From assembly GCF_018919065.1 (NCBI RefSeq), contig NZ_JAHLQG010000046.1, positions 1 through 64,000 of the forward strand: a stretch of 64,000 nt of DNA. The letters run 5' to 3'. The stretch is from Blautia sp. MSJ-9 (GTDB lineage: Bacteria > Bacillota > Clostridia > Lachnospirales > Lachnospiraceae). The translations under genes and the position numbers were made by a program. Under the pieces are notes generated by a model, which saw only the letters and a list, made by a program, of their open reading frames with translations, was not told the DNA's origin and searched no databases. Every line of letters starts with the position of its first letter. Positions within the stretch are counted from its first letter, which is position 1. Positions 1-64,000 of the stretch are shown here, one piece after another.

Positions 1-744
1 CGGCCACTGGACGAGGTCTATCCCATTCTCTACATTGATGCAATCCATTATTCTGTAAGGGATAATGGCGTGATCCGAAAGCTTGCTGCTTACGTGATTC
101 TGGGAATCAACACGGAAGGGAAAAAAGAAGTTTTAACCATCAGTGTTGGCGATAACGAAAGCGCAAAATACTGGCTTTCCGTTATGAATGAACTGAAAAA
201 TCGTGGTGTCAAAGATGTATTAATCATCTGTGCCGATGGTTTAACCGGAATCAAAGAAGCGATCGCAGCAGCTTTTCCAAAGACGGAATACCAGCGCTGT
301 ATTGTACACCAGGTAAGGAACACGTTGAAATATGTCCCGGATAAAGACAGAAAAGCCTTCGCTACGGATCTGAAAAACATTTATCAGGCCACAGATGAAA
401 AGAAAGCTCTGGCAGCCTTAGAGCGTGTAACAGAAAAATGGACACCGAAATATCCGAATTCCATGAAGCGCTGGAAGGATAACTGGGACGCAATCTCGCC
501 GATCTTTAAATTTTCAACGACGGTCAGAACGGTGATTTATACTACAAATGCTATTGAATCCCTGAATTCTACCTACCGGAAACTGAATCGCCAGAGAAGC
601 GTATTTCCAAGCGATACAGCTCTATTAAAGGCACTGTATCTTGCCACATTTGAAGCTACAAAGAAATGGACCAGTACGATCCGCAACTGGGCACAGGTGT
701 ATGGTGAACTGAGTATTATGTACGAAGGACGCCTCCCAGAGTAA
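1..744 (+). CDS. IS256-family transposase, 5' end outside window
   Basis: Mutator/IS256-type DDE transposase that would move its own insertion sequence. The frame is open from base 1, so the N-terminal part lies outside the window; the GTG at 70 is internal. Visible catalytic-core motifs are YIDAIHY (first Asp), CADGLTGIKEAI (second Asp) and TTNAIESLN (Glu), and the product ends normally in EGRLPE. About 248 of the usual roughly 400 residues are seen. A strong stem-loop follows at 821-859. I could not fix the right terminal inverted repeat; it should fall before about 920, where unrelated gene remnants begin. Confidence 0.9.
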   Translation, partial: RPLDEVYPILYIDAIHYSVRDNGVIRKLAAYVILGINTEGKKEVLTISVGDNESAKYWLSVMNELKNRGVKDVLIICADGLTGIKEAIAAAFPKTEYQRCIVHQVRNTLKYVPDKDRKAFATDLKNIYQATDEKKALAALERVTEKWTPKYPNSMKRWKDNWDAISPIFKFSTTVRTVIYTTNAIESLNSTYRKLNRQRSVFPSDTALLKALYLATFEATKKWTSTIRNWAQVYGELSIMYEGRLPE

Positions 745-820
745 CGAATAAACGGGCGAATAAGACGGGCGGAAAACCGCCTGCTCTTGACATGCCATTC
801 AACAACTGTTATATATAAAA

Positions 821-859
821 CAAGGGTGAGAAGCCTGATTTTCAGGCTTGCCACCCTTG
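821..859. terminator. Stem-loop downstream of IS256 transposase
   Basis: Near-perfect inverted repeat CAAGGGTG..AAGCCTGA / TCAGGCTT..CACCCTTG with a 3-nt loop. There is no long T tract, so it may be a structure protecting the IS end from read-through rather than a classical terminator. Confidence 0.5.
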
Positions 860-922
860 CATATCATAGAAGAATCTTATTTACAGACTTTTTCTCACAG
901 TCTCATTGTTATCCATGCAACC

Positions 923-1136
923 TTATTTCAATAATTTATATGTTGCGTCTGTAACCGGCTCACACCACTCATTGGATGTTTCCTCGCCAGGTACTTCAAT
1001 TGCCAGATGGGAAAAACCATTCATCTGGTGCGCCAATTGGGAACACCATCTCTTTTGCATGAGCACGCATTGCTTCCTCTTCATATGGCAATTCGCCAAA
1101 TGCATTTCTTCCTGCTGCATGTACTATTTTTCCCAT
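923..1136 (-). pseudogene. Remnant of carboxymuconolactone decarboxylase-cupin fusion protein
   Basis: A GGAGG site and ATG at 1136 open a frame starting MGKIVHAAGRNAFGEL, the start typical of carboxymuconolactone decarboxylase proteins. It passes through a linker-like AKEMVFPIGAP and stops. One base out of frame follows FSHLAIEVPGEETSNEW, a cupin C-terminus, ending in TYKLLK. The intact family has about 250 residues with both domains; here only the first 16 or so residues, the linker and the last 30 remain, joined by internal deletions and a one-base frameshift in a T run near 1010. It cannot make the enzyme. Family assignment is from memory of CMD-cupin proteins. Confidence 0.6.
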
Positions 1137-1164
1137 ATTCTGTATGCCTCCGTTTCTCTATGAT

Positions 1165-1374
1165 TTATAAAAATTTTACCCATTCTCTGATTTCCTGTTT
1201 TGTTCCGCGATTTAATAATCTGCCTTCTGTAATAACTGCATCTGGTGCAGACGGTTGTAATTCTTTTACAGTGTTACCAAATCCACTTCCACCGGATGTT
1301 GCAAAAAGCACAATCTTTTTACCGCTGAAATCATGAGATTCCACCATTCCGGAAGCAGCCCCAACAACAATATT
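1165..1374 (-). pseudogene. Flavodoxin C-terminal fragment
   Basis: The frame reads DFSGKKIVLFATSGGSGFGNT, the late part of a flavodoxin fold with the TSGGSG loop that contacts FMN, and ends normally at 1165. No start codon or N-terminal half is present. The fragment abuts the stop of the GtrA-like gene, so the upstream half was lost by deletion. It lies 28 bp upstream of the CMD-cupin remnant, suggesting both came from one redox gene cluster that has decayed. Confidence 0.65.
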
Positions 1375-1376
1375 TT

Positions 1377-1967
1377 CTATTCAGCCTTCCCCTCCGGGAA
1401 AATAATTTTAAACACAAAGAAAAAAATCACCATGGAAACTCCACCTGTGATAATTGTCACAAGCATGTTATAGACTGCCGGTGCCACATATGCAGATGCA
1501 ACTGGCATCCACAGATTATTAAATCCATTACAAATCAGTGAAATTACCACCCATGCTATAAAATACCAGATTGCCTGATATACAGGATTTCCATGGCTTT
1601 TAAAAGTAATATTTCTCTGAAGTGGAAAATTGATACACTGTGCAAGAAATGACCCTAATTCATAACTGATAAAATAGCCAAGTCCACCACCGATCAGTAT
1701 ATTCCCCGTTGCATCACGCAATACATTATACCCCAGTAAACTCCATGTAAATTTTACTCCAAACAGATTCATGGAAACCTTTGGCCACATAAATTCTGTA
1801 CCAGCCAGACCAATTCCCAAAATCCCTGGTAAAAATGTAAATACAAGATACTGGAATACCGTCACGCCCATACTGAATATAACAAAATAGAATATCTGAT
1901 AAAGCCATTTTGCAATAGCAGAATGTTTCTCTTCAAAACATTTCCATATATTTTTTATATGATTCAT
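1377..1967 (-). CDS. GtrA-like polytopic membrane protein
   Basis: About 196-residue membrane protein with four to five predicted helices. The segment FLAQCINFPLQRNITFKS is the conserved GtrA-family loop; the family includes flippase-like proteins that move lipid-linked sugars across the membrane. A GTG at 1973 is possible, but ATG 1967 is preferred: it overlaps the GH3 stop as ATGA and has GGAGGG 8 nt upstream. It is the last gene of the GH3 operon. A link to cell-surface glycan metabolism is inferred from this context. Confidence 0.75.
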   Translation of the reverse strand: MNHIKNIWKCFEEKHSAIAKWLYQIFYFVIFSMGVTVFQYLVFTFLPGILGIGLAGTEFMWPKVSMNLFGVKFTWSLLGYNVLRDATGNILIGGGLGYFISYELGSFLAQCINFPLQRNITFKSHGNPVYQAIWYFIAWVVISLICNGFNNLWMPVASAYVAPAVYNMLVTIITGGVSMVIFFFVFKIIFPEGKAE

Positions 1968-4420
1968 CTGCACTTCCCTCCGGCTTCTTTTAATAATTTT
2001 TCATATTTCTTATTATTTCTTCTGTTTCTGAAATATCCGCCAACTACTTTTTTTACTCCAAGCATAAAGTGTCCATTCACAGCATCGACAATTCCATATA
2101 CCATTTCCATACTGACTGCCCCGCCGGTCATCTTGGCAATACCTCTAAATGGCATGTTGTAAATAAATAGAATATTCAGATCTGGTTTCCCCTGTTCTTC
2201 ACTCTTCTTTTTCATTTTTGTGAGACATCTATATATCAGTCTTGCAAGTCTGCTTTTTGCATAATACATCTGACAAATTGCATCATTGATTTCCAGATTT
2301 CCACTCCATCTTCTGTTCGGTATCTCATGGCCAAGAAGTTCACGAAATTCCTCATCTGATATTTTCTGCACGATTCCTGTATAATAATAAGGCATTTTTG
2401 CCGGATTATACGGATACCCTTTACTATTTCCTGTTCTCTCGGTCATACCTGTTAAACGAATATCTGCAACACTGGCTCCTACCATAATCTGATAAGTTCC
2501 TGTTTCTATTTCCCACTGTCCCGTTTTTATATTCCAATAACGGAATGTCTTATCATCAAACGGAATCCTGAGCTGTCTGCTTTCTCCTGCCTTTAGATAA
2601 ACTTTTGCAAAACCTTTCAGTTCTTTTTCCGGTCGGAACACGATTGCATTAGGAAGTCCTACATACATCTGAACCACCTCAGCTCCGTCTCTGTCACCTG
2701 TATTGGTAACCGAAACTTTGATTCCATCCTCTTCTATGATAAGATCAGAATATGTAAATTCCGTATAAGAAAGCCCAAATCCAAATGGATATTGCACCCG
2801 GACTTTTGAAGTATCATAATAGCGATATCCTACATAAACACTCTCGCGGTATTCCGATGTTTTCTCATTACTTGGATAATATCGGAATGCCGGTGTCTGT
2901 TCATAAGATATGGGATATGTTTCTGCCAGTCTTCCTGATGGATTCACTTTTCCGGTCAGAATATCCAATGTTGCAGAAGCGCCTGCCTGTCCATTCAGAT
3001 AGCCATGCAAAATCGCTTTGCAGCAGGTGTGCCATGGCATTTCTATCGCAGATCCTGCACTCAGTATTCCAATAATATTTTCATTTACTTTACTGATATC
3101 CTGCAGAAGATCGATCTGGTCCTGCGGAATACGCATATGGGTTCTGTCCAGTCCTTCTGATTCACTGATCTCATCAAGACCAAAGCAGAAAATCACAATA
3201 TCCGCATTCATAGACAAATTTAATGCAAACTTTCTATCATTCTCATCTACATCTCCATTTCTATGATAGCCTCTTGTCATTCCCAGAATATTCAGATCAT
3301 ATTGTTGCAAAATCGATGACATATCTTCTACTTTTGTTGGATTGACCATAGAAGATCCTGCCCCCTGATATCTGGGTGAAAAAGCAAAATCTCCAATAAC
3401 AGCGATGGATTTTTTGGTATCCAGAGGAAGAATCTGTTTTTCATTTTTCAGAAGAATCATGCTTTCTGCTGCTGCTTTCCTTGCCAGTTGATGATGTGCA
3501 TTTCTGTCAAAGTTTTTATCTGAAAGCTCCTTCCCTGATGTCAGTTCCATCACTGCATCTACCAGTTCTCCAACTCTTTCATCCAACTCCGCTTCCTTCA
3601 GCTTTCCATTTCGGACAGCAGCAATCACTTCCCTTGCAGAATCGTACCCACAGGACGGCATCTCCAGATTTGAGCCGGCAGCAACACCTTTCACATGGTC
3701 ATTGCTTCCGCCCCAGTCTGTTACTACAATTCCATCAAATCCCCATTCTTTGCGCAGGATATCTGTCAAAAGATGTTTGTCCTCATTAGCATAAATCCCA
3801 TTAATCTGGTTGTAACTGCTCATGATTGCTTTTGCGTGTCCTTCTTTAACAGCTATCTCAAAACCGGTCAGATAAATTTCTCTTAATGTCCGTTCGTCAA
3901 CAACTGCGTCCATTGCCATTCTCCGAAGTTCCTGACTGTTAACCGCCAGATGCTTCGGGCAGGCATAAACGCCTTTACTCTGTATTCCACGAATATATGA
4001 CGCTGCCATCTTCCCGGAAAGATATGGATCTTCTGAAAAATATTCAAAATTTCTTCCACATAATGGGCTTCTTTTAATATTTAATCCCGGACCAAGCAGG
4101 ATATTTACATCCATACTTGCTGCTTCCTCTCCAAGAGCCTGTCCAATCTCTTCCCCCAAATCCTGATTCCAGCTGTTTGCTATCGTCGCTGCTGTGGGAA
4201 AACAAGTTGCATTCAAGGATGCATTCAGTCCCAGATGGTCTCCTGCTCCTGCCTGTTTTCTGATTCCATGCGGTCCATCTGAAAGAAAGATGGACGGGAT
4301 GGAAAGCCTGTCAATTTCTCTGGTCTGCCAGACAGTTTTTCCACTGAGTATCGCTGCCTTTTCTTCTATTGTCATCTTTTCAACCAATTTTTGCTGTTTC
4401 ATAACTGTTTTCCATCCCAC
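1964..4420 (-). CDS. Glycoside hydrolase family 3, beta-glucosidase-like, cytoplasmic
   Basis: Classical GH3 order: the N-terminal TIM barrel carries ILLGPGLNIKRSPLCGRN, CPKHLAVNSQE (the KH motif) and DGIVVTDWGGSND, whose Asp is the expected nucleophile; then come the GH3 C-domain and a fibronectin-III-like domain (FGFGLSYTEF). It probably removes terminal beta-linked sugars from oligosaccharides. No signal peptide is visible. A basic C-terminal extension of about 120 residues (from about 700 on) follows the usual domains. The start is GTG 4420 after AGGAAGAAA; an in-frame ATG at 4402 is an alternative. It lies 8 bp behind the membrane-bound GH3 and overlaps GtrA. Confidence 0.88.
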   Translation of the reverse strand: MGWKTVMKQQKLVEKMTIEEKAAILSGKTVWQTREIDRLSIPSIFLSDGPHGIRKQAGAGDHLGLNASLNATCFPTAATIANSWNQDLGEEIGQALGEEAASMDVNILLGPGLNIKRSPLCGRNFEYFSEDPYLSGKMAASYIRGIQSKGVYACPKHLAVNSQELRRMAMDAVVDERTLREIYLTGFEIAVKEGHAKAIMSSYNQINGIYANEDKHLLTDILRKEWGFDGIVVTDWGGSNDHVKGVAAGSNLEMPSCGYDSAREVIAAVRNGKLKEAELDERVGELVDAVMELTSGKELSDKNFDRNAHHQLARKAAAESMILLKNEKQILPLDTKKSIAVIGDFAFSPRYQGAGSSMVNPTKVEDMSSILQQYDLNILGMTRGYHRNGDVDENDRKFALNLSMNADIVIFCFGLDEISESEGLDRTHMRIPQDQIDLLQDISKVNENIIGILSAGSAIEMPWHTCCKAILHGYLNGQAGASATLDILTGKVNPSGRLAETYPISYEQTPAFRYYPSNEKTSEYRESVYVGYRYYDTSKVRVQYPFGFGLSYTEFTYSDLIIEEDGIKVSVTNTGDRDGAEVVQMYVGLPNAIVFRPEKELKGFAKVYLKAGESRQLRIPFDDKTFRYWNIKTGQWEIETGTYQIMVGASVADIRLTGMTERTGNSKGYPYNPAKMPYYYTGIVQKISDEEFRELLGHEIPNRRWSGNLEINDAICQMYYAKSRLARLIYRCLTKMKKKSEEQGKPDLNILFIYNMPFRGIAKMTGGAVSMEMVYGIVDAVNGHFMLGVKKVVGGYFRNRRNNKKYEKLLKEAGGKCR

Positions 4421-4428
4421 TTTCTTCC

Positions 4429-7290
4429 TTATTCAGCATTCTTTCTTTTCTTATATCCTCTGATTACCAGTACTTCCATTCCTGCCATGAAAAGTGCTAT
4501 TACAATGTCGATACCAATTCCTGCTTTTTTCCAGTTTTCCATACCTGTTTCTTCGTGTTCTCCATCATAAGCCCAGCTGCTTACAACTGTATACATGACA
4601 TTTTTGCAGGCATTTCTCATCTGAAGTACAGCTGTTGGATGCTCCGGATTGGCTACATTGTTCTCTTCTCCATTGAATGTGGACAGCATTGCATCTACCC
4701 CATTCGCCAAAGCTGCATCTGCATTCATAAATCCATGACCATTGTTTCGGAAGAAGTCTGTAAGCGCCATTCCCCTGAAGCCCCATTCATCTCTGAGAAC
4801 TGTGTTCATAAGATTACTGCATTCTCCAGTCCATTTATCTCCAAGGAAACTCCAGGAAACCATAACCGCATTTGCGCCTCCCTGTTTTACAGAGATTTCA
4901 AATGGTTTCAGATAGATTTCACGGATTGCCTGCTCATTTGACCAGACACTTACCATCTTTGCATTTCCTTCATACAGTGCGAAATGCTTAATGTAAGAAT
5001 AAACTCCATATTTTCTTGCACCTTCTACTGCATTTGCACCCATATTTCCTGCAAGAACTCCATCTTCTGAAAAATATTCATAGTTTCTTGCTCCAAATGC
5101 AGTTCTATGAGTATTCATACCTGGTGCATACCAGCCCTCTGCACCCATTTCCTGACTGATCTTGCCCATGCATTCACCCCAGGCCTGTGCAAGTTCCTTA
5201 TTCCATGTGGATGCAACCACAACTTCAATTGGGAATCCAATAGAACCAACTCCTGTAAAGTTGTTATTAATTGCTGCTGGTCCATCGAAATCAAGTGTAG
5301 CCACTTTTCCCACAGAATCCATGGCTGCTGTCTGATAACCGGCCATTGCAATCATATTTGCCATTTCATCAACAGTAAGCTGATCCAGAAGTTTTTCCCA
5401 ACGAGGATCGTCATAATCAGCATCACGCATATCAGCTAATGTAAGTCCATTATCTGCTCCCGTTGTCGGCATTACATCCTCATCATTGAGATATGTAGTC
5501 TTATCAAAGTTGCTGTTCAGATGATATTCAGAAACATATGGCTCACCCAGCTCTGCAGATGCCGGTGCTGCTGTAGCCTCTTCATAATTTGCAAAATGAT
5601 CTGCTCTTGATAAATATGTCACATCGCCTTTTGCATCTTCAAATACATTTGTTGCTGCAGTATCATCTGATGCTCTTTTATTTTCTCCCTTATATACTAC
5701 ATCTTTATCTGCAGTGTAAGTTTTCTGATCCATCACAGTGTGTGAATCGCTGTTAATAGAGATTACATAGTCACCTTTTTCAAGAACATATGCTTTTGCA
5801 TTATTCTCATCATAAGAGGCCATATCTTCTATACTGAATGTAACTGTAACAGTCTGAGATTCTCCCGGCTGAAGCAGATTTGTTTTTGCAAACTCGATCA
5901 GATTTGCAGAAGATTTCTCAATTCCCCCATTTGTATATGGCGGTTTATAATACACTTCTACTACATCTTTTCCGGCAACATCTCCGGTGTTGGTTACTTC
6001 TACATCTACAGAAATCTGTCCGTCTTTTTCCTCCAGTTCACCCATTTTCTGTTCAAATTCCGTATAACTCAGACCATATCCAAATGGATACTGTACAGTC
6101 TTATCGTAATCAATCGCACCTTCCTGTGCAGCTGTTTCATAGTACTTGTATCCTACATAAATACCTTCCACATAATTAGTAAATGCCGGAGCATACACCT
6201 GCGCAGTTCCTGCGTTCATTCCTTCAACGGCCAAATCTGCCAGATTTGTATACTCCGTTTTTTCTGCATTATTCCACCACGGAGCAGTCGTCATATCATA
6301 AATAAATGTATCCGGTGTTTTTCCGGAAGGATTGACTTCACCTGAAAATACTTTACCAAGTGCATTAAATCCCACATTTCCCGTTCCGGGGCACCATACA
6401 ACAGATTTAATCTGAGGATATTCATCTGCGAAACCAAGTTCAAACTGATTTGCTCCATTATAAACCACAATCACATTATCAAAGTTTGAGCAAACCATAT
6501 CCACCATATCTCTCTCAGTTTGTGAAAGCTGTAAATAATGCTCTCCCTCAGGAAAATCATCATATTCCTCTGAATTATTATCATATGCTGCTTTTCTTAC
6601 ATCCATAGGAATATCATTATGACCTTCACCTGCTTTTCTGGAAAGAACCACAACTGCCACATCAGAATACTCTTTCGCACTTTTAATAAGCTCATCACTG
6701 TAAGTATCTACAGGTGGCTCCGGTAATGTCCAACTCTGTTTCTGGATAGACATTTCCGGATTATCTGCACCATAATTGTTATAAAAATCAACCAGTTCCT
6801 GGTTAATAGAAAATCCGGCATTTTCAAGTCCCTGATTCAGACTGACAATATCATACAGATCATTAATTCCACCGGAACCAGCTCCTCCGTAAGCCGGATT
6901 AATAGATTCCCAGCCAAAAATATTCAGTTTTTTTGTTTCATTTAAAGGAAGCAGGCTTTCATTCTTCAGAAGAACAATTCCATCTTCCATAATTTCTTCT
7001 GCTACTTCCGCAGCTTCTTCATTTGTTTCATCGCTTAAAGTTCCATTTCCCGTTGCCAGTCCAATCAACGTAGACATTGGTCCAAAACAGATCATATTCA
7101 CGCAGACAACAACTGCAAGAACCATTGCGATCGCAGCTTCTCCTCTTATCAGAAATCTTTTGCCCCTGGACATCCTGCGGCATGCGATCATAATTACGAT
7201 TCCAATTACAAGTGCAGCAATAATACCGATAATATACGGTTTGCATAATTGTAATACCGCCAGAACATCTTCCATTTCAACACTGATCAT
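4429..7290 (-). CDS. Membrane-anchored GH3 glycosidase with reversed domain order
   Basis: About 953 residues. Two N-terminal hydrophobic helices and one C-terminal helix anchor it, so the catalytic part should face outside. Domains are in permuted order: GH3 C-domain (EDGIVLLKNESLLPL) first, then FN3-like (FGYGLSYTEF), then the TIM barrel with YSYIKHFALYE and RGMALTDFFRNNG, whose Asp is the expected nucleophile. Reversed GH3 order is known in some Ruminococcus enzymes. An upstream in-frame ATG (7335) exists, but ATG 7290 has AAAGGAGG 10 nt before it and is chosen. First gene of the GH3-GH3-GtrA operon; the promoter carries a candidate LytTR site. Confidence 0.87.
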   Translation of the reverse strand: MISVEMEDVLAVLQLCKPYIIGIIAALVIGIVIMIACRRMSRGKRFLIRGEAAIAMVLAVVVCVNMICFGPMSTLIGLATGNGTLSDETNEEAAEVAEEIMEDGIVLLKNESLLPLNETKKLNIFGWESINPAYGGAGSGGINDLYDIVSLNQGLENAGFSINQELVDFYNNYGADNPEMSIQKQSWTLPEPPVDTYSDELIKSAKEYSDVAVVVLSRKAGEGHNDIPMDVRKAAYDNNSEEYDDFPEGEHYLQLSQTERDMVDMVCSNFDNVIVVYNGANQFELGFADEYPQIKSVVWCPGTGNVGFNALGKVFSGEVNPSGKTPDTFIYDMTTAPWWNNAEKTEYTNLADLAVEGMNAGTAQVYAPAFTNYVEGIYVGYKYYETAAQEGAIDYDKTVQYPFGYGLSYTEFEQKMGELEEKDGQISVDVEVTNTGDVAGKDVVEVYYKPPYTNGGIEKSSANLIEFAKTNLLQPGESQTVTVTFSIEDMASYDENNAKAYVLEKGDYVISINSDSHTVMDQKTYTADKDVVYKGENKRASDDTAATNVFEDAKGDVTYLSRADHFANYEEATAAPASAELGEPYVSEYHLNSNFDKTTYLNDEDVMPTTGADNGLTLADMRDADYDDPRWEKLLDQLTVDEMANMIAMAGYQTAAMDSVGKVATLDFDGPAAINNNFTGVGSIGFPIEVVVASTWNKELAQAWGECMGKISQEMGAEGWYAPGMNTHRTAFGARNYEYFSEDGVLAGNMGANAVEGARKYGVYSYIKHFALYEGNAKMVSVWSNEQAIREIYLKPFEISVKQGGANAVMVSWSFLGDKWTGECSNLMNTVLRDEWGFRGMALTDFFRNNGHGFMNADAALANGVDAMLSTFNGEENNVANPEHPTAVLQMRNACKNVMYTVVSSWAYDGEHEETGMENWKKAGIGIDIVIALFMAGMEVLVIRGYKKRKNAE

Positions 7291-7349
7291 TCTCTTTTTT
7301 CCTCCTTTGACTCTCTCATCTTTTTCAGGTATCATTTCCTGTTGGCATT

Positions 7350-7410
7350 ACTATAACATGGTTATTATTTCGTGCCGTTTTTGGCACAAGATGCAGCAAA
7401 TATGGCACAA
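7350..7410 (-). promoter_or_regulatory. Candidate LytTR operator and promoter of GH3 operon
   Basis: On the minus strand, two direct repeats TTGTGCC (complement of 7404-7410 and 7383-7389) start exactly 21 bp apart, the spacing of AgrA/LytTR sites (two short direct repeats on the same helix face). The proximal repeat is followed by a poor -35 region (ACGGCA, 7373-7378) and a -10 TATAGT (7350-7355), as expected for an activator-dependent promoter. The LytTR regulator is coded about 1.4 kb away. Seen: repeats and spacing; inferred: binding. Confidence 0.5.
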
Positions 7411-7416
7411 AATACT

Positions 7417-7440
7417 AAAAAAGGTCCACCGGACCTTTTT
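7417..7440. terminator. Bidirectional terminator between histidine kinase and GH3 operon
   Basis: AAAAAGGTCC-ACC-GGACCTTTTT: a perfect 10-bp inverted repeat with U tracts on both strands. It lies downstream of the kinase gene and upstream of the GH3 promoter, insulating the two operons. Confidence 0.8.
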
Positions 7441-7463
7441 GTCGTATGCTTGGCAACAAAAAT

Positions 7464-7489
7464 ACCCAGAGCATTACAATACTCTGGGT
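7464..7489 (-). terminator. Second stem-loop at histidine kinase 3' end
   Basis: ACCCAGAG / CTCTGGGT inverted repeat spanning the kinase stop codon, followed on the minus strand by ATTTTTG. It acts with the 7417-7440 hairpin as a tandem terminator. Confidence 0.6.
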
Positions 7490-8781
7490 AAAAGAATCTT
7501 TAATTCAAACCAGTTCTGCTGTACTCCAAATACTACAGAACCATCATATTTTTCTACAGCTTTACGAATACTCTTCAATCCAAAACCATGGTTTTTACTA
7601 TCCTTTTTTGTTGTTGTAATCAGATCCTCTTCATTTTTGGAAATTTCTGCTTCACAATAATTCTCTATCTTGATGAACACAAATCCTTTTTGAGCGGATA
7701 CTGTCAGATGGATCAGTCTTTTTTCCGGATCTGGAATCAAAATTACATGCTCAATCGCATTATCCAAAGCATTTCCAAATATAGAACATATATCTGTTAC
7801 ATGCATATGATCCAATAATTTTCCATCTGCCACACAGGTAATCTGTATATGATTTTTTCGACAATGGAAAATCTTAGCTGCCAAAATCGTATCAAGTACC
7901 TGATTCCCCGTTCTGCTTATATTCTCAAAAGCAGCGATTTCCTTTTCCATGGAATCAATCCATTTTTTTCGTTTCTCTTCATCTGATTCCGCACGAAGTC
8001 CCGTTATCTGGTGTTTCAGATCATGGTATTTCATTTGTATGAGATCCAGGCTGTCCTGATAATTTCGGTATTGATCATACTGGCTTTTCAGCATCACGTT
8101 CATTACTGAAAGTTCTTTCTCGGCAACATACTCACTGATCCTGCTCTGATAAGCATGCAGGATTGCAATTCCTCCAAAATCGATCAGTGTTCTGATAGAA
8201 AAAATATCTGCACGTTCTCTGCTCGCAAATGGTGCATTTTCATTTAAAAAGCTCAGATTACTAAAAGCAAAGATTGCAACAGCCATGATTGCCGCCGCTA
8301 CTACTTCCTTTACTGTCATCTGTTCAAGATAATTCTGCTTCAGAAGATCTTTTTCTAAATAAATATCAATAGTAAAGCAGCCTCCAAAAACAACCATCGT
8401 GATCAGAATTTCAACCCAGAGGCTCTGATTCCCCCATGCCTGTACAATAGATACCATCTGCCACTGCAGCGAAGCTGCAAATTCAGCAAGAACAAATGCA
8501 CGGGCACAGCAATAAGCCGCTCCCAGAGGCTTCATATTTCCTCCGACCATAAGAAATCCATACATCATACCTGCAGCGATCATCATACAGGGAATCCACA
8601 AAATTTCAGTTACGCTGCCTGTCAAAGTCAGAAAAATACTCTGCATTGCCAACATGAAAAGACTGCCTATAAGAAAATGTACAGATTTCATGTTTTCTTT
8701 TTTTAGGATATAAAGATAAACCAGACATGATCCCCACTCTGCTATTGCCGTATAAATTCTTGGAATATCCTGATATAACAT
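7474..8781 (-). CDS. Agr/Com-type GHKL sensor histidine kinase
   Basis: About 435 residues. The N-terminal half is hydrophobic with six to seven helices, as in AgrC/ComD-like receptors. The C-terminal half carries the phospho-acceptor His in MKYHDLKHQ, the N box FGNALDNAIEH and the G box HGFGLKSI. It should autophosphorylate and feed the LytTR regulator upstream of it. A frame start at 8808 would overlap the regulator stop, but ATG 8781 has GGAGG 5 nt before it and is preferred. No autoinducer-peptide gene was found nearby, so the signal is unknown. Candidate targets are the GH3 genes. Confidence 0.88.
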   Translation of the reverse strand: MLYQDIPRIYTAIAEWGSCLVYLYILKKENMKSVHFLIGSLFMLAMQSIFLTLTGSVTEILWIPCMMIAAGMMYGFLMVGGNMKPLGAAYCCARAFVLAEFAASLQWQMVSIVQAWGNQSLWVEILITMVVFGGCFTIDIYLEKDLLKQNYLEQMTVKEVVAAAIMAVAIFAFSNLSFLNENAPFASRERADIFSIRTLIDFGGIAILHAYQSRISEYVAEKELSVMNVMLKSQYDQYRNYQDSLDLIQMKYHDLKHQITGLRAESDEEKRKKWIDSMEKEIAAFENISRTGNQVLDTILAAKIFHCRKNHIQITCVADGKLLDHMHVTDICSIFGNALDNAIEHVILIPDPEKRLIHLTVSAQKGFVFIKIENYCEAEISKNEEDLITTTKKDSKNHGFGLKSIRKAVEKYDGSVVFGVQQNWFELKILLPRVL

Positions 8782-8804
8782 AGTATCCTCCATTTCGCAT
8801 GAAA

Positions 8805-9509
8805 TCATTCCATATTGAGGTTTTGCAGAAGCAGATTCATGAATTCTTTTTTTCTGGTTCTGCTGACAGGTATATGTACATTATGGATCACACAATCAGA
8901 ACCAACAAATCCCTCTACATGATTCATATTTACCAGATATCCCTTTGCACATCGAAAAAAATTATGTACCGCAAGTTTTTCTTCGAGTTCTTTCATCGTA
9001 ATTCTTGAACAGTAATCTCCTCTCGAAGTATGATAAATTACATTATGTCTCTGCCCCTCAATAAAATAGATATCTGCTATATCTATCTTTACAACTCCTT
9101 CCCCAATCGGAATCGTAAGAAATTCTTTAACCTCAGAGCGCATACGTCCAACTGCTTTATCCAGTTTCTGCGAAAAAGAAAAGTACTCAACTGGTTTTAC
9201 TACATAATCCATTGCATCAACTTCATATCCACGTACTGCATATTGAATCATATTTGTAATAAACATAATAATTACTTTCTGATCCATCTGACGGATTTTT
9301 TCTGCTGCTGTCATACCATCCATGAACCGCATCTGAATATCCATCAGAATAATGTCAAAACCGCCACTGTAATTCTCAGTGATATCTTCTCCATCACCAA
9401 ATACCGTAACCTTTATTGATCTTCCCCTTTCCGTTTGATATTTCCGGATATACTCTGTTAATTGTTTTACGTAAATTTCTTCATCTTCCACAATTGCAAT
9501 CTGTATCAT
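8805..9509 (-). CDS. LytTR-family response regulator (AgrA/LytR-like)
   Basis: About 234 residues: receiver domain with acidic pocket EDEE (8-11), phospho-acceptor Asp57 in LMDIQM and Lys in VVKPVEY, then a LytTR DNA-binding domain (IADIYFIEGQRHNVIYHT ... FRCAKGYLVNMNHVEGF). ATG 9509 is chosen because GGAGGG lies 6 nt upstream and the protein then starts MIQIAIVEDE; the longer frame adds 14 unlikely residues. Cotranscribed with the kinase. Probably activates promoters with two direct repeats 21 bp apart, such as the one at 7383-7410. Confidence 0.92.
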   Translation of the reverse strand: MIQIAIVEDEEIYVKQLTEYIRKYQTERGRSIKVTVFGDGEDITENYSGGFDIILMDIQMRFMDGMTAAEKIRQMDQKVIIMFITNMIQYAVRGYEVDAMDYVVKPVEYFSFSQKLDKAVGRMRSEVKEFLTIPIGEGVVKIDIADIYFIEGQRHNVIYHTSRGDYCSRITMKELEEKLAVHNFFRCAKGYLVNMNHVEGFVGSDCVIHNVHIPVSRTRKKEFMNLLLQNLNME

Positions 9510-9712
9510 CCTATACCCTCCACAAGAATTGCATTTTTTGTAACTGTTCAATCACACAATATAGTCCCAGGTTTTTATTATTATTTTATAAATAATTTTT
9601 GTTTCAGTATATCACTGCTTTTTTCTTGCGTCAAGCGGATGTAATATTACAAATTACAGCTGTATAATCTGGGTTTCTTTTATAATATATCCACAGTAAA
9701 TCTCCTCATTCT

Positions 9713-10462
9713 TTAAATAGAAAGTAGAAATTCTGTTAAGTTTTCAATAGCATCTGGTTTTTCTGATAGTTCTTTCCCCATCAGTCCCTCTCCCATAATA
9801 CTAGGATCCGCGCCAAGAGATACAGCGACTCGACTTGAATTCCATACAGCTTCATACATCATTTCCTGATTCTCTTTTGTTACTTTATTGAGAACGTAAT
9901 AAAATGGTTTTCGAATACTTTCCGATAATTCCCCGATTTTTTTGGAAAGCTGTAGGGATTCATAGGATGGATCTATGATTATCAATATCAAATCTACACC
10001 GTTATCAATTCCACGTCCAAAGTGTTCAATACCAGCCTCCATATCCATTAGCGCAAATTGGTCTTCTTTAAGCCTGAGATTTTGGATAAATTGAGTCATA
10101 ACAGTTCCCATAGCACAAGAACACCCTTCATTTGCCTGATGGATTTTTCCACTGCTCATCAGTTTTACACCGTCCTTCAGACTATAATAATCTTCCGGTA
10201 TATCATCTATAGTCCAGGTTTCCTCAAAAAACTGATGAGTAAATTTTGATAACATCATATCATTTAAAACATTTTGCTTACCACCGAAATAGTCTGTAAA
10301 ATCTCTGGGAAGCTTCATACCTAGCTGTCGGTGTAGGCCATAATTAGATTCATCGGAATCAATTACCAAAATTTCTTTTCCTCGTCTGGCTAAAGCCTTA
10401 GCCAAAAGACTGGTTACTGTACTTTTTCCACATCCACCTTTTCCACAAACTGCTATTTTCAT
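9713..10462 (-). CDS. CooC-like P-loop ATPase, second copy
   Basis: 249 residues, MinD/ParA-like (SIMIBI) ATPase with deviant Walker A GKGGCGKST (7-15), a DSDESNYGLHRQLG segment, and switch-II region DMEAGIEHFGRG. Cys114 and Cys116 in EGCSCAMG form the Cys-x-Cys pair that binds metal between CooC subunits. CooC proteins insert nickel into carbon monoxide dehydrogenase; the client here is unknown. SD GGAG lies 11 nt before ATG. It is 136 bp behind the zinc-ribbon gene and may be read from the same operon. Nif/NifH-type or other metallochaperone roles remain possible. Confidence 0.75.
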   Translation of the reverse strand: MKIAVCGKGGCGKSTVTSLLAKALARRGKEILVIDSDESNYGLHRQLGMKLPRDFTDYFGGKQNVLNDMMLSKFTHQFFEETWTIDDIPEDYYSLKDGVKLMSSGKIHQANEGCSCAMGTVMTQFIQNLRLKEDQFALMDMEAGIEHFGRGIDNGVDLILIIIDPSYESLQLSKKIGELSESIRKPFYYVLNKVTKENQEMMYEAVWNSSRVAVSLGADPSIMGEGLMGKELSEKPDAIENLTEFLLSI

Positions 10463-10598
10463 CTCTATATTTACTCCTTTTCTTTTTTTCTAAATAATAA
10501 GTATTACACATGACCATGCTTCAAACTGTTTTCGAAAAATAATTAAATTAATATAATGTCTATTTTGCCATTACATCAAATATCTCCTTAAATGCTTT

Positions 10599-10793
10599 TT
10601 ACTCTACTTCCTCCAGTTCTGTTCCTTCTGGAAGAATATATCCGCAGTTATCACATACTCCATCCTCTGCAAGTATCCCGTCTTTCACAAAGACTTCAAT
10701 GCCTCCCGGTTCATGACAGCGTGGACAATCTAATTCCTGTATCTTTTTCTGATTTCTTACATCCTGGCAATTGGCAAATTCAATTTTACCCAT
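10599..10793 (-). CDS. Small zinc-ribbon protein
   Basis: 64 residues with two CxxC knuckles, CPRC (about residue 23) and CDNC (about 48), predicting one bound Zn (or Fe). The acidic tail is GTELEEVE. ATG 10793 has GGAGG 7 nt upstream; a longer frame to 10823 would overlap the VWA gene. It directly follows the VWA gene (16-bp gap), so it is probably cotranscribed. No family recognised; an adaptor or metal carrier role in the cluster is inference. Confidence 0.7.
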   Translation of the reverse strand: MGKIEFANCQDVRNQKKIQELDCPRCHEPGGIEVFVKDGILAEDGVCDNCGYILPEGTELEEVE

Positions 10794-10809
10794 AGTGATT
10801 CCTCCATTT

Positions 10810-12627
10810 TCATTCCATATCAATTTGTCTTCGCAAAAAAGTTCCTACCATACGGGAAAAATTGCTGATATTACGAATATAGGCAAAATCTTTTCCATAG
10901 ATTCTCTTTTCCACGGAGAGCTCTTCTTCATTCCCTACAAAAATACCAATTACGAAAATTCCCTGATTTCTGGCCCGACGCACCTCATATGCAGTATCTT
11001 TCACAGCTCCTTCTCCGTCATAGATCTTGGGCTGGCGGGTTCCTGGTCGTTGTATGCTCATATCACAGGGTTTTCCATCACTTAATACGATTAAAATCTT
11101 ATTTTTTTCCGGTCGCCCCATGAGAGAGGAAGAGACTGTTTTCAGTGCAAGCCCATCTCTGTTATTGGCATACGCCCGAAATTGAAAGATTCTTTCATTT
11201 GTTTCCCTTGGATCTTCATAATCCCGAAATCTCTGAAGTACTGTATATCCCCAGAAAGCACAGTATCCTGTCACCCGATGAGGAATTCCTGCCTGGCTTA
11301 ATGCTTCACTAATAATATATCCCTGCGCCGCTACCTGAGCCTGTCTGCCAGCTTGGGAACCACTGGAATCAATCAGGACATCTATTACAAACTCAGAATC
11401 TTCTGATCTCTTTTTTCTATTAAATAACTTGTCATCGTCTGTTCTTCCAATTTTCCATAACCTTTCAGGAACAAGCTGCCCTGCATCAGATCTGCTGACA
11501 AAATCATCCTTTCGGATTATAAGTGCCCGTTTCAGTGACTCTGCCAACACAGAAATATTTCTTTTGATGATCCAGTGATTATTTCCATAATAGGCTTTAT
11601 TTTTTTCAAACTGCAGCTGAGAAAAACGGTATTGATTATTTTTTATCACAGGGTTCTGTAAAATTCCATCTGTAAGATACAGGATACAGTTTTTGTGGAT
11701 TCCTGTACAAAATTTCCGGTTGACTCTGGCCTGCTCCGATTCACTTAGATACGATTTTCCGTAATTCAGTTCCACATATTCCCGTATCCGTCGCACTGCC
11801 TGTGGATTTATATTCTCCGAGCTTTCCGGAACTTCTTCATTTTCCGGAGAGAAATAAAATCTTTTTTTCTTTTGGTTTCTGATATCCAGACTCATCATCT
11901 TTTTTTTGATATTAGAAAGATATTTTTGAATGATGTCTTCCATCTGTTCATCCGTCATGCATTCCTGCCACGCGTCATTGGCCAATGCCATATCCGGTAA
12001 ATTCAGAATCTTCTCCAGATTTCCATTCTTTTTTTCAAAAGAGGGATCCAAAACATGATTATAAATCTCATCTATCACGTTTATGACATCTTCCGTATTT
12101 TCTGCATCCTTCAGAGAAAGAATCTTGTACAATGCAATCTCTGCCTGCGGATCCATTCCCTCATCGTCTGTGTTCTTCAGAACATGCCTTATATACAAAA
12201 GCCTAATCCTGTGAATCAGGTCTGTTCCAGCATTATCTGATATCTGCTCTTCCTCGGCCTTTTCCAATTCTCCGAATGCCTGTTCTCTGATTTCCTTTGT
12301 TCCCAAACGTTCTCGAATGATAAAACGATTCACTGCAGCATCCATGCATAATCCGGCAATAGGCAAAAGCATATCTTCCCCAGCAGAAAAATGTAATTTT
12401 TTCATCAAATACATGCCAAGTTTCTTCTGATCAAAATATCGTGCAAAGGCACCCTGCTTCACTGCCTCATACAGAACCGTTTGTTTTGAATAAACATATT
12501 TTTCTGTGTCCGGTTCAAATTCCATATCATAATCACCACTGACTGTCCAAAAAATATTTCTGATACGATTGCTGATCTCCAGACGATGTTCTTCCAGTTG
12601 TTCCGCCGGCCATCTGACATCCTCCAT
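10810..12627 (-). CDS. VWA-domain protein, partner of MoxR ATPase
   Basis: 605 residues. The C-terminal third is a von Willebrand A domain with an intact MIDAS: Asp420, Ser422 and Ser424 in LIDSSGSQAG, and ILIVLSDGKPCD further on. The N-terminal 400 residues are helical, charged and unrecognised. MoxR/VWA pairs (NorQ/NorD, CbbQ/CbbO, CoxD/CoxE) remodel or load metal into enzyme complexes; the MIDAS binds the client. The start follows GGGGG by 9 nt; the gene is 6 bp behind moxR. Between CooC genes, it points to metal-centre maturation. Confidence 0.83.
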   Translation of the reverse strand: MEDVRWPAEQLEEHRLEISNRIRNIFWTVSGDYDMEFEPDTEKYVYSKQTVLYEAVKQGAFARYFDQKKLGMYLMKKLHFSAGEDMLLPIAGLCMDAAVNRFIIRERLGTKEIREQAFGELEKAEEEQISDNAGTDLIHRIRLLYIRHVLKNTDDEGMDPQAEIALYKILSLKDAENTEDVINVIDEIYNHVLDPSFEKKNGNLEKILNLPDMALANDAWQECMTDEQMEDIIQKYLSNIKKKMMSLDIRNQKKKRFYFSPENEEVPESSENINPQAVRRIREYVELNYGKSYLSESEQARVNRKFCTGIHKNCILYLTDGILQNPVIKNNQYRFSQLQFEKNKAYYGNNHWIIKRNISVLAESLKRALIIRKDDFVSRSDAGQLVPERLWKIGRTDDDKLFNRKKRSEDSEFVIDVLIDSSGSQAGRQAQVAAQGYIISEALSQAGIPHRVTGYCAFWGYTVLQRFRDYEDPRETNERIFQFRAYANNRDGLALKTVSSSLMGRPEKNKILIVLSDGKPCDMSIQRPGTRQPKIYDGEGAVKDTAYEVRRARNQGIFVIGIFVGNEEELSVEKRIYGKDFAYIRNISNFSRMVGTFLRRQIDME

Positions 12628-12633
12628 ACAAGT

Positions 12634-13566
12634 TTACCCCCATATGTCTTTTCCGGTCCAGGAAGATGGGATTCTGGTAGAAACCACATCTTCTATGATC
12701 TCTTTTTCAAATACATCAAAACTTTTATTTATGATCCCCATCTGGATTGCATCAATTGGAGAAAGTCCGCTTTTTGTTGCTTTTACAGCAGAAACCAATC
12801 CTCTCAGGTCAAGAGATTTTGTTGAGATTTCTCCATGATAAGCTTTGATCTGCAAATCCAGAAACAGTCCTGCAAAAGCTTTCAGTGCACTTTTTTCCCC
12901 ATCTGGAAAATGTTGTCTTAATACAAAAAGGACACTATCCTCATCCATTTCAGGCATATCAATTACCATAAACCTTGAAACCAATGCTTCATTTAGCTCT
13001 CTGGTACCTGCGTAACCATAATTCATCGTGCCGATAAATCGTGTTGCCGGATGAAGTAAAATCCTGTTATATCCTGGAATATCGATTCTGCGCCGATGAT
13101 CCAGTGTGGCATGCAGTACAGAAACCGCATCATTTTTTGCCATATTGATTTCGTCCAGGATTCCAAATCCTCCAAATTCCGCGCATTGGTAGATAGGGCC
13201 TTTCCGAAGGCTAACCTCATTATTTATAAAGGTATCCGTTCCAATCAGATCGGCACTGTCTGTATTTACATGAAAAGAAATGTCGTATTCCGGTCTTCCG
13301 AATATCCATGCCAGTGTCTCACATAGTACATTTTTTCCTGTAGCTTTCGCACCGGAAAGTAACAGGTTATCTCCCTGAAGAAGCGCTGCTATTGACATTT
13401 CCAGAATCTTTTTCCCATAAAATAGGATATCCGGTTTTTCTACCCGTTCCTTTACCTGATCCTCTACCTCATAACGCATGTGAAAATCTCTCAGTTCTCC
13501 AATCAGTTCCTGCGCTATCTTCTGGTCTTCTAAATATTTTTCTATTTCTGTCCAATGATTTCTCAT
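12634..13566 (-). CDS. MoxR-family AAA+ ATPase
   Basis: 310 residues when started at ATG 13566 (AAAGGA 8 nt upstream); the open frame runs on to 13680 through a repeat and is not used. Walker A is GAKATGKN (72-79), with Asn where Ser/Thr normally follows the Lys; Walker B is GILDEIN (about 134-140); sensor 1 is FIGTMNYGYAG; an arginine-finger region is NEALVSRFMVIDMPE. It should act as a hexameric chaperone with the VWA protein. The Asn in Walker A should change Mg coordination and may mean altered ATP use. Confidence 0.85.
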   Translation of the reverse strand: MRNHWTEIEKYLEDQKIAQELIGELRDFHMRYEVEDQVKERVEKPDILFYGKKILEMSIAALLQGDNLLLSGAKATGKNVLCETLAWIFGRPEYDISFHVNTDSADLIGTDTFINNEVSLRKGPIYQCAEFGGFGILDEINMAKNDAVSVLHATLDHRRRIDIPGYNRILLHPATRFIGTMNYGYAGTRELNEALVSRFMVIDMPEMDEDSVLFVLRQHFPDGEKSALKAFAGLFLDLQIKAYHGEISTKSLDLRGLVSAVKATKSGLSPIDAIQMGIINKSFDVFEKEIIEDVVSTRIPSSWTGKDIWG

Positions 13567-13586
13567 GAAGCTTTTCCTTTCTTTGC

Positions 13587-13754
13587 AATTATAGCAATCC
13601 TCGTAAATAATGCATTTAAGACAGTTCAGCAGAGTGCGAAAGACAAGGAAGATATCTGCAGGCGTGCTGACGCACGGCAAAGATATCTGACGCAGGATTT
13701 CACACTCTGATGGGCTGGATTAAGATGCATTATTTCAGAGGATTGCTATAGTTA
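13587..13754. repeat. Imperfect palindromic MITE-like element A
   Basis: Left arm from ATAGCAATCCTC (13591) and right arm ending GAGGATTGCTAT (13749) are imperfect inverted copies of about 50 bp, with ATAATGCAT in both. It sits between cooC and moxR, and runs into the 5' extension of the moxR frame. A related sequence (GCACGGCAAA..ATATCT, CACACTCTGAT..) occurs at 61805-61895. Probably a non-autonomous mobile element or a genus repeat; it could also attenuate read-through from cooC. Confidence 0.65.
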
Positions 13755-13810
13755 TATCAAATCAGATAATATTTCTGTTTACTCAATCTTCAAACTTTCA
13801 ATCCTCCAAC

Positions 13811-14581
13811 TCACAATCCTAACTTCTTTACAATTTCTCCCAGTGCACTTCTTACAGGAGAATCTTTCGGAAGCCGTATGATCGGCTTTCCATCGCAGTC
13901 ATACTGATAAACCTGGTTATCATGAGGCACCACCCCTAACAATTCCAGTCCCTGATTTCGAATTTCTTCCAGAGTTCCGGCATCCAGTTTTCCATCCGGA
14001 ACACGATTCACGATTAATCCAGTCTTCTGTGGTTTAAAGTTTAACTCCTTCATCAGCTTTGCAATACGTCCGGCTGCCTGAACACCTCTTCTGGAACAGT
14101 CACTTACAAGAATCGCAACTTCCATCATTGGCAGGATTCCTCTGCTGATATGTTCCATACCTGCTTCGTTATCAACCACAATATATGGATAATGACCTTG
14201 CAGTTTCTGAACCTGGGTCTGCACAAGACCATTTACAAAACAATAGCAGCCCTGTCCCTGGGTTCGCCCCATTACCATCAAATCATAATCGTCTTCTTCT
14301 GCAATTGCATCGGAAAGACGCATTTCCAGATAAGCCTGTTTTGTCATTCCTGCCGGAATCTGATATCGTGGATCAACTCCTGCACGTTCAATCTCTTCTC
14401 TCAGTTCTCCGAGTGTAATCTCCGGTTCAACGCCGAGCACTTCATTCAAATTCGCATTTGCATCTGCATCTACAGCTAAAACCGGATGTTTTCTATTTTC
14501 ACATAAATATTGAATTAACAATCCACAAAGGGTTGTTTTCCCTACGCCACCTTTTCCTGATACTGCAATTACATGTCCCAT
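13811..14581 (-). CDS. CooC-type nickel-insertion ATPase
   Basis: 256 residues, SIMIBI ATPase: Walker A SGKGGVGKTTL (8-18), switch I DADANANLNEVLG, switch II VVDNEAGMEHISRG. Cys112 and Cys114 in GQGCYCFVN match the CxC pair known to bind Ni/Zn in CooC of CO dehydrogenase. It would load nickel into CODH or an ACS-like enzyme, using ATP. AGGAGG lies just upstream of ATG 14581. Its promoter overlaps a 21-bp inverted repeat shared with the YgbA-like gene (14612-14714). No CODH gene is in the window. Confidence 0.85.
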   Translation of the reverse strand: MGHVIAVSGKGGVGKTTLCGLLIQYLCENRKHPVLAVDADANANLNEVLGVEPEITLGELREEIERAGVDPRYQIPAGMTKQAYLEMRLSDAIAEEDDYDLMVMGRTQGQGCYCFVNGLVQTQVQKLQGHYPYIVVDNEAGMEHISRGILPMMEVAILVSDCSRRGVQAAGRIAKLMKELNFKPQKTGLIVNRVPDGKLDAGTLEEIRNQGLELLGVVPHDNQVYQYDCDGKPIIRLPKDSPVRSALGEIVKKLGL

Positions 14582-14611
14582 GTTTTTCCTCCTAAAATTC
14601 TGAACAATCTG

Positions 14612-14714
14612 TTGACTTTTTCTTTAAACCTCATTATAGTTGTTACTATATAAATTACAATAATCAATCTGTGAGATTTGTATGGTTACTCAACACATCA
14701 GAAAAATTGTTGAG
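14612..14714. promoter_or_regulatory. Regulatory module copy 1 (cooC / tetR divergent region)
   Basis: Plus-strand promoter TTGACT (14612) N17 TATAGT (14635); minus-strand promoter TTGTAA N16 TATAAT (14633-14660). A 21-bp inverted repeat of form TTGTWA-N9-TTACAA (14640-14660) overlaps both. A second inverted repeat CTCAACA-N12-TGTTGAG lies at 14689-14714. The same parts with the same spacing occur at 16352-16455, so the two divergent regions are probably controlled by one regulator. Confidence 0.65.
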
Positions 14715-14749
14715 AAATTATATGATACTAACTAATACAGGAGTATATA

Positions 14750-15397
14750 ATGTCAGAAAAAACGAGAAAACAAGATCGCCGTACCCGCTATACCAGGCAA
14801 ACCATAAAAGATACGTTCTTAGAGTTGTTAAATCAGAAAAGTTTTACGAAAATTACAGTTACAGAGATCTGCAAAAATGCTGAAATCAACCGTGGCACTT
14901 TTTATCTTCATTACTACGATATCCATGATGTATTATCAGATATTTTTAATGATATGACTCAGGATATGTTAACAACTGTAGATCATTTATTCTGTCTAAA
15001 TCAAAAAAGCTGTTCCTATCCGTTCTGTCAGAAAATACAGATGGAATCACAATACAGGGCACTGTTTCTGGATGATGCAATTGCCCCTATTCTTCTGGAA
15101 AAAATAGCAGAAAATACAAAAGAAGGCTATGTGACCTGGCTTATGTCACACAGCCTCCTGACCTTTGAACAGGCAGAATCGGTTTTTTATTTTCAAATGA
15201 ATGGCTGCCTTTCCATCAACAGACTGATGCTCCGCAATCACTGTAATGACTGGAAACAGATTCAGACAGTAATCGACAAATTTATCAAAGCCGGGTTGGA
15301 AAGTTTTCTGATTCATGATCAGAGAGAAGAAAATGCTTCCGATAATTTTTGCAGCAAAATTTCTCCAACTGTTACCGCATCTTCTACACTCAGATAA
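14750..15397 (+). CDS. TetR/AcrR-family regulator
   Basis: 215 residues with an N-terminal TetR HTH (FTKITVTEICKNAEINRGTFYLHYYDIHD, about 27-56; only the first part need be read as the helix-turn-helix) and an all-helical C-terminal domain of the TetR_C_7/DhaS-like kind. AGGAG lies 6 nt before the ATG. Divergent from cooC across the shared regulatory module, so it may control cooC and itself. Its last 79 bp overlap the convergent DUF3786 gene. Confidence 0.8.
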   Translation: MSEKTRKQDRRTRYTRQTIKDTFLELLNQKSFTKITVTEICKNAEINRGTFYLHYYDIHDVLSDIFNDMTQDMLTTVDHLFCLNQKSCSYPFCQKIQMESQYRALFLDDAIAPILLEKIAENTKEGYVTWLMSHSLLTFEQAESVFYFQMNGCLSINRLMLRNHCNDWKQIQTVIDKFIKAGLESFLIHDQREENASDNFCSKISPTVTASSTLR

Positions 15398-15945
15398 TGA
15401 TCGGCATGATCCTGAAGAAATATTTTGCCAGATACAGGAAATTCTTCATCTGCAAACCATATCTTTAAAGTTACCGGATATCTTGGCAGGACTGGAAAAA
15501 CAGCACACAGATCCGCCTTTGTCTCTGTGAATTCTGCACCCAGGTTTTTACATGCTTTCTGAATTTTCTCAGGATCTTTATCCTGCAAAAGCTTTTCCAG
15601 TTTCTGCTCTGCAGTCCGGTCAAACTTGGTTCCTCGAATCAATCCATCTTTCAGGTTACCAAAAGTAATGAGCTTCTGTGAGCCTTCTGTGCCATCGGCC
15701 ATATCCAGATAATGCAGCAATATCAGATAATGCCATTCATCCATATCTGCGTTAATATAAAACTCAGGAAGTTGAATTTCAATCACTTCATGAAAGCTCG
15801 GTACCTCAAGCATATTTTGACTGCTATGAAAAACAGCCCCACTTTTTGCAGCAATCTCCTCTCCGGAACGATTTTGCAGCCGTCTTACTGCTGCCTGCAG
15901 CATTTCCTGAAATGCACGATTTTCTGTTTGATTTTTGTATTCCAT
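15319..15945 (-). CDS. DUF3786 protein
   Basis: 208 residues. The segment YPVTLKIWFADEEFPVSGKI followed by FLQDHADHYLSVEDAVTVGE is the conserved core of DUF3786, a domain often found near corrinoid/CO dehydrogenase genes in acetogens. Function is unknown; a redox or cofactor-binding role linked to the CooC cluster is inference. GGAGAA precedes ATG 15945. It overlaps tetR tail to tail by 79 bp. Confidence 0.7.
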   Translation of the reverse strand: MEYKNQTENRAFQEMLQAAVRRLQNRSGEEIAAKSGAVFHSSQNMLEVPSFHEVIEIQLPEFYINADMDEWHYLILLHYLDMADGTEGSQKLITFGNLKDGLIRGTKFDRTAEQKLEKLLQDKDPEKIQKACKNLGAEFTETKADLCAVFPVLPRYPVTLKIWFADEEFPVSGKIFLQDHADHYLSVEDAVTVGEILLQKLSEAFSSL

Positions 15946-15985
15946 AAGTTCTCCTTTGTGAATATTTTATCACATCATATAATAA

Positions 15986-16318
15986 TCAATGTTTATGCAA
16001 GGATTTTGGTGGTTTCATAAATCTGGCTTTGTCCGGATTCTCTTTCATCCATTCCCGGGCAAAATCCATTACCTCAGTCATAGTTTCATAATCTTTTCCA
16101 CAAAAACAGCAACTTGGGCATGTTGGACATGGCCATCCCTTATTTTTGAATCTGCATGCGTCTAAATGTCGGTATGCTCTTAATAAATTTGCTTCATATT
16201 CTTCTTTAGACTGTGAAGCTTCCCTGTTTTCACGATAATAAAGGTGATACATTTTTTTAGTCATATGTTTTTTGATTCTGGTATATAAATTTCCTTTTAA
16301 TTTGTCCACAATCAGCAT
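15986..16318 (-). CDS. Cys-rich YgbA_NO-like protein (nitrosative-stress associated)
   Basis: About 110 residues. The pattern AYRHLDACRF...CPTCPSCCFCGKDYE...VMDFAREWM resembles the YgbA family, whose E. coli member is induced by nitric oxide; five to six Cys could bind iron or zinc. ATG 16318 has GGAGG 10 nt upstream; an earlier TTG at 16327 is too close to the SD. Divergent from the Rrf2 gene with the same regulatory module as cooC. A role in NO or metal stress is inferred from similarity and context. Confidence 0.55.
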   Translation of the reverse strand: MLIVDKLKGNLYTRIKKHMTKKMYHLYYRENREASQSKEEYEANLLRAYRHLDACRFKNKGWPCPTCPSCCFCGKDYETMTEVMDFAREWMKENPDKARFMKPPKSLHKH

Positions 16319-16351
16319 ATTATACAATCCTCCGTAAGTTTCATTCCTGTG

Positions 16352-16455
16352 TTGACTTTTCCTTTACATTTCATTATAGTTGTAATTATATTATTTACAA
16401 TCATCAAAATAAAAAATATGTACAGTTTCTCAACACATTAAAAAGAGCTGTTGAG
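16352..16455. promoter_or_regulatory. Regulatory module copy 2 (ygbA-like / rrf2 divergent region)
   Basis: TTGACT (16352) N17 TATAGT (16375) on the plus strand; minus-strand TTGTAA N16 TATAAT. A 21-bp inverted repeat TTGTAA-N9-TTACAA at 16380-16400 and CTCAACA-N13-TGTTGAG at 16429-16455. Offsets from the -35 box to the second repeat are 77 bp here and at 14612, so the module is conserved as a unit. Confidence 0.65.
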
Positions 16456-16546
16456 AACTTGGAAAGTTTTAGACAAACCAGAAATATTTTCGCCTCAAAA
16501 ATGTAAAACCAAAATCATTATATCATACTACAAGGAGTTTCTTATC

Positions 16547-16996
16547 ATGAAATACTCAACGAAATTAAGCGATACTGTCCATGTAATGGTTCTGATTGCT
16601 ATCAACCAGGAAAAATCTCTCTCCAGCGCCTCAATTGCAGAAAGTGTCCATACAAATCCCGGCTTTGTACGCCAGCTTATGTTAAAACTAAAAAAAGCCG
16701 GACTTATGACCAGTGTAGCCGGACATGCCCGTCCTTCTCTTTCAAAACCAGCAGACCAGATTACATTGCTGGATATTTATAAAGCAGTTGAAGGCGAGAA
16801 ACCGCTGCTTCATTTAGATACTCATACCAATCCAGATTGTGGCGTTGGCATTAACATTCAGTTATCTTTGCAGGGATTCTATAATGAAATCCAAAAAACT
16901 GCTGAAGAAAAAATGAATACGATTACTTTACAGGATATCATAGATACCTATTATCAGCGAACATCCATGCAAAATGATTTACAAAACATTATATGA
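16547..16996 (+). CDS. Rrf2-family regulator (YwnA/HypR-like)
   Basis: 149 residues from ATG 16547 (AAGGAG 9 nt upstream; the longer frame to 16451 is not credible). Winged-helix Rrf2 fold: SSASIAESVHTNPGFVRQLM is the recognition helix region. Only one Cys (NPDCG) is present, so it lacks the three-Cys [Fe-S] site of NsrR/IscR and is more like the redox-thiol members. Divergent from the YgbA-like gene, it is a candidate reader of the shared inverted repeat. Confidence 0.82.
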   Translation: MKYSTKLSDTVHVMVLIAINQEKSLSSASIAESVHTNPGFVRQLMLKLKKAGLMTSVAGHARPSLSKPADQITLLDIYKAVEGEKPLLHLDTHTNPDCGVGINIQLSLQGFYNEIQKTAEEKMNTITLQDIIDTYYQRTSMQNDLQNII

Positions 16997-17011
16997 CAGG
17001 AGAATATTCTT

Positions 17012-17107
17012 ATGCATCGCATAATTTTTCGGAACAGCTTTTCATACCAGATGATGGACAGGGTTATTCTCTATAAAAGTATCAAAGAGATCATTCCTTC
17101 TCCTTGA
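17012..17107 (+). CDS. Possible 31-residue ORF after rrf2
   Basis: AGGAG 9 nt before ATG 17012, 15 bp behind the rrf2 stop; the product starts MHRIIFRNSFSYQMMDRVIL and ends IIPSP. It may be a real small protein or the N-terminus of a deleted gene. No family recognised. Downstream (17108-17442) I see a terminator, a MITE end and a possible 35-40-codon minus-strand remnant, but no gene. Confidence 0.3.
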   Translation: MHRIIFRNSFSYQMMDRVILYKSIKEIIPSP

Positions 17108-17148
17108 TATAGTGTTTGTATCAAAAGAATTCCATTTTTGCACAAAAA

Positions 17149-17187
17149 AAAGCTATAAGACTCCATTTTTTGAAATCTTATAGCTTT
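17149..17187. terminator. Stem-loop terminator after rrf2
   Basis: AAAGCTATAAGA / TCTTATAGCTTT, 12-bp perfect stem with a 15-nt loop. The T8 tract is on the minus strand (TAGCTTTTTTTT), so it is strongest in that direction. Confidence 0.65.
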
Positions 17188-17294
17188 GCTATTAATGATA
17201 TTATTGTCCAGCGAAGGAATAATGTTGACAGTTCTGTTGGCTAGGTGATATGCAATTGTTCTGCTGTTTTTGAAATTATATCATGGGACTGTGC

Positions 17295-17306
17295 TAGAGC
17301 GTGTTT
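17295..17306. repeat. Remnant end of the TAGAGCGTGTTT MITE
   Basis: TAGAGCGTGTTT is identical to the terminal bases of the palindromic MITE at 21866-22029, but the rest is missing. A solo end left after deletion, or a chance match of 12 bases; the same context also gives a stop codon to a short minus-strand open frame (about 17297-17410) that may be a gene remnant. Confidence 0.4.
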
Positions 17307-17445
17307 AACTCATGGTCAACACCTCTCATCCCTTTTCGCACAATGAAATTTCTAATCTGTTCTTCACAGTCCAAAAATGGTTTTATCGGTTTAATGCTTT
17401 TTCTGTCATTTTTTATCTGCTATAAAAATCTGTGTATATGGAAAA

Positions 17446-17469
17446 ACGGAGGCCCCTCAAGTCCTCCGT
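17446..17469 (-). terminator. Terminator of EAL gene
   Basis: ACGGAGG / CCTCCGT stem spanning the stop codon, followed on the minus strand by TTTTTCC. Confidence 0.6.
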
Positions 17470-18266
17470 CCCCAAAATAAAATATTCTCTTTACCATTTA
17501 ATCTCTCTAATATCTCTGCAGCTTCATCACCGATATTTCCAAATACGCGTTCTGGTTTTCCGAGGAAAAATCCCTGGCCGTAATGCACTCCCAGGCTGTG
17601 CAGACATTCCAGCTCCTGTGCTGTTTCTATCCCTTCTGCAATCAGAATTGCTCCTGTTGCATTACAGTAATCCAACAGGAGTTTCATCATGATCTCTTTT
17701 TTCTTATCCTTGTGGATATCCCTTACCAGTTCTATATCCGCTTTCAGATAATCAGGTGTGGTATTTACCACACGGTTTAATCCTGAATGTCCTGCTCCCA
17801 CATCATCCAATGCTATCTCATATCCCTGATCTGCATAATGTTTCATGATCTGCTGCAATATCTGGTAGTTTTCTATGTCTGATCTCTCTGTTATTTCGAA
17901 TACAATATCAGAAGCAGGAACCCCAGCCTTCATAGCCTTACGATTTGTAAATCCCTGTATAAACGCTTTATCCTGAATAATATTTCCATCAACATTAAGA
18001 AATAATTTTACTTTCTCCGGTTTTGCAACTGCTGCCTTCAGAGCTTTGTTTCTGCATAGTTTTTCTAATTTCCACACGCATCCCAACTGTTCAGCAATCA
18101 CAAACAAATCTGAGATCGTAAGTGTCGTACTGCTTCTGTCTATACGGCTGAGTGCCTCATAGCCGGACACCCTGCCTGTCTGCAAATTGACGATTGGCTG
18201 AAACACCGGATATATGGCTTTTCTCTCTAATATCTTATAGAATTCATCTGCTTTGTTTACTTTCAT
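17457..18266 (-). CDS. EAL-domain cyclic-di-GMP phosphodiesterase
   Basis: 269 residues, a stand-alone EAL domain: YEALSR (EAL signature), FEITERS (catalytic Glu), LDDVGAGHSG (metal-binding DD, with Val where Phe is usual), YLKADIELV (Lys) and IAEGIETAQE. All catalytic residues appear present, so it should cut c-di-GMP to pGpG. No sensor or GGDEF domain and no membrane helix. GGAGGG lies 11 nt before ATG. Downstream of the yibE/F-like gene. Together with the HD-GYP protein at 56 kb it suggests c-di-GMP signalling in this strain. Confidence 0.9.
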   Translation of the reverse strand: MKVNKADEFYKILERKAIYPVFQPIVNLQTGRVSGYEALSRIDRSSTTLTISDLFVIAEQLGCVWKLEKLCRNKALKAAVAKPEKVKLFLNVDGNIIQDKAFIQGFTNRKAMKAGVPASDIVFEITERSDIENYQILQQIMKHYADQGYEIALDDVGAGHSGLNRVVNTTPDYLKADIELVRDIHKDKKKEIMMKLLLDYCNATGAILIAEGIETAQELECLHSLGVHYGQGFFLGKPERVFGNIGDEAAEILERLNGKENILFWGRRT

Positions 18267-18291
18267 CGTTTTATGATCCCTCCTGCCAGAA

Positions 18292-19419
18292 TCACTTTTT
18301 CAATGCTTTTCCTGAAATAAAGAAGGCTCCCGCCAGTGAGGTAAAGGGAACTGTAAGGATTACTCCCATACTTGCAGAAATCCCCTGCATCAGTTCGATT
18401 CCAATAGAATACATATTAATGATCTGATGATAGGAATAATTATAAGCAAAAATAAATACCAGTGTGTTGAGAGAGCCACCTGCAAAAGCAAGAATCAGCG
18501 TGTTTGACATAGTTCCCATCATATCTTTTCCAACATTCATGCCGCTTTTAAACAAGTCCCACATTCCAAGATCCGGGCGTCTGCTGTATATTTCCTGTAA
18601 AGTAGAGGCAATAGACATTCCTACATCCATTACTGCTCCTAGTGATGCGATCAGGATCCCTGCAAACAGAAGTTCATTTATTTTTATAGCTGTTTTCTCT
18701 TCCAGGTAAATCAACTCTTCAATATCACTTACATTATAACCTGTGATCTGAGTTACTTTTCCAAATATTCCTGCAAATATAACAGCCATTACAACACCGG
18801 TTACAGTTCCTGAAATTGCAGTTAATGATTTAACAGAAATTCCGGAAATCAGATAAATTGTTACTACAGTGGTTATAACGGCAACAACTACCGCTGAAAA
18901 GATTGGCGAAACACCTCTGTATATCATCGGAAGAAACAGAAACAGCACACATACAATGGTAAAGCCCAGCCCCATTACAGATGCCGCACCTTTTTTTCCA
19001 CCGATCAGGATAATTGCCAGAAGAAACACTGCAATCATAAAATATAAGGAAAATTCACGGTCAGCACTATATACAGATGCAATGACTTCACCCTGTGATT
19101 CACTGACCAGTGCAATGACTTTCATAGCCTTTTTACAGGTTGCACCAAACAGATAGCTGGAAGAACTAATTGCTTCCACTTTTTCGTTCTTAAATTTGCC
19201 GGAACAGAGTCGCAGCCTGACTGTCTGATTACCTACTCTGTTTCCGTTTTCTGTAAGGTTATCTGAAATAACCTCTGTTACTACTGCTTTCTCAAAGGTT
19301 CTGCCCTCTGTAGAAAGAAGTTCTGTTTTTTCGATCTTATTATATTGCATCAGAAAAATGAGGAAAAGGATGCCTGCGATCACCAGGCACCCTCTCCGAA
19401 GGAAATTTTTGTTTAACAT
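18292..19419 (-). CDS. YibE/F-like membrane protein
   Basis: 375 residues: N-terminal signal-anchor, an outside soluble domain (about 30-120, with VRLRLCSGKFKNEKVEAISS), then about seven helices with SLGAVMDVGMSIAS and LAFAGGSLNTLVF, hallmark motifs of the YibE/F family. The family's role is unproven, perhaps transport. Its start shares one base with the stop of the broken metallophosphoesterase (TAATG), showing they were an operon. Confidence 0.8.
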   Translation of the reverse strand: MLNKNFLRRGCLVIAGILFLIFLMQYNKIEKTELLSTEGRTFEKAVVTEVISDNLTENGNRVGNQTVRLRLCSGKFKNEKVEAISSSSYLFGATCKKAMKVIALVSESQGEVIASVYSADREFSLYFMIAVFLLAIILIGGKKGAASVMGLGFTIVCVLFLFLPMIYRGVSPIFSAVVVAVITTVVTIYLISGISVKSLTAISGTVTGVVMAVIFAGIFGKVTQITGYNVSDIEELIYLEEKTAIKINELLFAGILIASLGAVMDVGMSIASTLQEIYSRRPDLGMWDLFKSGMNVGKDMMGTMSNTLILAFAGGSLNTLVFIFAYNYSYHQIINMYSIGIELMQGISASMGVILTVPFTSLAGAFFISGKALKK

Positions 19420-20672
19420 TATTTTGCTTTCACCTTAATTGTTTTGCTTGCTGCACCATACACGTTCTTGTCTGAAACTTTGGTAAATGCTTTTACTCTT
19501 ACATAGTAAGTTTTTCCTTTGGACAGATTTTTAAGAGTATATGTAGTTTTTGCTGTACGGTAAGTAGTTACCTTTTTGAATGAAGAATCTGTGGAAACCT
19601 GAATTGCATAGCCGGAAACTTTTCCACCTGCTTTTCCGATCGTAACAGTGGCTGTTCCGGATTTTCCGGCTTTCACAGTTTTTAACACTGCTTTCTTTGG
19701 CACAATCTTAAATGTTACGGTCTGTGTTCCTGTATACTTTCCGATTCCATTGATGGTTGCTTTTGCCAGACCTGTATTTTTGTTATCTGTATAGGTAACT
19801 GTGTAGTCTTTTCCTGCCTTTAAGGTCTTTCCATTCAGAGTTACTTTAAGAGCCGGCTGGATCTGTTTTTCTGTATAAATCTGATTCTTCACTTTCCCTA
19901 CAGATGCAGATTTAATATCTTCTTTCACACCTTTTTTAATCGTAAAGGTTTCATCAATTTTCTGGTCATTATCTGTACGATAAGTATTGATTGTAAATGT
20001 ATTATCTGTTACATCAATAACAGAATAAGTCGGAACATCTTCCTGCCATCTGTTTGCAATATAGCTCTGCATTCTTGGTACAAGATCATAATACTTGCTT
20101 CCTGATGAAGAGTTTGCTGTCATATAGAGAATACCATCCGGATTTACAACTGTCTCACCCTTTTCTGTATCCTCTATCGCATCCTTATCCATGACTGCAT
20201 TCAGATAATTCAGATAAGCCACATCAGCCGGTTCCTTTGAATCTGCGGAAATATTTGCCGGTGCTTCATATCTTGTAGCCGGATTTTCTCCTGCATCCAT
20301 ATCCTTGTCCAGCTCTGCATCAAACTCATCATCCGTATATTCTACAGTTTTATGTCCACCCTCAAGAATATGGGTACGGGAATATGCATGATCGTGTCCT
20401 GTAAGAACAACATCTACATCATTTGCTTCAAAATAGGGTACCAGTGTATATCTGAGGTTTGTGATCTCCGGCTCATTGGAATGCTCTGCAGAACCATAAA
20501 TATCCTGATGTAAAGTTACGACTCTCCAGGTACAGTTTGGATTTGCAGCAATCGCCTGTTCCATGAACTGTTTGTGTTCAGCAGCATTGGTATCCTGTGT
20601 ATTGAGCATCATAAACAGAGTGTTTCCATATGTGAAATAATAATCTCCACACATTGGAGAGTATAGGAACAT
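19419..20672 (-). pseudogene. 5'-truncated metallophosphoesterase with Ig-like/FN3 tail
   Basis: The frame begins inside a purple-acid-phosphatase-type domain: CGDYYFTYGNTLFMMLNTQD, VTLHQDIYG and GHDHAYSRTH (metal-binding GHxH). It lacks the N-terminal signal peptide and first metal-ligand motifs; no SD precedes 20672. The C-terminus carries a YDG/Ig-like repeat and a fibronectin-III domain (SGYAIQVSTDSSFKKVTTYR), typical of secreted enzymes. Intact relatives would be over 600 residues. A dispersed hairpin repeat (20732) lies next to the break. It might still be translated, but probably not exported. Confidence 0.75.
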
Positions 20673-20731
20673 TGAGAAAAAAGTTCAATAGACTTTACTG
20701 AGGTTTAACTATATTTAACATAAGTCTTACG

Positions 20732-20756
20732 CTACTGTTCGCTCCGTTCTCAGTAA
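20732..20756. repeat. Dispersed hairpin repeat, copy 1
   Basis: CTACTGTTCGCTCCGTTCTC followed by AGTAA: imperfect stem TACTG..CAGTA; about 80% like the copy at 24220-24246. It lies beside the 5' break of the metallophosphoesterase remnant. Confidence 0.5.
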
Positions 20757-20793
20757 TGTCCTGACAATAAGGTGCACCTGCAAGAAATTCAGC

Positions 20794-21090
20794 TCAAAGC
20801 GCTTTCCTCAGACAGGCTTTGACACACTCCATGCACAAAATACATTCTGTTCCGTTTTTCCGTTTTCTGGAATTATCGATTATATCAACATTCATCGGAC
20901 AAACTTCCCCACAATAAAAGCTATAAACATAATTTTTTCCATATTCCCTACGTGATTCAGAAAAAGCTGCACCACGAAAAGAAACGAAAATGCTTAAGCT
21001 GAAAAAGCAAAAGCCCAACAGCAATCGATGTTCCAAAGGGTTCCAGATATTTGTCAGACCAATTTGCCATAAGTACCAGAATATCAGGAT
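20794..21090 (-). pseudogene. C-terminal fragment of membrane 4Fe-4S protein
   Basis: Open from 21090 to a stop at 20794: one hydrophobic helix (RLLLGFCFFSLSIFVSF), then YCGEVCPMNVDI and GTECILCMECVKACLRKAL, a CxxCxxCxxxC cluster pattern of NapH/YccM-like polyferredoxin membrane proteins (final Pro replaced by Leu). The first five helices are absent and no SD is seen, so it is a remnant. Nothing else is visible in 20673-20793 apart from the hairpin repeat. Confidence 0.6.
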
Positions 21091-21213
21091 TTACGAAAGC
21101 AATTTATAGTAGATTTTGGCATATACATTTCGATTTTTTTTGAGTATAATAATTCCGAAAAAGTACTTTGACAGTAAATAAAATGCGACATCATTGCACA
21201 GGAGGCATGGGAT

Positions 21214-21792
21214 ATGATTATTACAATAGCAAGACAGTGCGGAAGCGGCGGACATGAAATAGGAAAAGAACTGGCTTCCAGACTTGGACTGGAACTCTAT
21301 GACAGAAAGAAGCTTGAAGAAGAGGCAAAAAAACTGGGAAAACTTGACGAGAACAAAGAATTTTTTCAGGAAAAAGCAGTAAACAGCCTGCTCTACAGTA
21401 TCGCTGTAAGCTACGGAGCAAGCAATCCGATGGAAAGATCTTTTGAACTTATACGTGAACTTACACAACAGAAATCCGCCGTAATCATCGGCCGCTGCTC
21501 AGGAGCAATCTATGCAAATGATCCTGATGCAACTACAATTTTTCTTCACGCAGATAAGGACTGCCGTATCAAACGTGTAATGAAGCGAGACGGCATTGAT
21601 GAGAAAAAAGCTGTGAAACTGATAAAAGAAGTGGATGAGAAAAGAGCATCCTTCCACAAATTCTGTACAGGCAAAGAATGGGGAGACGCCGGTCAGTATC
21701 AGCTGTCTATTGATACCGGAAAACTTGATATTTCCGATGCAGCGGACATGATCATAAATTATATCAACGCTAAAAACAGATTATCCTTCTGA
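21214..21792 (+). CDS. Cytidylate-kinase-like protein
   Basis: 192 residues, P-loop kinase fold: ITIARQCGSGGHEIGKELA (a loop of the cytidylate kinase-like family), IIGRCSGAIYAN, FLHADKDCRIKRV and HKFCTGKEWGDAGQYQLSIDTG. This family is widespread in Clostridia; real substrate unknown, probably a nucleotide or small molecule. GGAGG lies 8 nt before ATG. Monocistronic, with a strong terminator. Confidence 0.85.
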   Translation: MIITIARQCGSGGHEIGKELASRLGLELYDRKKLEEEAKKLGKLDENKEFFQEKAVNSLLYSIAVSYGASNPMERSFELIRELTQQKSAVIIGRCSGAIYANDPDATTIFLHADKDCRIKRVMKRDGIDEKKAVKLIKEVDEKRASFHKFCTGKEWGDAGQYQLSIDTGKLDISDAADMIINYINAKNRLSF

Positions 21793-21815
21793 TCACGCTT
21801 TTCTTTACGCACATA

Positions 21816-21862
21816 TGCCTGCCCTATGTTTTCAAACACTAACCATAGGGCAGGCATTTTTT
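21816..21862 (+). terminator. Rho-independent terminator
   Basis: TGCCTGCCCTATG / CATAGGGCAGGCA, perfect 13-bp stem, 15-nt loop, then TTTTTTATTT. Confidence 0.92.
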
Positions 21863-21865
21863 ATT

Positions 21866-22029
21866 TAGAGCGTGTTTGAAAAATGCTTTACGCAAGATGT
21901 GCGTCACAATTTGTGGGAGATTTTGTTCGGATGAGGGCGTCGTAGTGGGCTACGACAACCGAATTCGGACAAAATATACCGCAAAGTGGGGCGTGCAGAT
22001 TGCGGGAATGATTTTTCAGACACGCTCTA
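21866..22029. mobile_element. 164-bp palindromic MITE
   Basis: Starts TAGAGCGTGTTTGAAAAAT and ends as its near inverse ATTTTTCAGACACGCTCTA; the arms are about 80 bp with a central GTCGTAG..CTACGAC stem. Flanking TA may be the target duplication. No ORF. It sits between the terminator of the kinase gene and the 3' end of thrS. A solo end occurs at 17295. Confidence 0.85.
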
Positions 22030-22036
22030 GCACATA

Positions 22037-23812
22037 TTATTTCACAGAAATATGTTCTCTTGATTTGTCAGCAATCTCTTTTTTAATCTTTTCTACAAAT
22101 TCATCCAGTGGAAGAACGTTAGTTTCTTTTTCTCCGTGGAGACGGAAAGAAACACTACGATTATCTTTTTCATTAAATCCGATAACCAGCAGATAAGGTA
22201 CTTTCTGTACCTGACCCTCGCGCATGCGATAGCCAAGCTTTTCAGAACGGTCATCAAGTTCTACACGAACGCCAGCTTCTTCTAATGCGTCAACGATTTC
22301 TTTTGCATAAGCATTTAATCCATCATCATCTGTTTTTACAGGGATAACACGAGCCTGGACAGGGGCAAGCCATGTTGGCAGATTTCCTTTTGTTTCTTCC
22401 AGAATATAAGCCATAAAACGATCCAGAGATCCCAGGATAGCACGATGCAGTACAACCGGTGTCTTCTTTTCGCCATTGCTGTCAATGTAATACAGATTGA
22501 ATTTAGCTGGCAGACAGAAGTCTAACTGGCAGGTAGAAAGAGTGATCTCATTACCGATAGCCGGCTGAACATTTACATCCAGTTTCGGACCATAGAATGC
22601 AGCTTCACCGATTTCTTCTGTGTACTCAATTCCGATATCATTTAAAACATGACGCAGCGCATCTTCTGCTGTATTCCACATCTCATCATCATCATGATAT
22701 TTTTCTTTGTTCTCAGGGTCACGGAGAGAAAGAACACAACGATAATTAGTAATACCGAAATCTTTATAAGTATCAAAAATTAATCTGACAACTTTTGTAA
22801 ACTCATCCTTGATCTGCTCTGGTGTTACAAACAGATGGGCATCATTCTGGCAGAAATGACGGCCACGTTCGATACCTTTTAATGTACCGCTGCTCTCATA
22901 ACGGAAGTCATGAGCAATTTCACCGATACGGATCGGCAGGTCTTTGTAGGAATGTCTTCTGTTTGCATAGATCATCATATGATGCGGACAGTTCATTGGT
23001 CTGAGGACAAAGGATTCTCCTTCCATTTCCATAGGAGGGAACATGTTCTCTTTGTAGTGATCCCAGTGACCGGAAGTTTTGTAAAGATTTACAGTACCAA
23101 CACAAGGAGTCATAACATGGAGATATCCCAGTTTTCTTTCTTTATCCTTGATGTAGTTTTCAAGCTCCTGCCAGATTGTATAACCTTTTGGAAGGAACAT
23201 CGGAAGACCACGTCCAACAAGATCGTCTACCATAAACAGGTTCATATCTTTACCGATCTTTCTGTGATCTCTTTCTTTGGCTTCCTCTAATAACTGTAAG
23301 TGTGCATCCAGCTCTTCCTGTGTCGGGAAACATACACCGTAAATACGCTGAAGCATTTTATTCTTGCTGTCACCTTTCCAGTAAGCACCGGAATGACGGA
23401 TCAGCTTGAAGTATTTACATAATTTTACATTGTCTACATGAGGTCCACGACAGAGGTCTGTGAAATCACCCTGATCGTAAACTGTGATATTGCCATCGTC
23501 AAGATCTCCGATTAAGTCCAGTTTGTAAGGATCATCTTTGAACATTTCCAGAGCTTCTTCCTTGGAAACTTCACGGCGAATAATCTTTTTACCGGATTTA
23601 ACAACCTTTTTCATTTCCTTTGTAATCTTTTCGATGTCTTCATCACGGATAACATCATCGCCAAGATCGATATCATAGTAGAATCCTTCTGCTACAACAG
23701 GTCCTACCCAGAATTTGGCATTTGGATAAAGATGCTTAATTGCCTGTGCCATGACATGGGCGCAAGAATGATTGAGTGTGTTTAACTGCTCATTTTCTTT
23801 GAAATTTACCAT
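22037..23812 (-). CDS. thrS: Threonine-tRNA ligase without TGS domain
   Basis: 591 residues. Begins in the N2 editing domain (HSCAHVMAQAIKHLYP; FTDLCRGPHVDN with HxxxH and CxxxH-type editing residues), followed by the class-II core: motif 2 FRYESSGTLKGIERGRHF, CPHHMMIYA, and motif 3 VVLHRAILGSLDRFMAYI, then the anticodon-binding domain. It lacks the 50-60-residue N-terminal TGS domain of most ThrRS; no extra coding frame upstream could supply it. AGGAG lies before ATG 23812. Regulated by the T-box leader upstream. Confidence 0.96.
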   Translation of the reverse strand: MVNFKENEQLNTLNHSCAHVMAQAIKHLYPNAKFWVGPVVAEGFYYDIDLGDDVIRDEDIEKITKEMKKVVKSGKKIIRREVSKEEALEMFKDDPYKLDLIGDLDDGNITVYDQGDFTDLCRGPHVDNVKLCKYFKLIRHSGAYWKGDSKNKMLQRIYGVCFPTQEELDAHLQLLEEAKERDHRKIGKDMNLFMVDDLVGRGLPMFLPKGYTIWQELENYIKDKERKLGYLHVMTPCVGTVNLYKTSGHWDHYKENMFPPMEMEGESFVLRPMNCPHHMMIYANRRHSYKDLPIRIGEIAHDFRYESSGTLKGIERGRHFCQNDAHLFVTPEQIKDEFTKVVRLIFDTYKDFGITNYRCVLSLRDPENKEKYHDDDEMWNTAEDALRHVLNDIGIEYTEEIGEAAFYGPKLDVNVQPAIGNEITLSTCQLDFCLPAKFNLYYIDSNGEKKTPVVLHRAILGSLDRFMAYILEETKGNLPTWLAPVQARVIPVKTDDDGLNAYAKEIVDALEEAGVRVELDDRSEKLGYRMREGQVQKVPYLLVIGFNEKDNRSVSFRLHGEKETNVLPLDEFVEKIKKEIADKSREHISVK

Positions 23813-23889
23813 TTGTATTCTCCTTTTTAATTTTTTATGAAATGATGTCAGAGTTAAAAGGTATTTTTCCCTGACTTGCTATAGAAATG

Positions 23890-24179
23890 AAAAAAGCACC
23901 CATAGACTTATAATACATGATCTAAGGGTGCTTGCACACGGTTCCACCTTAATTTTTACTCTTACAGCCGATAACGGGGCAACACGGTAACGCTTCGGAA
24001 TTCATCCTTCTGCGCACAGCTTCGAAGTGGTCTTCATGTAATCCGTTCTCAAGAAACTTCCAGCAAATGTTTCTCTCTCTGTCAGAACCTGACTGCACTA
24101 CTTTCTTCATCAACGCTTTTATGGGTACTTTTCATTTTTTGACTTAACCCATTATAATATAGTTATCACTTTAATTCAA
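23890..24179 (-). promoter_or_regulatory. T-box leader and promoter of thrS
   Basis: Minus-strand promoter TTGAAT (24174-24179) N17 TATAAT (24151-24156). The leader has the T-box sequence AAGGTGGAACCGTG (23937-23950) and ends in a terminator: GCACCCTTAGAT / GTCTATGGGTGC then TTTTTT (23890-23932). Uncharged tRNA-Thr binding would free the antiterminator. An ACC codon in GAAGACCACTTC may be the specifier, but I could not fold Stem I. Confidence 0.88.
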
Positions 24180-24219
24180 CGGATTTTTTGAAAAAAATCA
24201 CTCAATCTATACAGAATAA

Positions 24220-24246
24220 GTTACTGTTCACTCCGTGCCCAGTAAC
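24220..24246. repeat. Dispersed hairpin repeat, copy 2
   Basis: GTTACTG-N13-CAGTAAC, 7-bp perfect stem. Like copy 1 (20732) it lies at the broken end of a gene (FGGY kinase). Next to it is another palindrome, GAATTTATGC-N5-GCATAAATTC (about 24264-24288). Confidence 0.55.
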
Positions 24247-24267
24247 ACGCTTCGCGATGCACAGAAT

Positions 24268-24741
24268 TTATGCTAATCGCATAAATTCGCGCGGTATGTC
24301 TCCTGATTCCATTCCCGGAATCTGTCCTTTTTTCTGCAGATAAAAATGAGTCACGATCCCGTATCCTGATGCCGCTGCACCAACTTCTTTTAAAAGCTGT
24401 ACACTGCTTTCTCCGTTCTCCAATAAAAGCTCTCCGCTTCCATCCTGCCATGTATAAAGAGAACTCACCGCCCTACCGGAAGCATCTACATACAGCATCC
24501 CATGCATCTGCCCGGTAAAGTCGATTCCATCAGGCAGACCATATTCTTTTTCCATCCGGTTGGCAAGCTCTGTCACAATCTCATAAATACGCTCCGGATC
24601 CTGTATCTTCTGCTCAGGTATCTCACTTTTCAGAAAAGAGCGATGCTCTACAGTTTCCCTTGCGATCATTTTCCCTGTATCTGCCTCTGTCAGTACCATA
24701 CTGATCGTAGTTGTACCGATATCAATTCCCATTACTTTCAT
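24268..24741 (-). pseudogene. 3'-truncated FGGY carbohydrate kinase
   Basis: 157 residues of the N-terminal FGGY domain: GIDIGTTTISMVL (phosphate-1 motif), DFTGQMHGMLYVD and LYTWQDGSG, most like sedoheptulokinases. Full length would be about 450-500 residues; the frame ends in the palindrome at about 24264-24288, with the ATP-binding half lost. SD GAGGAA precedes the ATG, so the fragment may be translated, but catalysis is not expected. It follows an AEC transporter by 24 bp, the likely former operon partner. Confidence 0.82.
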
Positions 24742-24765
24742 TCTCTATTTCCTCTGTCTCATTTT

Positions 24766-25698
24766 TCACTGCAAAGAAAAAAATGCCGCTGCCATATAAA
24801 CTAAAATAGAAACAATACAGTAAAGCGAATTGGTAGTAGATGCATATGCACTGCTCTCTTTCTTCTTCAAAAATGTCTGAAGACTGAAAGTAGCGGGTGC
24901 TGACATATACATGATAACTGCCAGCTTCAGAAGTCTTGAACTTCCCACAAAGTACTTCACTGCCAGCAGAACGCCTGCCATCATAATTGCCTGCAGACAT
25001 ATACGCATGATAATCGTCTTAATACATGGTTTTATCAGTTCCGGTGTCAATTCTATGCTGTATCCTACGGTCAGAAGAATAATAGAAGAAACAGACACTG
25101 TCAAAATATTTTCCACACTCAGATAAGTTCCTCCGGCCGGTCCTGCGATCAGTTTGTTAATAACTCCGGATAACCCCGCAATAATTCCCAGAACACTCGC
25201 CACAAATGCAGGTGTCTTTAAAGCACTGAGAAACAAATTTTTGATATTAAATTTCTCTCCGTTTTCCGTCTGCCCCAAAAGTCCCATATAAATGCTGAAT
25301 CCAAAAAGTAATCCCGCAATATCAAGTACTGCGATATGGGACAGATTTTCACTGCCGCATAAACTGGTATATAAAGGATACGCCATCATGCCACCTTCAT
25401 AAACACAGACCATAAATGGAAGATATTTTCTATATGTCTCTTCCATAAATGGTTTCAACAAAAAGCCGATTCCAAAAGAAATGACCAGCATCACAAACAT
25501 GATCAGAACAAGAATTCCTGTTTCACTGCTGTACTCTGCAGTTGCCAATGCATGAAAGATTGCTACCGGCAGCATAATATTCGTTACCAGAATTTTCATA
25601 TTGTCAATGCCATTCTGATTCAGTAACTTTCTTTTTCTGCACCCCATTCCCAGCGCAACCATAACAAGCACCGGCAAAATAATCTCTAAAATTTCCAT
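24766..25698 (-). CDS. AEC-family transporter
   Basis: 310 residues, ten predicted helices in two halves of five, with the pattern of the auxin efflux carrier family (VNIMLPVAIFHALA-like first half, APATFSLQTFLKKK in the second). Bacterial members export or take up small organic acids. AAGGAAAA lies upstream of ATG 25698. Neighbour of the FGGY kinase remnant. Substrate cannot be told. Confidence 0.85.
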   Translation of the reverse strand: MEILEIILPVLVMVALGMGCRKRKLLNQNGIDNMKILVTNIMLPVAIFHALATAEYSSETGILVLIMFVMLVISFGIGFLLKPFMEETYRKYLPFMVCVYEGGMMAYPLYTSLCGSENLSHIAVLDIAGLLFGFSIYMGLLGQTENGEKFNIKNLFLSALKTPAFVASVLGIIAGLSGVINKLIAGPAGGTYLSVENILTVSVSSIILLTVGYSIELTPELIKPCIKTIIMRICLQAIMMAGVLLAVKYFVGSSRLLKLAVIMYMSAPATFSLQTFLKKKESSAYASTTNSLYCIVSILVYMAAAFFSLQ

Positions 25699-25761
25699 AT
25701 GTATTTTCCTTTTCCTGCTATCTTATTGTTTTATCTTTTGTATTTCACATTTACCGCTTTT

Positions 25762-27366
25762 TTACAATTCTTCCACCTTACATGCATGTTCTTTTGTCTC
25801 TTTATCATAGCTGATTCCTACTGCCAGAATTCGCCCTGTATATTGAGATTTTTCCGCCGTTTTTCCTTTAAATCGAAGTGCGTATTCTCTTTCTTTTATC
25901 TGATCAATTGCCTCTTCCGGCGTATGGTCTACTTTTAATTCCAATATAATACAGTCCTGATCATATCTTACCGGATAAAAAATGAAGTCTACATATCCCT
26001 TCCCTGTTTTATCTTCCCGTTCAACTTTGTACTGATCTCTGGCAGCCAGATATACAAGATTAACAATTGCAGAAAGTTCCGTTTCATTATTATACGATAA
26101 AATCGGCACTTCTGTATTATGTGCATATTGAATAATACCTGCCATAGTTTCTGTATCCCCGGCAAGAGTAGCCTGTAGCATTTGTGATGAAATATTTGCA
26201 AGACGATAAACATAGCCCAGCGATTTCTCTTTTTTCATCATCGCAGCATAACTTCCCATGAGTTCTTTATTTGGAATAAACACCATTCCATTCTCATATG
26301 TCAGAAGTCCATACACAACCATTGCTGAATATATTTCTTCTTTTGTCTTTAATTCCTGCGCAGTAGCCGCATATTCCTGTATCCCCGAAGGTATTCTTTC
26401 CCCGGCAAACATTAATGTAAGGTCATTCTGAATTTCGTCTATATTATTTCTGATATATGTGAAAATAGAATCATATTTGCCGGAGCTTACCCAGTAATTG
26501 GACAATTGATTATCTGTCAATGCACACACTACTGAACGTGGATTGTACAATCTTTCACCTGCCGCCGTATAATACCCGTCATACCACTCCCGCAGGCTTT
26601 CACGGGTAATCTGCGGTTTCTTTGTGCTCTTTAAATATCGTTGATAAAGCATATCTACCTCATCATCAGAAAAGCCAAAGTATTCACTGAACCTGACCCG
26701 GGTCGCCATGTTATATTCCAGAAACATATTCAATTCAGAACCATCTGAATATTTTGCAATCGGAAGAACTCCTGTCATATATGCCAGTTCTACATAACTC
26801 TGTCCTTTCAGTAAAAGCTTCAGAAAGAGCAAATAGTTTTCTCTGTCCTTTTCCGTAACAAAATCCATATGAAAAACAGCATCCCACTCATCTATTACAA
26901 ATATAAATTTATGTCCGGTTCTGTTAAACACCAAAGACAGAATATCCCAGACTGCTATATCTGTTTCTACGTCAATTTCCGGATATGCATCTCTGATATC
27001 TTTGATCAGTCCATCCTGGATTCTGGTTATATAATCCCGATAGCAGTGACATTCCCTTGGCATTTCACTGAAATCAATATATATAACATCGTGCTTTCCA
27101 GTCTGATATTTGTATTGCTCATATTTTGATATATGGAGGTTATCAAACAAAGATTTCTCATCTGAAATTTCAAAAAAAGCAGCTATCATATTCGCCATGA
27201 TTGTTTTTCCAAAACGTCTTGGACGGGTGATACAAAAAAATCTCTGTTCCTGCTGCAGCGCCGGAATCAATTCTTCCAGTATTTCAGATTTATCCACAAA
27301 ATAAGTTCCGTTCATAACGGTTTTATATTTATCGTACGGTTCTCTGCTGTTTAGAAACTGTCCCAA
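25762..27366 (-). CDS. AAA-ATPase-like / PD-(D/E)XK nuclease-like protein
   Basis: 534 residues. N-terminal AAA_ATPase-like domain (PF09820 type): YFVDKSEILEELI, FCITRPRRFGKTIMANMIAAFF (Walker A RRFGKT; quote trimmed to the core), FIFVIDEWDAVF (Walker B). The C-terminal PDDEXK_9 part has GKGYVDFIFYP and CIILELKVD. Function unproven; the family is amplified in gut anaerobes. The start is TTG 27366, set by AAAGGAGG 8 nt upstream; the longer ATG frame to 27465 has no comparable SD. Followed by a 63-bp gap to the AEC gene. Confidence 0.8.
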   Translation of the reverse strand: MGQFLNSREPYDKYKTVMNGTYFVDKSEILEELIPALQQEQRFFCITRPRRFGKTIMANMIAAFFEISDEKSLFDNLHISKYEQYKYQTGKHDVIYIDFSEMPRECHCYRDYITRIQDGLIKDIRDAYPEIDVETDIAVWDILSLVFNRTGHKFIFVIDEWDAVFHMDFVTEKDRENYLLFLKLLLKGQSYVELAYMTGVLPIAKYSDGSELNMFLEYNMATRVRFSEYFGFSDDEVDMLYQRYLKSTKKPQITRESLREWYDGYYTAAGERLYNPRSVVCALTDNQLSNYWVSSGKYDSIFTYIRNNIDEIQNDLTLMFAGERIPSGIQEYAATAQELKTKEEIYSAMVVYGLLTYENGMVFIPNKELMGSYAAMMKKEKSLGYVYRLANISSQMLQATLAGDTETMAGIIQYAHNTEVPILSYNNETELSAIVNLVYLAARDQYKVEREDKTGKGYVDFIFYPVRYDQDCIILELKVDHTPEEAIDQIKEREYALRFKGKTAEKSQYTGRILAVGISYDKETKEHACKVEEL

Positions 27367-27597
27367 ATCTGTGACCTCCTTTTGATTGATAATATGAGTA
27401 TATTCTTTTTTCTGCCATGGTGCAACAATTATCATACATTCCGCTTTCTGGACAATAGTTACCATTCAACCAACCATTCTCTCACTATTTCTATTTTTTA
27501 GAAAAATTCAGATTGCACTTGATTTGTAAACGCTCTATAATATCCCTGATTTCAATTTATACTAAAAATTATACCAAAAATGACAGGAGATAATTTT

Positions 27598-28068
27598 ATG
27601 CATATCAGTATTCTTCTCATGGAGCAGATCGCAGAGCTTTTTCTTATGATCTTCATGGGATTTTTAATTGTAAAAACAGGGCTTTTAAAAGATGATGACA
27701 GCAAAGTTTTATCCAAAATCGTCCTATATCTGATCATTCCCTGCGTGATCATCAATGCATTTCAGGTAGATTACACCATGGATACGGTCAAAGGACTGCT
27801 CATTGCTCTTGCAGCATCTGTCATGATTCAGATAATTCTTCTGATCATTCTTTCAGTCCTTGGAAAACTTCTACATTTAAATGAGGTGGAAATCGCTTCT
27901 GTATATTACTCCAATTCAGGAAATCTGATCGTACCGATCGTAACATTTATTTTAGGCCAGGAATGGGTACTGTACGGATGTGTTTTCATGAGTGTGCAGC
28001 TTGTCTTTCTCTGGACACATTGCAAAAAGATTATTAGCCGTGAACCATCTTACGACTGGAAGAATTTT
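27598..28068 (+). pseudogene. 3'-truncated AEC-family transporter
   Basis: AGGAG 8 nt before ATG 27598; about 157 residues give the first five helices of an AEC transporter (LILP-like SKIVLYLIIPCVIINAF, YYSNSGNLIVPIV). From about 28060 the reading frame runs into the antisense strand of the hipA fragment, so the last half is lost. The two convergent genes were fused by one deletion. Confidence 0.82.
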
Positions 28069-28479
28069 CTGACATTGCTCTGCCAGTTCATCCAGATCCA
28101 CATCGCCATATTTCTCATTAATTTCCCTTTCTGGATAATAAGTAAGCGCACCCATACCTGATTTTCCAACAATTGCCAGACGATCCAAGACCGTCAGTTT
28201 ATCTGGATTTTGTTTATGTGCACGCAGTAGACAATTTAACAATAATCTGCCCCAATTATCTGGTAAACTGTCTGCAAATACTCCAAATAATCCGTTAAAA
28301 TAATCCTTTGTCGGGACAAAAACCTGTTCTTTAAGAGGAAGTGAAAATGGACTGATCGGGAAGCCGTTTTCAATCCATTCTTCACTGTATTGAAATGCCG
28401 CTTTATGATCCGCAGTCATAGCCAGTGTTCCCACAAGTTTTCCATCATAAAGTACCTGTAATGCATTACCTTGTTTCAT
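28060..28479 (-). pseudogene. hipA: HipA toxin kinase, N-terminal fragment
   Basis: About 140 residues of the HipA N1/couple_hipA part: GKLVGTLAMTADHKAAFQYS, FPISPFSLPLKE, FNGLFGVFADSLPDNWGRLLL, IVGKSGMGALTY. The frame leaves HipA homology at about residue 140 (28060) and runs on over the AEC fragment to 27952. The Ser/Thr kinase catalytic domain is gone, so toxicity is not expected. Starts 14 bp inside hipB. Confidence 0.82.
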
Positions 28480-28744
28480 TTATGACCTCCTGAATATTCT
28501 TATATGGCACATGTGTAAAAATATTTCTAAGTTCATCTGCAATGTCCAATGCCATGGCAATTTTTGTCAGTGATATCAATGATATCTGTCCTGTTGTTTC
28601 AAATCTTTTAATTGAACCGTAGCTTACTCCGCTCATGGAAGATAATCTTTCCTGAGAAATAGAGCGTCGTTTTCTGATGTTACGCACTCTTTGTGCAAGT
28701 TTCTGATCCAGTTCCTCTGCTGTTTCCCATACAAGCTGCTCCAT
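28466..28744 (-). CDS. hipB: HipB-like XRE antitoxin
   Basis: 92 residues: HTH_3 domain with SISQERLSSMSGVSYGSIKR (about 29-48). AAGGAG lies 5 nt before the ATG. It should repress its own promoter through GGATAATATTTTATCC at 28763. The toxin gene behind it is truncated, so it is an orphan antitoxin. Confidence 0.85.
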   Translation of the reverse strand: MEQLVWETAEELDQKLAQRVRNIRKRRSISQERLSSMSGVSYGSIKRFETTGQISLISLTKIAMALDIADELRNIFTHVPYKNIQEVINETR

Positions 28745-28762
28745 TGTTTCTCCTTACTTTAC

Positions 28763-28778
28763 GGATAATATTTTATCC
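28763..28778. promoter_or_regulatory. Likely HipB operator
   Basis: Perfect palindrome GGATAATATTTTATCC, 18 bp upstream of hipB. A related half site (ATATTTTATC) follows at about 28810. In E. coli HipB reads TATCC/GGATA half sites, matching these arms in inverted order. The rest of 28780-28980 is AT-rich with no visible gene. Confidence 0.5.
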
Positions 28779-28981
28779 AAAACCACACTATTCCATCCAA
28801 AATAGCCAATATTTTATCTGATATCATTCTATCATTTATTTATTCATAAATCAATCTTCCATTTGCTTCTTTGCTATATATTATCTGCCAAAAAGAAATG
28901 GATTTTCCTCTCATATTTTTTATCAAAATTCTTCTACATTCTATCTTTACGAATAGTCAATAAAAATTTTATTAAATCTTC

Positions 28982-29012
28982 TTGACTTAGAGTATGCTTT
29001 ATGCATTACACT
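28982..29012 (+). promoter_or_regulatory. Promoter of aldo/keto reductase, MerR-type spacing
   Basis: TTGACT (28982) and TACACT (29007) are 19 bp apart, the long spacing of MerR-family promoters; the spacer starts TAGAGTATG, like the left half of NmlR/AdhR sites (CTTAGAGT). A 17-bp alternative -10 (ATTACA) is weaker. No merR gene is adjacent; a MerR-like C-terminus lies in the chimera at 54 kb. Confidence 0.45.
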
Positions 29013-29043
29013 AGAATTATTATATACGAGGAGGAAATCAATA

Positions 29044-30189
29044 ATGAAAACTCGAAGATTAGGGAAAACCGGACTGGAAGTAAGTGAGATTGGCTTCGGT
29101 GGAGAATGGCTGGAGCGCCATCCGGAAGAAGAGGGAATTGAACTGATCCACTATGCATCTTCTAAAGGAATCAACATCCTTGACTGCTGGATGGCAGATC
29201 CGAAATCCAGAGATATCATTGGAAAAGGAATCAAGGATAACCGCAGTGAATGGTTTATTCAGGGACATATCGGTTCCACATGGAAAGATAACCAGTATTA
29301 CCGCACCAGAGATATGAAATATGTCCGTCCTGCATTCGAAGACTTGTTAAAAAGACTGCAAACAGATTATATTGATCTCGGTATGATCCACTACATAGAT
29401 TCCGAAGAAGAATGGGAAAATATCCAGCATTCTGATTATATGGACTATGTCATGGAATTAAAGAATACCGGCGTGATCCGCCATATCGGTATGAGTTCAC
29501 ACAACCCGAAAGTAGCTATCAAAGCCGCTGAATCTGGCTTTGTGGAAATGATTCTCTTCAGCATCAACCCGGCATTTGATATGCTTCCTGCAAGTGAAAA
29601 CATCGATACCATGTTTGCAGAAGAATTTGATTCAAATCTGAAGGGAATTGATCCGGAACGTGCCCGCTTATACAAAGTCTGTGAACAGAATGACGTAGGA
29701 ATCACCGTTATGAAAGGCTTCGCAGGCGGCAGACTTTTTGACGAGAAGCGTTCTCCATTCGGTGTCACTCTCACCCCGGTCCAGTGCGTCCACTACGCCC
29801 TGACCAGACCTGCAGTCTGTTCCATTATGTGCGGCTACGATACCAAAGAACAGGTAGATGCAGCAGTCGCATATGAAATTTCTTCCGAAGAAGAAAAAGA
29901 CTACGCATCCGTACTTGCCAATGCACCTCTTCACTCCTATCGCGGAGAATGTACCTACTGCGGTCACTGCAAACCTTGTGTATCCGACCTGGATATTGCC
30001 ATGATCAACAAATTCTACGATCTGGCAACCATGCAGCCTAAAGTACCTGCAACTGTTCAGTCCCATTATGAACTTCTGGAGCACAAAGCATCTGAATGTA
30101 TTGGATGCCAGGCATGCGAATCCCGCTGCCCGTTTGGTGTTCCGATTGCAGAACGAATGAAGAAAACTGCTGAATTATTTGGATGCTAG
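29044..30189 (+). CDS. Aldo/keto reductase with C-terminal 4Fe-4S domain
   Basis: 381 residues. AKR TIM barrel: LGKTGLEVSEIGFGGEW, NILDCWMAD, DYIDLGMIHYID, HIGMSSHNP. The C-terminal ferredoxin-like part has CTYCGHCKPC and CIGCQACESRCPFGVP, predicting an iron-sulphur cluster. It would reduce carbonyls or couple NAD(P)H and ferredoxin-like electron flow in the cytoplasm. GAGGAGG precedes ATG. Single gene with its own promoter and terminator. Confidence 0.92.
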   Translation: MKTRRLGKTGLEVSEIGFGGEWLERHPEEEGIELIHYASSKGINILDCWMADPKSRDIIGKGIKDNRSEWFIQGHIGSTWKDNQYYRTRDMKYVRPAFEDLLKRLQTDYIDLGMIHYIDSEEEWENIQHSDYMDYVMELKNTGVIRHIGMSSHNPKVAIKAAESGFVEMILFSINPAFDMLPASENIDTMFAEEFDSNLKGIDPERARLYKVCEQNDVGITVMKGFAGGRLFDEKRSPFGVTLTPVQCVHYALTRPAVCSIMCGYDTKEQVDAAVAYEISSEEEKDYASVLANAPLHSYRGECTYCGHCKPCVSDLDIAMINKFYDLATMQPKVPATVQSHYELLEHKASECIGCQACESRCPFGVPIAERMKKTAELFGC

Positions 30190-30251
30190 ACTAATTAGAT
30201 ATTATCTCTGTAGTCTAATATCCAGTTCTGCTTTGATGATATCACAATAAT

Positions 30252-30305
30252 AAAGAGACTTACTGTTTTCTGAAAAACATTTTTCAGGAATATGTAAGTC
30301 TCTTT
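30252..30305 (+). terminator. Terminator of aldo/keto reductase gene
   Basis: AAAGAGACTTAC / GTAAGTCTCTTT, 12-bp stem, 30-nt loop with an inner stem CTGAAAAA/TTTTTCAG, followed by a T-rich tail. Confidence 0.85.
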
Positions 30306-30397
30306 GTTATTTTTTATATATGCCAACCACGTCAAGGTTTTTATCAAATGTATAGCCAAATCTGCATACAGATAAGTAATCTAGATAAACTTTTCTA

Positions 30398-31012
30398 TTA
30401 CTGTTTATTCATTCTCACTACTCTGGTACACACCCTCTCCACCAGCTCCGCATCATGACTGACCACGATCATCCCAATTCCCCTTTTCTGAGTTTCTTCT
30501 ATCAGAAAATGCCAGATCTGGCTCTGAGTAATGAGGTCCAGCATAGTACTGATCTCATCCGCCAAAAGAAACCGGGTTCTTTTTCCTAATGCTCTTGCAA
30601 TGCAGAATCTCTGTAATTCTCCTCCTGAAAGTTCTGTCGGAAAACGGTTCAGCCAGTCTGGTTCAATTCCCAACTTTTCCATAAGCTTCGGATCTATCTG
30701 GTCACCTTCTTCAAGGACACTTTTCATCCGCAGTCTTGGATTTACGGCCTGCTCCGGGTGCTGCCAGATCATTTGCACCGGGCAGTACCCTTTATAGGAC
30801 TGCAATGGTTTTCCATCCAGAAGAATTTCTCCAGTCTCTGGCTGTTCATATCCTGCAAGCAGCTTACATAATGTTGTTTTTCCAAACCCACTTGGCGCTG
30901 CAATCCCAACTCTCTCATTACTGTCTGCCTGCAGGCTGAACTGTTCCAATATTTGTCTGCCCTTGTTTTCATACCGAAAAGAAAGATTTCTTGTTTCAAG
31001 TATCATACACAC
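30398..31012 (-). CDS. ABC transporter ATPase, OppF/NikE type (uptake system 1)
   Basis: 204 residues, short for the family (lacks the oligopeptide C-terminal extension). Walker A APSGFGKTT (about 39-47), signature LSGGELQRFCIARAL, Walker B FLLADEISTMLD (Glu present), H-loop VVSHD. Last gene of the operon SBP-permease-permease-ATPase-ATPase. Starts 17 bp inside the preceding ATPase gene. Drives import of the ligand bound by the 33.9-kb binding protein; nickel or peptide. Confidence 0.85.
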   Translation of the reverse strand: MCMILETRNLSFRYENKGRQILEQFSLQADSNERVGIAAPSGFGKTTLCKLLAGYEQPETGEILLDGKPLQSYKGYCPVQMIWQHPEQAVNPRLRMKSVLEEGDQIDPKLMEKLGIEPDWLNRFPTELSGGELQRFCIARALGKRTRFLLADEISTMLDLITQSQIWHFLIEETQKRGIGMIVVSHDAELVERVCTRVVRMNKQ

Positions 31013-31925
31013 ACCTCACATAACCATTTCCAGATGACCTCCACGGAACTTCTTTTTCCCGACATCTGTCCGTACATTTCTCACACCGTGGAGCAAACGG
31101 ACATCCCGGTTTCATATCTCTGGTATACGGCTGTACCCCATCGATATAATGAAATCCATTCTTTGGCATAGCTCTCCACAATGCTCTTGTGTACGGGTGA
31201 CGCAATGTTTCTTCTTTCAAAAAATCCTCTGCTATTGCATCTTCAATCGTATATCCCGCATAAAAAACCTGTATTCTGTCTGCTGTATCAAGTGCCAGTT
31301 CCAGATCATGCGTAATCATAAGCACTGCTGCTCCCATATCCGCAAGCTGCCGGAAATGCTCCATTGCGCGTCTGGCAAGCCTCGGATCCAGTCCCGGTGT
31401 CGGTTCATCTGCAATGACCAGTTTCGGCGTTTCGATCAGCGCCGTGGAAATCATGATTCTCCTTGTCATTCCCCCCGAAAGTTCAAATGGATATTGTTCC
31501 TGAACTTTTTGATCCAGTGAATACTGTTCAAAAATCCGGTTCAGTTTCCGCTTCTTTTCCGGATTTTTCTTTCCCTTACAGATCTGCTGTCCCACTTTCA
31601 TAAGAGGGTCCAGATAGGAAGTACTTTGTGGAACCAGAACAATTTCCTTTCCACGGAGTTTCCGGATTCTTTTCTCTGTCAATGTTTCCCCACAATATTG
31701 AATCTCTCCCTTCATGAAAGCATTATAGGGTAAAATTCCCAAAATCCCATGTGCCAGAAGACTTTTTCCTGATCCGGAAGACCCCACAATCGCTACCATT
31801 TCCCCTGCGTGAACCGTAACATTTAAATCTCTTATCACCTGAAGTTCTGTCTGGCGCATCCCTTTTTGATACTGGCAGAAAGAAATCCTCATATGATTGA
31901 TTTCCAGAATCTTTTCTTTTTCCAA
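30996..31925 (-). CDS. ABC transporter ATPase, OppD/NikD type (uptake system 1)
   Basis: 309 residues: Walker A VGSSGSGKSLLA, signature ELSGGMTRRIMISTAL, Walker B LVIADEPTPGLD, H-loop MITHD, and the oligo_HPY C-terminal motif with Cys-rich PGCPFAPRCEKCTDRC, which in OppD/DppD relatives holds an iron-sulphur cluster. GGAGGA precedes ATG 31925. Confidence 0.9.
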   Translation of the reverse strand: MEKEKILEINHMRISFCQYQKGMRQTELQVIRDLNVTVHAGEMVAIVGSSGSGKSLLAHGILGILPYNAFMKGEIQYCGETLTEKRIRKLRGKEIVLVPQSTSYLDPLMKVGQQICKGKKNPEKKRKLNRIFEQYSLDQKVQEQYPFELSGGMTRRIMISTALIETPKLVIADEPTPGLDPRLARRAMEHFRQLADMGAAVLMITHDLELALDTADRIQVFYAGYTIEDAIAEDFLKEETLRHPYTRALWRAMPKNGFHYIDGVQPYTRDMKPGCPFAPRCEKCTDRCREKEVPWRSSGNGYVRCVYDT

Positions 31926-31937
31926 CTTTCTGTCCTC

Positions 31938-32846
31938 CTATTCATGCACACTGGCCGGATCAAGCAGCATGCGGAGATTTTCACCCGTTGTGAAAAAACA
32001 TACTACTGTAAGGATCAGCATAATTCCCGGAAATAATGCAAGCCACCATTTTCCTGTCACCAGATATTTCATTGCTTCTGAGAGAATAATTCCGATTGCA
32101 GGCTGCTCATTCGACAAACCAAATCCCAGAAATGTAATACTGGATTCATGGAGAATTGCATGAGGAAAAAGTAATACCAGTCCTACAATAAACTGTGGCA
32201 ACAGATGCGGTACCATATGTTTCATGGCAATATACAGGTTACTTTTTCCCAGCTTCTTTGCTGTTTTTATATAAATCTGCTCCTTTAACTGCAGCACTTC
32301 CCCTCTGATCAGTCTTGCCAGAGAAGTCCAGTGTGTCAAAGCCACTCCAAGGATCACACCCTTTAATCCTCTTCCACATGCCACGCAGATAAGAATCAGA
32401 AGCAGCATATGCGGAATTCCCATCACCAGATCAATAAACCAAGTCACGACAGCATCCGCTGTTTTTCCCATCGTTGCCGAAACCACGCCCAGGATAAATG
32501 CCATAACTGCACTGAATGTAGCAGCACAAACTCCGATAATGATACTGATAGAAAGTCCTCTGACCGTTCGGGCAAACATATCTCTTCCAAGCCAGTCTGT
32601 TCCGAACGGATAACTCAGACAGGGTGGCAGATTCTTTCTGGAAAAGTCTGTTACCTGTGCCGCTTCTTTACAGAAAAATCCACCGATACAGACAGCTGCC
32701 AGAAAGCCTATTGCCACAATCAGGAGAACTATGATTGTCTTTCTTCTGTTCCATTTCTTTTTTCTATATCCTTCCTCGTTTTCAGCGAAATTCTTTTCAG
32801 TATATACATCCAATCTTTTTTCTGGAAATGTAGCTGCTTCTTTCAC
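31938..32846 (-). CDS. ABC permease, OppC/NikC type (uptake system 1)
   Basis: 302 residues: one N-terminal helix and five C-terminal helices with the EAA-like loop (LTHWTSLARLIRGEVLQLKE) and FPFGTDWLGRDMFART-type entry segment (here YPFGTDWLGRDMF). Overlaps the OppB-type permease gene by 4 bp (ATGA-type coupling). Confidence 0.9.
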   Translation of the reverse strand: MKEAATFPEKRLDVYTEKNFAENEEGYRKKKWNRRKTIIVLLIVAIGFLAAVCIGGFFCKEAAQVTDFSRKNLPPCLSYPFGTDWLGRDMFARTVRGLSISIIIGVCAATFSAVMAFILGVVSATMGKTADAVVTWFIDLVMGIPHMLLLILICVACGRGLKGVILGVALTHWTSLARLIRGEVLQLKEQIYIKTAKKLGKSNLYIAMKHMVPHLLPQFIVGLVLLFPHAILHESSITFLGFGLSNEQPAIGIILSEAMKYLVTGKWWLALFPGIMLILTVVCFFTTGENLRMLLDPASVHE

Positions 32847-33838
32847 CTCACCACACCTCCTCTTCGTATTCTTGGATCAATTACACCATAGAGAATATTG
32901 GCGATCAGGTTTCCACCAAACACAAATATTGCACTGATAATTGTAATTGCCATCAGAAGCGGCAAATCGCTTCCAAGTCCCGCACTGACCGCTGCCTGTC
33001 CAAGCCCCGGATAAGAGAAAACCTGCTCTACCAGTACGGAACCGCCGAAAATTTCACTGATAGAAGCAAACTGCAGAGTCATGGCTGGTCCCAGCACATT
33101 GCGGAATCCATGATTTCTGAAAATCTCCCAGGTACTCTCCCCTCTTGCTCTGGCAAAGAGTACATAATCGCTGTCACAGATATCGATCATTTTCTCTCTG
33201 GTGTGCATGGCAATATTGGAAATCCCAGTAATAGATAACGTCACAGCCGGAAGAATCGCATGACGCACACGATCCAGAAAAGTCACTCCACTGGCTTCCA
33301 CGCCAATTGGAACACTTAATCCGATCGGCAGTATCTTCAGCCACACTCCAAATATCATCAAAAGAAGCATTGCAATCCAGAAAGCCGGTGTGCTGGAAAT
33401 AAGCAGACAGTATCCCTTGATTACTTTATCAATTGGTTTCCCATGTTTCATCCCCGCTAAAGCTCCCAATAGAAATCCTGTCACACCCGACAGAATCCAC
33501 GCTATGACCATCAAAAAAAGCGAATTTCCCAGTTTCACTGCAATCACTGTGGTTACTTTCTGACGGTAAAGGAGAGATACTCCCATATCTCCCTTTACAA
33601 AATCCCTGAACCATGCCAGATACCGCTGCACCGGCGGCTTCCCTACACCCCAGTATTCTTCCAGTTTCGCGATCTGCTCCTGGCTCATACTTCCAAGAGC
33701 TGTCTGACCCACATTTGCTTTCAGTGGATCAATCGGTGAAGCAGTCATAAGCGCAAATGCTGCGATGCTTACCGCAAATAGAAGCAATATCATCTTTATA
33801 AAATTTCTGAAAATAAACTTTCCCGTTGTTCTGTTCAA
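32843..33838 (-). CDS. ABC permease, OppB/NikB type (uptake system 1)
   Basis: 331 residues, six helices, with TASPIDPLKANVG after the first helix and FARARGESTWEIFRNHGFRN (coupling loop). It forms the channel with the OppC-type partner. Preceded by a triplicated 30-bp repeat that includes the end of the binding-protein gene. Confidence 0.9.
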   Translation of the reverse strand: MNRTTGKFIFRNFIKMILLLFAVSIAAFALMTASPIDPLKANVGQTALGSMSQEQIAKLEEYWGVGKPPVQRYLAWFRDFVKGDMGVSLLYRQKVTTVIAVKLGNSLFLMVIAWILSGVTGFLLGALAGMKHGKPIDKVIKGYCLLISSTPAFWIAMLLLMIFGVWLKILPIGLSVPIGVEASGVTFLDRVRHAILPAVTLSITGISNIAMHTREKMIDICDSDYVLFARARGESTWEIFRNHGFRNVLGPAMTLQFASISEIFGGSVLVEQVFSYPGLGQAAVSAGLGSDLPLLMAITIISAIFVFGGNLIANILYGVIDPRIRRGGVVR

Positions 33839-33860
33839 AACATTTCTACTCCTACATTTA

Positions 33861-33950
33861 TTTTCATATTAGCTGTTCCCATATGATTTATCTTCATATC
33901 AGCTATTTCTATATTACTTTTCTTCATATGAACTATTCCCAGCTCCACTG
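33861..33950. repeat. 30-bp tandem repeat, three imperfect units
   Basis: Units start at 33861, 33891 and 33921 with TTTTCATATT, TCTTCATATC and TCTTCATATG, each followed by AGCT/AACT-G/ATT. The third unit contains the last six codons and stop of the binding-protein gene, so the gene's 3' end seems to have been copied twice into the spacer. Confidence 0.6.
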
Positions 33951-35528
33951 ATCTACATTATTCACAATTGACCAGCCATGTCCATGTGGATGAATCTTCT
34001 GATCTGCAATCTTAAGACCGTCTTTTACGAAATACAGATGATCGATATTGCAAAGCCAGATCCACGGAATATCGCCGTCCTGTGTAATTCCTGTCTCGCC
34101 GTCCCACTGTGCCTTTTTCCAGAGATCGTAGGAATTCTCCAGGTCACTGGATTCCAATGCTTCATCCATATATTTATCAACCGTTTCATTGGAATATGGA
34201 GAATACTCTGCCAGTCCTGTTTCATTCATTGTATGATAAATATTATAGAGTTCCATCGGAGTATGTGCTCCCCATCCCCATACAAGCGGTTCTGACTCCG
34301 CTCTGGTATATGCAGTATCCCAGTCAACGCCTTCTGTCGTCACTTCGATTCCAAGTTCGGTAAGCTGATTCTTCGTATCTTCTGCCAGTGCCTGGCGTAC
34401 AGAATCCGATGCCGGATAAAGCATAGTCAGTTCTGCGCGGATGCCGTCTTTCTCACGGATACCGTCATCCCCGGTTTCCCATCCTGCTGCGTCCAGAAGT
34501 TCCCTAGCCTTGTCCTGATCATATTCAACTTCTGCCGCTTCGTTATACCACGGCATTTTGTCACAGACACTGTATGCAGGTGTTCCGTAACCATTCAGTA
34601 CGTTCTGGATCATTTCCTCACGGTCAATTCCAATATTGATCGCACGTCTTACTTCCACATCAGTGGTAAAATCATTTCCATAAGTTACACCATCAATCTC
34701 CTCTGCCGCTGTTGCAGGAAGATTGAATCCTCGGTTATCAACCGTCCGCACACTGAACAGATCATATCCATCCACAGTCATATCGGAATAAGAAGCTGCT
34801 GTATGTGCAACATCTACTGTTCCCGCCTGTGCCGCTGCCAGTGCTGCATCCTCTTCCATGAAAAGTACCGTCACTTTTTTTATCGTCGGTACTTCCCCGT
34901 AATAATCCGGATTTGCTTCAAAAATTACCTGCTGTCCTTTATCCCACTGTTTCATGATATAACGACCGGAACCAATCGGATTCTGACCATAATTTTCATC
35001 ATATGCGTGTTCCGGTACGATTCCTACGATTGCCATAGTATACGGCCAGACAGCAAACGGAGTATTCATATGAAACTCTACTGTAGTATCATCCACTGCC
35101 ACTGCTTCTTTCAGCATGGAAAAATCATTCACGGAGCTGTTGTCACGACAGTTATTGTATGTAAATGCCACATCGTCTGCTGTCAGCGGCTCACCGTCTG
35201 TAAATTTCACATCATCACGGATTTTCACAGTCCATGTCAGTCCGTCTTCGCTTACTGAATAATCGGTTGCAAGATCCATTCCTATGGACAGATCCGTGTT
35301 TGTAACAGTCAGAGTACTCTGAATCAACGGCTCGTGTACATGCTCTCCGGCTCCCCATCCATATGCAGGGTCAAAACCTGCTTCCGGTTCTGATGTTGTC
35401 GGCATTGTCACGATTACTTCATCTTTTCCTGTACTCTGTTCCTGCGCTGCCCATACTGCCGTACTTCCTCCCACGAATGTTGCAGTCATACATACTGCCA
35501 TCAGAATTGCCAATAACTTTCTCTTCAT
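33933..35528 (-). CDS. Extracellular solute-binding protein, family 5 (uptake system 1)
   Basis: 531 residues. Signal peptide of about 28 residues ending VWA; no lipobox, unusual for a Firmicutes binding protein. SBP_bac_5 features: DDVKFTDGEPLTADDVAFTY, GSGRYIMKQWDKGQQV, DVEVRRAINIGIDREEMI. A C-terminal HPHGHGW cluster could bind a metal. First gene of the operon; neighbours are CbiMQO (Ni/Co), so nickel or a nickel chelate is the inferred ligand; peptide remains possible. Confidence 0.85.
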   Translation of the reverse strand: MKRKLLAILMAVCMTATFVGGSTAVWAAQEQSTGKDEVIVTMPTTSEPEAGFDPAYGWGAGEHVHEPLIQSTLTVTNTDLSIGMDLATDYSVSEDGLTWTVKIRDDVKFTDGEPLTADDVAFTYNNCRDNSSVNDFSMLKEAVAVDDTTVEFHMNTPFAVWPYTMAIVGIVPEHAYDENYGQNPIGSGRYIMKQWDKGQQVIFEANPDYYGEVPTIKKVTVLFMEEDAALAAAQAGTVDVAHTAASYSDMTVDGYDLFSVRTVDNRGFNLPATAAEEIDGVTYGNDFTTDVEVRRAINIGIDREEMIQNVLNGYGTPAYSVCDKMPWYNEAAEVEYDQDKARELLDAAGWETGDDGIREKDGIRAELTMLYPASDSVRQALAEDTKNQLTELGIEVTTEGVDWDTAYTRAESEPLVWGWGAHTPMELYNIYHTMNETGLAEYSPYSNETVDKYMDEALESSDLENSYDLWKKAQWDGETGITQDGDIPWIWLCNIDHLYFVKDGLKIADQKIHPHGHGWSIVNNVDQWSWE

Positions 35529-35622
35529 CTATAATTTTCTCCTTTACTTTACTCATGCACAATGCTGTATCTACCAACAGTTTTTTATTATCTCTTTGTA
35601 TATTGTGCACAGATGAATATTG

Positions 35623-35653
35623 ACAGTATATCATTATTTCACATACTGTATAA
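35623..35653 (-). promoter_or_regulatory. Promoter and operator-like repeat of uptake system 1
   Basis: Minus-strand TTATAC (35648-35653) N17 TATACT (35625-35630). The perfect inverted repeat ACAGTAT-N13-ATACTGT (35623-35649) covers the core promoter, well placed for repression. The form resembles NikR sites (two short arms with a long gap), but no nikR gene is seen. Confidence 0.5.
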
Positions 35654-35656
35654 CCA

Positions 35657-35855
35657 CCTATGGGGGATATTTACCCATTCATATCTGGCATGGTTTCACA
35701 CGTTTTTTTATATCAAAAAATTCCGGAAGACTTGTTCCAGTGCACAGACCTCCGCGAAATACGTATCAAATTCCCTGCCTGCCGGATCTGTTACTAACAG
35801 CTTCCACCTGATACGCAGCAAAAAAGTACTTCTATCCGCAGGAAGTACTTTTTTT
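35657..35855. ncRNA. Conserved structured element, copy 1, near Ni/Co genes
   Basis: About 200 bp shared with 38499-38817: TGGGGGATATTTACCC and GGCATGG near one end; GTGCACAGACCTCCGCG; a stem ACGTATCA (35761) / TGATACG (35809) enclosing CTGTTACTAACAG; and a hairpin AAGTACTTC / GAAGTACTT with T tract (35820-35855). In copy 2 the stem reads ACGCATCA/TGATGCG, a compensatory change. Read on plus it ends in a terminator like a small RNA; on minus it lies upstream of the promoter. No known riboswitch recognised. Confidence 0.5.
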
Positions 35856-35874
35856 GGATAAATATTCAATTATT

Positions 35875-36555
35875 TTATTCTGTCTTCAGTTCATGTTCTT
35901 CATTCATATATGCAAATCTGGTACCAATGGCGTCTGCCAACTGTCTGTTATGTGTAATCGTAATCAGGGTTTTTCCTGCATTATGAAAATTCTGCAAAAA
36001 ATTTATCAGCATATCCTGTGTTTTTTCATCAAGCCCGGCAAGTGGTTCATCAAGAATCAAAACCTCCGGATTCAGTGAAAGAATACATGCAAGCGAAACC
36101 TTTCTTTTCTCTCCACCGCTTAAATGATAAGGTGGTCTTTCTCTAAGTTTTTCTATTCCAAACAAATGCAGACAGTCTTCTGTTCTTTTCCTTATCTCTG
36201 TTTCCGGCAATCCCATTTGAATCGGTCCAAACGCAATTTCCTCTTCTACACTTCCGCAAAACAACTGGGTATCCGCATTCTGAAACACATATCCCATCTG
36301 CTGATGAAACCATTTTGCAAACCTGCTGTCTTTTAATGTCTTTTCATTAATTTCATATCCCTGATATAAATATTTTCCTTCCGCCGGAAAAATAATCCCA
36401 TTCAATAATTTAATAAGCGTTGATTTTCCACAACCGTTTGGTCCCTGGATAACCACAGAATCTCCTTTTTTAATATGAAGATTCACATATCTCAGTGCAA
36501 TTTCTTTTTCGTATGCGAAACATACATTCTCAAGTCTGATCATAATTTTCGTCAT
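35875..36555 (-). CDS. cbiO: ECF transporter ATPase, CbiO/NikO type
   Basis: 226 residues: Walker A GPNGCGKSTLIKLL (about 36-49), Q-loop YVFQNADTQLF (ECF-type), signature HLSGGEKRKVSLACIL, Walker B VLILDEPLAGLD, H-loop ITHN (Asn replaces the usual His+Asp pair's Asp; the His is kept). Energises the CbiM/CbiQ cobalt or nickel uptake complex. 23 bp behind cbiQ. Followed by the conserved element. Confidence 0.9.
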   Translation of the reverse strand: MTKIMIRLENVCFAYEKEIALRYVNLHIKKGDSVVIQGPNGCGKSTLIKLLNGIIFPAEGKYLYQGYEINEKTLKDSRFAKWFHQQMGYVFQNADTQLFCGSVEEEIAFGPIQMGLPETEIRKRTEDCLHLFGIEKLRERPPYHLSGGEKRKVSLACILSLNPEVLILDEPLAGLDEKTQDMLINFLQNFHNAGKTLITITHNRQLADAIGTRFAYMNEEHELKTE

Positions 36556-36578
36556 TCCTTTTTCATATCAGTTTATAG

Positions 36579-37397
36579 CTACCTGTTCAGATACCAGAAC
36601 AACGCCATACATCCTGACATTATAACTGTGCAGAAAATATCCGCTGCACACAATTTATATCTCCGATTTTTCTTATACTCTCCGGTAAATCCACGGCAAC
36701 ACATTGCTGCATGCATTTCCTCTGCCATCTCACCTGACTTCAAAAACGATATTCCTAATACTCCTGACAAAGCTTTTGCTTTCTGAGGATTTTTTCCTAC
36801 AGATCTCAAGCGAACAGATGTCAGAATATCCGCACACATCTCTCCCAGAACAGAAATATACTTTAAGGTAATATCCAGTGTAAAAACAAATATTGATGGC
36901 AGTCGAAAAGTTCTCATACTTCCTGTCAGTTTATTCCATGATGTTCCTGCTGACAAAATACCGATCAAAGTTACAGACACATACACTCTGGATGTAACAT
37001 TCATTAAAGTCTGGGGAGTTCCCATGAATACAGACGGCAGAAGAATTAATGCTGAAACCAGAACTGCACCTGCCGTTCCTCTCAGAATCTGACGAATAGA
37101 TTTCGCCGAAAAAAAAGCAAGCCTGACTGTCACAGCTACGCACATAATCAGCGTAAACAAATAATTCCCGGAACAGGCCGTAAGAATAATATAAATAAGT
37201 GTATAAAATAATTTCAGAGAAGGAGTAGCAGAAAATCTGCCATCCTTCCCTTCATGAAACTGCATTTTTGCAAGCACAGATAAAATTGATTTAGTGCTTT
37301 TTGTTAAAAACGCTTCTTTATCTTCAGACGGAACATATTTTTCCTGAGAGCACATCCAGTCTGGAAGCATTGCTTCTTCGTTTTTATAATCTTTCAT
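36579..37397 (-). CDS. cbiQ: ECF transporter T component, CbiQ/NikQ type
   Basis: 272 residues, about five helices, with a coupling-helix region DILTSVRLRSVGKNPQKAKA (the Arg-rich ARG-like motif) and MCCRGFTGEYKKNR. It couples the ATPase to the substrate component. The 60-residue soluble N-terminal stretch (LPDWMCSQEKYVPSED) is longer than usual. 3 bp behind cbiM. Confidence 0.85.
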   Translation of the reverse strand: MKDYKNEEAMLPDWMCSQEKYVPSEDKEAFLTKSTKSILSVLAKMQFHEGKDGRFSATPSLKLFYTLIYIILTACSGNYLFTLIMCVAVTVRLAFFSAKSIRQILRGTAGAVLVSALILLPSVFMGTPQTLMNVTSRVYVSVTLIGILSAGTSWNKLTGSMRTFRLPSIFVFTLDITLKYISVLGEMCADILTSVRLRSVGKNPQKAKALSGVLGISFLKSGEMAEEMHAAMCCRGFTGEYKKNRRYKLCAADIFCTVIMSGCMALFWYLNR

Positions 37398-37400
37398 TCG

Positions 37401-38405
37401 TTATGCTGCTTTCTTCTTAAAATCAACTTTTTCTTTCATCATAGAAGAAATAATTTTAAAAATAATCACCAAAAGTGCCACACCAACAACAGCTGAAAGA
37501 ATATATCCGGTCCATTCAGGTAATCCAGACATTGAATAATCAGGAAACAGTGCCGACAATTCAAATCCATTTACCATTCCTGCCGGAGTATATCCCAATG
37601 GGCTTCCACCGCTGATCAGACTCGCTATCTCATCAGCCCCCCATTCGCCCCAGGCAGTACCAGTTGCCAGAAGTCCTAGCGGAGTCAGCACAATGAGAAC
37701 AGCCATAAGCATATACAGTGGTTTAAATGCCGTTTTATCCGGAACCGCGTCCAGAGCCTTCGGTGTAACCTTCTCAACAAAAGTCAGTACCACTACCGTT
37801 AAAATAATCTCTGCCAGCCCAAATAACGTAATATGTCCAATCATCATTGCCGGTATGGATACACTTAACGGATATGGGCAGTAAAGAGCTTGGCCTTCTG
37901 CATTTTTAAACAGTAATGGCTGAATGCCAAATTCAACAGCTGCGCAAAAGGCTGCCGCATTAATTCCTATGTATGCACCGATTGCTGCGCTGAGTTTACG
38001 CATACCTGTCTTCTTCATTAACAGTTTATATAAAAAGAATCCAAGATATGGCAATACAAACGCCATATTAAAACAGTTTGCTCCAAATGCAAGAATTCCA
38101 CCATCTCCAAAAAGGAGTGCCTGTATCAACAGTGCAATGGAAACCGATATACACCCGGCCGCAGGACTGCCAGTCAAAATAGCAATAAGAGTTCCTCCTA
38201 CTGCATGTCCCGTTGTGCCTCCCGGAAGCGGAACGTTAAACATCATTCCCAAAAACGAAAAAGCAGCTCCTATGCCAAGAAGCGGCATCTTTGATTTTGG
38301 TATCTCCGTTTTTATTTTATTAATGGAAAATCCCCACACCGGAAGCATGGCAGCTGTCATTACCGCACATGTTGACGGACTCAAATAATTCTCAGGTATA
38401 TGCAT
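37401..38405 (-). CDS. cbiM: CbiM/NikM substrate component with C-terminal CbiN/PDGLE-like part
   Basis: 334 residues. Starts MHIPENYLSP, whose N-terminal amine and His2 form the Ni/Co site; LPGGTTGHAVGGTLIAIL and FGDGGILAFGANCFNMAF are CbiM motifs. The last 100 residues (LIVLTPLGLLATGTAWGEWG ... IFKIISSMM) look like the small CbiN/NikN partner fused on. The order M-Q-O makes a complete ECF importer. Co and Ni types cannot be told apart by eye. Confidence 0.9.
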   Translation of the reverse strand: MHIPENYLSPSTCAVMTAAMLPVWGFSINKIKTEIPKSKMPLLGIGAAFSFLGMMFNVPLPGGTTGHAVGGTLIAILTGSPAAGCISVSIALLIQALLFGDGGILAFGANCFNMAFVLPYLGFFLYKLLMKKTGMRKLSAAIGAYIGINAAAFCAAVEFGIQPLLFKNAEGQALYCPYPLSVSIPAMMIGHITLFGLAEIILTVVVLTFVEKVTPKALDAVPDKTAFKPLYMLMAVLIVLTPLGLLATGTAWGEWGADEIASLISGGSPLGYTPAGMVNGFELSALFPDYSMSGLPEWTGYILSAVVGVALLVIIFKIISSMMKEKVDFKKKAA

Positions 38406-38467
38406 AAATATACTTCCTTTCCAGTGAAAATGTTATTTTATTTGGCGCGCACCTCGTAATTAACTGC

Positions 38468-38496
38468 ATTGTATCACCATGTTAAAGTATCAACAA
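38468..38496 (-). promoter_or_regulatory. Promoter of cbiMQO
   Basis: TTGTTG (38491-38496) N17 TACAAT (38468-38473), aligning base for base in place with the promoter of uptake system 1 relative to the conserved element. About 60 nt leader to ATG. Confidence 0.5.
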
Positions 38497-38498
38497 CC

Positions 38499-38817
38499 TA
38501 CCCTGGGGGTTATATACCCATTCTTATCCGGCATGGTTCCACGCACATTTTTCATATCTTAAAATCCCCCTGGGAGGCTTGTTCTGGCAGACTATTTTGA
38601 TAAAATATAATCCGTACAGAGATAACTCAGTAACGTAGCAGACAGATACCTGATTATCGATGTATCAGCACAAAGATTTTGTCAAACAACAAATAAAGTG
38701 CACAGACCTCCGCGCAATACGCATCAAATTCCCTACCTGCCGGATCTGTTACTGACAGCTCCCTCCTGATGCGTCGCAATAAAAAAAGTACTTCTATCCG
38801 CAGGAAGTACTTTTTTT
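38499..38817. ncRNA. Conserved structured element, copy 2
   Basis: Same blocks as 35657-35855: CTGGGGGTTATATACCC, GGCATGG (near 38530), GTGCACAGACCTCCGCG (38699), stem ACGCATCA (38719) / TGATGCGT (38767), and hairpin AAGTACTTC / GAAGTACTT with T7 (38786-38817). About 100 bp (38591-38695) is inserted between the blocks compared with copy 1 and shows no ORF. As a whole the 470-bp gap 38406-38876 holds this and the cbiM promoter. Confidence 0.5.
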
Positions 38818-38876
38818 ATGATCAATATAACTATTCAATACCTTCATATCTACAGACTACTGAAATATGCAATTGC

Positions 38877-39635
38877 TTATAATACAGAATCAATCAGCTT
38901 TCTTGTGTAATCCATCTTTGGATGCTCAATTATCTCATCCGGCGTTCCGCTCTCCACAGTCTTTCCACGATAAAGGACAATAACTCTGTCGCAGAATGCC
39001 TGAACCAGTGCCAGATCATGGCAAATGAGAATAAAGGAAAGGTTTTCTTTCTGTTTTAATTCAATCAGTAACTCCAGAATCTGTTTCTGCACCGTCACAT
39101 CCAATGCACTGGTTGCTTCATCACAGATCAGAATGGATGGATTTACTGCCAGTGCCCTGGCGATTGCAGCTCTCTGGCACTGGCCGCCGCTTACCTGATG
39201 CGGATAGCGGTCTGCATATTCTTTTTCCAATCCACATCTTTCCAGAAGTTCCTCTACTTTTCTACGGGTTTCTGCACGGCTTATCCCCATATTCTGCAGA
39301 CTCTCTCCTATCCCGTCACCAAGCGTACAACGCGGATCAAAGGATTCCATCGGCATCTGAAATACCATCTGCATATCCCGGTAAATTTCCCGAAGTTCTT
39401 TTCCCTTTACATGCGTAATATCTTTCCCTTTCAGAGTCACTTTACCCTCTGTGATACTTTCCAGATGCGTGATCATCTTTGCGATCGTGCTTTTACCGGA
39501 ACCGGACTCACCTACAATTCCCAGGCACTCTCCCTGTTTTAATTCAAAACTGACATCATCTACTGCTGTTAATGTCTTTTTTCCAGACATAAATGTCTTT
39601 ATGAGATGTTCCGCTTTTAAAATTATATCCGCCAC
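38877..39635 (-). CDS. ABC transporter ATPase, OppF/NikE type (uptake system 2)
   Basis: 252 residues: Walker A VGESGSGKSTIAKM, Q-loop MVFQMPMESFDPRC, signature VSGGQCQRAAIARAL, Walker B ILICDEATSALD, H-loop ICHD. Last gene of a five-gene operon; 4 bp behind the NikD-type gene. Confidence 0.92.
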   Translation of the reverse strand: MADIILKAEHLIKTFMSGKKTLTAVDDVSFELKQGECLGIVGESGSGKSTIAKMITHLESITEGKVTLKGKDITHVKGKELREIYRDMQMVFQMPMESFDPRCTLGDGIGESLQNMGISRAETRRKVEELLERCGLEKEYADRYPHQVSGGQCQRAAIARALAVNPSILICDEATSALDVTVQKQILELLIELKQKENLSFILICHDLALVQAFCDRVIVLYRGKTVESGTPDEIIEHPKMDYTRKLIDSVL

Positions 39636-39639
39636 TTGT

Positions 39640-40458
39640 CTACTCCTCCTGATTTCGTTTCAGATGAAGTACTGAGTCCATCAGTTTCTGTGTATAAAGA
39701 TCAGATGAATGATCCAGAACATTCTCCGTTTCTCCATAATCCCTGACAATTCCATTCTGAAGTACCAGTATCCGGTCGGCCATCGCCCTTACCACACCGA
39801 TATTATGCGTCACCAGAATCATCGCTGTCTGATATTCCTTTCGCATCATCAGAAGTTCCTCTACTACCTGTTTCTGCACCGTCACATCCAATGCACTGGT
39901 AGGTTCATCTGCAAGAAGAAGATTCGGGTGCATGATCATTGCAGTACAGATACCCACACGCTGATTCATACCCCCGGAAAGTTCAAAAGGATAACTGTCC
40001 AGAACACGTTCATAATCATCCATACCGATTTTCTTCATAATCTCCCCTGCACGTCTTCGAGTTTCTTTTTTCGTTATTCTCTCATGTTCGGACACCGCTT
40101 CATGTATCTGAACCCCGATTTTTCGTACCGGGCAAAGTGCCGCCTTGCAGTCCTGAAATACCATTCCAATTTCTGTTCCCAGATATCTGCGGAGTTTCTT
40201 TTCGCTCATGTCGGTAAGATTTTCACCTTTATACCAGATATCTCCTTTTGTTACCAGACCTTCCTCTCCCAGAAGTCCCATGACAGCTTTAATGATCGTA
40301 CTTTTTCCGCTTCCGGATTCTCCTACGATCCCAAGGATTTCTCCCTGCTTCAGTTCAAAGCTGACATTCTGGACTGTCGGTTCTCCATTATAGCTGATCG
40401 TGACATGATCTACTTTCAGCAAAGGATCTGGCATATTCTTCTCTTTTAAAGAATTCAT
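39640..40458 (-). CDS. ABC transporter ATPase, OppD/NikD type (uptake system 2)
   Basis: 272 residues from ATG 40458 (GGGAG 6 nt upstream; a frame start at 40491 lacks an SD, and ATG 40434 is possible). Walker A VGESGSGKSTIIKA, signature ELSGGMNQRVGICTAM, Walker B LLLADEPTSALD, H-loop VTHN. The C-terminus is short, without the Cys-rich extension of system 1. Confidence 0.9.
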   Translation of the reverse strand: MNSLKEKNMPDPLLKVDHVTISYNGEPTVQNVSFELKQGEILGIVGESGSGKSTIIKAVMGLLGEEGLVTKGDIWYKGENLTDMSEKKLRRYLGTEIGMVFQDCKAALCPVRKIGVQIHEAVSEHERITKKETRRRAGEIMKKIGMDDYERVLDSYPFELSGGMNQRVGICTAMIMHPNLLLADEPTSALDVTVQKQVVEELLMMRKEYQTAMILVTHNIGVVRAMADRILVLQNGIVRDYGETENVLDHSSDLYTQKLMDSVLHLKRNQEE

Positions 40459-40559
40459 TGTGTTCTCCCGGTTTTTACTGACACTCTCCAATAAGTAAAA
40501 GAGTGTTTGTGTAACTGTTCAGTGTTTTCGCAGTTACATTTTTTTATCTTATGCAATTT

Positions 40560-42095
40560 TTACTGTACATCCAGATCCGCAGTAATTTCATAATAATCAC
40601 AAGGATGCGCCGCCATTCCTGTCACATTCGCTTTTGTTACAATTCCCATGTTCAAATGTGAAACAAAAAAATACGCATCATCATCTAAAATTTTCTGCTG
40701 AAGTTCTACTGCCAGTTTTCCTCTCTCCTCTGTATCAAAAGTCTGATGAAGCTGATCTGTCAGCCTGGTTACTTCATCATTCTGATAATTTCCATAATTT
40801 TTAGAACCAGTTACTGTACTGCTGAAGAAATATTCCGGATCACCGGTTGGCGCTGTTGTTAAAGAGCTTACATAAACATCAAACTCTCCGTTTTCTGCAT
40901 AAGTTCTGTGATCAGAAGTATTATTGACAGATACATCAATCCCGATATCTTTTAAAGTAGCCTGTGCATATTCCGCAAGCTTTGGCTGCTCCAGACGTGT
41001 CGGATAAGTCAGCCAGTTAATGGTCAGTTTCTGACCGTCTTTGTCAACATATCCATCACCGTCTGTATCTGTCCATCCGGACTCTTCCAGCAATTTCTTT
41101 GCTTCTTCCGGATCATAGGATACTGTCTCCACTGCATCATTTCCATAGGTAAAACTGCTTGGAAACGCTCCTTTTGCCGGAATTCCGCGTCCTTCCATGA
41201 TTACAGAACAAAATCCCTCTTTATCGATTCCCATTTCGATTGCCTTACGCACGTTCTGATCCTGAACAATTTCAGAATCCATGTTAAACTGCCCGAAGAA
41301 ACAACGGCTTGTAGCGCAGGAATTAATAGTGTAATCCGGGTTTCCGTCAAACAGGGAATAATTATCGTACTGAAGTCCATAAGTTCCCTGAATATCTCCA
41401 GTCTGTAAGGCAGCGGTCAATGCACTTCCATCTGCAAAAGATTTGACTGTAACTTTGTCCACGTTCACTTCACCGCCCCAGTAATCCTCATTTTTTACAA
41501 GGTCAATCTGAGTTGGTGTAACTTTCTCTGCAATATAAGGACCGGTTCCTGCTACATTGGCAGAGCCGCCCTCCCCCTGAATACCATAATCCATATCTAT
41601 GATTGCACCATACGGATCTCCCAGATAATTAATGATTGCCGGGCATGGTTCTGTAGTATAAATAGTAAGTGTAAGATCATCAGCTTCTATATGATCAATT
41701 TTCAAATCATATGGTGCGCGGTCATGAACTGCAATCATATCTTCCAGGCATTCCTTTACAGCTTCTGCATCCATCGTACGTCCGCTGGAAAATTTCACTC
41801 CATCACGAAGTGTTATTTTTACCGTAGTATCATCCACAAACTCATAATCTGTTGCAAGCCATGGCTCCACTTCCATATTATCGTTATATTTGAAAAGAGT
41901 TTCTCCCACACCATAGCGAAGTGCGCTCCATCCGGAATAGTTATCATGAGGATTCAGTCCTGCATCTCCCATTTCTTCACTGTACCCGGTTGTCCCGTAT
42001 ACAAATGTTTTCTCTCCATCCGCAAACACTGTAGTTGATAAACCTGCAATCAGCATAGTTCCTGTCAGTAAGGCTGCAAAAATTTTTCTTTTCAT
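40560..42095 (-). CDS. Extracellular solute-binding protein, family 5 (uptake system 2)
   Basis: 511 residues. Signal peptide cleaved after VFA; again no lipobox. ETLFKYNDNMEVEPWLATDYE, LRDGVKFSSGRTMDAEAVK and NVRKAIEMGIDKEGF are family-5 motifs. Overall it looks like NikA/DppA-type proteins of the nickel/peptide cluster. A TDTDGDGYVDKDGQ loop resembles a calcium site. Lies between the permease and ATPase genes. Confidence 0.87.
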   Translation of the reverse strand: MKRKIFAALLTGTMLIAGLSTTVFADGEKTFVYGTTGYSEEMGDAGLNPHDNYSGWSALRYGVGETLFKYNDNMEVEPWLATDYEFVDDTTVKITLRDGVKFSSGRTMDAEAVKECLEDMIAVHDRAPYDLKIDHIEADDLTLTIYTTEPCPAIINYLGDPYGAIIDMDYGIQGEGGSANVAGTGPYIAEKVTPTQIDLVKNEDYWGGEVNVDKVTVKSFADGSALTAALQTGDIQGTYGLQYDNYSLFDGNPDYTINSCATSRCFFGQFNMDSEIVQDQNVRKAIEMGIDKEGFCSVIMEGRGIPAKGAFPSSFTYGNDAVETVSYDPEEAKKLLEESGWTDTDGDGYVDKDGQKLTINWLTYPTRLEQPKLAEYAQATLKDIGIDVSVNNTSDHRTYAENGEFDVYVSSLTTAPTGDPEYFFSSTVTGSKNYGNYQNDEVTRLTDQLHQTFDTEERGKLAVELQQKILDDDAYFFVSHLNMGIVTKANVTGMAAHPCDYYEITADLDVQ

Positions 42096-42973
42096 TTCTT
42101 CTTTTCCTCTCTCTTATTCTCTGCTCTTTGTTTTGGATCCATATAGTCTCTCAGTGTATCACCAAGAAGATTAAATATCATAACTGTTATAAAAATTGCC
42201 ACACCGGGAGCCAGTACCATCCACGGTGAAATCTGAAGCATGCTTCGTCCATCGTTGATCATGCTTCCCCATTCTGCTGCCGGAGGCTTCACACCAAGTC
42301 CCAGGAAAGAAAGTCCTGCAAGCTCCATCATCATAGTTCCTATATCTAAAACCGCAGTTACCAGAATCTGTCCTGCAATATTGGGCAGAATATGTTTAAA
42401 AAGGATTTTCGGCACACTGCTGCCTGACATTTTTACTGCCATCAGATACGGCGAATCTTTCTGCGCCAGTGTCAGTCCTCTTGCAAGTCTTGCAAACTTC
42501 GGCCATCCGATCACCGCCAGCGCAATGATCGCATTCTGTATTCCCCCACCCAGGACTCCTGCAACTGCCAGTGCAAAAACAAGACTTGGAAATGCAAGGA
42601 ATAAATCTGAAATACGCATCAGCACTGTATCTGCAATTCCTCCACACCATCCGCAGACCAGTCCGATCACTGATCCTGTAACCGTAACAATTGAAACAAG
42701 CAGAAGCGTCGCATAAATACTTGTTGTACTTCCCACCAGAACTCTCGAAAACATATCTCTTCCGTAACGGTCTGTCCCCAGAATATGTTCTGCGCTCGGT
42801 GGCTTCTGCGCTAACAGCAAATCCTGCGCATAAGGATCATATGGGCAGAGTTTTCGCGCAATGGCAGCAACAATAAGTAAGATCAGCGTCAGTACTGTAA
42901 AGAAAATCAATTTTTCCCTGATATGATTTTTCTTTATTTTCTGTTTCCTGACAGTAACTTTTTTTCCGCTCAT
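42092..42973 (-). CDS. ABC permease, NikC/OppC type (uptake system 2)
   Basis: 293 residues: HILGTDRYGRDMFSRVLVG, then five helices with VIGWPKFARLARGLTLAQKD coupling loop and LSFLGLGVKPPAAEWGSMI, a strong signature of the dipeptide/nickel permease C. Overlaps its neighbours by 4 bp on both sides. Confidence 0.93.
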   Translation of the reverse strand: MSGKKVTVRKQKIKKNHIREKLIFFTVLTLILLIVAAIARKLCPYDPYAQDLLLAQKPPSAEHILGTDRYGRDMFSRVLVGSTTSIYATLLLVSIVTVTGSVIGLVCGWCGGIADTVLMRISDLFLAFPSLVFALAVAGVLGGGIQNAIIALAVIGWPKFARLARGLTLAQKDSPYLMAVKMSGSSVPKILFKHILPNIAGQILVTAVLDIGTMMMELAGLSFLGLGVKPPAAEWGSMINDGRSMLQISPWMVLAPGVAIFITVMIFNLLGDTLRDYMDPKQRAENKREEKKK

Positions 42974-43914
42974 GCCTGATCACCCCCTAATCTGACGCGG
43001 GGATCCAGATAATGATAAATGATATCCGTAATAAGATTCACAATAACGTAAATAATCGCCATCCATGCAACATACGCCTGAATGATCGGGTAATCTCTCA
43101 TAGTAATGGCATCTACTGCCATCTTTCCCACACCGTCCCACATAAAAATAGTCTCTACGATCGTGGCTCCGCCCAAAAGGCTTCCTATGGAAAGTGCAAG
43201 GAGTGTAATGATCGTAAGCATGGAAGATTTCATAACATTCTTCCATATGATCACACTTCCCCTTACGCCTCTTGCTCTGGCACCTTTTACATAATCTTTA
43301 TTTAACTCCTCAAGTATCGTAGCCCGCACCTGTCTGGTGTATTTGGAAGCCATTGAGATTGCCAGTGTTAAAGTTGGAAGCACAAGACTCAACGCAGTAT
43401 TATCCGTAGTTATGACCGGAAACCACCCAAGCCGTATTGACAGAAAATACATCAATACCAATGCTGCAAAAAAGTTCGGCATCGAGTTTCCGATGAAGCT
43501 GAAGAATCGTATCAGATAATCAATCCAACGGTTATGTTTTACTGCCGAAAGAATTCCCAGTGGAATAGAAATAAGCATTGTCAGTAATACAGAAGAAATC
43601 GTCAGAAGAATCGTGGCAGGAAGTTTTTCCACGAAAGTATCATAAACATCTCTTTTTGATACATAACTGATTCCCATATCTCCGGTTGCCATTCCTGTGA
43701 ACCATTTCGCATACTGGACAAGAAACGGCTGATCCAGACCATATTCTTTCCTTGTCTCATCAATCACTTCCTGCGAAACTGCCGAACCTGCATTTTCATA
43801 CATATAGGTAACAGCATCCCCTCCTGCCAGGCGCATCATGGCAAATGACAAAAAAGTGATTCCGATCAGAACCGGAATCAGCAGAAGAAGTCTTTTTGCA
43901 ATATATTTTATCAT
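42970..43914 (-). CDS. ABC permease, NikB/OppB type (uptake system 2)
   Basis: 314 residues, six helices: YIAKRLLLLIPVLIGITFLS, RLAGGDAVTYMYENAGSAV, KDYVKGARARGVRGSVIIWK. ATG 43914 has AAAGGAG 5 nt upstream and is preferred to the in-frame ATG at 43932. First gene of the operon. The upstream gap (43915-44073) contains a TAACTGTTCAG repeat pair but no gene. Confidence 0.92.
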   Translation of the reverse strand: MIKYIAKRLLLLIPVLIGITFLSFAMMRLAGGDAVTYMYENAGSAVSQEVIDETRKEYGLDQPFLVQYAKWFTGMATGDMGISYVSKRDVYDTFVEKLPATILLTISSVLLTMLISIPLGILSAVKHNRWIDYLIRFFSFIGNSMPNFFAALVLMYFLSIRLGWFPVITTDNTALSLVLPTLTLAISMASKYTRQVRATILEELNKDYVKGARARGVRGSVIIWKNVMKSSMLTIITLLALSIGSLLGGATIVETIFMWDGVGKMAVDAITMRDYPIIQAYVAWMAIIYVIVNLITDIIYHYLDPRVRLGGDQA

Positions 43915-44073
43915 AAGTTCTCCTTTTTCCATGCGACACTGTATATTCTATCTACAATGTCACATTCTGCGGATTTTGCTGAATTCCATAACTGTTCAGT
44001 ACTTTCACTGGAAAAATGAACTGCTGAATAGTTACAAAATTTCTATAAATCCACAAATAAGTCTAACAAAAGA

Positions 44074-44109
44074 CAAAAAAGCACACAACCCCAAGGGAGG
44101 GTTATGTGC
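44074..44109 (-). terminator. Terminator of lysR gene
   Basis: GCACACAACCC / GGGTTATGTGC (one mismatch), followed on the minus strand by TTTTTTG. Confidence 0.8.
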
Positions 44110-44155
44110 CATTCTAAATTTGAATATATTTCGGATGTTTTGGAATAAGTCTTAT

Positions 44156-45064
44156 TTAACTTTTCGGAAGTCTGCCTTTTAAAAACGTCAGAAATTCTTC
44201 TACACTGTCATCTGTTTTTTCGCCTTTGTGGAGAATATAACCAAAAATAACTTTATTATCCCCCAGCTCCAGCGGGATTCCCGGGGTAGTTCCTGTTTTG
44301 TTTTCTGAGAGGTAACTTCCGCTTACATTGGAAACTTTGCTGTTCTTCAGCATTTTTTCCATAATATAATCGCTGTTGGTCAGGACAGAAATATCCAAAT
44401 CTTTCCATTGAAAAGCATTCTCCTGCACGGAACCAATATCAAAAAATTCATCCTGATAATTCTGAATAAATCTGCTTCCCTTCAGTTCTTCCAACTGAAC
44501 TCTCTCTTTTCCTGAATCATAAAATTCTGTCTGCCGTCCCGGATAAAAGATCACATCTGTCTCATACATCGGTACAAATTCCATCTTATTCTTCGCCAGT
44601 TCATGCAGAAAATTCTCCTGCTGATGACTCAGAATATAGACAAATCCTATATCGTCCATGTAATCCCGCACTCTCTCCATCACGCTTCTGACCCCTGCTG
44701 TCGTCAGTTGAAAATGGTAGTTCTTTTCGAATATTTCATTATAGAAATCCACGAACTGATTTGCAAACCAGGAACTTGGATTCATGGAAATCCTGACCCA
44801 TTTCGTCATTCCTCGTGAAGCCATATTTTCAAGTACATCTATTTCATTTGTAATCCTGCATGCATAATGATAAACTTTCTGTCCCTGAACAGTCAGGCGG
44901 ATTCCTCTCGGAAGTCTCTCAAAAAGCTGCATTCCCAACGTATCTTCCAAAGATTTTATCACCTTGCTCACACTCGGCTGCGTAGAATACAGAATTTTCG
45001 CCGCATCACTAAACGAACCTGTCTGCGCACATGCCACGAAATACTGTAATTGTTTTAAGTCCAT
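44156..45064 (-). CDS. LysR-family regulator
   Basis: 302 residues: N-terminal HTH (LQYFVACAQTGSFSDAAKIL, YSTQPSVSKVIKSLEDTLG) and a periplasmic-binding-like effector domain. Upstream of, and in line with, uptake system 2 but separated by a terminator. It may act on that operon or on itself; ligand unknown. Confidence 0.88.
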   Translation of the reverse strand: MDLKQLQYFVACAQTGSFSDAAKILYSTQPSVSKVIKSLEDTLGMQLFERLPRGIRLTVQGQKVYHYACRITNEIDVLENMASRGMTKWVRISMNPSSWFANQFVDFYNEIFEKNYHFQLTTAGVRSVMERVRDYMDDIGFVYILSHQQENFLHELAKNKMEFVPMYETDVIFYPGRQTEFYDSGKERVQLEELKGSRFIQNYQDEFFDIGSVQENAFQWKDLDISVLTNSDYIMEKMLKNSKVSNVSGSYLSENKTGTTPGIPLELGDNKVIFGYILHKGEKTDDSVEEFLTFLKGRLPKS

Positions 45065-45156
45065 AAATTGTCCCTCTTCTATATCTTCTTGGTCTGCTTA
45101 CACACATATACCTCTGAAAAATCATCCGCTTCGCTACTTGGTTTAATTAAATCTCA

Positions 45157-45412
45157 TTATTCATGAGCTAATATCCTAGTATATTTACAGATTGCAGCTA
45201 CCACTTTATCTATATCCAGAGGCTTCGAGATATGTTCTGTCATTCCGGCTTCTTTTGATTCCTGGATGTCTTCTACAAATGCATTGGCAGTCATGGCTAT
45301 GATCGGGATTGTCTTCGCGTCTGGTCTGTCCATGCTTCGGATTTTTCTGGTCGCGTCATATCCGCTATTGATATCACCATGCTCTCTGGCAAATGGTTCA
45401 AATAAATGGCTC
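45157..45412 (-). pseudogene. Hybrid histidine kinase fragment (HATPase edge and receiver end)
   Basis: The frame reads LSHLFEPFAREHGD (end of the HATPase domain) and jumps directly to GYDATRKIRSMDR ... IPIIAMTANAF ... EAGMTEHISKPLDIDKV, the last half of a receiver domain, to a stop at 45157. So there is an internal deletion, and the N-terminal sensor and kinase are gone. It joins the HEPN fragment at 45411. Confidence 0.75.
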
Positions 45413-45611
45413 AGGAATTCACACCAACATGTTTAGAATAATCAATACCATCTCTTGCCAGTAAAGCTCTTACTGCAGTAAACATTGCATAATAGGATCT
45501 TCCTATTGAGTCCTTATAGCTGCCACACTCTAACAATATCTTTGCAGAGTTTAGTCGCTCTTTTGCACTTTTCAGACGATATTTTACCAGTTCCTCTCGA
45601 TTCTCATGCAA
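45411..45611 (-). pseudogene. HEPN toxin, C-terminally truncated
   Basis: 66 residues: YRLKSAKERLNSAKILLECG, DSIGRSYYAMFTAVRALL and YSKHVGV, a HEPN-domain start; about half the usual 120-130 residues, lacking the RX4-6H RNase motif region. The start is TTG 45611 (GGAG 9 nt upstream), overlapping the MNT stop. It runs straight into the kinase fragment. Confidence 0.75.
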
Positions 45612-45945
45612 CTACTATAACTCCTTCCTGTGCAATGTTTCTGTAATACGGTAAGTCCTTTCTATACTTTTCGAACTCCTCATAGGGAATTACTGTTGGT
45701 GAAAGAATCGTATCATATTCCAGTTCCAGTTCACATGATTCATCCCATACTTTCTTTAATTGTTCCTGCAGCGCAGCACGTTCTCCACGTACGATTGCAA
45801 CAAGATCAACATCCGAATCATGACCATAGTCACCACGCGCATAGGATCCATATAGTATTACCTGAACAAGTTCCTTTCCATATACAGACCGATATATCTG
45901 TGCCATCTTTTGTAAAATAATGTTTAATTCATTTCGTGTACACAT
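45604..45945 (-). CDS. MNT-domain nucleotidyltransferase antitoxin
   Basis: 113 residues with ILYGSYARGDYGHDSDVDLV: the GSxxxG-x9-DxD signature of minimal nucleotidyltransferases. In MNT/HEPN pairs MNT is the antitoxin that AMPylates the HEPN RNase. AGGAGG precedes ATG 45945. Intact while its HEPN partner is truncated. Confidence 0.87.
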   Translation of the reverse strand: MCTRNELNIILQKMAQIYRSVYGKELVQVILYGSYARGDYGHDSDVDLVAIVRGERAALQEQLKKVWDESCELELEYDTILSPTVIPYEEFEKYRKDLPYYRNIAQEGVIVVA

Positions 45946-46029
45946 AACACACCTCCTGCTCTGTTTATGGCATCATTATATAACATGTCCTCATTTGCAG
46001 GCAATAACAAATCTTACAGTCTTTTCTTT

Positions 46030-46188
46030 TTATGCCTCCGGTTTCAATGGACCATAATAATAAGATGCTGTTGCGCCATCATCCATCAGGAATGTGGAGC
46101 CTGTGATAAATGCTACTTTATTGCTCATCAGAAATTCGGCTACATTTGCCACTTCATCTGCAGTACCAGGTATTCCTTCCGGGTATTA
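46030..46188 (-). pseudogene. Short-chain dehydrogenase C-terminal fragment
   Basis: About 50 codons: GIPGTADEVANVAEFLMSNK, FITGSTFLMDDGATASYYY, ending PLKPEA. This is the end of an SDR enzyme after the catalytic Tyr-x3-Lys; the rest is missing. No start or SD. A few plus-strand codons (EEFADLLKKQF, 46190-46230) may be another scrap. Confidence 0.7.
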
Positions 46189-46236
46189 TATTGAAGAATT
46201 TGCTGATCTGCTAAAAAAGCAATTTTGTTTATAATT

Positions 46237-46570
46237 TTATAAAAGTTTCCAATTTGCAGACTCTGTCTGAAAATCAACCAGTTTTCTGTAAAGACCATGT
46301 TTCTTCATAAGAGTCTCATGGTTTCCTTTCTCAGCGACAACTCCCTCTGCCAGCACTACGATCTGGTCTGCTGCTTCCTGTTTCAAGTGTCACATCTCCC
46401 TGGCTTAATCCATGGATCAGATTACAGATCACAAACCAGATACAGACAAAAGGCAGCATGGAAAAGATGGTGCTGATCCCTGCAAAGATACATCCAAGGA
46501 TTGTCAGCTTGTGGTAATTTCCTGCATAAGAAAACATTTTGGAAAGCTCATCACTTTTTTCTTTTTGCAT
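46237..46570 (-). pseudogene. ABC exporter with large internal deletion
   Basis: A good start (AAAGGAG, ATG 46570) opens about 60 residues of an ABC exporter N-terminus (KMFSYAGNYHKLTILGCIFA, FSMLPFVCIWFVI). Out of frame follows its C-terminus, EAADQIVVLAEGVVAEKGNH ... FQTESANWKLL, with stop 46237. Roughly 450 residues including Walker motifs are missing. Confidence 0.8.
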
Positions 46571-46691
46571 GAAATTTTCACTCCTTTCGTAAGCAACGGG
46601 AACCATATCCGGCATCGCATTTTTATACCGGATATTGATTCCCGCTATGTTTTTTATTTATATCATAATTATCAGGACCAGATTTATAGGA

Positions 46692-46949
46692 TTACTGCTC
46701 AGACAGGTTCTCTTCGCAGAAAAGCTGGATGCAGTCGTCTACCATTTTTTCATCATATTCTGTAGAGATTCCGGATGCGAGCCAGTATGCATAGTCACCT
46801 GCATCATATTTTGCAAGTGCATCTGCATCGCTTCCATAACGGAATTCAATATGGTATGTTGTATCATTTGTGTCCGGTGCAAGATAGAAATATGTAAATT
46901 CTCTATTTGTGCGGATAGATAAAATTTTTCCCTTTGCTGCGGGTATGAT
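46692..46949 (-). pseudogene. Unrecognised C-terminal fragment
   Basis: Reads KGKILSIRTNREFTYFYLAP ... HIEFRYGSDADALAKYDAGD ... CIQLFCEENLSEQ. Codon use and composition look coding, but there is no start with an SD and the 5' part overlaps the leader of the plus-strand gene at 46987. Probably the tail of a deleted gene; family not recognised. Confidence 0.4.
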
Positions 46950-46986
46950 ACAGGTAACAATTCTATATGGAAAGGGGATTACATTT

Positions 46987-47208
46987 ATGAAAGAGTATGA
47001 AGTTTTTGTAGAAACCATCAATCCTTGCGGCGGTTCCAGACATGCGCAGAGCGAATTTATCGACGTAGAAGCAGAAAGCCCGGAAGCTTATGTCAAAGAA
47101 CACGGCAGATTCCCGGTTATGGACACTTTTGAAAATCCGCAGGGAGATGTTGTTATTGTAACAGGCGACTCTAATGGATATATTATCCGTTATACGTTCT
47201 CTGAATAG
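46987..47208 (+). CDS. Small hypothetical protein
   Basis: 73 residues, MKEYEVFVETINPCGGSRHA ... TGDSNGYIIRYTFSE, acidic, probably an alpha/beta or all-beta fold with no membrane segment. GGGG lies 9 nt before ATG. Family not recognised; no partner in the neighbouring decayed genes. A real gene judging by its SD and compact start. Confidence 0.65.
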   Translation: MKEYEVFVETINPCGGSRHAQSEFIDVEAESPEAYVKEHGRFPVMDTFENPQGDVVIVTGDSNGYIIRYTFSE

Positions 47209-47249
47209 CCTAAAGGAACTGTCAGTGGCAGTTCCTTTTAATTTATCTC

Positions 47250-47744
47250 CTATATCAGTCCATGTTCTTTGCAGTAATAATAAATTCCATCCTCTGCCAC
47301 ATGTCCGCAGACTTCCTCTGCAATTTCTTTCAGTTCATCGGAAGCGTTTCCCATGGCAATGCCATGACCTGCTGCTTTCAGCATTTCCATATCATTATTT
47401 CCATCTCCAAATGCTACTGCTTCTGAGCAGTCAATGTGATAGTGCTCCAATACTTTCTCTACAGCAACGCCCTTGCTGCCGCCTGCAGGAATGATATCAA
47501 CAGCACGATCCCACCATGCTGTGATTTCTGCACCTTTTACACCATCCAGTGCCTGCGCGTACTGCTCTTTATAACATCCCATCATAATCTGGTATACTTT
47601 TTCTCTGGAAAATGTTTCAAAATCATCAGAAACCACTACTATCTGCTTTCCAATCGCAAAATAATCTACCAGGTCTTTATCTCTTCCATTCGCCTCGATT
47701 TTATCTTTCGTAGAAAGTGCTTGCATAAGAAATATTCGCTCCAC
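47250..47744 (-). pseudogene. Cof-type HAD phosphatase, N-terminally truncated
   Basis: The last 160 residues of an HAD-IIB (Cof/YidA) enzyme: DIIPAGGSKGVAVEKVLEHY, AVAFGDGNNDMEMLKAAGHG (motif IV) and IAMGNASDELKEIA. The N-terminal half with the nucleophile DxD is absent and 47745 onward shows no HAD homology. No longer a phosphatase. Confidence 0.8.
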
Positions 47745-47891
47745 TGTCTGCGTGTTCTTTCAGCCAGACAGGATATAAAAAATACAGCTCAGCTTTCATT
47801 AATGACCTTTTACTGTCTCTGAAACTTGAGTTGTATTTTTCCATGCAGATAAAAGCGTCTCCTTACTGCATCTTATTTTTTCTCAGAAAAA

Positions 47892-48182
47892 TCATCCCTG
47901 CTGCCCGTTTGCCTGACGGATCATATCTTCGACTACGATATCAAAGATTTCTCCGATGGAATTACAATATTCCAGAATCTTCCAAGGCTCATTTGTGTGG
48001 AAATGAATTTTCACCAAGTCTTCATCTCCTGCTGCAATGAGGCTGTTTCCCTCAAAATGCTCTGTAATGTAATCTGAAATTTCATCTTCATCCAGATCCT
48101 CATCTCTTCTTTCAATTAATAACTGTGTGTCATAACGATATGCAAACTGATCGTCTTCTGCGTCAATTGAATGTACTGCCAT
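47892..48182 (-). CDS. Small FakA/DAK-associated C-terminal-domain-like protein
   Basis: 96 residues: YDTQLLIERRDEDLDEDEIS, AAGDEDLVKIHFHTNEPWKI, EYCNSIGEIFDIVVEDM. The HTNEP block is like the C-terminal domain of FakA/YloV fatty-acid kinase proteins, here as a stand-alone unit. GGAGG lies 9 nt before ATG, so it is probably a real gene, not a fragment. Role unknown. Confidence 0.6.
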   Translation of the reverse strand: MAVHSIDAEDDQFAYRYDTQLLIERRDEDLDEDEISDYITEHFEGNSLIAAGDEDLVKIHFHTNEPWKILEYCNSIGEIFDIVVEDMIRQANGQQG

Positions 48183-48305
48183 TTTATAAAACCTCCGATA
48201 TCAATTCTCTGTAAATTTTCCTATGCAGCTATTGATAGTTAGCTGTATTTAACACACATTATACCACTATTTTTTCAAAAATCCATCCATGATTGACTAA
48301 AAGTT

Positions 48306-48944
48306 CTATGCCCTATGATTTTCTGCCATTACCCAGGCAAATGCTTTCGCAGTTCTTATGTCCGGTTCTCTAAAATGATTTCCCTGATTCCACTCCAGAG
48401 TACAGTTTATCTCGCATTTCGTGAGCCAATCATATCCTTTTTGGATACAATTCCCAACCTGCGACATCACAGGATTTCTTGTTTTTTCTTCTCTGTCTCC
48501 AAGACTCAGGTAAACTGTCTTACTTTTTATCTCGTGTTCTTTCATATAATCAATAAATCCTGGAAACCAGACAGATGGTGAGGCGGCAGCAACTCCGGAG
48601 AAGATATCTGTCTGGTATACCGTCCATAATGAAAATAAACCAGCAAGGGAGTATCCTCCGATGTAGTATGTCTTACTTTTGTCTGTGCATAATGTCAGAA
48701 TCTGCTCCAGTGTCCTGGCAGCACCATTGCCAAAATCTTCATTTCCAAACACCGCCGGTGCTTTCCACGGAGACAGCTCATAGTTCCAGTCATCAACTTT
48801 CGCAGCAATGAACCAGAAATCTATTGAAGTCCGTTTTCTGATTTCCTCAACCTCATTCTCAAGAACAGATAATTCATGGTCACCAGTCAACTGGATCAAA
48901 ACAATATCCGCAGCTGGATTTCCATACTCATATATAGTCACCAT
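48306..48944 (-). CDS. Alpha/beta-hydrolase, putative esterase
   Basis: About 212 residues: GGYSLAGLFSLW holds the GxSxxG nucleophile elbow; SLGDREEKTRNP (Asp) and NQGNHFREPD (His) complete a plausible triad. Like Enterobactin-esterase/IroE-type or D-family esterases. ATG 48944 has GGAG 9 nt upstream; ATG 48959 five codons earlier is also possible. No signal peptide. Confidence 0.75.
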   Translation of the reverse strand: MVTIYEYGNPAADIVLIQLTGDHELSVLENEVEEIRKRTSIDFWFIAAKVDDWNYELSPWKAPAVFGNEDFGNGAARTLEQILTLCTDKSKTYYIGGYSLAGLFSLWTVYQTDIFSGVAAASPSVWFPGFIDYMKEHEIKSKTVYLSLGDREEKTRNPVMSQVGNCIQKGYDWLTKCEINCTLEWNQGNHFREPDIRTAKAFAWVMAENHRA

Positions 48945-49019
48945 TGCTTTTTTCTCCATACTAATAATATTCTCTATCGATAATATTCAGCTTGCAAATG
49001 TCCTCAAACTTTTCAGCTT

Positions 49020-49946
49020 TTATCGAATCCACTCTTTTAATGCCGCTGAAACTTTTTTATCAATATCTTTTCTTGCTGCTTCACATTCATCCGGATATTC
49101 TTTTGCAGCTCTGAAAACGAACTTCAGGACAAATTTAACGCCTATAGGCAATGCGATACGCAGCATGGATTCCGGTAATACGAAATGGGTGCCGTGCTCA
49201 TAGATCAGGGTTTCATATTCACAGGTATGAGGGCGTTCTTTTAATCGCTGATCCATACGGCGAATATATTTTCCGGCTTCCCAGAAGGAATCATCATCTG
49301 CACCTACAAGGATTAACTTTCCTTTTATCTTCTCTACCTTTATCATTTCTTCTTCCGTGTGTTCTCTTGCTTTTTCTGAATCAATGAACAAACAGGTGGA
49401 GCGCTCGATATCGCCTGAACCTTTGGTTTCTTCCTCTATTTTTTTCCAATATTCCGGATGTTCATATACGAATGGCATATAGGCAAGCGGCTCTCCTTTC
49501 CAGGAAAGAGTGGAAGCGTTTGGAACCGGCCATTCTTTACAACCGTCTTTTTTCCCCTGTTCAAAACCCTGCCATACAAAATCACTGCCAGTAAAACTAA
49601 CCGTCAGCGTAATATCTGGAAAATACGACGCAGCTACCAACGCATCCATACCCGTTGTACTTATTCCCATAATCCCGATCTTACGATTTCCATGATTCTG
49701 CAGCCATTTGATAGCTGTCTCAATTCGTTCCAGCGGATAATTCACATGACTGTAATTCTTTTTCCCCGGAGACGTGCAGAGAACATTTACCCCCTTTCTA
49801 TGCAGCCACTTCGCACCACACTTCGCCATATAATCATTAGGATCATCCCCAAACAATCCGATCACAGCGCAGTCTGCACCTTTGGGATTCTCATAATAGG
49901 TGCCATAAAAACCATCTTTTTCGTTTTCAAAAAACTGTTTTTTCAT
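49020..49946 (-). CDS. BAAT/acyl-CoA thioesterase-like hydrolase
   Basis: About 308 residues, alpha/beta-hydrolase of the BAAT_C type: IETAIKWLQNHGNRKIGIMG followed by ISTTGMDALVAASYFPD, where the usual GxSxG nucleophile reads GISTTG, and YEHGTHFVLPE (His). ATG 49946 is preferred over 49970 because of AAGGTGG upstream. A relative of the hydrolase piece at 50.0 kb, so a tandem pair once existed. Confidence 0.78.
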   Translation of the reverse strand: MKKQFFENEKDGFYGTYYENPKGADCAVIGLFGDDPNDYMAKCGAKWLHRKGVNVLCTSPGKKNYSHVNYPLERIETAIKWLQNHGNRKIGIMGISTTGMDALVAASYFPDITLTVSFTGSDFVWQGFEQGKKDGCKEWPVPNASTLSWKGEPLAYMPFVYEHPEYWKKIEEETKGSGDIERSTCLFIDSEKAREHTEEEMIKVEKIKGKLILVGADDDSFWEAGKYIRRMDQRLKERPHTCEYETLIYEHGTHFVLPESMLRIALPIGVKFVLKFVFRAAKEYPDECEAARKDIDKKVSAALKEWIR

Positions 49947-50032
49947 ATATCTTCTACCACCTTGAAACAAATTCCAACGTTTTCACAAGTGAATCCATTC
50001 TGGCTTTTCGTCCGTTTTCTTTGTTTTTTCCT

Positions 50033-50455
50033 CTATCGCCTTTGAAAAACTTTGCGCTCGGCAAGACTTCCCGCTGTCAGTGCCAGTTCTGCTCCTTTTG
50101 AGATGCCCCACAGTCCAACTTTTTCATATCCCATATCATGCAGTCGTTTTGCAGCCGCCTCCAATGAATCGATAGGGACTTTGGAAAATTGTTTTGGCAA
50201 TCCTTCTTCCATGACATAAGCCAAAGCCAGAGTTGTAAGTCCCTGACAGTCCGGAGATACTGCAAGTGCGTGAGGAATTAATACCTCATCCGCTTCACAC
50301 TTTATATTCCATGGTACATCCACATATCCCATATTGTAATCACTGTTGAGAACTACGCAGGCACATAATGTATTATTCTCTTTCAAAACAAAAAGTTCTC
50401 CCTTTTCCAGACTTTTCATCAGGAAATCATCAGAAGGATAAATTCCTTTTTTCCT
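50033..50455 (-). pseudogene. GNAT acetyltransferase / BAAT hydrolase chimera
   Basis: First part, SDDFLMKSLEKGELFVLKEN ... NIKCEADEVLIPHALAVSPD then CQG, is the middle of a GNAT up to the acetyl-CoA loop. At about residue 58 it switches in frame to PIDSLEAAAKRLHDMGYEKV then GLWGISKGAELALTAGSLAE, a BAAT-type hydrolase nucleophile elbow, and ends at 50033. Both domains are incomplete. A deletion fused two genes. Confidence 0.78.
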
Positions 50456-50681
50456 TTTTCACAAATGGTCGGAACAAATCAGGTCCCATTATTCTGGCAT
50501 TTGCCTTATCTGCGGACAGCTCCAATATTTTTATTTCTTTCTTGGTCAAAACCACATTTGTCGCTTCCGCCAGTTCTTTTACCTGCTTCGGCTTACGGCA
50601 TCCACACACTGGCACAATTCCCTTGTTGACGCAAAAAGCAATTGCAACCTGTGGAACTGTAATCCTGTTCCCATTCCGCAT
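50430..50681 (-). pseudogene. Aldo/keto reductase C-terminal fragment
   Basis: About 80 residues: GNRITVPQVAIAFCVNKGIV, PVCGCRKPKQVKELAEATNV, the NADPH-binding end of an AKR. The first 240 residues are missing. It overlaps the start of the GNAT fragment in another frame, another deletion junction. The 262 bp upstream (50682-50944) hold no gene that I can see. Confidence 0.75.
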
Positions 50682-50913
50682 TATCGGAACACTACATATA
50701 TCCGCTATGATCTCTATGTTAGTATGGATACTGCTGATTTAACATTAACAATATCCATATCCAAAAAGGCGATACAAAATGTAAGCACACTGCCCAGATA
50801 CCAACCATATCTCGAACTAGGTCGTGCCACCACAAAGCAACGCGCCCTACCACACCTAGCGAATACGTCAAGTTAATACCCTACCCCATACCACAATCCA
50901 AGCGCTAATAAAA

Positions 50914-50956
50914 AAAACCAAGGGGTGTCCAGAGGGGACGCGGCTTAAGCGTCCCC
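50914..50956 (-). terminator. Terminator of tdk
   Basis: GGGGACGC / GCGTCCCC stem spanning the tdk stop, followed on the minus strand by CCCCTTGGTTTTTTTT. Confidence 0.75.
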
Positions 50957-51562
50957 TTTGGGATCCTCTTTCCACAATCTCCCCTCTTTATAGTGCTTTC
51001 TGCAAAGTGCCACATAACTCTCATTCGAGCCAAGCATAATCTGTGCGCCTTCCCGGACGATTTTTCCGTTGGCATATCTGGTATTGCACTGTGCCCGCTT
51101 TCCACACCAGCAGACAGTCGGGACTTCTTCTATGACATCTGCAATTTCCATAAGCCGCCTGGAACCAGAAAATAGATGATTCAAAAAGTCTGTACGAAGT
51201 CCATAACAAAGAACCGGAATATTGTAAAAATCCACGATATCAGATAAGGTGTCTACTTCTTCCGGTGAAAGAAACTGTGCTTCATCTACCAGAATCGCAT
51301 CTACCCTTTTTCCATGATACGTATATTCCGAAATTTCATCATCCCAGAACTCAGCAATTTCTTTTAAGAACTCATCCACATATTCAGCCGGAGCTGACAA
51401 CCCAATCCGGGACTGAATTTCATGTTCCCCATCCCGGTTGTCAGTCCTCGGTTTTAACAATACCGCATACTGACCACGCTCTTCATAATTATATCGAACC
51501 ATCAAAATATTAGCAGATTTCGAACTGCCCATTGCTCCGTATCTGAAATATAATTTTGCCAT
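50945..51562 (-). CDS. tdk: Thymidine kinase, type II
   Basis: 205 residues: Walker A RYGAMGSSKSANIL (about 7-20), Walker B AILVDEAQFLSPEEV, and the zinc-binding lasso CWCGKRAQCNTRY with CRKHY near the C-terminus. Phosphorylates thymidine in the salvage pathway. Single gene with terminator; intact inside the decayed region. Confidence 0.96.
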   Translation of the reverse strand: MAKLYFRYGAMGSSKSANILMVRYNYEERGQYAVLLKPRTDNRDGEHEIQSRIGLSAPAEYVDEFLKEIAEFWDDEISEYTYHGKRVDAILVDEAQFLSPEEVDTLSDIVDFYNIPVLCYGLRTDFLNHLFSGSRRLMEIADVIEEVPTVCWCGKRAQCNTRYANGKIVREGAQIMLGSNESYVALCRKHYKEGRLWKEDPKGDA

Positions 51563-51646
51563 TTTTTCTAACCATTCCTACTTATCAAAATTTTTCTTTG
51601 TATTTTCAGACTCTCTCTGCAGTCTCATCTAATAATGTTTCATTTT

Positions 51647-52510
51647 TTACAGCTTCGCACAAATAAGATCATAAACAGCCCGCATAAGTTCTTTTCCTGC
51701 GCGACATTCTGCGACAAATGAGATGACTGCATTTTTTTCCGGGAGGATCATTGATATCTGGCAGTATTTTCCATCTGCACGAAAAGAATTGTACTCGCCC
51801 CGCCAGAAAAGATAGCCATAATGTTTTACATCCGCTGCTTTCGTACTTTCCTCTATCCATTTTTCAGACAGTATCTGACTGCCATTCCATTTTCCTTTAT
51901 TAAGATAGAAAAGTCCAAACTTATGTAATTCCGAAAGTGTAAGAAATAATCCACCTGCACCAAAACTGTTTCCTAACGGGTCTGTTTCCCAGGTAGGACG
52001 TTTAATCTCAAGATGAGAAAAAAGTCTTGGTGTAAGATATGAGACAAGGTCACATCCGGAACGTCTCTGCACGAGAATGCCCGCAAGATATGGACCAACA
52101 TTGTTATACACAAAATGTGTCCCCGGTTTATATTTAAATGGAATCGATAAGGACATTTTTACCCAGTCGTCCTCTTTGTACAAAGGACGCTGCTCTCCCA
52201 TAAGACTTCCCTGTTCCTGCCCCAGACACATAGTCAGAAGATCACGAACCGTTGCCGCTTTCAAGTTATCATCAATGGAATCCGGTAAATCTTCTGAAAA
52301 AGCATCTGTAAGTTTTTCGTCAAGACTGATCAGCCCCTCCTGAACCGCAAACCCTACTGCGCAGGAAGTAAAACTCTTCGTCGCAGAATAAATATTTCTT
52401 CTGCACTCCGGCTCACTGTGCCATTCTGCTATAAGTTCTCCATCCTGAGTAACCTTAATCCCAAGAACATTAAGGTTCTTTGCAACTTCTATAAATTCTG
52501 AAATGTCCAT
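51647..52510 (-). CDS. Beta-lactamase-fold serine hydrolase
   Basis: 287 residues: NIYSATKSFTSCAVGFA gives the SxxK motif (Ser-Ala-Thr-Lys), HFVYNNVGPYLAG the YxN motif; a KTG-like element is not clear. Class C beta-lactamase/penicillin-binding-like esterase family. No signal peptide, so a cytoplasmic hydrolase rather than antibiotic resistance. Confidence 0.85.
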   Translation of the reverse strand: MDISEFIEVAKNLNVLGIKVTQDGELIAEWHSEPECRRNIYSATKSFTSCAVGFAVQEGLISLDEKLTDAFSEDLPDSIDDNLKAATVRDLLTMCLGQEQGSLMGEQRPLYKEDDWVKMSLSIPFKYKPGTHFVYNNVGPYLAGILVQRRSGCDLVSYLTPRLFSHLEIKRPTWETDPLGNSFGAGGLFLTLSELHKFGLFYLNKGKWNGSQILSEKWIEESTKAADVKHYGYLFWRGEYNSFRADGKYCQISMILPEKNAVISFVAECRAGKELMRAVYDLICAKL

Positions 52511-52612
52511 ATCTATGTACCTCCATTCGCTATTCTTTTTAACCTGTTTTCATTTATTTTATCACAAAATCTACATGATTGAGCCTTTTGTTACCCCAAA
52601 TCCTTTAGATAC

Positions 52613-53255
52613 TTATTTAGACAACCGCCTATACTCCAACGGCAAAACCCCATAAGTCTCTGCAAACACCTTTGCAAATTTCCCCTGATTCTCATACCCG
52701 ACAGAATTTGCGATCTCAATTACTTTCAGGTTCGTAGATTCCAGAAGTTCTGCTGCTTTTTCCATCCGTTTCTTTCTGAAATATGCAAGATAACTGTCGC
52801 CCAGAATCCCTTTCACATACAGTTTGAAACTGCTCTCACTGATTCCAAACCTGTCTGCCATTTCTTTTGCTGTGATTCTTTTGGAAAGGTCCTGCATGAT
52901 CATAGCTTCTGCGTCTCTGACAATCGCAATCTGTGATCTGGTAAAACAGTTCATATTTTCACTCTCCCCAGGCATCTTCATCAGTTCATGCAGAAGCCGT
53001 ACTGTAAAATATCGTAGCATACCAAACTCAGGTTCTTCTTTCATCTCCCACACTTCTCTCACCAGTTCCAGAAGAGAATCGTTCATCCGGTACAGGTAAA
53101 GACCGTCTTTTCCGCAAAAAACTTCTGCAATCTGTTCTGTATTTACTCCCAGTTCGGATAGGAAATCCTTCCCCGCCTCTTTCACATAATTCCGGTCAAT
53201 ATAAATCTGAATCCCCTCATACAATCTGCCCGGATAGTAGAAATCTTTTGTCGGC
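52613..53255 (-). pseudogene. AraC-family regulator, N-terminally truncated
   Basis: The C-terminal HTH pair is intact: RITAKEMADRFGISESSFKL and LKVIEIANSVGYENQGKFAK. The frame stays open upstream of TTG 53224 through TKDFYYPGRLYEGIQIYID and is cut at about 53255 where a plus-strand transposase fragment begins. The first 80-100 residues of the ligand domain are missing. Confidence 0.75.
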
Positions 53256-53600
53256 AGAAATTTTTGAAGATTGCCAGAATAAATTCGACAACGACAAATA
53301 CCAGTTCCTTTCGCTTTTTGATGAAGCCATTAACCTTGATGAAATTGTTCCTGTTTCTTTTATTTCTCATTTTTACGCCAGTACCGGAAGACCTCGCAAA
53401 CATCAGCTTTATCCAATGCTTAAGGCACTTCTTATCCAGCGTATTTTCTCAATCCCGACGGACACACTCCTGATCGTATTTCTGAAATATTCCCAGGAAC
53501 TGCGTGATTTCTGCGGTTTTGATGTTGTTCCGGATGGTTCCAAATTTACACGTTTCAAACAGGATTTTTTATCGGACTTACAATCTATGTTCGAGCGTGA
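53251..53600 (+). pseudogene. IS1182/IS5-like transposase N-terminal fragment
   Basis: FEDCQNKFDNDKYQFLSLFD, FISHFYASTGRPRKHQLYPM, LKYSQELRDFCGFDVVPDGS, and FTRFKQDFLSDLQSMFERDL: the DUF772-type N-terminal domain of IS1182-like transposases. The DDE catalytic part is lost; homology stops at about 53600 where FeoB sequence begins. Confidence 0.78.
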
Positions 53601-54229
53601 TCTCTATCGTATCAATCGTATTCTTTGCCCTGACTTATGGATTCGGAGGAAACGCAGAAAACAGTATTCTGTATAAGATTGGCGTAGTAATCGAACCTGT
53701 GACTATGTTCTTTGGACTGAAATGGCAGGCATTCCTGGCATTCTGCGCATCTGCAATTTCCAAGGAGTCTCTGCTTGGTGTTCTGAATACACTGTATGGT
53801 GCAGGCGGAAGTCTTGTCAGTTCCACTTTTGGTGCAAAAGCTGCCGGAAATGCTGCAGATATTTCCCAGATCCTGTCTACCAACTTTACCAAAGCAGAGG
53901 GACTTCTTCCTGAAGTTTCCAAATCTCCCTCCGGACAGCGTATTTATAATACTGAACATATCGAACGCCTGAAATGTATCAATTGTTTCAAGCGCACTGG
54001 AATGACCATCTCTCAGCTTCGCAAATTTTTTTTATATGAAACAGATGAAGCAGCTCACATTGATGAAATTATCTCTCTTCTGAAAGATCAGGAACAGATT
54101 ATAAAAGAAAAACTGATTCAGCTTCAGAAAGATTCAGCGCATGTCCATCACAAAGTAGAACACTACTCAGCAATTAAACATGCGCTGGAAAATAATCTTC
54201 CCATGCCGGTGTGGGTAGATGAAGAATAA
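53598..54229 (+). pseudogene. FeoB-MerR in-frame chimera
   Basis: Reading ISIVSIVFFALTYGFGGNAE ... ITMFF/VTMFFGLKWQAFLAFC ... FLA then ISKESLLGVLNTLYGAGG, a part of the FeoB ferrous-iron permease core. From about 53898 the same frame continues as LLPEVSKSPSGQRIYNTEHI, MTISQLRKFF and a long coiled-coil, the MerR-family regulator minus its first 20 residues. The frame has no own start. The 54230-54376 gap holds a possible small minus-strand scrap (LKYGKTETPREIYHAV). Confidence 0.78.
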
Positions 54230-54376
54230 AAAATTCATTTCTTCTTTGAAAGTTGCTTACTTATTACAGTAAGGCTGTGAGTTACTGCATGATAGATTTC
54301 TCTGGGAGTTTCTGTTTTACCATATTTTAATATCTCCTGTATTTATCAGGAAATATCCCATTCATAAAATATCTTT

Positions 54377-54910
54377 TTAGAGTGCAGTTCCTTTCTTTGG
54401 AACAAATAAATAACTCATATCTGTATGTTCCAGTTTAAGCAGTGCAATTTTTTTATCAATTCCTCCGGCATATCCTGTCAGACTGCCATTTGTGCCGACT
54501 ACACGGTGACAGGGAATGATAATGGAAATCTCGTTATGTCCCACTGCACCGCCTACTGCCTGCGCGGACATATGGGGAGTATTCTGTATTTCAGACATTT
54601 GTCTGGCAATTTCTCCATATGTGATCGTCTGGCCATAAGGTATCTGTAATAGGATCTGCCATACCGCCTGTCTGAATGTCGAACCAGTTGGATGAAGTGC
54701 AGGCGTAAATTTCGGCTCTTCTCCTGAAAAATATACATCCAGCCATTTTTTTGCATCTGTTAAAATTGGAGTTTCCTGTGAAATGTGTTCCTCAGGAAGT
54801 GTATTGGCAAAATATTTCTGTCCCTCAAACCACAGACCTGTAAGTCCGATTTCATCAGCAGCCAATAAAATATTGCCTAATTTTGATTTGTATATACAAG
54901 TATATATCAT
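54377..54910 (-). CDS. ogt: Methylated-DNA-protein cysteine methyltransferase
   Basis: 177 residues: IPYGQTITYGEIA, GHNEISIIIPCHRVVG with the acceptor Cys in PCHRV, and GSLTGYAGGI. Repairs O6-alkylguanine in a suicide reaction. Single gene; a start without clear SD suggests low expression. Confidence 0.95.
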   Translation of the reverse strand: MIYTCIYKSKLGNILLAADEIGLTGLWFEGQKYFANTLPEEHISQETPILTDAKKWLDVYFSGEEPKFTPALHPTGSTFRQAVWQILLQIPYGQTITYGEIARQMSEIQNTPHMSAQAVGGAVGHNEISIIIPCHRVVGTNGSLTGYAGGIDKKIALLKLEHTDMSYLFVPKKGTAL

Positions 54911-54995
54911 ATTTTCCCTCGAAATTTATAAAGAAAATTTCATCCTTTGAATACTTACTCACCCCAAATGCAAATGTAAGTAAATCTCTACATAA

Positions 54996-55394
54996 TTATC
55001 TGTTTCCTATTTTTTCCAACAATGCATCCTGCAATACTTGTGAGAAGTTTAATCCCATAGCAATTGCCGATTCGTTTAACCATTCTGGAATTGTAAGCGT
55101 TTTCTTTACAGATTTATTGTTATGCAATTTTCGATATTCCATCGTATCACATGCAACAAAATTAATAAATTCATTTTTCTCTAATTCTATATTAGCGGCT
55201 ATTGATGGTTGTGGTATTTCCTTCCCAGTTCTTTCATAATCATATAAGGTAAATGCTAATACATCTTCTGCCATTATCAATGCATCTTTCATATCATCGC
55301 CACATGTATAGCAACTTTCTAAATCTGGAAAATTGACTGAAAATTGACCATTCTCTTCCGGTGTAAAAACTGCAGGATATGCGTATCTAGCCAT
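54996..55394 (-). CDS. hicB: HicB-family antitoxin
   Basis: 132 residues: an N-terminal partly degenerate RNase-H-like HicB fold (YPAVFTPEENGQFSVNFPDL and ESCYTCGDDMKDALIMAEDV) and a C-terminal ribbon-helix-helix (TLTIPEWLNESAIAMGLNFS). GAGGA precedes ATG. The HicA toxin upstream is truncated, so this is an orphan. Confidence 0.88.
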   Translation of the reverse strand: MARYAYPAVFTPEENGQFSVNFPDLESCYTCGDDMKDALIMAEDVLAFTLYDYERTGKEIPQPSIAANIELEKNEFINFVACDTMEYRKLHNNKSVKKTLTIPEWLNESAIAMGLNFSQVLQDALLEKIGNR

Positions 55395-55484
55395 AATATT
55401 CCTCCTCTTATTTTCTCATCTCTTTTTGTGTTCTGATGTTTATCATATGTATTATCTATATAATATATTTTATGACACGTGAAT

Positions 55485-55560
55485 TTATTTAATCCCCGCA
55501 TCATTCAATATTCTATTTACTGTACCTGTGGGAATTTCCTTGCTTCCATGTCTTGGAATC
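55485..55560 (-). pseudogene. hicA: HicA toxin C-terminal remnant
   Basis: About 24 codons: MIPRHGSKEIPTGTVNRILN then DAGIK and stop. The His of RHGSKE is the HicA catalytic residue, but the first half of the dsRBD fold and the start codon are gone. Directly joined to the ketopantoate reductase remnant. Confidence 0.8.
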
Positions 55561-55846
55561 ATAATACTTTTCCCAGTTCTTTTCCCATGCGGATCAGCAC
55601 ACCTGAGAACATATCAATCTCTGTATGACGTCCTGCATCCAGATCCTGCAGCGTAGAATATCTAGCTGATGGCGGAACCGCGCTTCCGTGACTGGAGGAT
55701 GCGTCCGCTTTGCTTATATCAATTCCTTTTGCTGCTGCAATAGCCTCCAGTTCTTGTCTAAGTCCGTTGCTGATATGTTTCATATGAACACTGTCCTGAT
55801 AACATCCTACTCCTGCACCAAGAACTGCAACTGTTTTTATCTTCAT
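55559..55846 (-). pseudogene. Ketopantoate reductase-like remnant
   Basis: AGGAG and ATG 55846 start MKIKTVAVLGAGVG (Rossmann), then jump to LRQELEAIAAAKGIDISKAD, STLQDLDAGRHTEIDMFSGV and IRMGKELGK, the C-terminal domain of PanE/ApbA-like enzymes. About 180 residues between and the last 30 are missing. The longer frame to 55963 overlaps the HD-GYP gene and is not used. Confidence 0.75.
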
Positions 55847-55850
55847 CTTT

Positions 55851-57092
55851 TTAATTCTCCTCTTTTGAATTTCTATTTTCCATACTGCCGAAACAGGCAT
55901 CAACCTGCGCAGTGATTTCTGTATCAAGCCATCCTTTTCCTGCCATATCCTCCAGAATCTCACAGGCTTTTTTATGGGACATTCCTTTCTTATAAGGGCG
56001 GCTTTCTGTCAGTGCCTGGTAAATATCTACGCATGCCATAATACGTTTCTGTGTATTCAATTCCTCTGCTTTTTTTCCAAATGGATAGCCAGTTCCATCC
56101 AGCCGCTCATGATGAAAAGCTGCCCAGTCCCGCATTTCATCAAAGTCATCAATTTCGTTGAGAATATAATAAGTATATGCCGCATGATGTTTCATTACCA
56201 CAAATTCATCTTCTGTCAGACGACCAGGTTTCTCAAGGATTTCATTGCCTATGGCAACTTTTCCAATATCATGGAGAGCTCCTGCCAGATACATTTTCTG
56301 TGAAGTTTCTTCGTCAAAGCCCATAAAACGGGACAGTTTCTCTGCATCTTCAGCAACTCCTATTGAATGGGTACTTGTAAATGGAGATTTATAATCTACG
56401 ATCCAGGCAAAAAATTTCGCCAGTGATTTAATCTGTTCGAAACTAAGATTCTGTTTTATACGCAGCACTTTGCTCCACAGACAATTCTCAAGATCATCTC
56501 CTCCAAGAAGCAAAAAATTCTCCTCGGAAAAGACCTGAAGAAACGCTTCTATACACACTTCATCCACAACAGAACCGTTCACAGCCTGAAGAAAATCCTT
56601 TACTTTCTTCCAGGTATCAGAAGTAAATGTACCTGTGCAGCAGGTCAGATCAAGCAGATCACATAAATGAATGATCCGGGCAAACAGCGGTATTTCTGTC
56701 CACTTCTTCCCAAAAGGTCCGCTTCCGTCTGCGTTTTCATGATGGTACAGAATGACATTCCTTACATCTGTCTGAAACGGAAGATCCTGTATATTGCGTT
56801 CGCCCAAAGAGCAATGTAACCCAAGTTGCAGTGGTTCTTCCAACTTTGAAATATCCGTAGTATCACTATGTAATTCTTCCTGAATATATTGTGTCAATGC
56901 ATTATCATGCAATAAGGCACAGGCCGTCAGATCCTGCAGACTTTCTCCCTGAATTCCCATCTGTTCTGCTACGCAGACACTCATATATGCTACTCGTTTG
57001 GCATGCTTATCTGTCACATGAACCAGCTCTGCTTCTACACAGTCCAAGGCATAAGAGCAGGCACCCAGCAGTCCTAAAACATCTAATTTCAT
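55851..57092 (-). CDS. Tandem HD-GYP protein
   Basis: 413 residues. Second domain: HSIGVAEDAEKL, AGALHDIGKVAIGNEILEKP, MKHHAAYTYYIL and AAFHHERLDGTGYPFGKKAE, the full HD-GYP set, a c-di-GMP phosphodiesterase. The first half has a weaker repeat (HVTDKHAKRVAYMSVCVAEQ, LLHDNALTQY, YHHENADGSGPFGKKW), with HDN in place of HDIG, so probably partly inactive or regulatory. Confidence 0.88.
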   Translation of the reverse strand: MKLDVLGLLGACSYALDCVEAELVHVTDKHAKRVAYMSVCVAEQMGIQGESLQDLTACALLHDNALTQYIQEELHSDTTDISKLEEPLQLGLHCSLGERNIQDLPFQTDVRNVILYHHENADGSGPFGKKWTEIPLFARIIHLCDLLDLTCCTGTFTSDTWKKVKDFLQAVNGSVVDEVCIEAFLQVFSEENFLLLGGDDLENCLWSKVLRIKQNLSFEQIKSLAKFFAWIVDYKSPFTSTHSIGVAEDAEKLSRFMGFDEETSQKMYLAGALHDIGKVAIGNEILEKPGRLTEDEFVVMKHHAAYTYYILNEIDDFDEMRDWAAFHHERLDGTGYPFGKKAEELNTQKRIMACVDIYQALTESRPYKKGMSHKKACEILEDMAGKGWLDTEITAQVDACFGSMENRNSKEEN

Positions 57093-57191
57093 AATATTCT
57101 CCCCTCAACATTTTCGCTAGAAAAAATTATAACATTTTGCTCTCTGAAAGCCAATTCTATTTTCTAATTCTGCTTTAGTATTATTCCTTTT

Positions 57192-57312
57192 TGACTTTTT
57201 CGAAAATATATGATAATGTTAGTTAGAAGAATCTAACTATTTAGTTTAACCCAATATCTGCAAAGCAATTATTGAGTTAGGAGCAAATATCAACGCGGAT
57301 AATCATATCCGT
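57192..57312 (+). promoter_or_regulatory. Promoter with two palindromes upstream of methyltransferase
   Basis: TTGACT (57192) N17 TAATGT (57215). A perfect palindrome TAGTTAGA with 4-nt spacer and TCTAACTA (57221-57240) lies at the start point, like MarR-type operators. A second perfect palindrome CGGATAATCATATCCG (57297-57312) lies 24 bp before the ATG. Confidence 0.5.
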
Positions 57313-57335
57313 TAGATTTTTAAGGAGAAGATTGT

Positions 57336-57971
57336 ATGACACCAGAAAAATATAAACAGCTCTCTATCAAAGAATTCACTCAAGCAGCCAAAGTCTATGA
57401 CAGCGGACATGCCGGTATTTATGAAATGTGTAAGGATGACTATCCGCCAATCCTGTCAGAACTGGAAAAGGAATCTTTTCATGATGTTCTGGACTGTGGA
57501 TGTGGAACTGGTCCAATGATCCAACTGCTTCATGAAAAGTATCCCGAGAAACACTATGTTGGTCTTGACCTCACTCCTGAGATGATCAATGTTGCTCAGG
57601 CAAAGAAACTTTCCAACACGGAATTTCTTGTTGGAGACAGTGAGAATCTGCCTTTTGCAGAGGAATCTTTTGATGCAGTCATCTGCTCAAACAGCTTCCA
57701 CCACTATCCTAATCCGCAGGACTTTTTCAATAGTGCATATCGTGTTCTGCGAAAGGGCGGGCGTCTGATTCTGCGTGACTATACCTCTTCGGATTTTGTA
57801 ATCTGGTTGATGAACCATTTGGAAATGCCGCTGGCTAATCTATTCGGACATGGTGATGTGAAGATACATAAAGCTACAGAATTCGTTGCAATGGCAGAAA
57901 AGGCCGGTTTTACAGTGCTGACTATGGAAAAACAGAAAGGATTCCGGGCACATCTTGTTGCACGAAAATAA
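57336..57971 (+). CDS. Class I SAM-dependent methyltransferase
   Basis: 211 residues, Methyltransf_11 type: DVLDCGCGTGPMIQLL (motif I), VGLDLTPEMI (motif II acidic residue), VICSNSFHHYPNP (motif IV) and RVLRKGGRLILRDYT. AAGGAG lies 7 nt before ATG. Substrate unknown; single gene with its own terminator. The double operator suggests tight control by a regulator coded elsewhere. Confidence 0.9.
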   Translation: MTPEKYKQLSIKEFTQAAKVYDSGHAGIYEMCKDDYPPILSELEKESFHDVLDCGCGTGPMIQLLHEKYPEKHYVGLDLTPEMINVAQAKKLSNTEFLVGDSENLPFAEESFDAVICSNSFHHYPNPQDFFNSAYRVLRKGGRLILRDYTSSDFVIWLMNHLEMPLANLFGHGDVKIHKATEFVAMAEKAGFTVLTMEKQKGFRAHLVARK

Positions 57972-57984
57972 TAGCTATATGACA

Positions 57985-58031
57985 AAAGTCTCCCGCTTAT
58001 TGCTACTCACAATTAAACAGGAGACTTTTTT
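57985..58031 (+). terminator. Terminator of methyltransferase gene
   Basis: AAAGTCTCC / GGAGACTTT stem with a 26-nt loop, followed by TTT; weak but well placed. Confidence 0.7.
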
Positions 58032-58125
58032 GATTTAATTAAATTTATCATATACTTTTACATATATTCTCATCGACGACACATAATTGCAATTCTTTCA
58101 TTCCAAATAAATAGGATACGTGTAT

Positions 58126-58707
58126 CTAAATCCGCATAAAACCAGACATCATACACCCGCCTGCCGCACCCGCTTCCATTACCTGCGGCAGGCGTTCCAG
58201 GTTAATTCCCCCAATTGCATACACCGGCACTGGACAGACTTTGCAGATTTCTGTAACAAATCCCAGGCCTTTTCCTTTCAGTCCTTTTTTACATTCTGTT
58301 TCAAAAATTGTCCCGAGAATAATCTGTGTAGCTCCGTTTTCTACAGCAGCGTTCATATCTTCCATACTATGACAGGAAACACTGACCTCCTGGAAATCTT
58401 TTCTAAGCTGACTACGCTCTTTTTCACTCATAGCCATAAGTACCGGAATAGATATGTGAATCTGTCTGCATCCTAATCTGTTCGCCACTGAAATTCTGGA
58501 ATGTAGAAAGCAGCGTACGCCACTTTCCCTGCACATTCCCAGAATTTTTCCTGCCAGTATTTCATACTCTTCATCCGGAAGATCTTTCTCTCTCAAAATT
58601 ACTGCATGCGGATGCAGATGGATTACGTTTTGCATCTGCTCAAGGAAATCTCCCTGTACCAATTTACGATTCGTGATCGCAATGGTATGTTCATATTCTT
58701 TACACAT
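58126..58707 (-). CDS. thiE: Thiamine-phosphate synthase
   Basis: About 193 residues, ThiE/TenI TIM barrel: VILREKDLPDEEYEIL, CFLHSRISVANRLGC, GATQIILGTIFETECKKG (Thr-rich phosphate region), VYAIGGINLERLPQVMEAGA. Joins HMP-PP and thiazole phosphate. Last gene of thiSGHE; ATG 58707 overlaps the ThiH stop, and ATG 58719 is an alternative. No clear SD, so translation is probably coupled. Confidence 0.9.
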   Translation of the reverse strand: MCKEYEHTIAITNRKLVQGDFLEQMQNVIHLHPHAVILREKDLPDEEYEILAGKILGMCRESGVRCFLHSRISVANRLGCRQIHISIPVLMAMSEKERSQLRKDFQEVSVSCHSMEDMNAAVENGATQIILGTIFETECKKGLKGKGLGFVTEICKVCPVPVYAIGGINLERLPQVMEAGAAGGCMMSGFMRI

Positions 58708-59959
58708 AAATATAATCATTCAGAACCGGCTGCAAACCGCCCTGCTCCATATCATCATACATTTTACTAAAAGAACGGTCATCGTTGATCTCAAACTGCT
58801 CATCTCCAACATCCGCATCTTCTTTGCCTTCATATTTTTCTTCATGGTCGCCAATTCCAGTGGACACACCTGCCGAAACCTTGGTTGCACAAATCTTTGT
58901 GATTCCATTTCGGAACTCAGCACTCTCACGACTGGACACGGTAATTCCCGCAAATGGCAGGAATATACGGTATGCACATAATACCTGACAGAGTTCTTTT
59001 TCTCCCACATCACGCGGATTGATCTTGTCATTATTCACGATCGGTCGTAAGCGCGGACAGCTCAAAGATAACTCTGCATGTGGATATTTACGGTTAATAT
59101 AGTACACATGAAGTGCAGTAGCCAGCGCATCTTTTCGGAAATCGTCAAGGCCAAGAAGTGCTGAAAATCCGGCGCCTCTCATACCTCCCATTAATGCACG
59201 TTCCTGTGAATCAAAACGGTATGGCCAGACACGTTTATGCCCCATAAGATGAAGAGTTTCATATTTGTCAGTATGATAAGTCTCCTGAAAAACTGTTACA
59301 TAATCCACACCGCATTCATGGAGATATTGGTACTCATCCACATTTACCGGATAAATCTCGATACCGATATTTTTGAAATATTTTTTGGCAATTTTTACTG
59401 CTTCTCCGATGTATTTCACATCAGAATATGCTCGGCTTTCACCAGTCAATATCAGGATTTCTTCCATTCCTGTTCTGGCAATGACCTGCATTTCATGTTC
59501 AATTTCTTCAAATGTCAGCTTTTTCCGTCGGATGTTATTATAGCAGTTGAATCCGCAGTAGATGCAGTAATTCTGACAGTAATTTGCAATGTATAACGGC
59601 GTAAAAATATAAACGGTATTTCCAAAATGATTTCTGGTAATCTCTTCTGCTTTTCTTGCCATCTGCTCAAGATACGGTGCTGCTGCCGGAGATAAAAGTG
59701 CTTTAAAATCCTCGATGGAGCAGGATTCATGAGAAAGTGCACGTTCTACATCATTCGCTGTATATGCATCGTAATCGTACTCATCCATTGCCCGAAGTAC
59801 TTTATCTTTGATATCTGATTCAATGACCTGCATCCCCTCCATATACTCCATATGGTTGGTACGAAAAGACGGGTCCTGTTCCAGACGGTGCTTTCTCTCC
59901 AGTGCTGCCGGTGGGAGTTTATCACTGTCTACAAAATATACCTGATTTTCCTCATTCAT
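58700..59959 (-). CDS. thiH: 2-iminoacetate synthase
   Basis: 419 residues, radical SAM enzyme: CQNYCIYCGF binds the 4Fe-4S cluster; GESRAYSDVKYI and GLDDFRKDAL are ThiH features; the C-terminus ends LNDYIYV. Cleaves tyrosine to dehydroglycine for thiazole formation, the anaerobic route. 16 bp behind thiG. Confidence 0.96.
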   Translation of the reverse strand: MNEENQVYFVDSDKLPPAALERKHRLEQDPSFRTNHMEYMEGMQVIESDIKDKVLRAMDEYDYDAYTANDVERALSHESCSIEDFKALLSPAAAPYLEQMARKAEEITRNHFGNTVYIFTPLYIANYCQNYCIYCGFNCYNNIRRKKLTFEEIEHEMQVIARTGMEEILILTGESRAYSDVKYIGEAVKIAKKYFKNIGIEIYPVNVDEYQYLHECGVDYVTVFQETYHTDKYETLHLMGHKRVWPYRFDSQERALMGGMRGAGFSALLGLDDFRKDALATALHVYYINRKYPHAELSLSCPRLRPIVNNDKINPRDVGEKELCQVLCAYRIFLPFAGITVSSRESAEFRNGITKICATKVSAGVSTGIGDHEEKYEGKEDADVGDEQFEINDDRSFSKMYDDMEQGGLQPVLNDYIYV

Positions 59960-59975
59960 GATTTCTGTTTCCCCC

Positions 59976-60740
59976 TTAACGTAAAAATCCAGTCAGCGGG
60001 TCAGATGCACTTCCACCTCTGGCAAGTACTCTTCCCATTCCAGTAAGGTAAGCTTTTCGACCTGCTTCGATGGCCAGTTTAAATGCTGCTGCCATTTCCG
60101 GTACATCTCCAGCTGTGGCGATTGCTGTATTTGCCATGATTGCTGCTGCTCCCATTTCCATAGCTTCGCATGCCTGTGATGGTTTTCCGATTCCTGCGTC
60201 TACAATGATCGGCAGGTCAATCTCATCGATCAGTACCTGAATCATGGCTTTTGTTGCCAGTCCTTTATTGCTTCCGATCGGTGCAGCCAATGGCATAACC
60301 GCTGCTGCTCCGGCATTCTGAAGATCTCTTGCCACATTCAGATCCGGATTCATATATGGCAACACAACGAAGCCTTCCTTTGCCAGAATTTCTGTTGCTT
60401 TGACTGTCTCATAATTATCCGGAAAAAGATATTTTGCATCACGCATAATTTCTATTTTTACAAAATCTCCGCATCCCATGGCTCTGCTCAGCCTTGCGAT
60501 TCTGACAGCTTCTTCGGCATTTCTCGCACCGGATGTATTTGGAAGAAGTGTGACTCCTTTCGGGATGAAATCCAGGATATTATCCTTTTCCTGAGTATTT
60601 GCACGTCGAAGTGCAAGGGTGATGATCTCTGCACCCCCCTGTTCAACTGCTGCCTTGATCAGATTCAGATTATATTTTCCTGACCCCAGAATAAATCGAC
60701 TCTTAAATTCTTTTCCGCCTAATACAAATTTATCTTCCAT
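59976..60740 (-). CDS. thiG: Thiazole synthase
   Basis: 254 residues from ATG 60740 (GGAG 6 nt upstream): [17 protein letters not shown], catalytic Lys region, [17 protein letters not shown]-like ([12 protein letters not shown]), [20 protein letters not shown] and [20 protein letters not shown]. Builds thiazole phosphate from DXP, ThiS-thiocarboxylate and dehydroglycine. Confidence 0.96.
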
Positions 60741-60963
60741 TGTGTTCTCCTCTTTTTTAGTCATATTCCATAAGCATGACAACCATAAGTTGGAAACCAT
60801 TCTTCCAAAACCTAAGTCCGCTGCTCTGATATTTTATAATTTTTCCTGTTTTTCTTTCGAAAATCTTGCAATACATAAACCAGATTTTCTTGTCAAGCGG
60901 ATAAACCATCCGTTTCGCTACTTGCTCATAACCGAATAACTGCTTAATTCAATTAAAATAATT

Positions 60964-61158
60964 TCAACCTCCTCCGACAAATCGCAGGACTTCGATCACA
61001 TCTTCATCCTGAATTGTCACGCTTCCAAACTGCTCTTTCTGAATGATCTCTAAATTACGTTCTACCACCAGATGATCTGGATTAAATCCGTTTTCTATCA
61101 GATACTCCAGCAGATTTTTTCCGGCAATTTCTTTTGCCTCGCCGTTAATCTTTACCAT
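60964..61158 (-). CDS. thiS: Sulfur carrier protein ThiS
   Basis: 64 residues, ubiquitin fold ending VIEVLRFVGGG with the Gly-Gly tail that carries sulphur. AAGGAG lies 7 nt before ATG 61158. First gene of the operon. The 223-bp gap to thiG has no gene; it holds a copy of the repeat CATCCGTTTCGCTACTTG also seen at 45125. No thiF gene for activating ThiS is in the window. Confidence 0.95.
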   Translation of the reverse strand: MVKINGEAKEIAGKNLLEYLIENGFNPDHLVVERNLEIIQKEQFGSVTIQDEDVIEVLRFVGGG

Positions 61159-61192
61159 GGATATACTCCTTTCTAACACCCTGAAAGTATAC

Positions 61193-61235
61193 AAAAAGGC
61201 GCCGAACAACATACTTTTCCTGTTGTCCGGCGCCT
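61193..61235 (-). terminator. Attenuator of the TPP riboswitch
   Basis: Minus-strand hairpin AGGCGCCGGACAAC / GTTGTTCGGCGCCT with an 11-nt loop, then TTTTTG, placed between the TPP aptamer and thiS. Confidence 0.9.
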
Positions 61236-61321
61236 GAAATGCTCTGTGAAAAGTGGTGCCCCCAGTTCACATAAAAAACAGAGAGCACGATACACAAGTC
61301 TATTCATTCACGACATGTATT

Positions 61322-61414
61322 TCCTATTTCCCTACGTTGGCATTATCCAAATCAGGTTCCAGGTCAAGACTAATCAAGTCTACTCTCAGCCCATCTATTT
61401 GAGCTCCCTATTTG
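61322..61414 (-). promoter_or_regulatory. TPP riboswitch (THI element)
   Basis: The minus strand carries the hallmark blocks GGGCTGAGAGTAGAC, GACCTGGAACCTGATTTGGA and TAATGCCAACGTAGGGA in order. High TPP should favour the attenuator downstream and shut off thiSGHE. Confidence 0.97.
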
Positions 61415-61587
61415 CGAAGTATTATACAAAATTTTTAAATAATTTTCAAGCTTTTTTCAATATTTTTCTTTATTCCTTATTTTGGTTATCATATAAATCA
61501 ATCCCCTTTTGTAAATCAATAAACTATATACTCAGTTGACCGAAGTCCTTGTTTTGTTTGTTGTTGCTTTGCTATGAAAACAAGCTT

Positions 61588-61805
61588 TTAATTTCTGTCC
61601 TGTATGGCAACGTAGTTGTATATGCATTCGAATATCATATCTATATTTTTCTCAAAAACTTCTTCGATAAATGTATCTCTGTTCTGTGCCATGCTGTAAA
61701 TAGTTTTGAAAAAATTGATAATAATTCTAATGTCCACATCTGGTCGAATGCCATCTATATAAGACAGGTATTTCTGTACTTCCTGTTCATCATGGCATCT
61801 GCTGG
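61588..61805 (-). pseudogene. TetR-like C-terminal fragment
   Basis: Frame without start: EQEVQKYLSYIDGIRPDVDI, IINFFKTIYSMAQNRDTFIE and MIFECIYNYVAIQDRN, all-helical like a TetR ligand domain. Its 5' end runs into repeat copy B at about 61805. No HTH remains. Confidence 0.5.
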
Positions 61806-61895
61806 TATGCTAAGGCACGGCAAAAATATCTCTGCAGAGCCTCACACTCTGATAAACTGGATTGCTTACAGGACTTTATGAAATTACTATAATTT
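61805..61895. repeat. Partial copy B of the palindromic element at 13.6 kb
   Basis: Shares GGCACGGCAAAAATATCT and CTCACACTCTGAT..CTGGATT with the middle and right arm of the element at 13587-13754, ending in ACTATAATT. Only half the element is present. Confidence 0.5.
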
Positions 61896-61952
61896 TGAGC
61901 ACATAACAAATCCGAAAAATGTTATGTCCGGTAACAGAAAAAGCCTACCGCA

Positions 61953-62428
61953 TTATCTGCGATAGACTTCTTTTTGTTCTTTGAGATATTTAATTAATGC
62001 CGTTGTTCCTGCATCGGCGTGTATGCCAATTTCTCTTGCGAGTCTTACGCTCTCTTCCACGGTATAATCTCCTTTTATCAGTTCCATGTAGCCCTGAAGG
62101 CGCATGGTAACTAAAATCCTGATAAAGTTCTGCATCAGGAGTGCTGCCCATAAATTTAGTGAAGTAACTGGTAAATGCTGCCTGCATCTGCTGACTGATC
62201 TGAGGTCGGAATTTCTCATATCGGCTGCCTGCTGATTTTTCCATCAGAATGATTGCTTCTGTGCGATGCTTCTTTGTTTTCAAATGAAAAGTAAAATGCA
62301 CCGGTCGTGACCCCTGCGTTTTTACAGATATCCCGGAGATTTGCTTTGGCGTAGCCTTTTTTCAGGAATTCTTCTTTGCCGGATTTTATTAATTTTTGTT
62401 CAGTTTGTTTTCTGCGCTCATCTTCCAT
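61953..62428 (-). pseudogene. TetR-family regulator with frameshifts
   Basis: Start ATG 62428 gives the HTH (LIKSGKEEFLKKGYAKANLR and DICKNAGVTTGAFYFSF); after about residue 50 the sequence continues in a second frame (EAIILMEKSAGSRYEKFRPQ, FTKFMGSTPDAEL) and then a third (LQGYMELIKGDYTVEESVRL, stop 61953). Two frameshifts near 62290 and 62120 break a 150-190-residue protein. Confidence 0.85.
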
Positions 62429-62654
62429 AACAGTTGTTATGTTCCTCGAAGTATAGTTCGCAGGAATTATTTTCAGGGATCACGTCTTTTCCCAGGAATT
62501 TTTTTCAGATTGTTTCGTCCTGTAAGACCAGGCCCTCGGTGAGGATCATGTTGCCGTCATTATTAACAACTACGTCAAGACCGAACAGGTCATGATAAAA
62601 TTTGCAGGATTTCTCAATGTCTTTTACGACGATCAGAACATTTTTTAATCTCAT
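62429..62654 (-). pseudogene. VOC/glyoxalase-fold protein with nonsense codon
   Basis: ATG 62654 overlaps the Nudix stop as ATGA. Reads KNVLIVVKDIEKSCKFYHDL, GNMILTEGLVLQDETI, then TGA where relatives have Trp, and goes on in frame as KKFLGKDVIPENNSCELYFE before losing homology near 62440. The last 50 residues are missing, so it is truncated as well. Confidence 0.8.
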
Positions 62655-63211
62655 TCTTCGGTCGCTCCTCTCAGTTTTCTCATGATGACTTCCATTCCTC
62701 CTGTTGGGGCGCAGAATTTCGGATCGTGGTTTTTACAGCTTGCATATGTTTCTTCAAGGTCAAACCACTCTACTGTTTCCAGTTCTTCTTTCTGCAGGAT
62801 GAGTTTTGTTTCGTCTACAGGCTGGCTGTAAATGTATACGAAAGCGATCTCATTATCGTGGAACATTTTCCCGTGAAATTCTTTTTCGTATGCTATGCGG
62901 AAGTTTCCGGCAAATTCCAGTTCCTGGGGCTGCGCCTGAATTCCCAGTTCTTCGTGCAGTTCGCGAAGTGCTGACTCCAGCGGCTCATCACCGGCCTGAA
63001 TGTGGCCTGCTGATGAGGTGTCAAACATTCCCGGGAATGATTCTTTATTCATGGCGCGTTTCTGCATAAGTACCTGATATCTGTTATTTATTTTTCGCAC
63101 GATCCAGATATGGGCAGTTCTGTGACGGATTCCTTTCGAATGGGCGATGGAACGCTCGATTGTTTCGCCAGTTGGGATTCCTTGTTCGTCTACGATGTCT
63201 ATGTATTCCAT
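62651..63211 (-). CDS. Nudix hydrolase (YfcD/IDI-like)
   Basis: 186 residues; Nudix box GHIQAGDEPLESALRELHEE then LGI (GX5EX7REUXEEXGU). The N-terminal GIPTGETIERSIAHSKGIRH and QKRAMNKESFPGMFDTSSAG are like isopentenyl-diphosphate isomerase-type Nudix proteins. Cleaves an unknown nucleoside-diphosphate or related substrate. GGAGA lies 7 nt before ATG. Confidence 0.92.
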   Translation of the reverse strand: MEYIDIVDEQGIPTGETIERSIAHSKGIRHRTAHIWIVRKINNRYQVLMQKRAMNKESFPGMFDTSSAGHIQAGDEPLESALRELHEELGIQAQPQELEFAGNFRIAYEKEFHGKMFHDNEIAFVYIYSQPVDETKLILQKEELETVEWFDLEETYASCKNHDPKFCAPTGGMEVIMRKLRGATEE

Positions 63212-63213
63212 TG

Positions 63214-63378
63214 TTATTCTCCTGATTTCCTTTTAATTTTATCTGGCAAATCTCTCTCCCCGATTTCTTTATTTACTTTTTTACTCTTTTCCAATCTTTC
63301 CTTTTCTTCCACAAACCAGGTTGCTGCATCTCTGCAAAGATCCAAAGCTTCTCCAAGCACGGCATGATCATACATCAT
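63214..63378 (-). CDS. 54-residue protein upstream of Nudix gene
   Basis: AGGAG 8-9 nt before ATG-ATG at 63378; product MMYDHAVLGEALDLCRDAAT..., then a very charged half (EEKERLEKSKKVNKEIGERD). The stop is 3 bp from the Nudix ATG, and the Nudix SD lies in its last codons, indicating translational coupling. Family not recognised. Confidence 0.6.
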   Translation of the reverse strand: MMYDHAVLGEALDLCRDAATWFVEEKERLEKSKKVNKEIGERDLPDKIKRKSGE

Positions 63379-63422
63379 AATCAAAATCTCCTATCGATTT
63401 TCATATACAATCTTTGAAAATA

Positions 63423-63449
63423 AGCCTGCCGTTGCTTTTCCGGCAGGCT
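63423..63449. terminator. Terminator after GH13 gene
   Basis: AGCCTGCCG / CGGCAGGCT with a 9-nt loop; on the minus strand TATTTTC follows. Confidence 0.75.
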
Positions 63450-63464
63450 CATTAAATCAAGTCC

Positions 63465-64000
63465 TTAGCATTCTATGTACATTCTTGCCTCGTAAGGTTT
63501 TAAGATGTTGGATTCTCTTTCTGCATAGTTGCTGATCAGAAGTTTCTTGTCTTTCATTTCTTTCAGCATGTCGCAGGTTTCTGTTTCGTCGTAGAAGTTG
63601 CAGAATACATAGAGTTTTGCATCTTCTGTGGTTCGTTTGTAGGCGAAGAGGTGTTCATTTTCTTCCAGGAGCATTTCGAAGTCTCCGTCTACGAATACCG
63701 GGTATTCTTTTCGGAATGCGATCAGGTTCTTGTAATAGGTGAAAATGGAATTCTCATCACTGGTCTGGGATTTGGCGTTGATGGTTTTGTAGTTTGGATT
63801 TACTTTGATCCATGGAGTGCCTGTTGTGAAGCCTGCATTTTCTGTGTCATCCCACTGCATTGGGGTTCTGGCATTGTCGCGGCCTTTTACATAGATGGAT
63901 TCCATGATGTCTTCTTTTGCATATCCTTTTTCCAGACGTTCTTTGTATAAGTTCAGGGTTTCGATATCTTTGTAGTCTTCGATGTCAAATTTTACATTTG
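63465..64000 (-). CDS. Alpha-glucosidase / oligo-1,6-glucosidase, partial
   Basis: The last 178 residues of a GH13 enzyme; the frame is open to the right edge. GRDNARTPMQWDDTENAGFT and TGTPWIKVNPNY are the conserved end of the GH13_31 oligo-1,6-glucosidase barrel; the small C-terminal beta domain follows (YARMYIEC-like end: YEARMYIEC). Cleaves isomaltose or maltose-type sugars in the cytoplasm. The catalytic acids lie outside the window. Confidence 0.9.
   Translation of the reverse strand, partial: NVKFDIEDYKDIETLNLYKERLEKGYAKEDIMESIYVKGRDNARTPMQWDDTENAGFTTGTPWIKVNPNYKTINAKSQTSDENSIFTYYKNLIAFRKEYPVFVDGDFEMLLEENEHLFAYKRTTEDAKLYVFCNFYDETETCDMLKEMKDKKLLISNYAERESNILKPYEARMYIEC

Follow-up and report, generated by a model that had tools for sequence, protein, structure and literature searches.

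The window analysed here, a 64,000-nucleotide stretch of Blautia DNA, holds two CooC-type ATPases beside a MoxR AAA+ ATPase and a von Willebrand-type (VWA) protein, and raises the question of which metalloenzyme such a combination might serve. An earlier note had placed five genes on one strand here and had proposed a system for metal-centre maturation. All five ORFs are intact in the window ORF list and translations and lie on the minus strand between 14581 and 9713, with gaps of 6 bp between MoxR and VWA, 16 bp between VWA and the four-Cys gene, and 136 bp between the latter and CooC2 (Table 1). A TTG start for MoxR at 13680 was set aside, the ATG at 13566 being likelier. The set as first drawn proved too narrow, in that the DUF3786 gene and the divergent TetR-like gene are also members, and the cluster is part of a larger, horizontally spread island that includes the DUF3786 gene. 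With moderate confidence, we regard the whole as a mobile, probably TetR-controlled accessory kit that builds or repairs carbon monoxide dehydrogenase/acetyl-CoA synthase (CODH/ACS) in acetogenic Clostridia, by the full mechanism set out below.

Table 1. Features of the cluster and its surroundings in the window
Feature	Position	Strand	Description
CooC1	13811..14581	-	MinD/CooC-type ATPase; CYC 112-114; KGGVGKT
MoxR-type AAA+ ATPase	12634..13566	-	Walker A GAKATGKN
VWA protein, 605 aa	10810..12627	-	Helical N-terminal domain, linker, C-x3-H-x2-C at 307-314, NorD-like finger, VWA domain
64-aa zinc-ribbon-like protein	10599..10793	-	Two C-x2-C pairs
Single 11-bp sequence, probable acsF deletion point	10581..10591	-	Flanks acsF in Blautia schinkii (L141); direction of change inferred
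CooC2	9713..10462	-	Third CooC-type ATPase family; CSC 114-116; KGGCGKS
Divergent TetR-like regulator	14750..15397	+	TetR_N 1.6e-4, below Pfam cut-off
Palindrome CTCAACA-N12-TGTTGAG, candidate operator	14689..14714	.	Between TetR and CooC1
DUF3786 protein (PF12654)	15319..15945	-	Pfam 5.3e-42
Rrf2-family regulator	16451..16996	+	At the edge of the shared island; role in the system conjectural

The earlier assignments of the single proteins hold for the most part. Both SIMIBI ATPases match CbiA in Pfam (PF01656; 4.7e-19 for CooC1 and 2.8e-11 for CooC2) and carry the deviant Walker A GKGGxGK[TS] as well as the Cys-x-Cys pair that had been noted at about residues 112-116, its positions unchanged in near-identical copies; in the CooC2 of one locus (L083) the first Cys of the pair is absent. 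Ten satellite CooC1 rows form one group in our tree, beside the CooC rows of acs loci (support 90/97, below the strict mark), while the satellite AcsF rows form no single group. CooC2 belongs to a CooC-type family separate from both. MoxR, which does adjoin the VWA gene, matches AAA_5 (2.3e-17); in alignment A2 the DE of Walker B is invariant, Walker A ends in GKN rather than GK[ST] in 98 of 100 ORFs, and the AAA+ ring of Midasin outscores NorQ in profile comparison. The VWA protein matches CobT_C (PF11775; 58.7 bits against a cut-off of 21). Its MIDAS had been called intact, and DxSxS and the later Asp of SDG are indeed invariant in 19 aligned VWA rows, but where NorD has its Thr the same rows have an invariant Asn, as in CobT. 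In a predicted structure the best fold match of the VWA part (model residues 294-603) is NorD, pore finger included; for the N-terminal part NorD is absent from the matches listed and none of them is a clear PDB match. The small protein has its four Cys as described, with no match to a Pfam zinc-ribbon model at cut-off. No cluster protein reached an NCBIfam cut-off among the matches listed.

Comparison of gene neighbourhoods reveals that the set stays together elsewhere. Counting named loci from the best 80 of 284 confirmed relatives, 79 of which gave a VWA ORF with a simple ORF picker, we found CooC1 within 6 kb of VWA in 13 of the 16 loci whose VWA is at least 52% identical, against 1 of the 63 below that identity, so that linkage in the close loci is more than chance. 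These 16 loci hold MoxR (16), CooC1 (13), the four-Cys protein (12), TetR (10), AcsF (8) and CooC2 (7); MoxR is near in 52 of the other 63, and it lies beside VWA in 68 of 79 overall. The genes recur in other orders in L153 and L154, in L097 (MoxR, AcsF and CooC1, with a short VWA match only) and in L224 from family f56, which combines TetR, CooC1 (73%), the four-Cys protein (38%), AcsF (68%), MoxR and VWA. Small proteins that are alike across the two families lie between CooC1 and AcsF in L224 (12963-13217, 84 aa) and L097 (9444-9680, 78 aa), the latter with no Pfam match. Every one of the 15 Lachnospiraceae genomes in which a high-scoring VWA occurs holds a second or sole MoxR/VWA pair with no CooC match in the region fetched, and the window form may therefore be an extra copy, with a role as the main machine less likely. 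This common pair has glutamine synthetase III as its neighbour in 25 of the 63 named loci (from the best 80 of 284) and otherwise other housekeeping genes; in the window's own genome the second VWA and the adjoining glutamine synthetase III are 77% and 91% identical, respectively, to the closest named relatives listed, which are Blautia MAGs.

The earlier note had pointed to phylogenetic profiles as a check for a tie to a metalloenzyme, and such a tie exists, to the nickel enzyme ACS. Taking as high-scoring those VWA proteins above a line placed post hoc at a score gap, with differing queries (P0003, A1, A5), we counted VWA in 15, ACS in 17 and both in 14 of 150 Lachnospiraceae genomes from 150 genera, where all 14 other VWA genera carry ACS. 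The corresponding numbers were 16, 21 and 15 among 391 Clostridia genomes, and 31 (two with split genes), 43 and 31 among 71 genomes of family f60. One-sided Fisher tests, which ignore kinship, gave 4e-17 for Lachnospiraceae (own genome left out), 2e-21 for Clostridia and 1e-10 for f60, or 9e-4 for f60 by genus. In the union of the Clostridia samples VWA occurs in 58 genomes, ACS in 78 and both in 57; the one exception is the window's own genome (G000), a draft of 57 contigs and 84% completeness in which ACS was not found. Since 28 of the 41 genomes from this genus carry ACS, as do 18 of the 20 good ones, its absence there may be an assembly gap. The sole prismane-family match of this genome lies beyond the window (G000:C14:87100-88665, L001) and is a 536-aa ORF, the size of a hybrid-cluster protein and not of CODH.

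Within Clostridia, then, VWA implies ACS, and the link of the cluster to ACS is well supported. The converse fails: in the Clostridia samples a high-scoring VWA is missing from 21 of the 78 genomes that carry ACS, and a phylum sample of 269 genomes has ACS in 83 and a high-scoring VWA in 2 (our own and one ACS-bearing Lachnospiraceae genome), leaving 82 of 83 ACS genomes without one, from which it follows that ACS can be made without it. Neither outcome that the earlier note had named as refuting its proposal, a gene set not conserved together or a profile unrelated to any metalloenzyme, was observed; metal-centre maturation is supported in this way and gains a likely client, but not a general role in making ACS. 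Among 39 genomes that hold only weaker VWA relatives, 2 carry ACS; two genomes (G072 and G088, of 30 searched for prismane/CODH) have CODH-type ORFs of 721-752 aa and neither ACS nor a high-scoring VWA, a small hint that the correlate is ACS rather than CODH. Weaker MoxR/VWA relatives with a GKN Walker A were seen in ACS-less genomes at L237 6382-9245, L239 8106-10758, L099 8059-10709 and L100 7983-10636, and in G088 the 721-aa CODH-type ORF is about 11 kb from its weaker pair.

Seven Lachnospiraceae acs loci, with AcsA and AcsB assigned by size and search matches, allowed a direct comparison. The order CooC, AcsA, AcsF, AcsB is found in six of them (in L098 AcsB was hidden by the ORF picker), L095 being arranged otherwise, and the CooC proteins of the seven share 71, 69, 68, 70, 69, 64 and 56% identity with the window CooC1. 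A CooT-like protein, judged by sequence, precedes CooC in L086 and L094. DUF3786 follows AcsV in L101 and adjoins an AcsV-like ORF in L095. The operon of L220 (family f56) reads AcsV, DUF3786, AcsD, AcsC, AcsE, AcsA, AcsF, AcsB and extends on the same strand through a His-rich protein, CooT (PF10133), DUF3842 and a 74-aa protein to VWA and MoxR; the operon of L236, of the same family, has these small genes and lacks VWA/MoxR there. The stretches after acsB (L220 10247-11513; L236 9693-11108) hold the His-rich protein, CooT, DUF3842 and the 74-75 aa protein in identical order, the His-rich protein having no Pfam match in either.

These neighbourhoods bear on a different client. The pair could serve another enzyme that accompanies ACS in acetogens, such as a corrinoid protein, methyltransferase, formate dehydrogenase or hydrogenase, and lie beside CooC and AcsF since all belong to acetogenesis. 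The VWA protein matches the cobaltochelatase subunit CobT as well as NorD, ACS outside Clostridia manages without the pair, and among the Lachnospiraceae read the common pair lies outside the acs operon, all of which would suit such a client. We nevertheless consider it unlikely: the genes that cluster with the pair are nickel/CODH accessories (CooC, AcsF and DUF3786, with CooT and the His-rich protein in L220), and no alternative client gene adjoins it in the neighbourhoods checked.

The form of the cluster found in the window has spread horizontally. Among G000, G102, G027 and G118 the VWA of this form shows 95.5-96.5% identity, against 47-59% for the other VWA of those genomes; between G102 and G118, AcsA is 83% and AcsB 85% identical. 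In 12 island loci, two genomes being represented twice, DUF3786 exceeds 91% identity, L143 and L146 stopping short of it. Across the 11 island copies that were compared, the DNA in common breaks off at 16968-17014; in Fusicatenibacter it does so at 9686. In Blautia schinkii (L141) and others, AcsF lies between the four-Cys gene and CooC2, is 73-75% identical to acs-locus AcsF, and is truncated in L152; it is absent from the window. An 11-bp sequence present once in the window brackets acsF in L141, the pattern expected from deletion between direct repeats, and therefore probably marks the point of loss. Fusicatenibacter L147 also lacks acsF, with a different junction. A MITE-like insert of 157 bp (13592-13748; 29-nt inverted ends, 90% complementary) separates CooC1 from MoxR in the window; it is absent from the island copies compared and has no second copy in the window or the other loci compared. 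Another MITE-like, weakly self-complementary element of 168 bp (21865-22032) has 86-87% copies in L038 and, twice, in L050, where one copy lies upstream of the TetR gene. Within the island edge, a YgbA_NO-like gene (15986-16327) just passes its model (PF11756; 25.4 bits against a cut-off of 25); the stretch with it is unbroken in L050 and wholly or partly missing in the other island copies compared.

The palindrome between TetR and CooC1 is kept in the aligned island copies, and L224 has a similar one at a different place in this gap. The extra copy thus bears its own TetR-like regulator and candidate operator, near-identical copies have the Rrf2 gene at their edge, and the island is absent from most ACS genomes, features that would fit a conditional set for bringing CODH/ACS back to activity after stress by NO, oxygen or nickel, with no part in normal assembly. 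We judge such a restricted role improbable, given that the YgbA-like neighbour is missing from the aligned stretch in most island copies, that distant clusters (L151, L153, L154 and L224) have no Rrf2 match beside them, and that the common pair occurs without stress-type neighbours. Least probable of all is the absence of any functional link, in which case pair and ACS would be lineage markers inherited together, and the satellite cluster a passenger island of duplicates, for although copies shed AcsF, CooC2 and the zinc ribbon, and VWA is broken in two in L047 and G546 and reduced to a stub in G026, the tie to ACS repeats across samples, including all 14 other Lachnospiraceae VWA genera and all 31 f60 genomes, and weaker VWA relatives do not track ACS.

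Returning to the accessory kit, we infer that a NorQ/NorD-like AAA+/VWA pair was recruited to CODH/ACS in Clostridia, where it would work with CooC and AcsF. MoxR and the VWA protein would form a remodelling machine in which the AAA+ ring holds the VWA finger in its pore and twists the VWA protein. The N-terminal and linker part of the latter may grip ACS in its apo, wrongly metallated or damaged state, or ACS-bound CODH, and turning by MoxR would open the metal (nickel) site of this client; CooC1, and AcsF where present, could then load nickel via Cys-x-Cys, in a relay of chaperones much as first proposed. CooC2, DUF3786 and the zinc-ribbon protein would be further accessory factors, and the island copy a conditional booster. 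This scheme of complex formation, client contact, site opening, nickel hand-over and inducibility joins three published observations, each taken from part of its source: NorQD, an AAA+/VWA complex of the finger-in-pore type, makes metal insertion possible and twists a linker (PMC13036017; PMC9976466); nickel is bound by Cys112/114 in the CooC1 of C. hydrogenoformans, and CooC is important under nickel scarcity (PMC6006190); and evolved E. limosum, in nickel-supplemented medium, acquired a frameshift in a cooC2 gene listed beside acsA (PMC7079680). Counting against it are the VWA-less ACS genomes, our ACS-less draft, the housekeeping surroundings of the common pair, the Midasin score and the Cys lost from CooC2 in L083. 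Only tentatively would we go further, to a dedicated engine whose own helical client-binding domain and Cys-x3-His-x2-Cys force ACS open for nickel loading or reloading by CooC/AcsF, in an inducible kit that gut acetogens swap between genera.

A literature search whose scope leaves out preprints and most subscription papers returned no paper on MoxR with CooC, on MoxR, VWA and CooC together, or on 'von Willebrand factor type' with 'acetogen'. Papers joining MoxR, acetogen and carbon monoxide dehydrogenase concern other subjects, by title and start of abstract, and MoxR alongside acetyl-CoA synthase or CODH appears among the matches listed only in the context of the Mo-Cu enzyme (one paper, PMC4240915). 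A 2026 analysis of the genes that surround CODH mentions CooC, CooJ and CooT, and the words MoxR, AAA and von Willebrand are absent from its main text as available (PMC13056359). In the sections available, a 2018 review describes the mechanism of CooC as undetermined and raises the question of why some CODH need no CooC (PMC6006190). How nickel sites are built in CODH and ACS is still an open question. The pairing of nickel-loading ATPases with an AAA+ remodelling machine, its relatives occurring almost always in ACS-making genomes, points to an aid in assembling or repairing this carbon-fixing nickel enzyme; if so, an ACS-tied remodelling ATPase would be a concrete missing factor, of possible use for producing active CODH/ACS in other hosts.

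Among known systems, CoxD and CoxE apply the MoxR/VWA logic to Mo-Cu CO dehydrogenase, although enzyme and metal centre are unrelated to those considered here and CooC is absent there. With CobS/CobT of the aerobic cobaltochelatase our pair shares the CobT_C match and the Asn at the MIDAS, but the VWA protein scores 32.6 bits against the NCBIfam CobT equivalog, far under its 759-bit cut-off, and no cobaltochelatase context was seen in the loci read. NorQ/NorD, which serves iron insertion into nitric oxide reductase, has a similar VWA fold with its pore finger; our VWA protein differs in the Asn for Thr at the MIDAS, in an N-terminal domain without a clear PDB match and in an additional C-x3-H-x2-C, and has CooC and AcsF as neighbours. 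The CooC/AcsF nickel ATPases, finally, share the deviant Walker A and Cys-x-Cys with both CooC proteins of the window, CooC1 being close to acs-locus CooC. The genes of the window differ in that they lie away from acs, include a separate family in CooC2, and are joined to MoxR and VWA.
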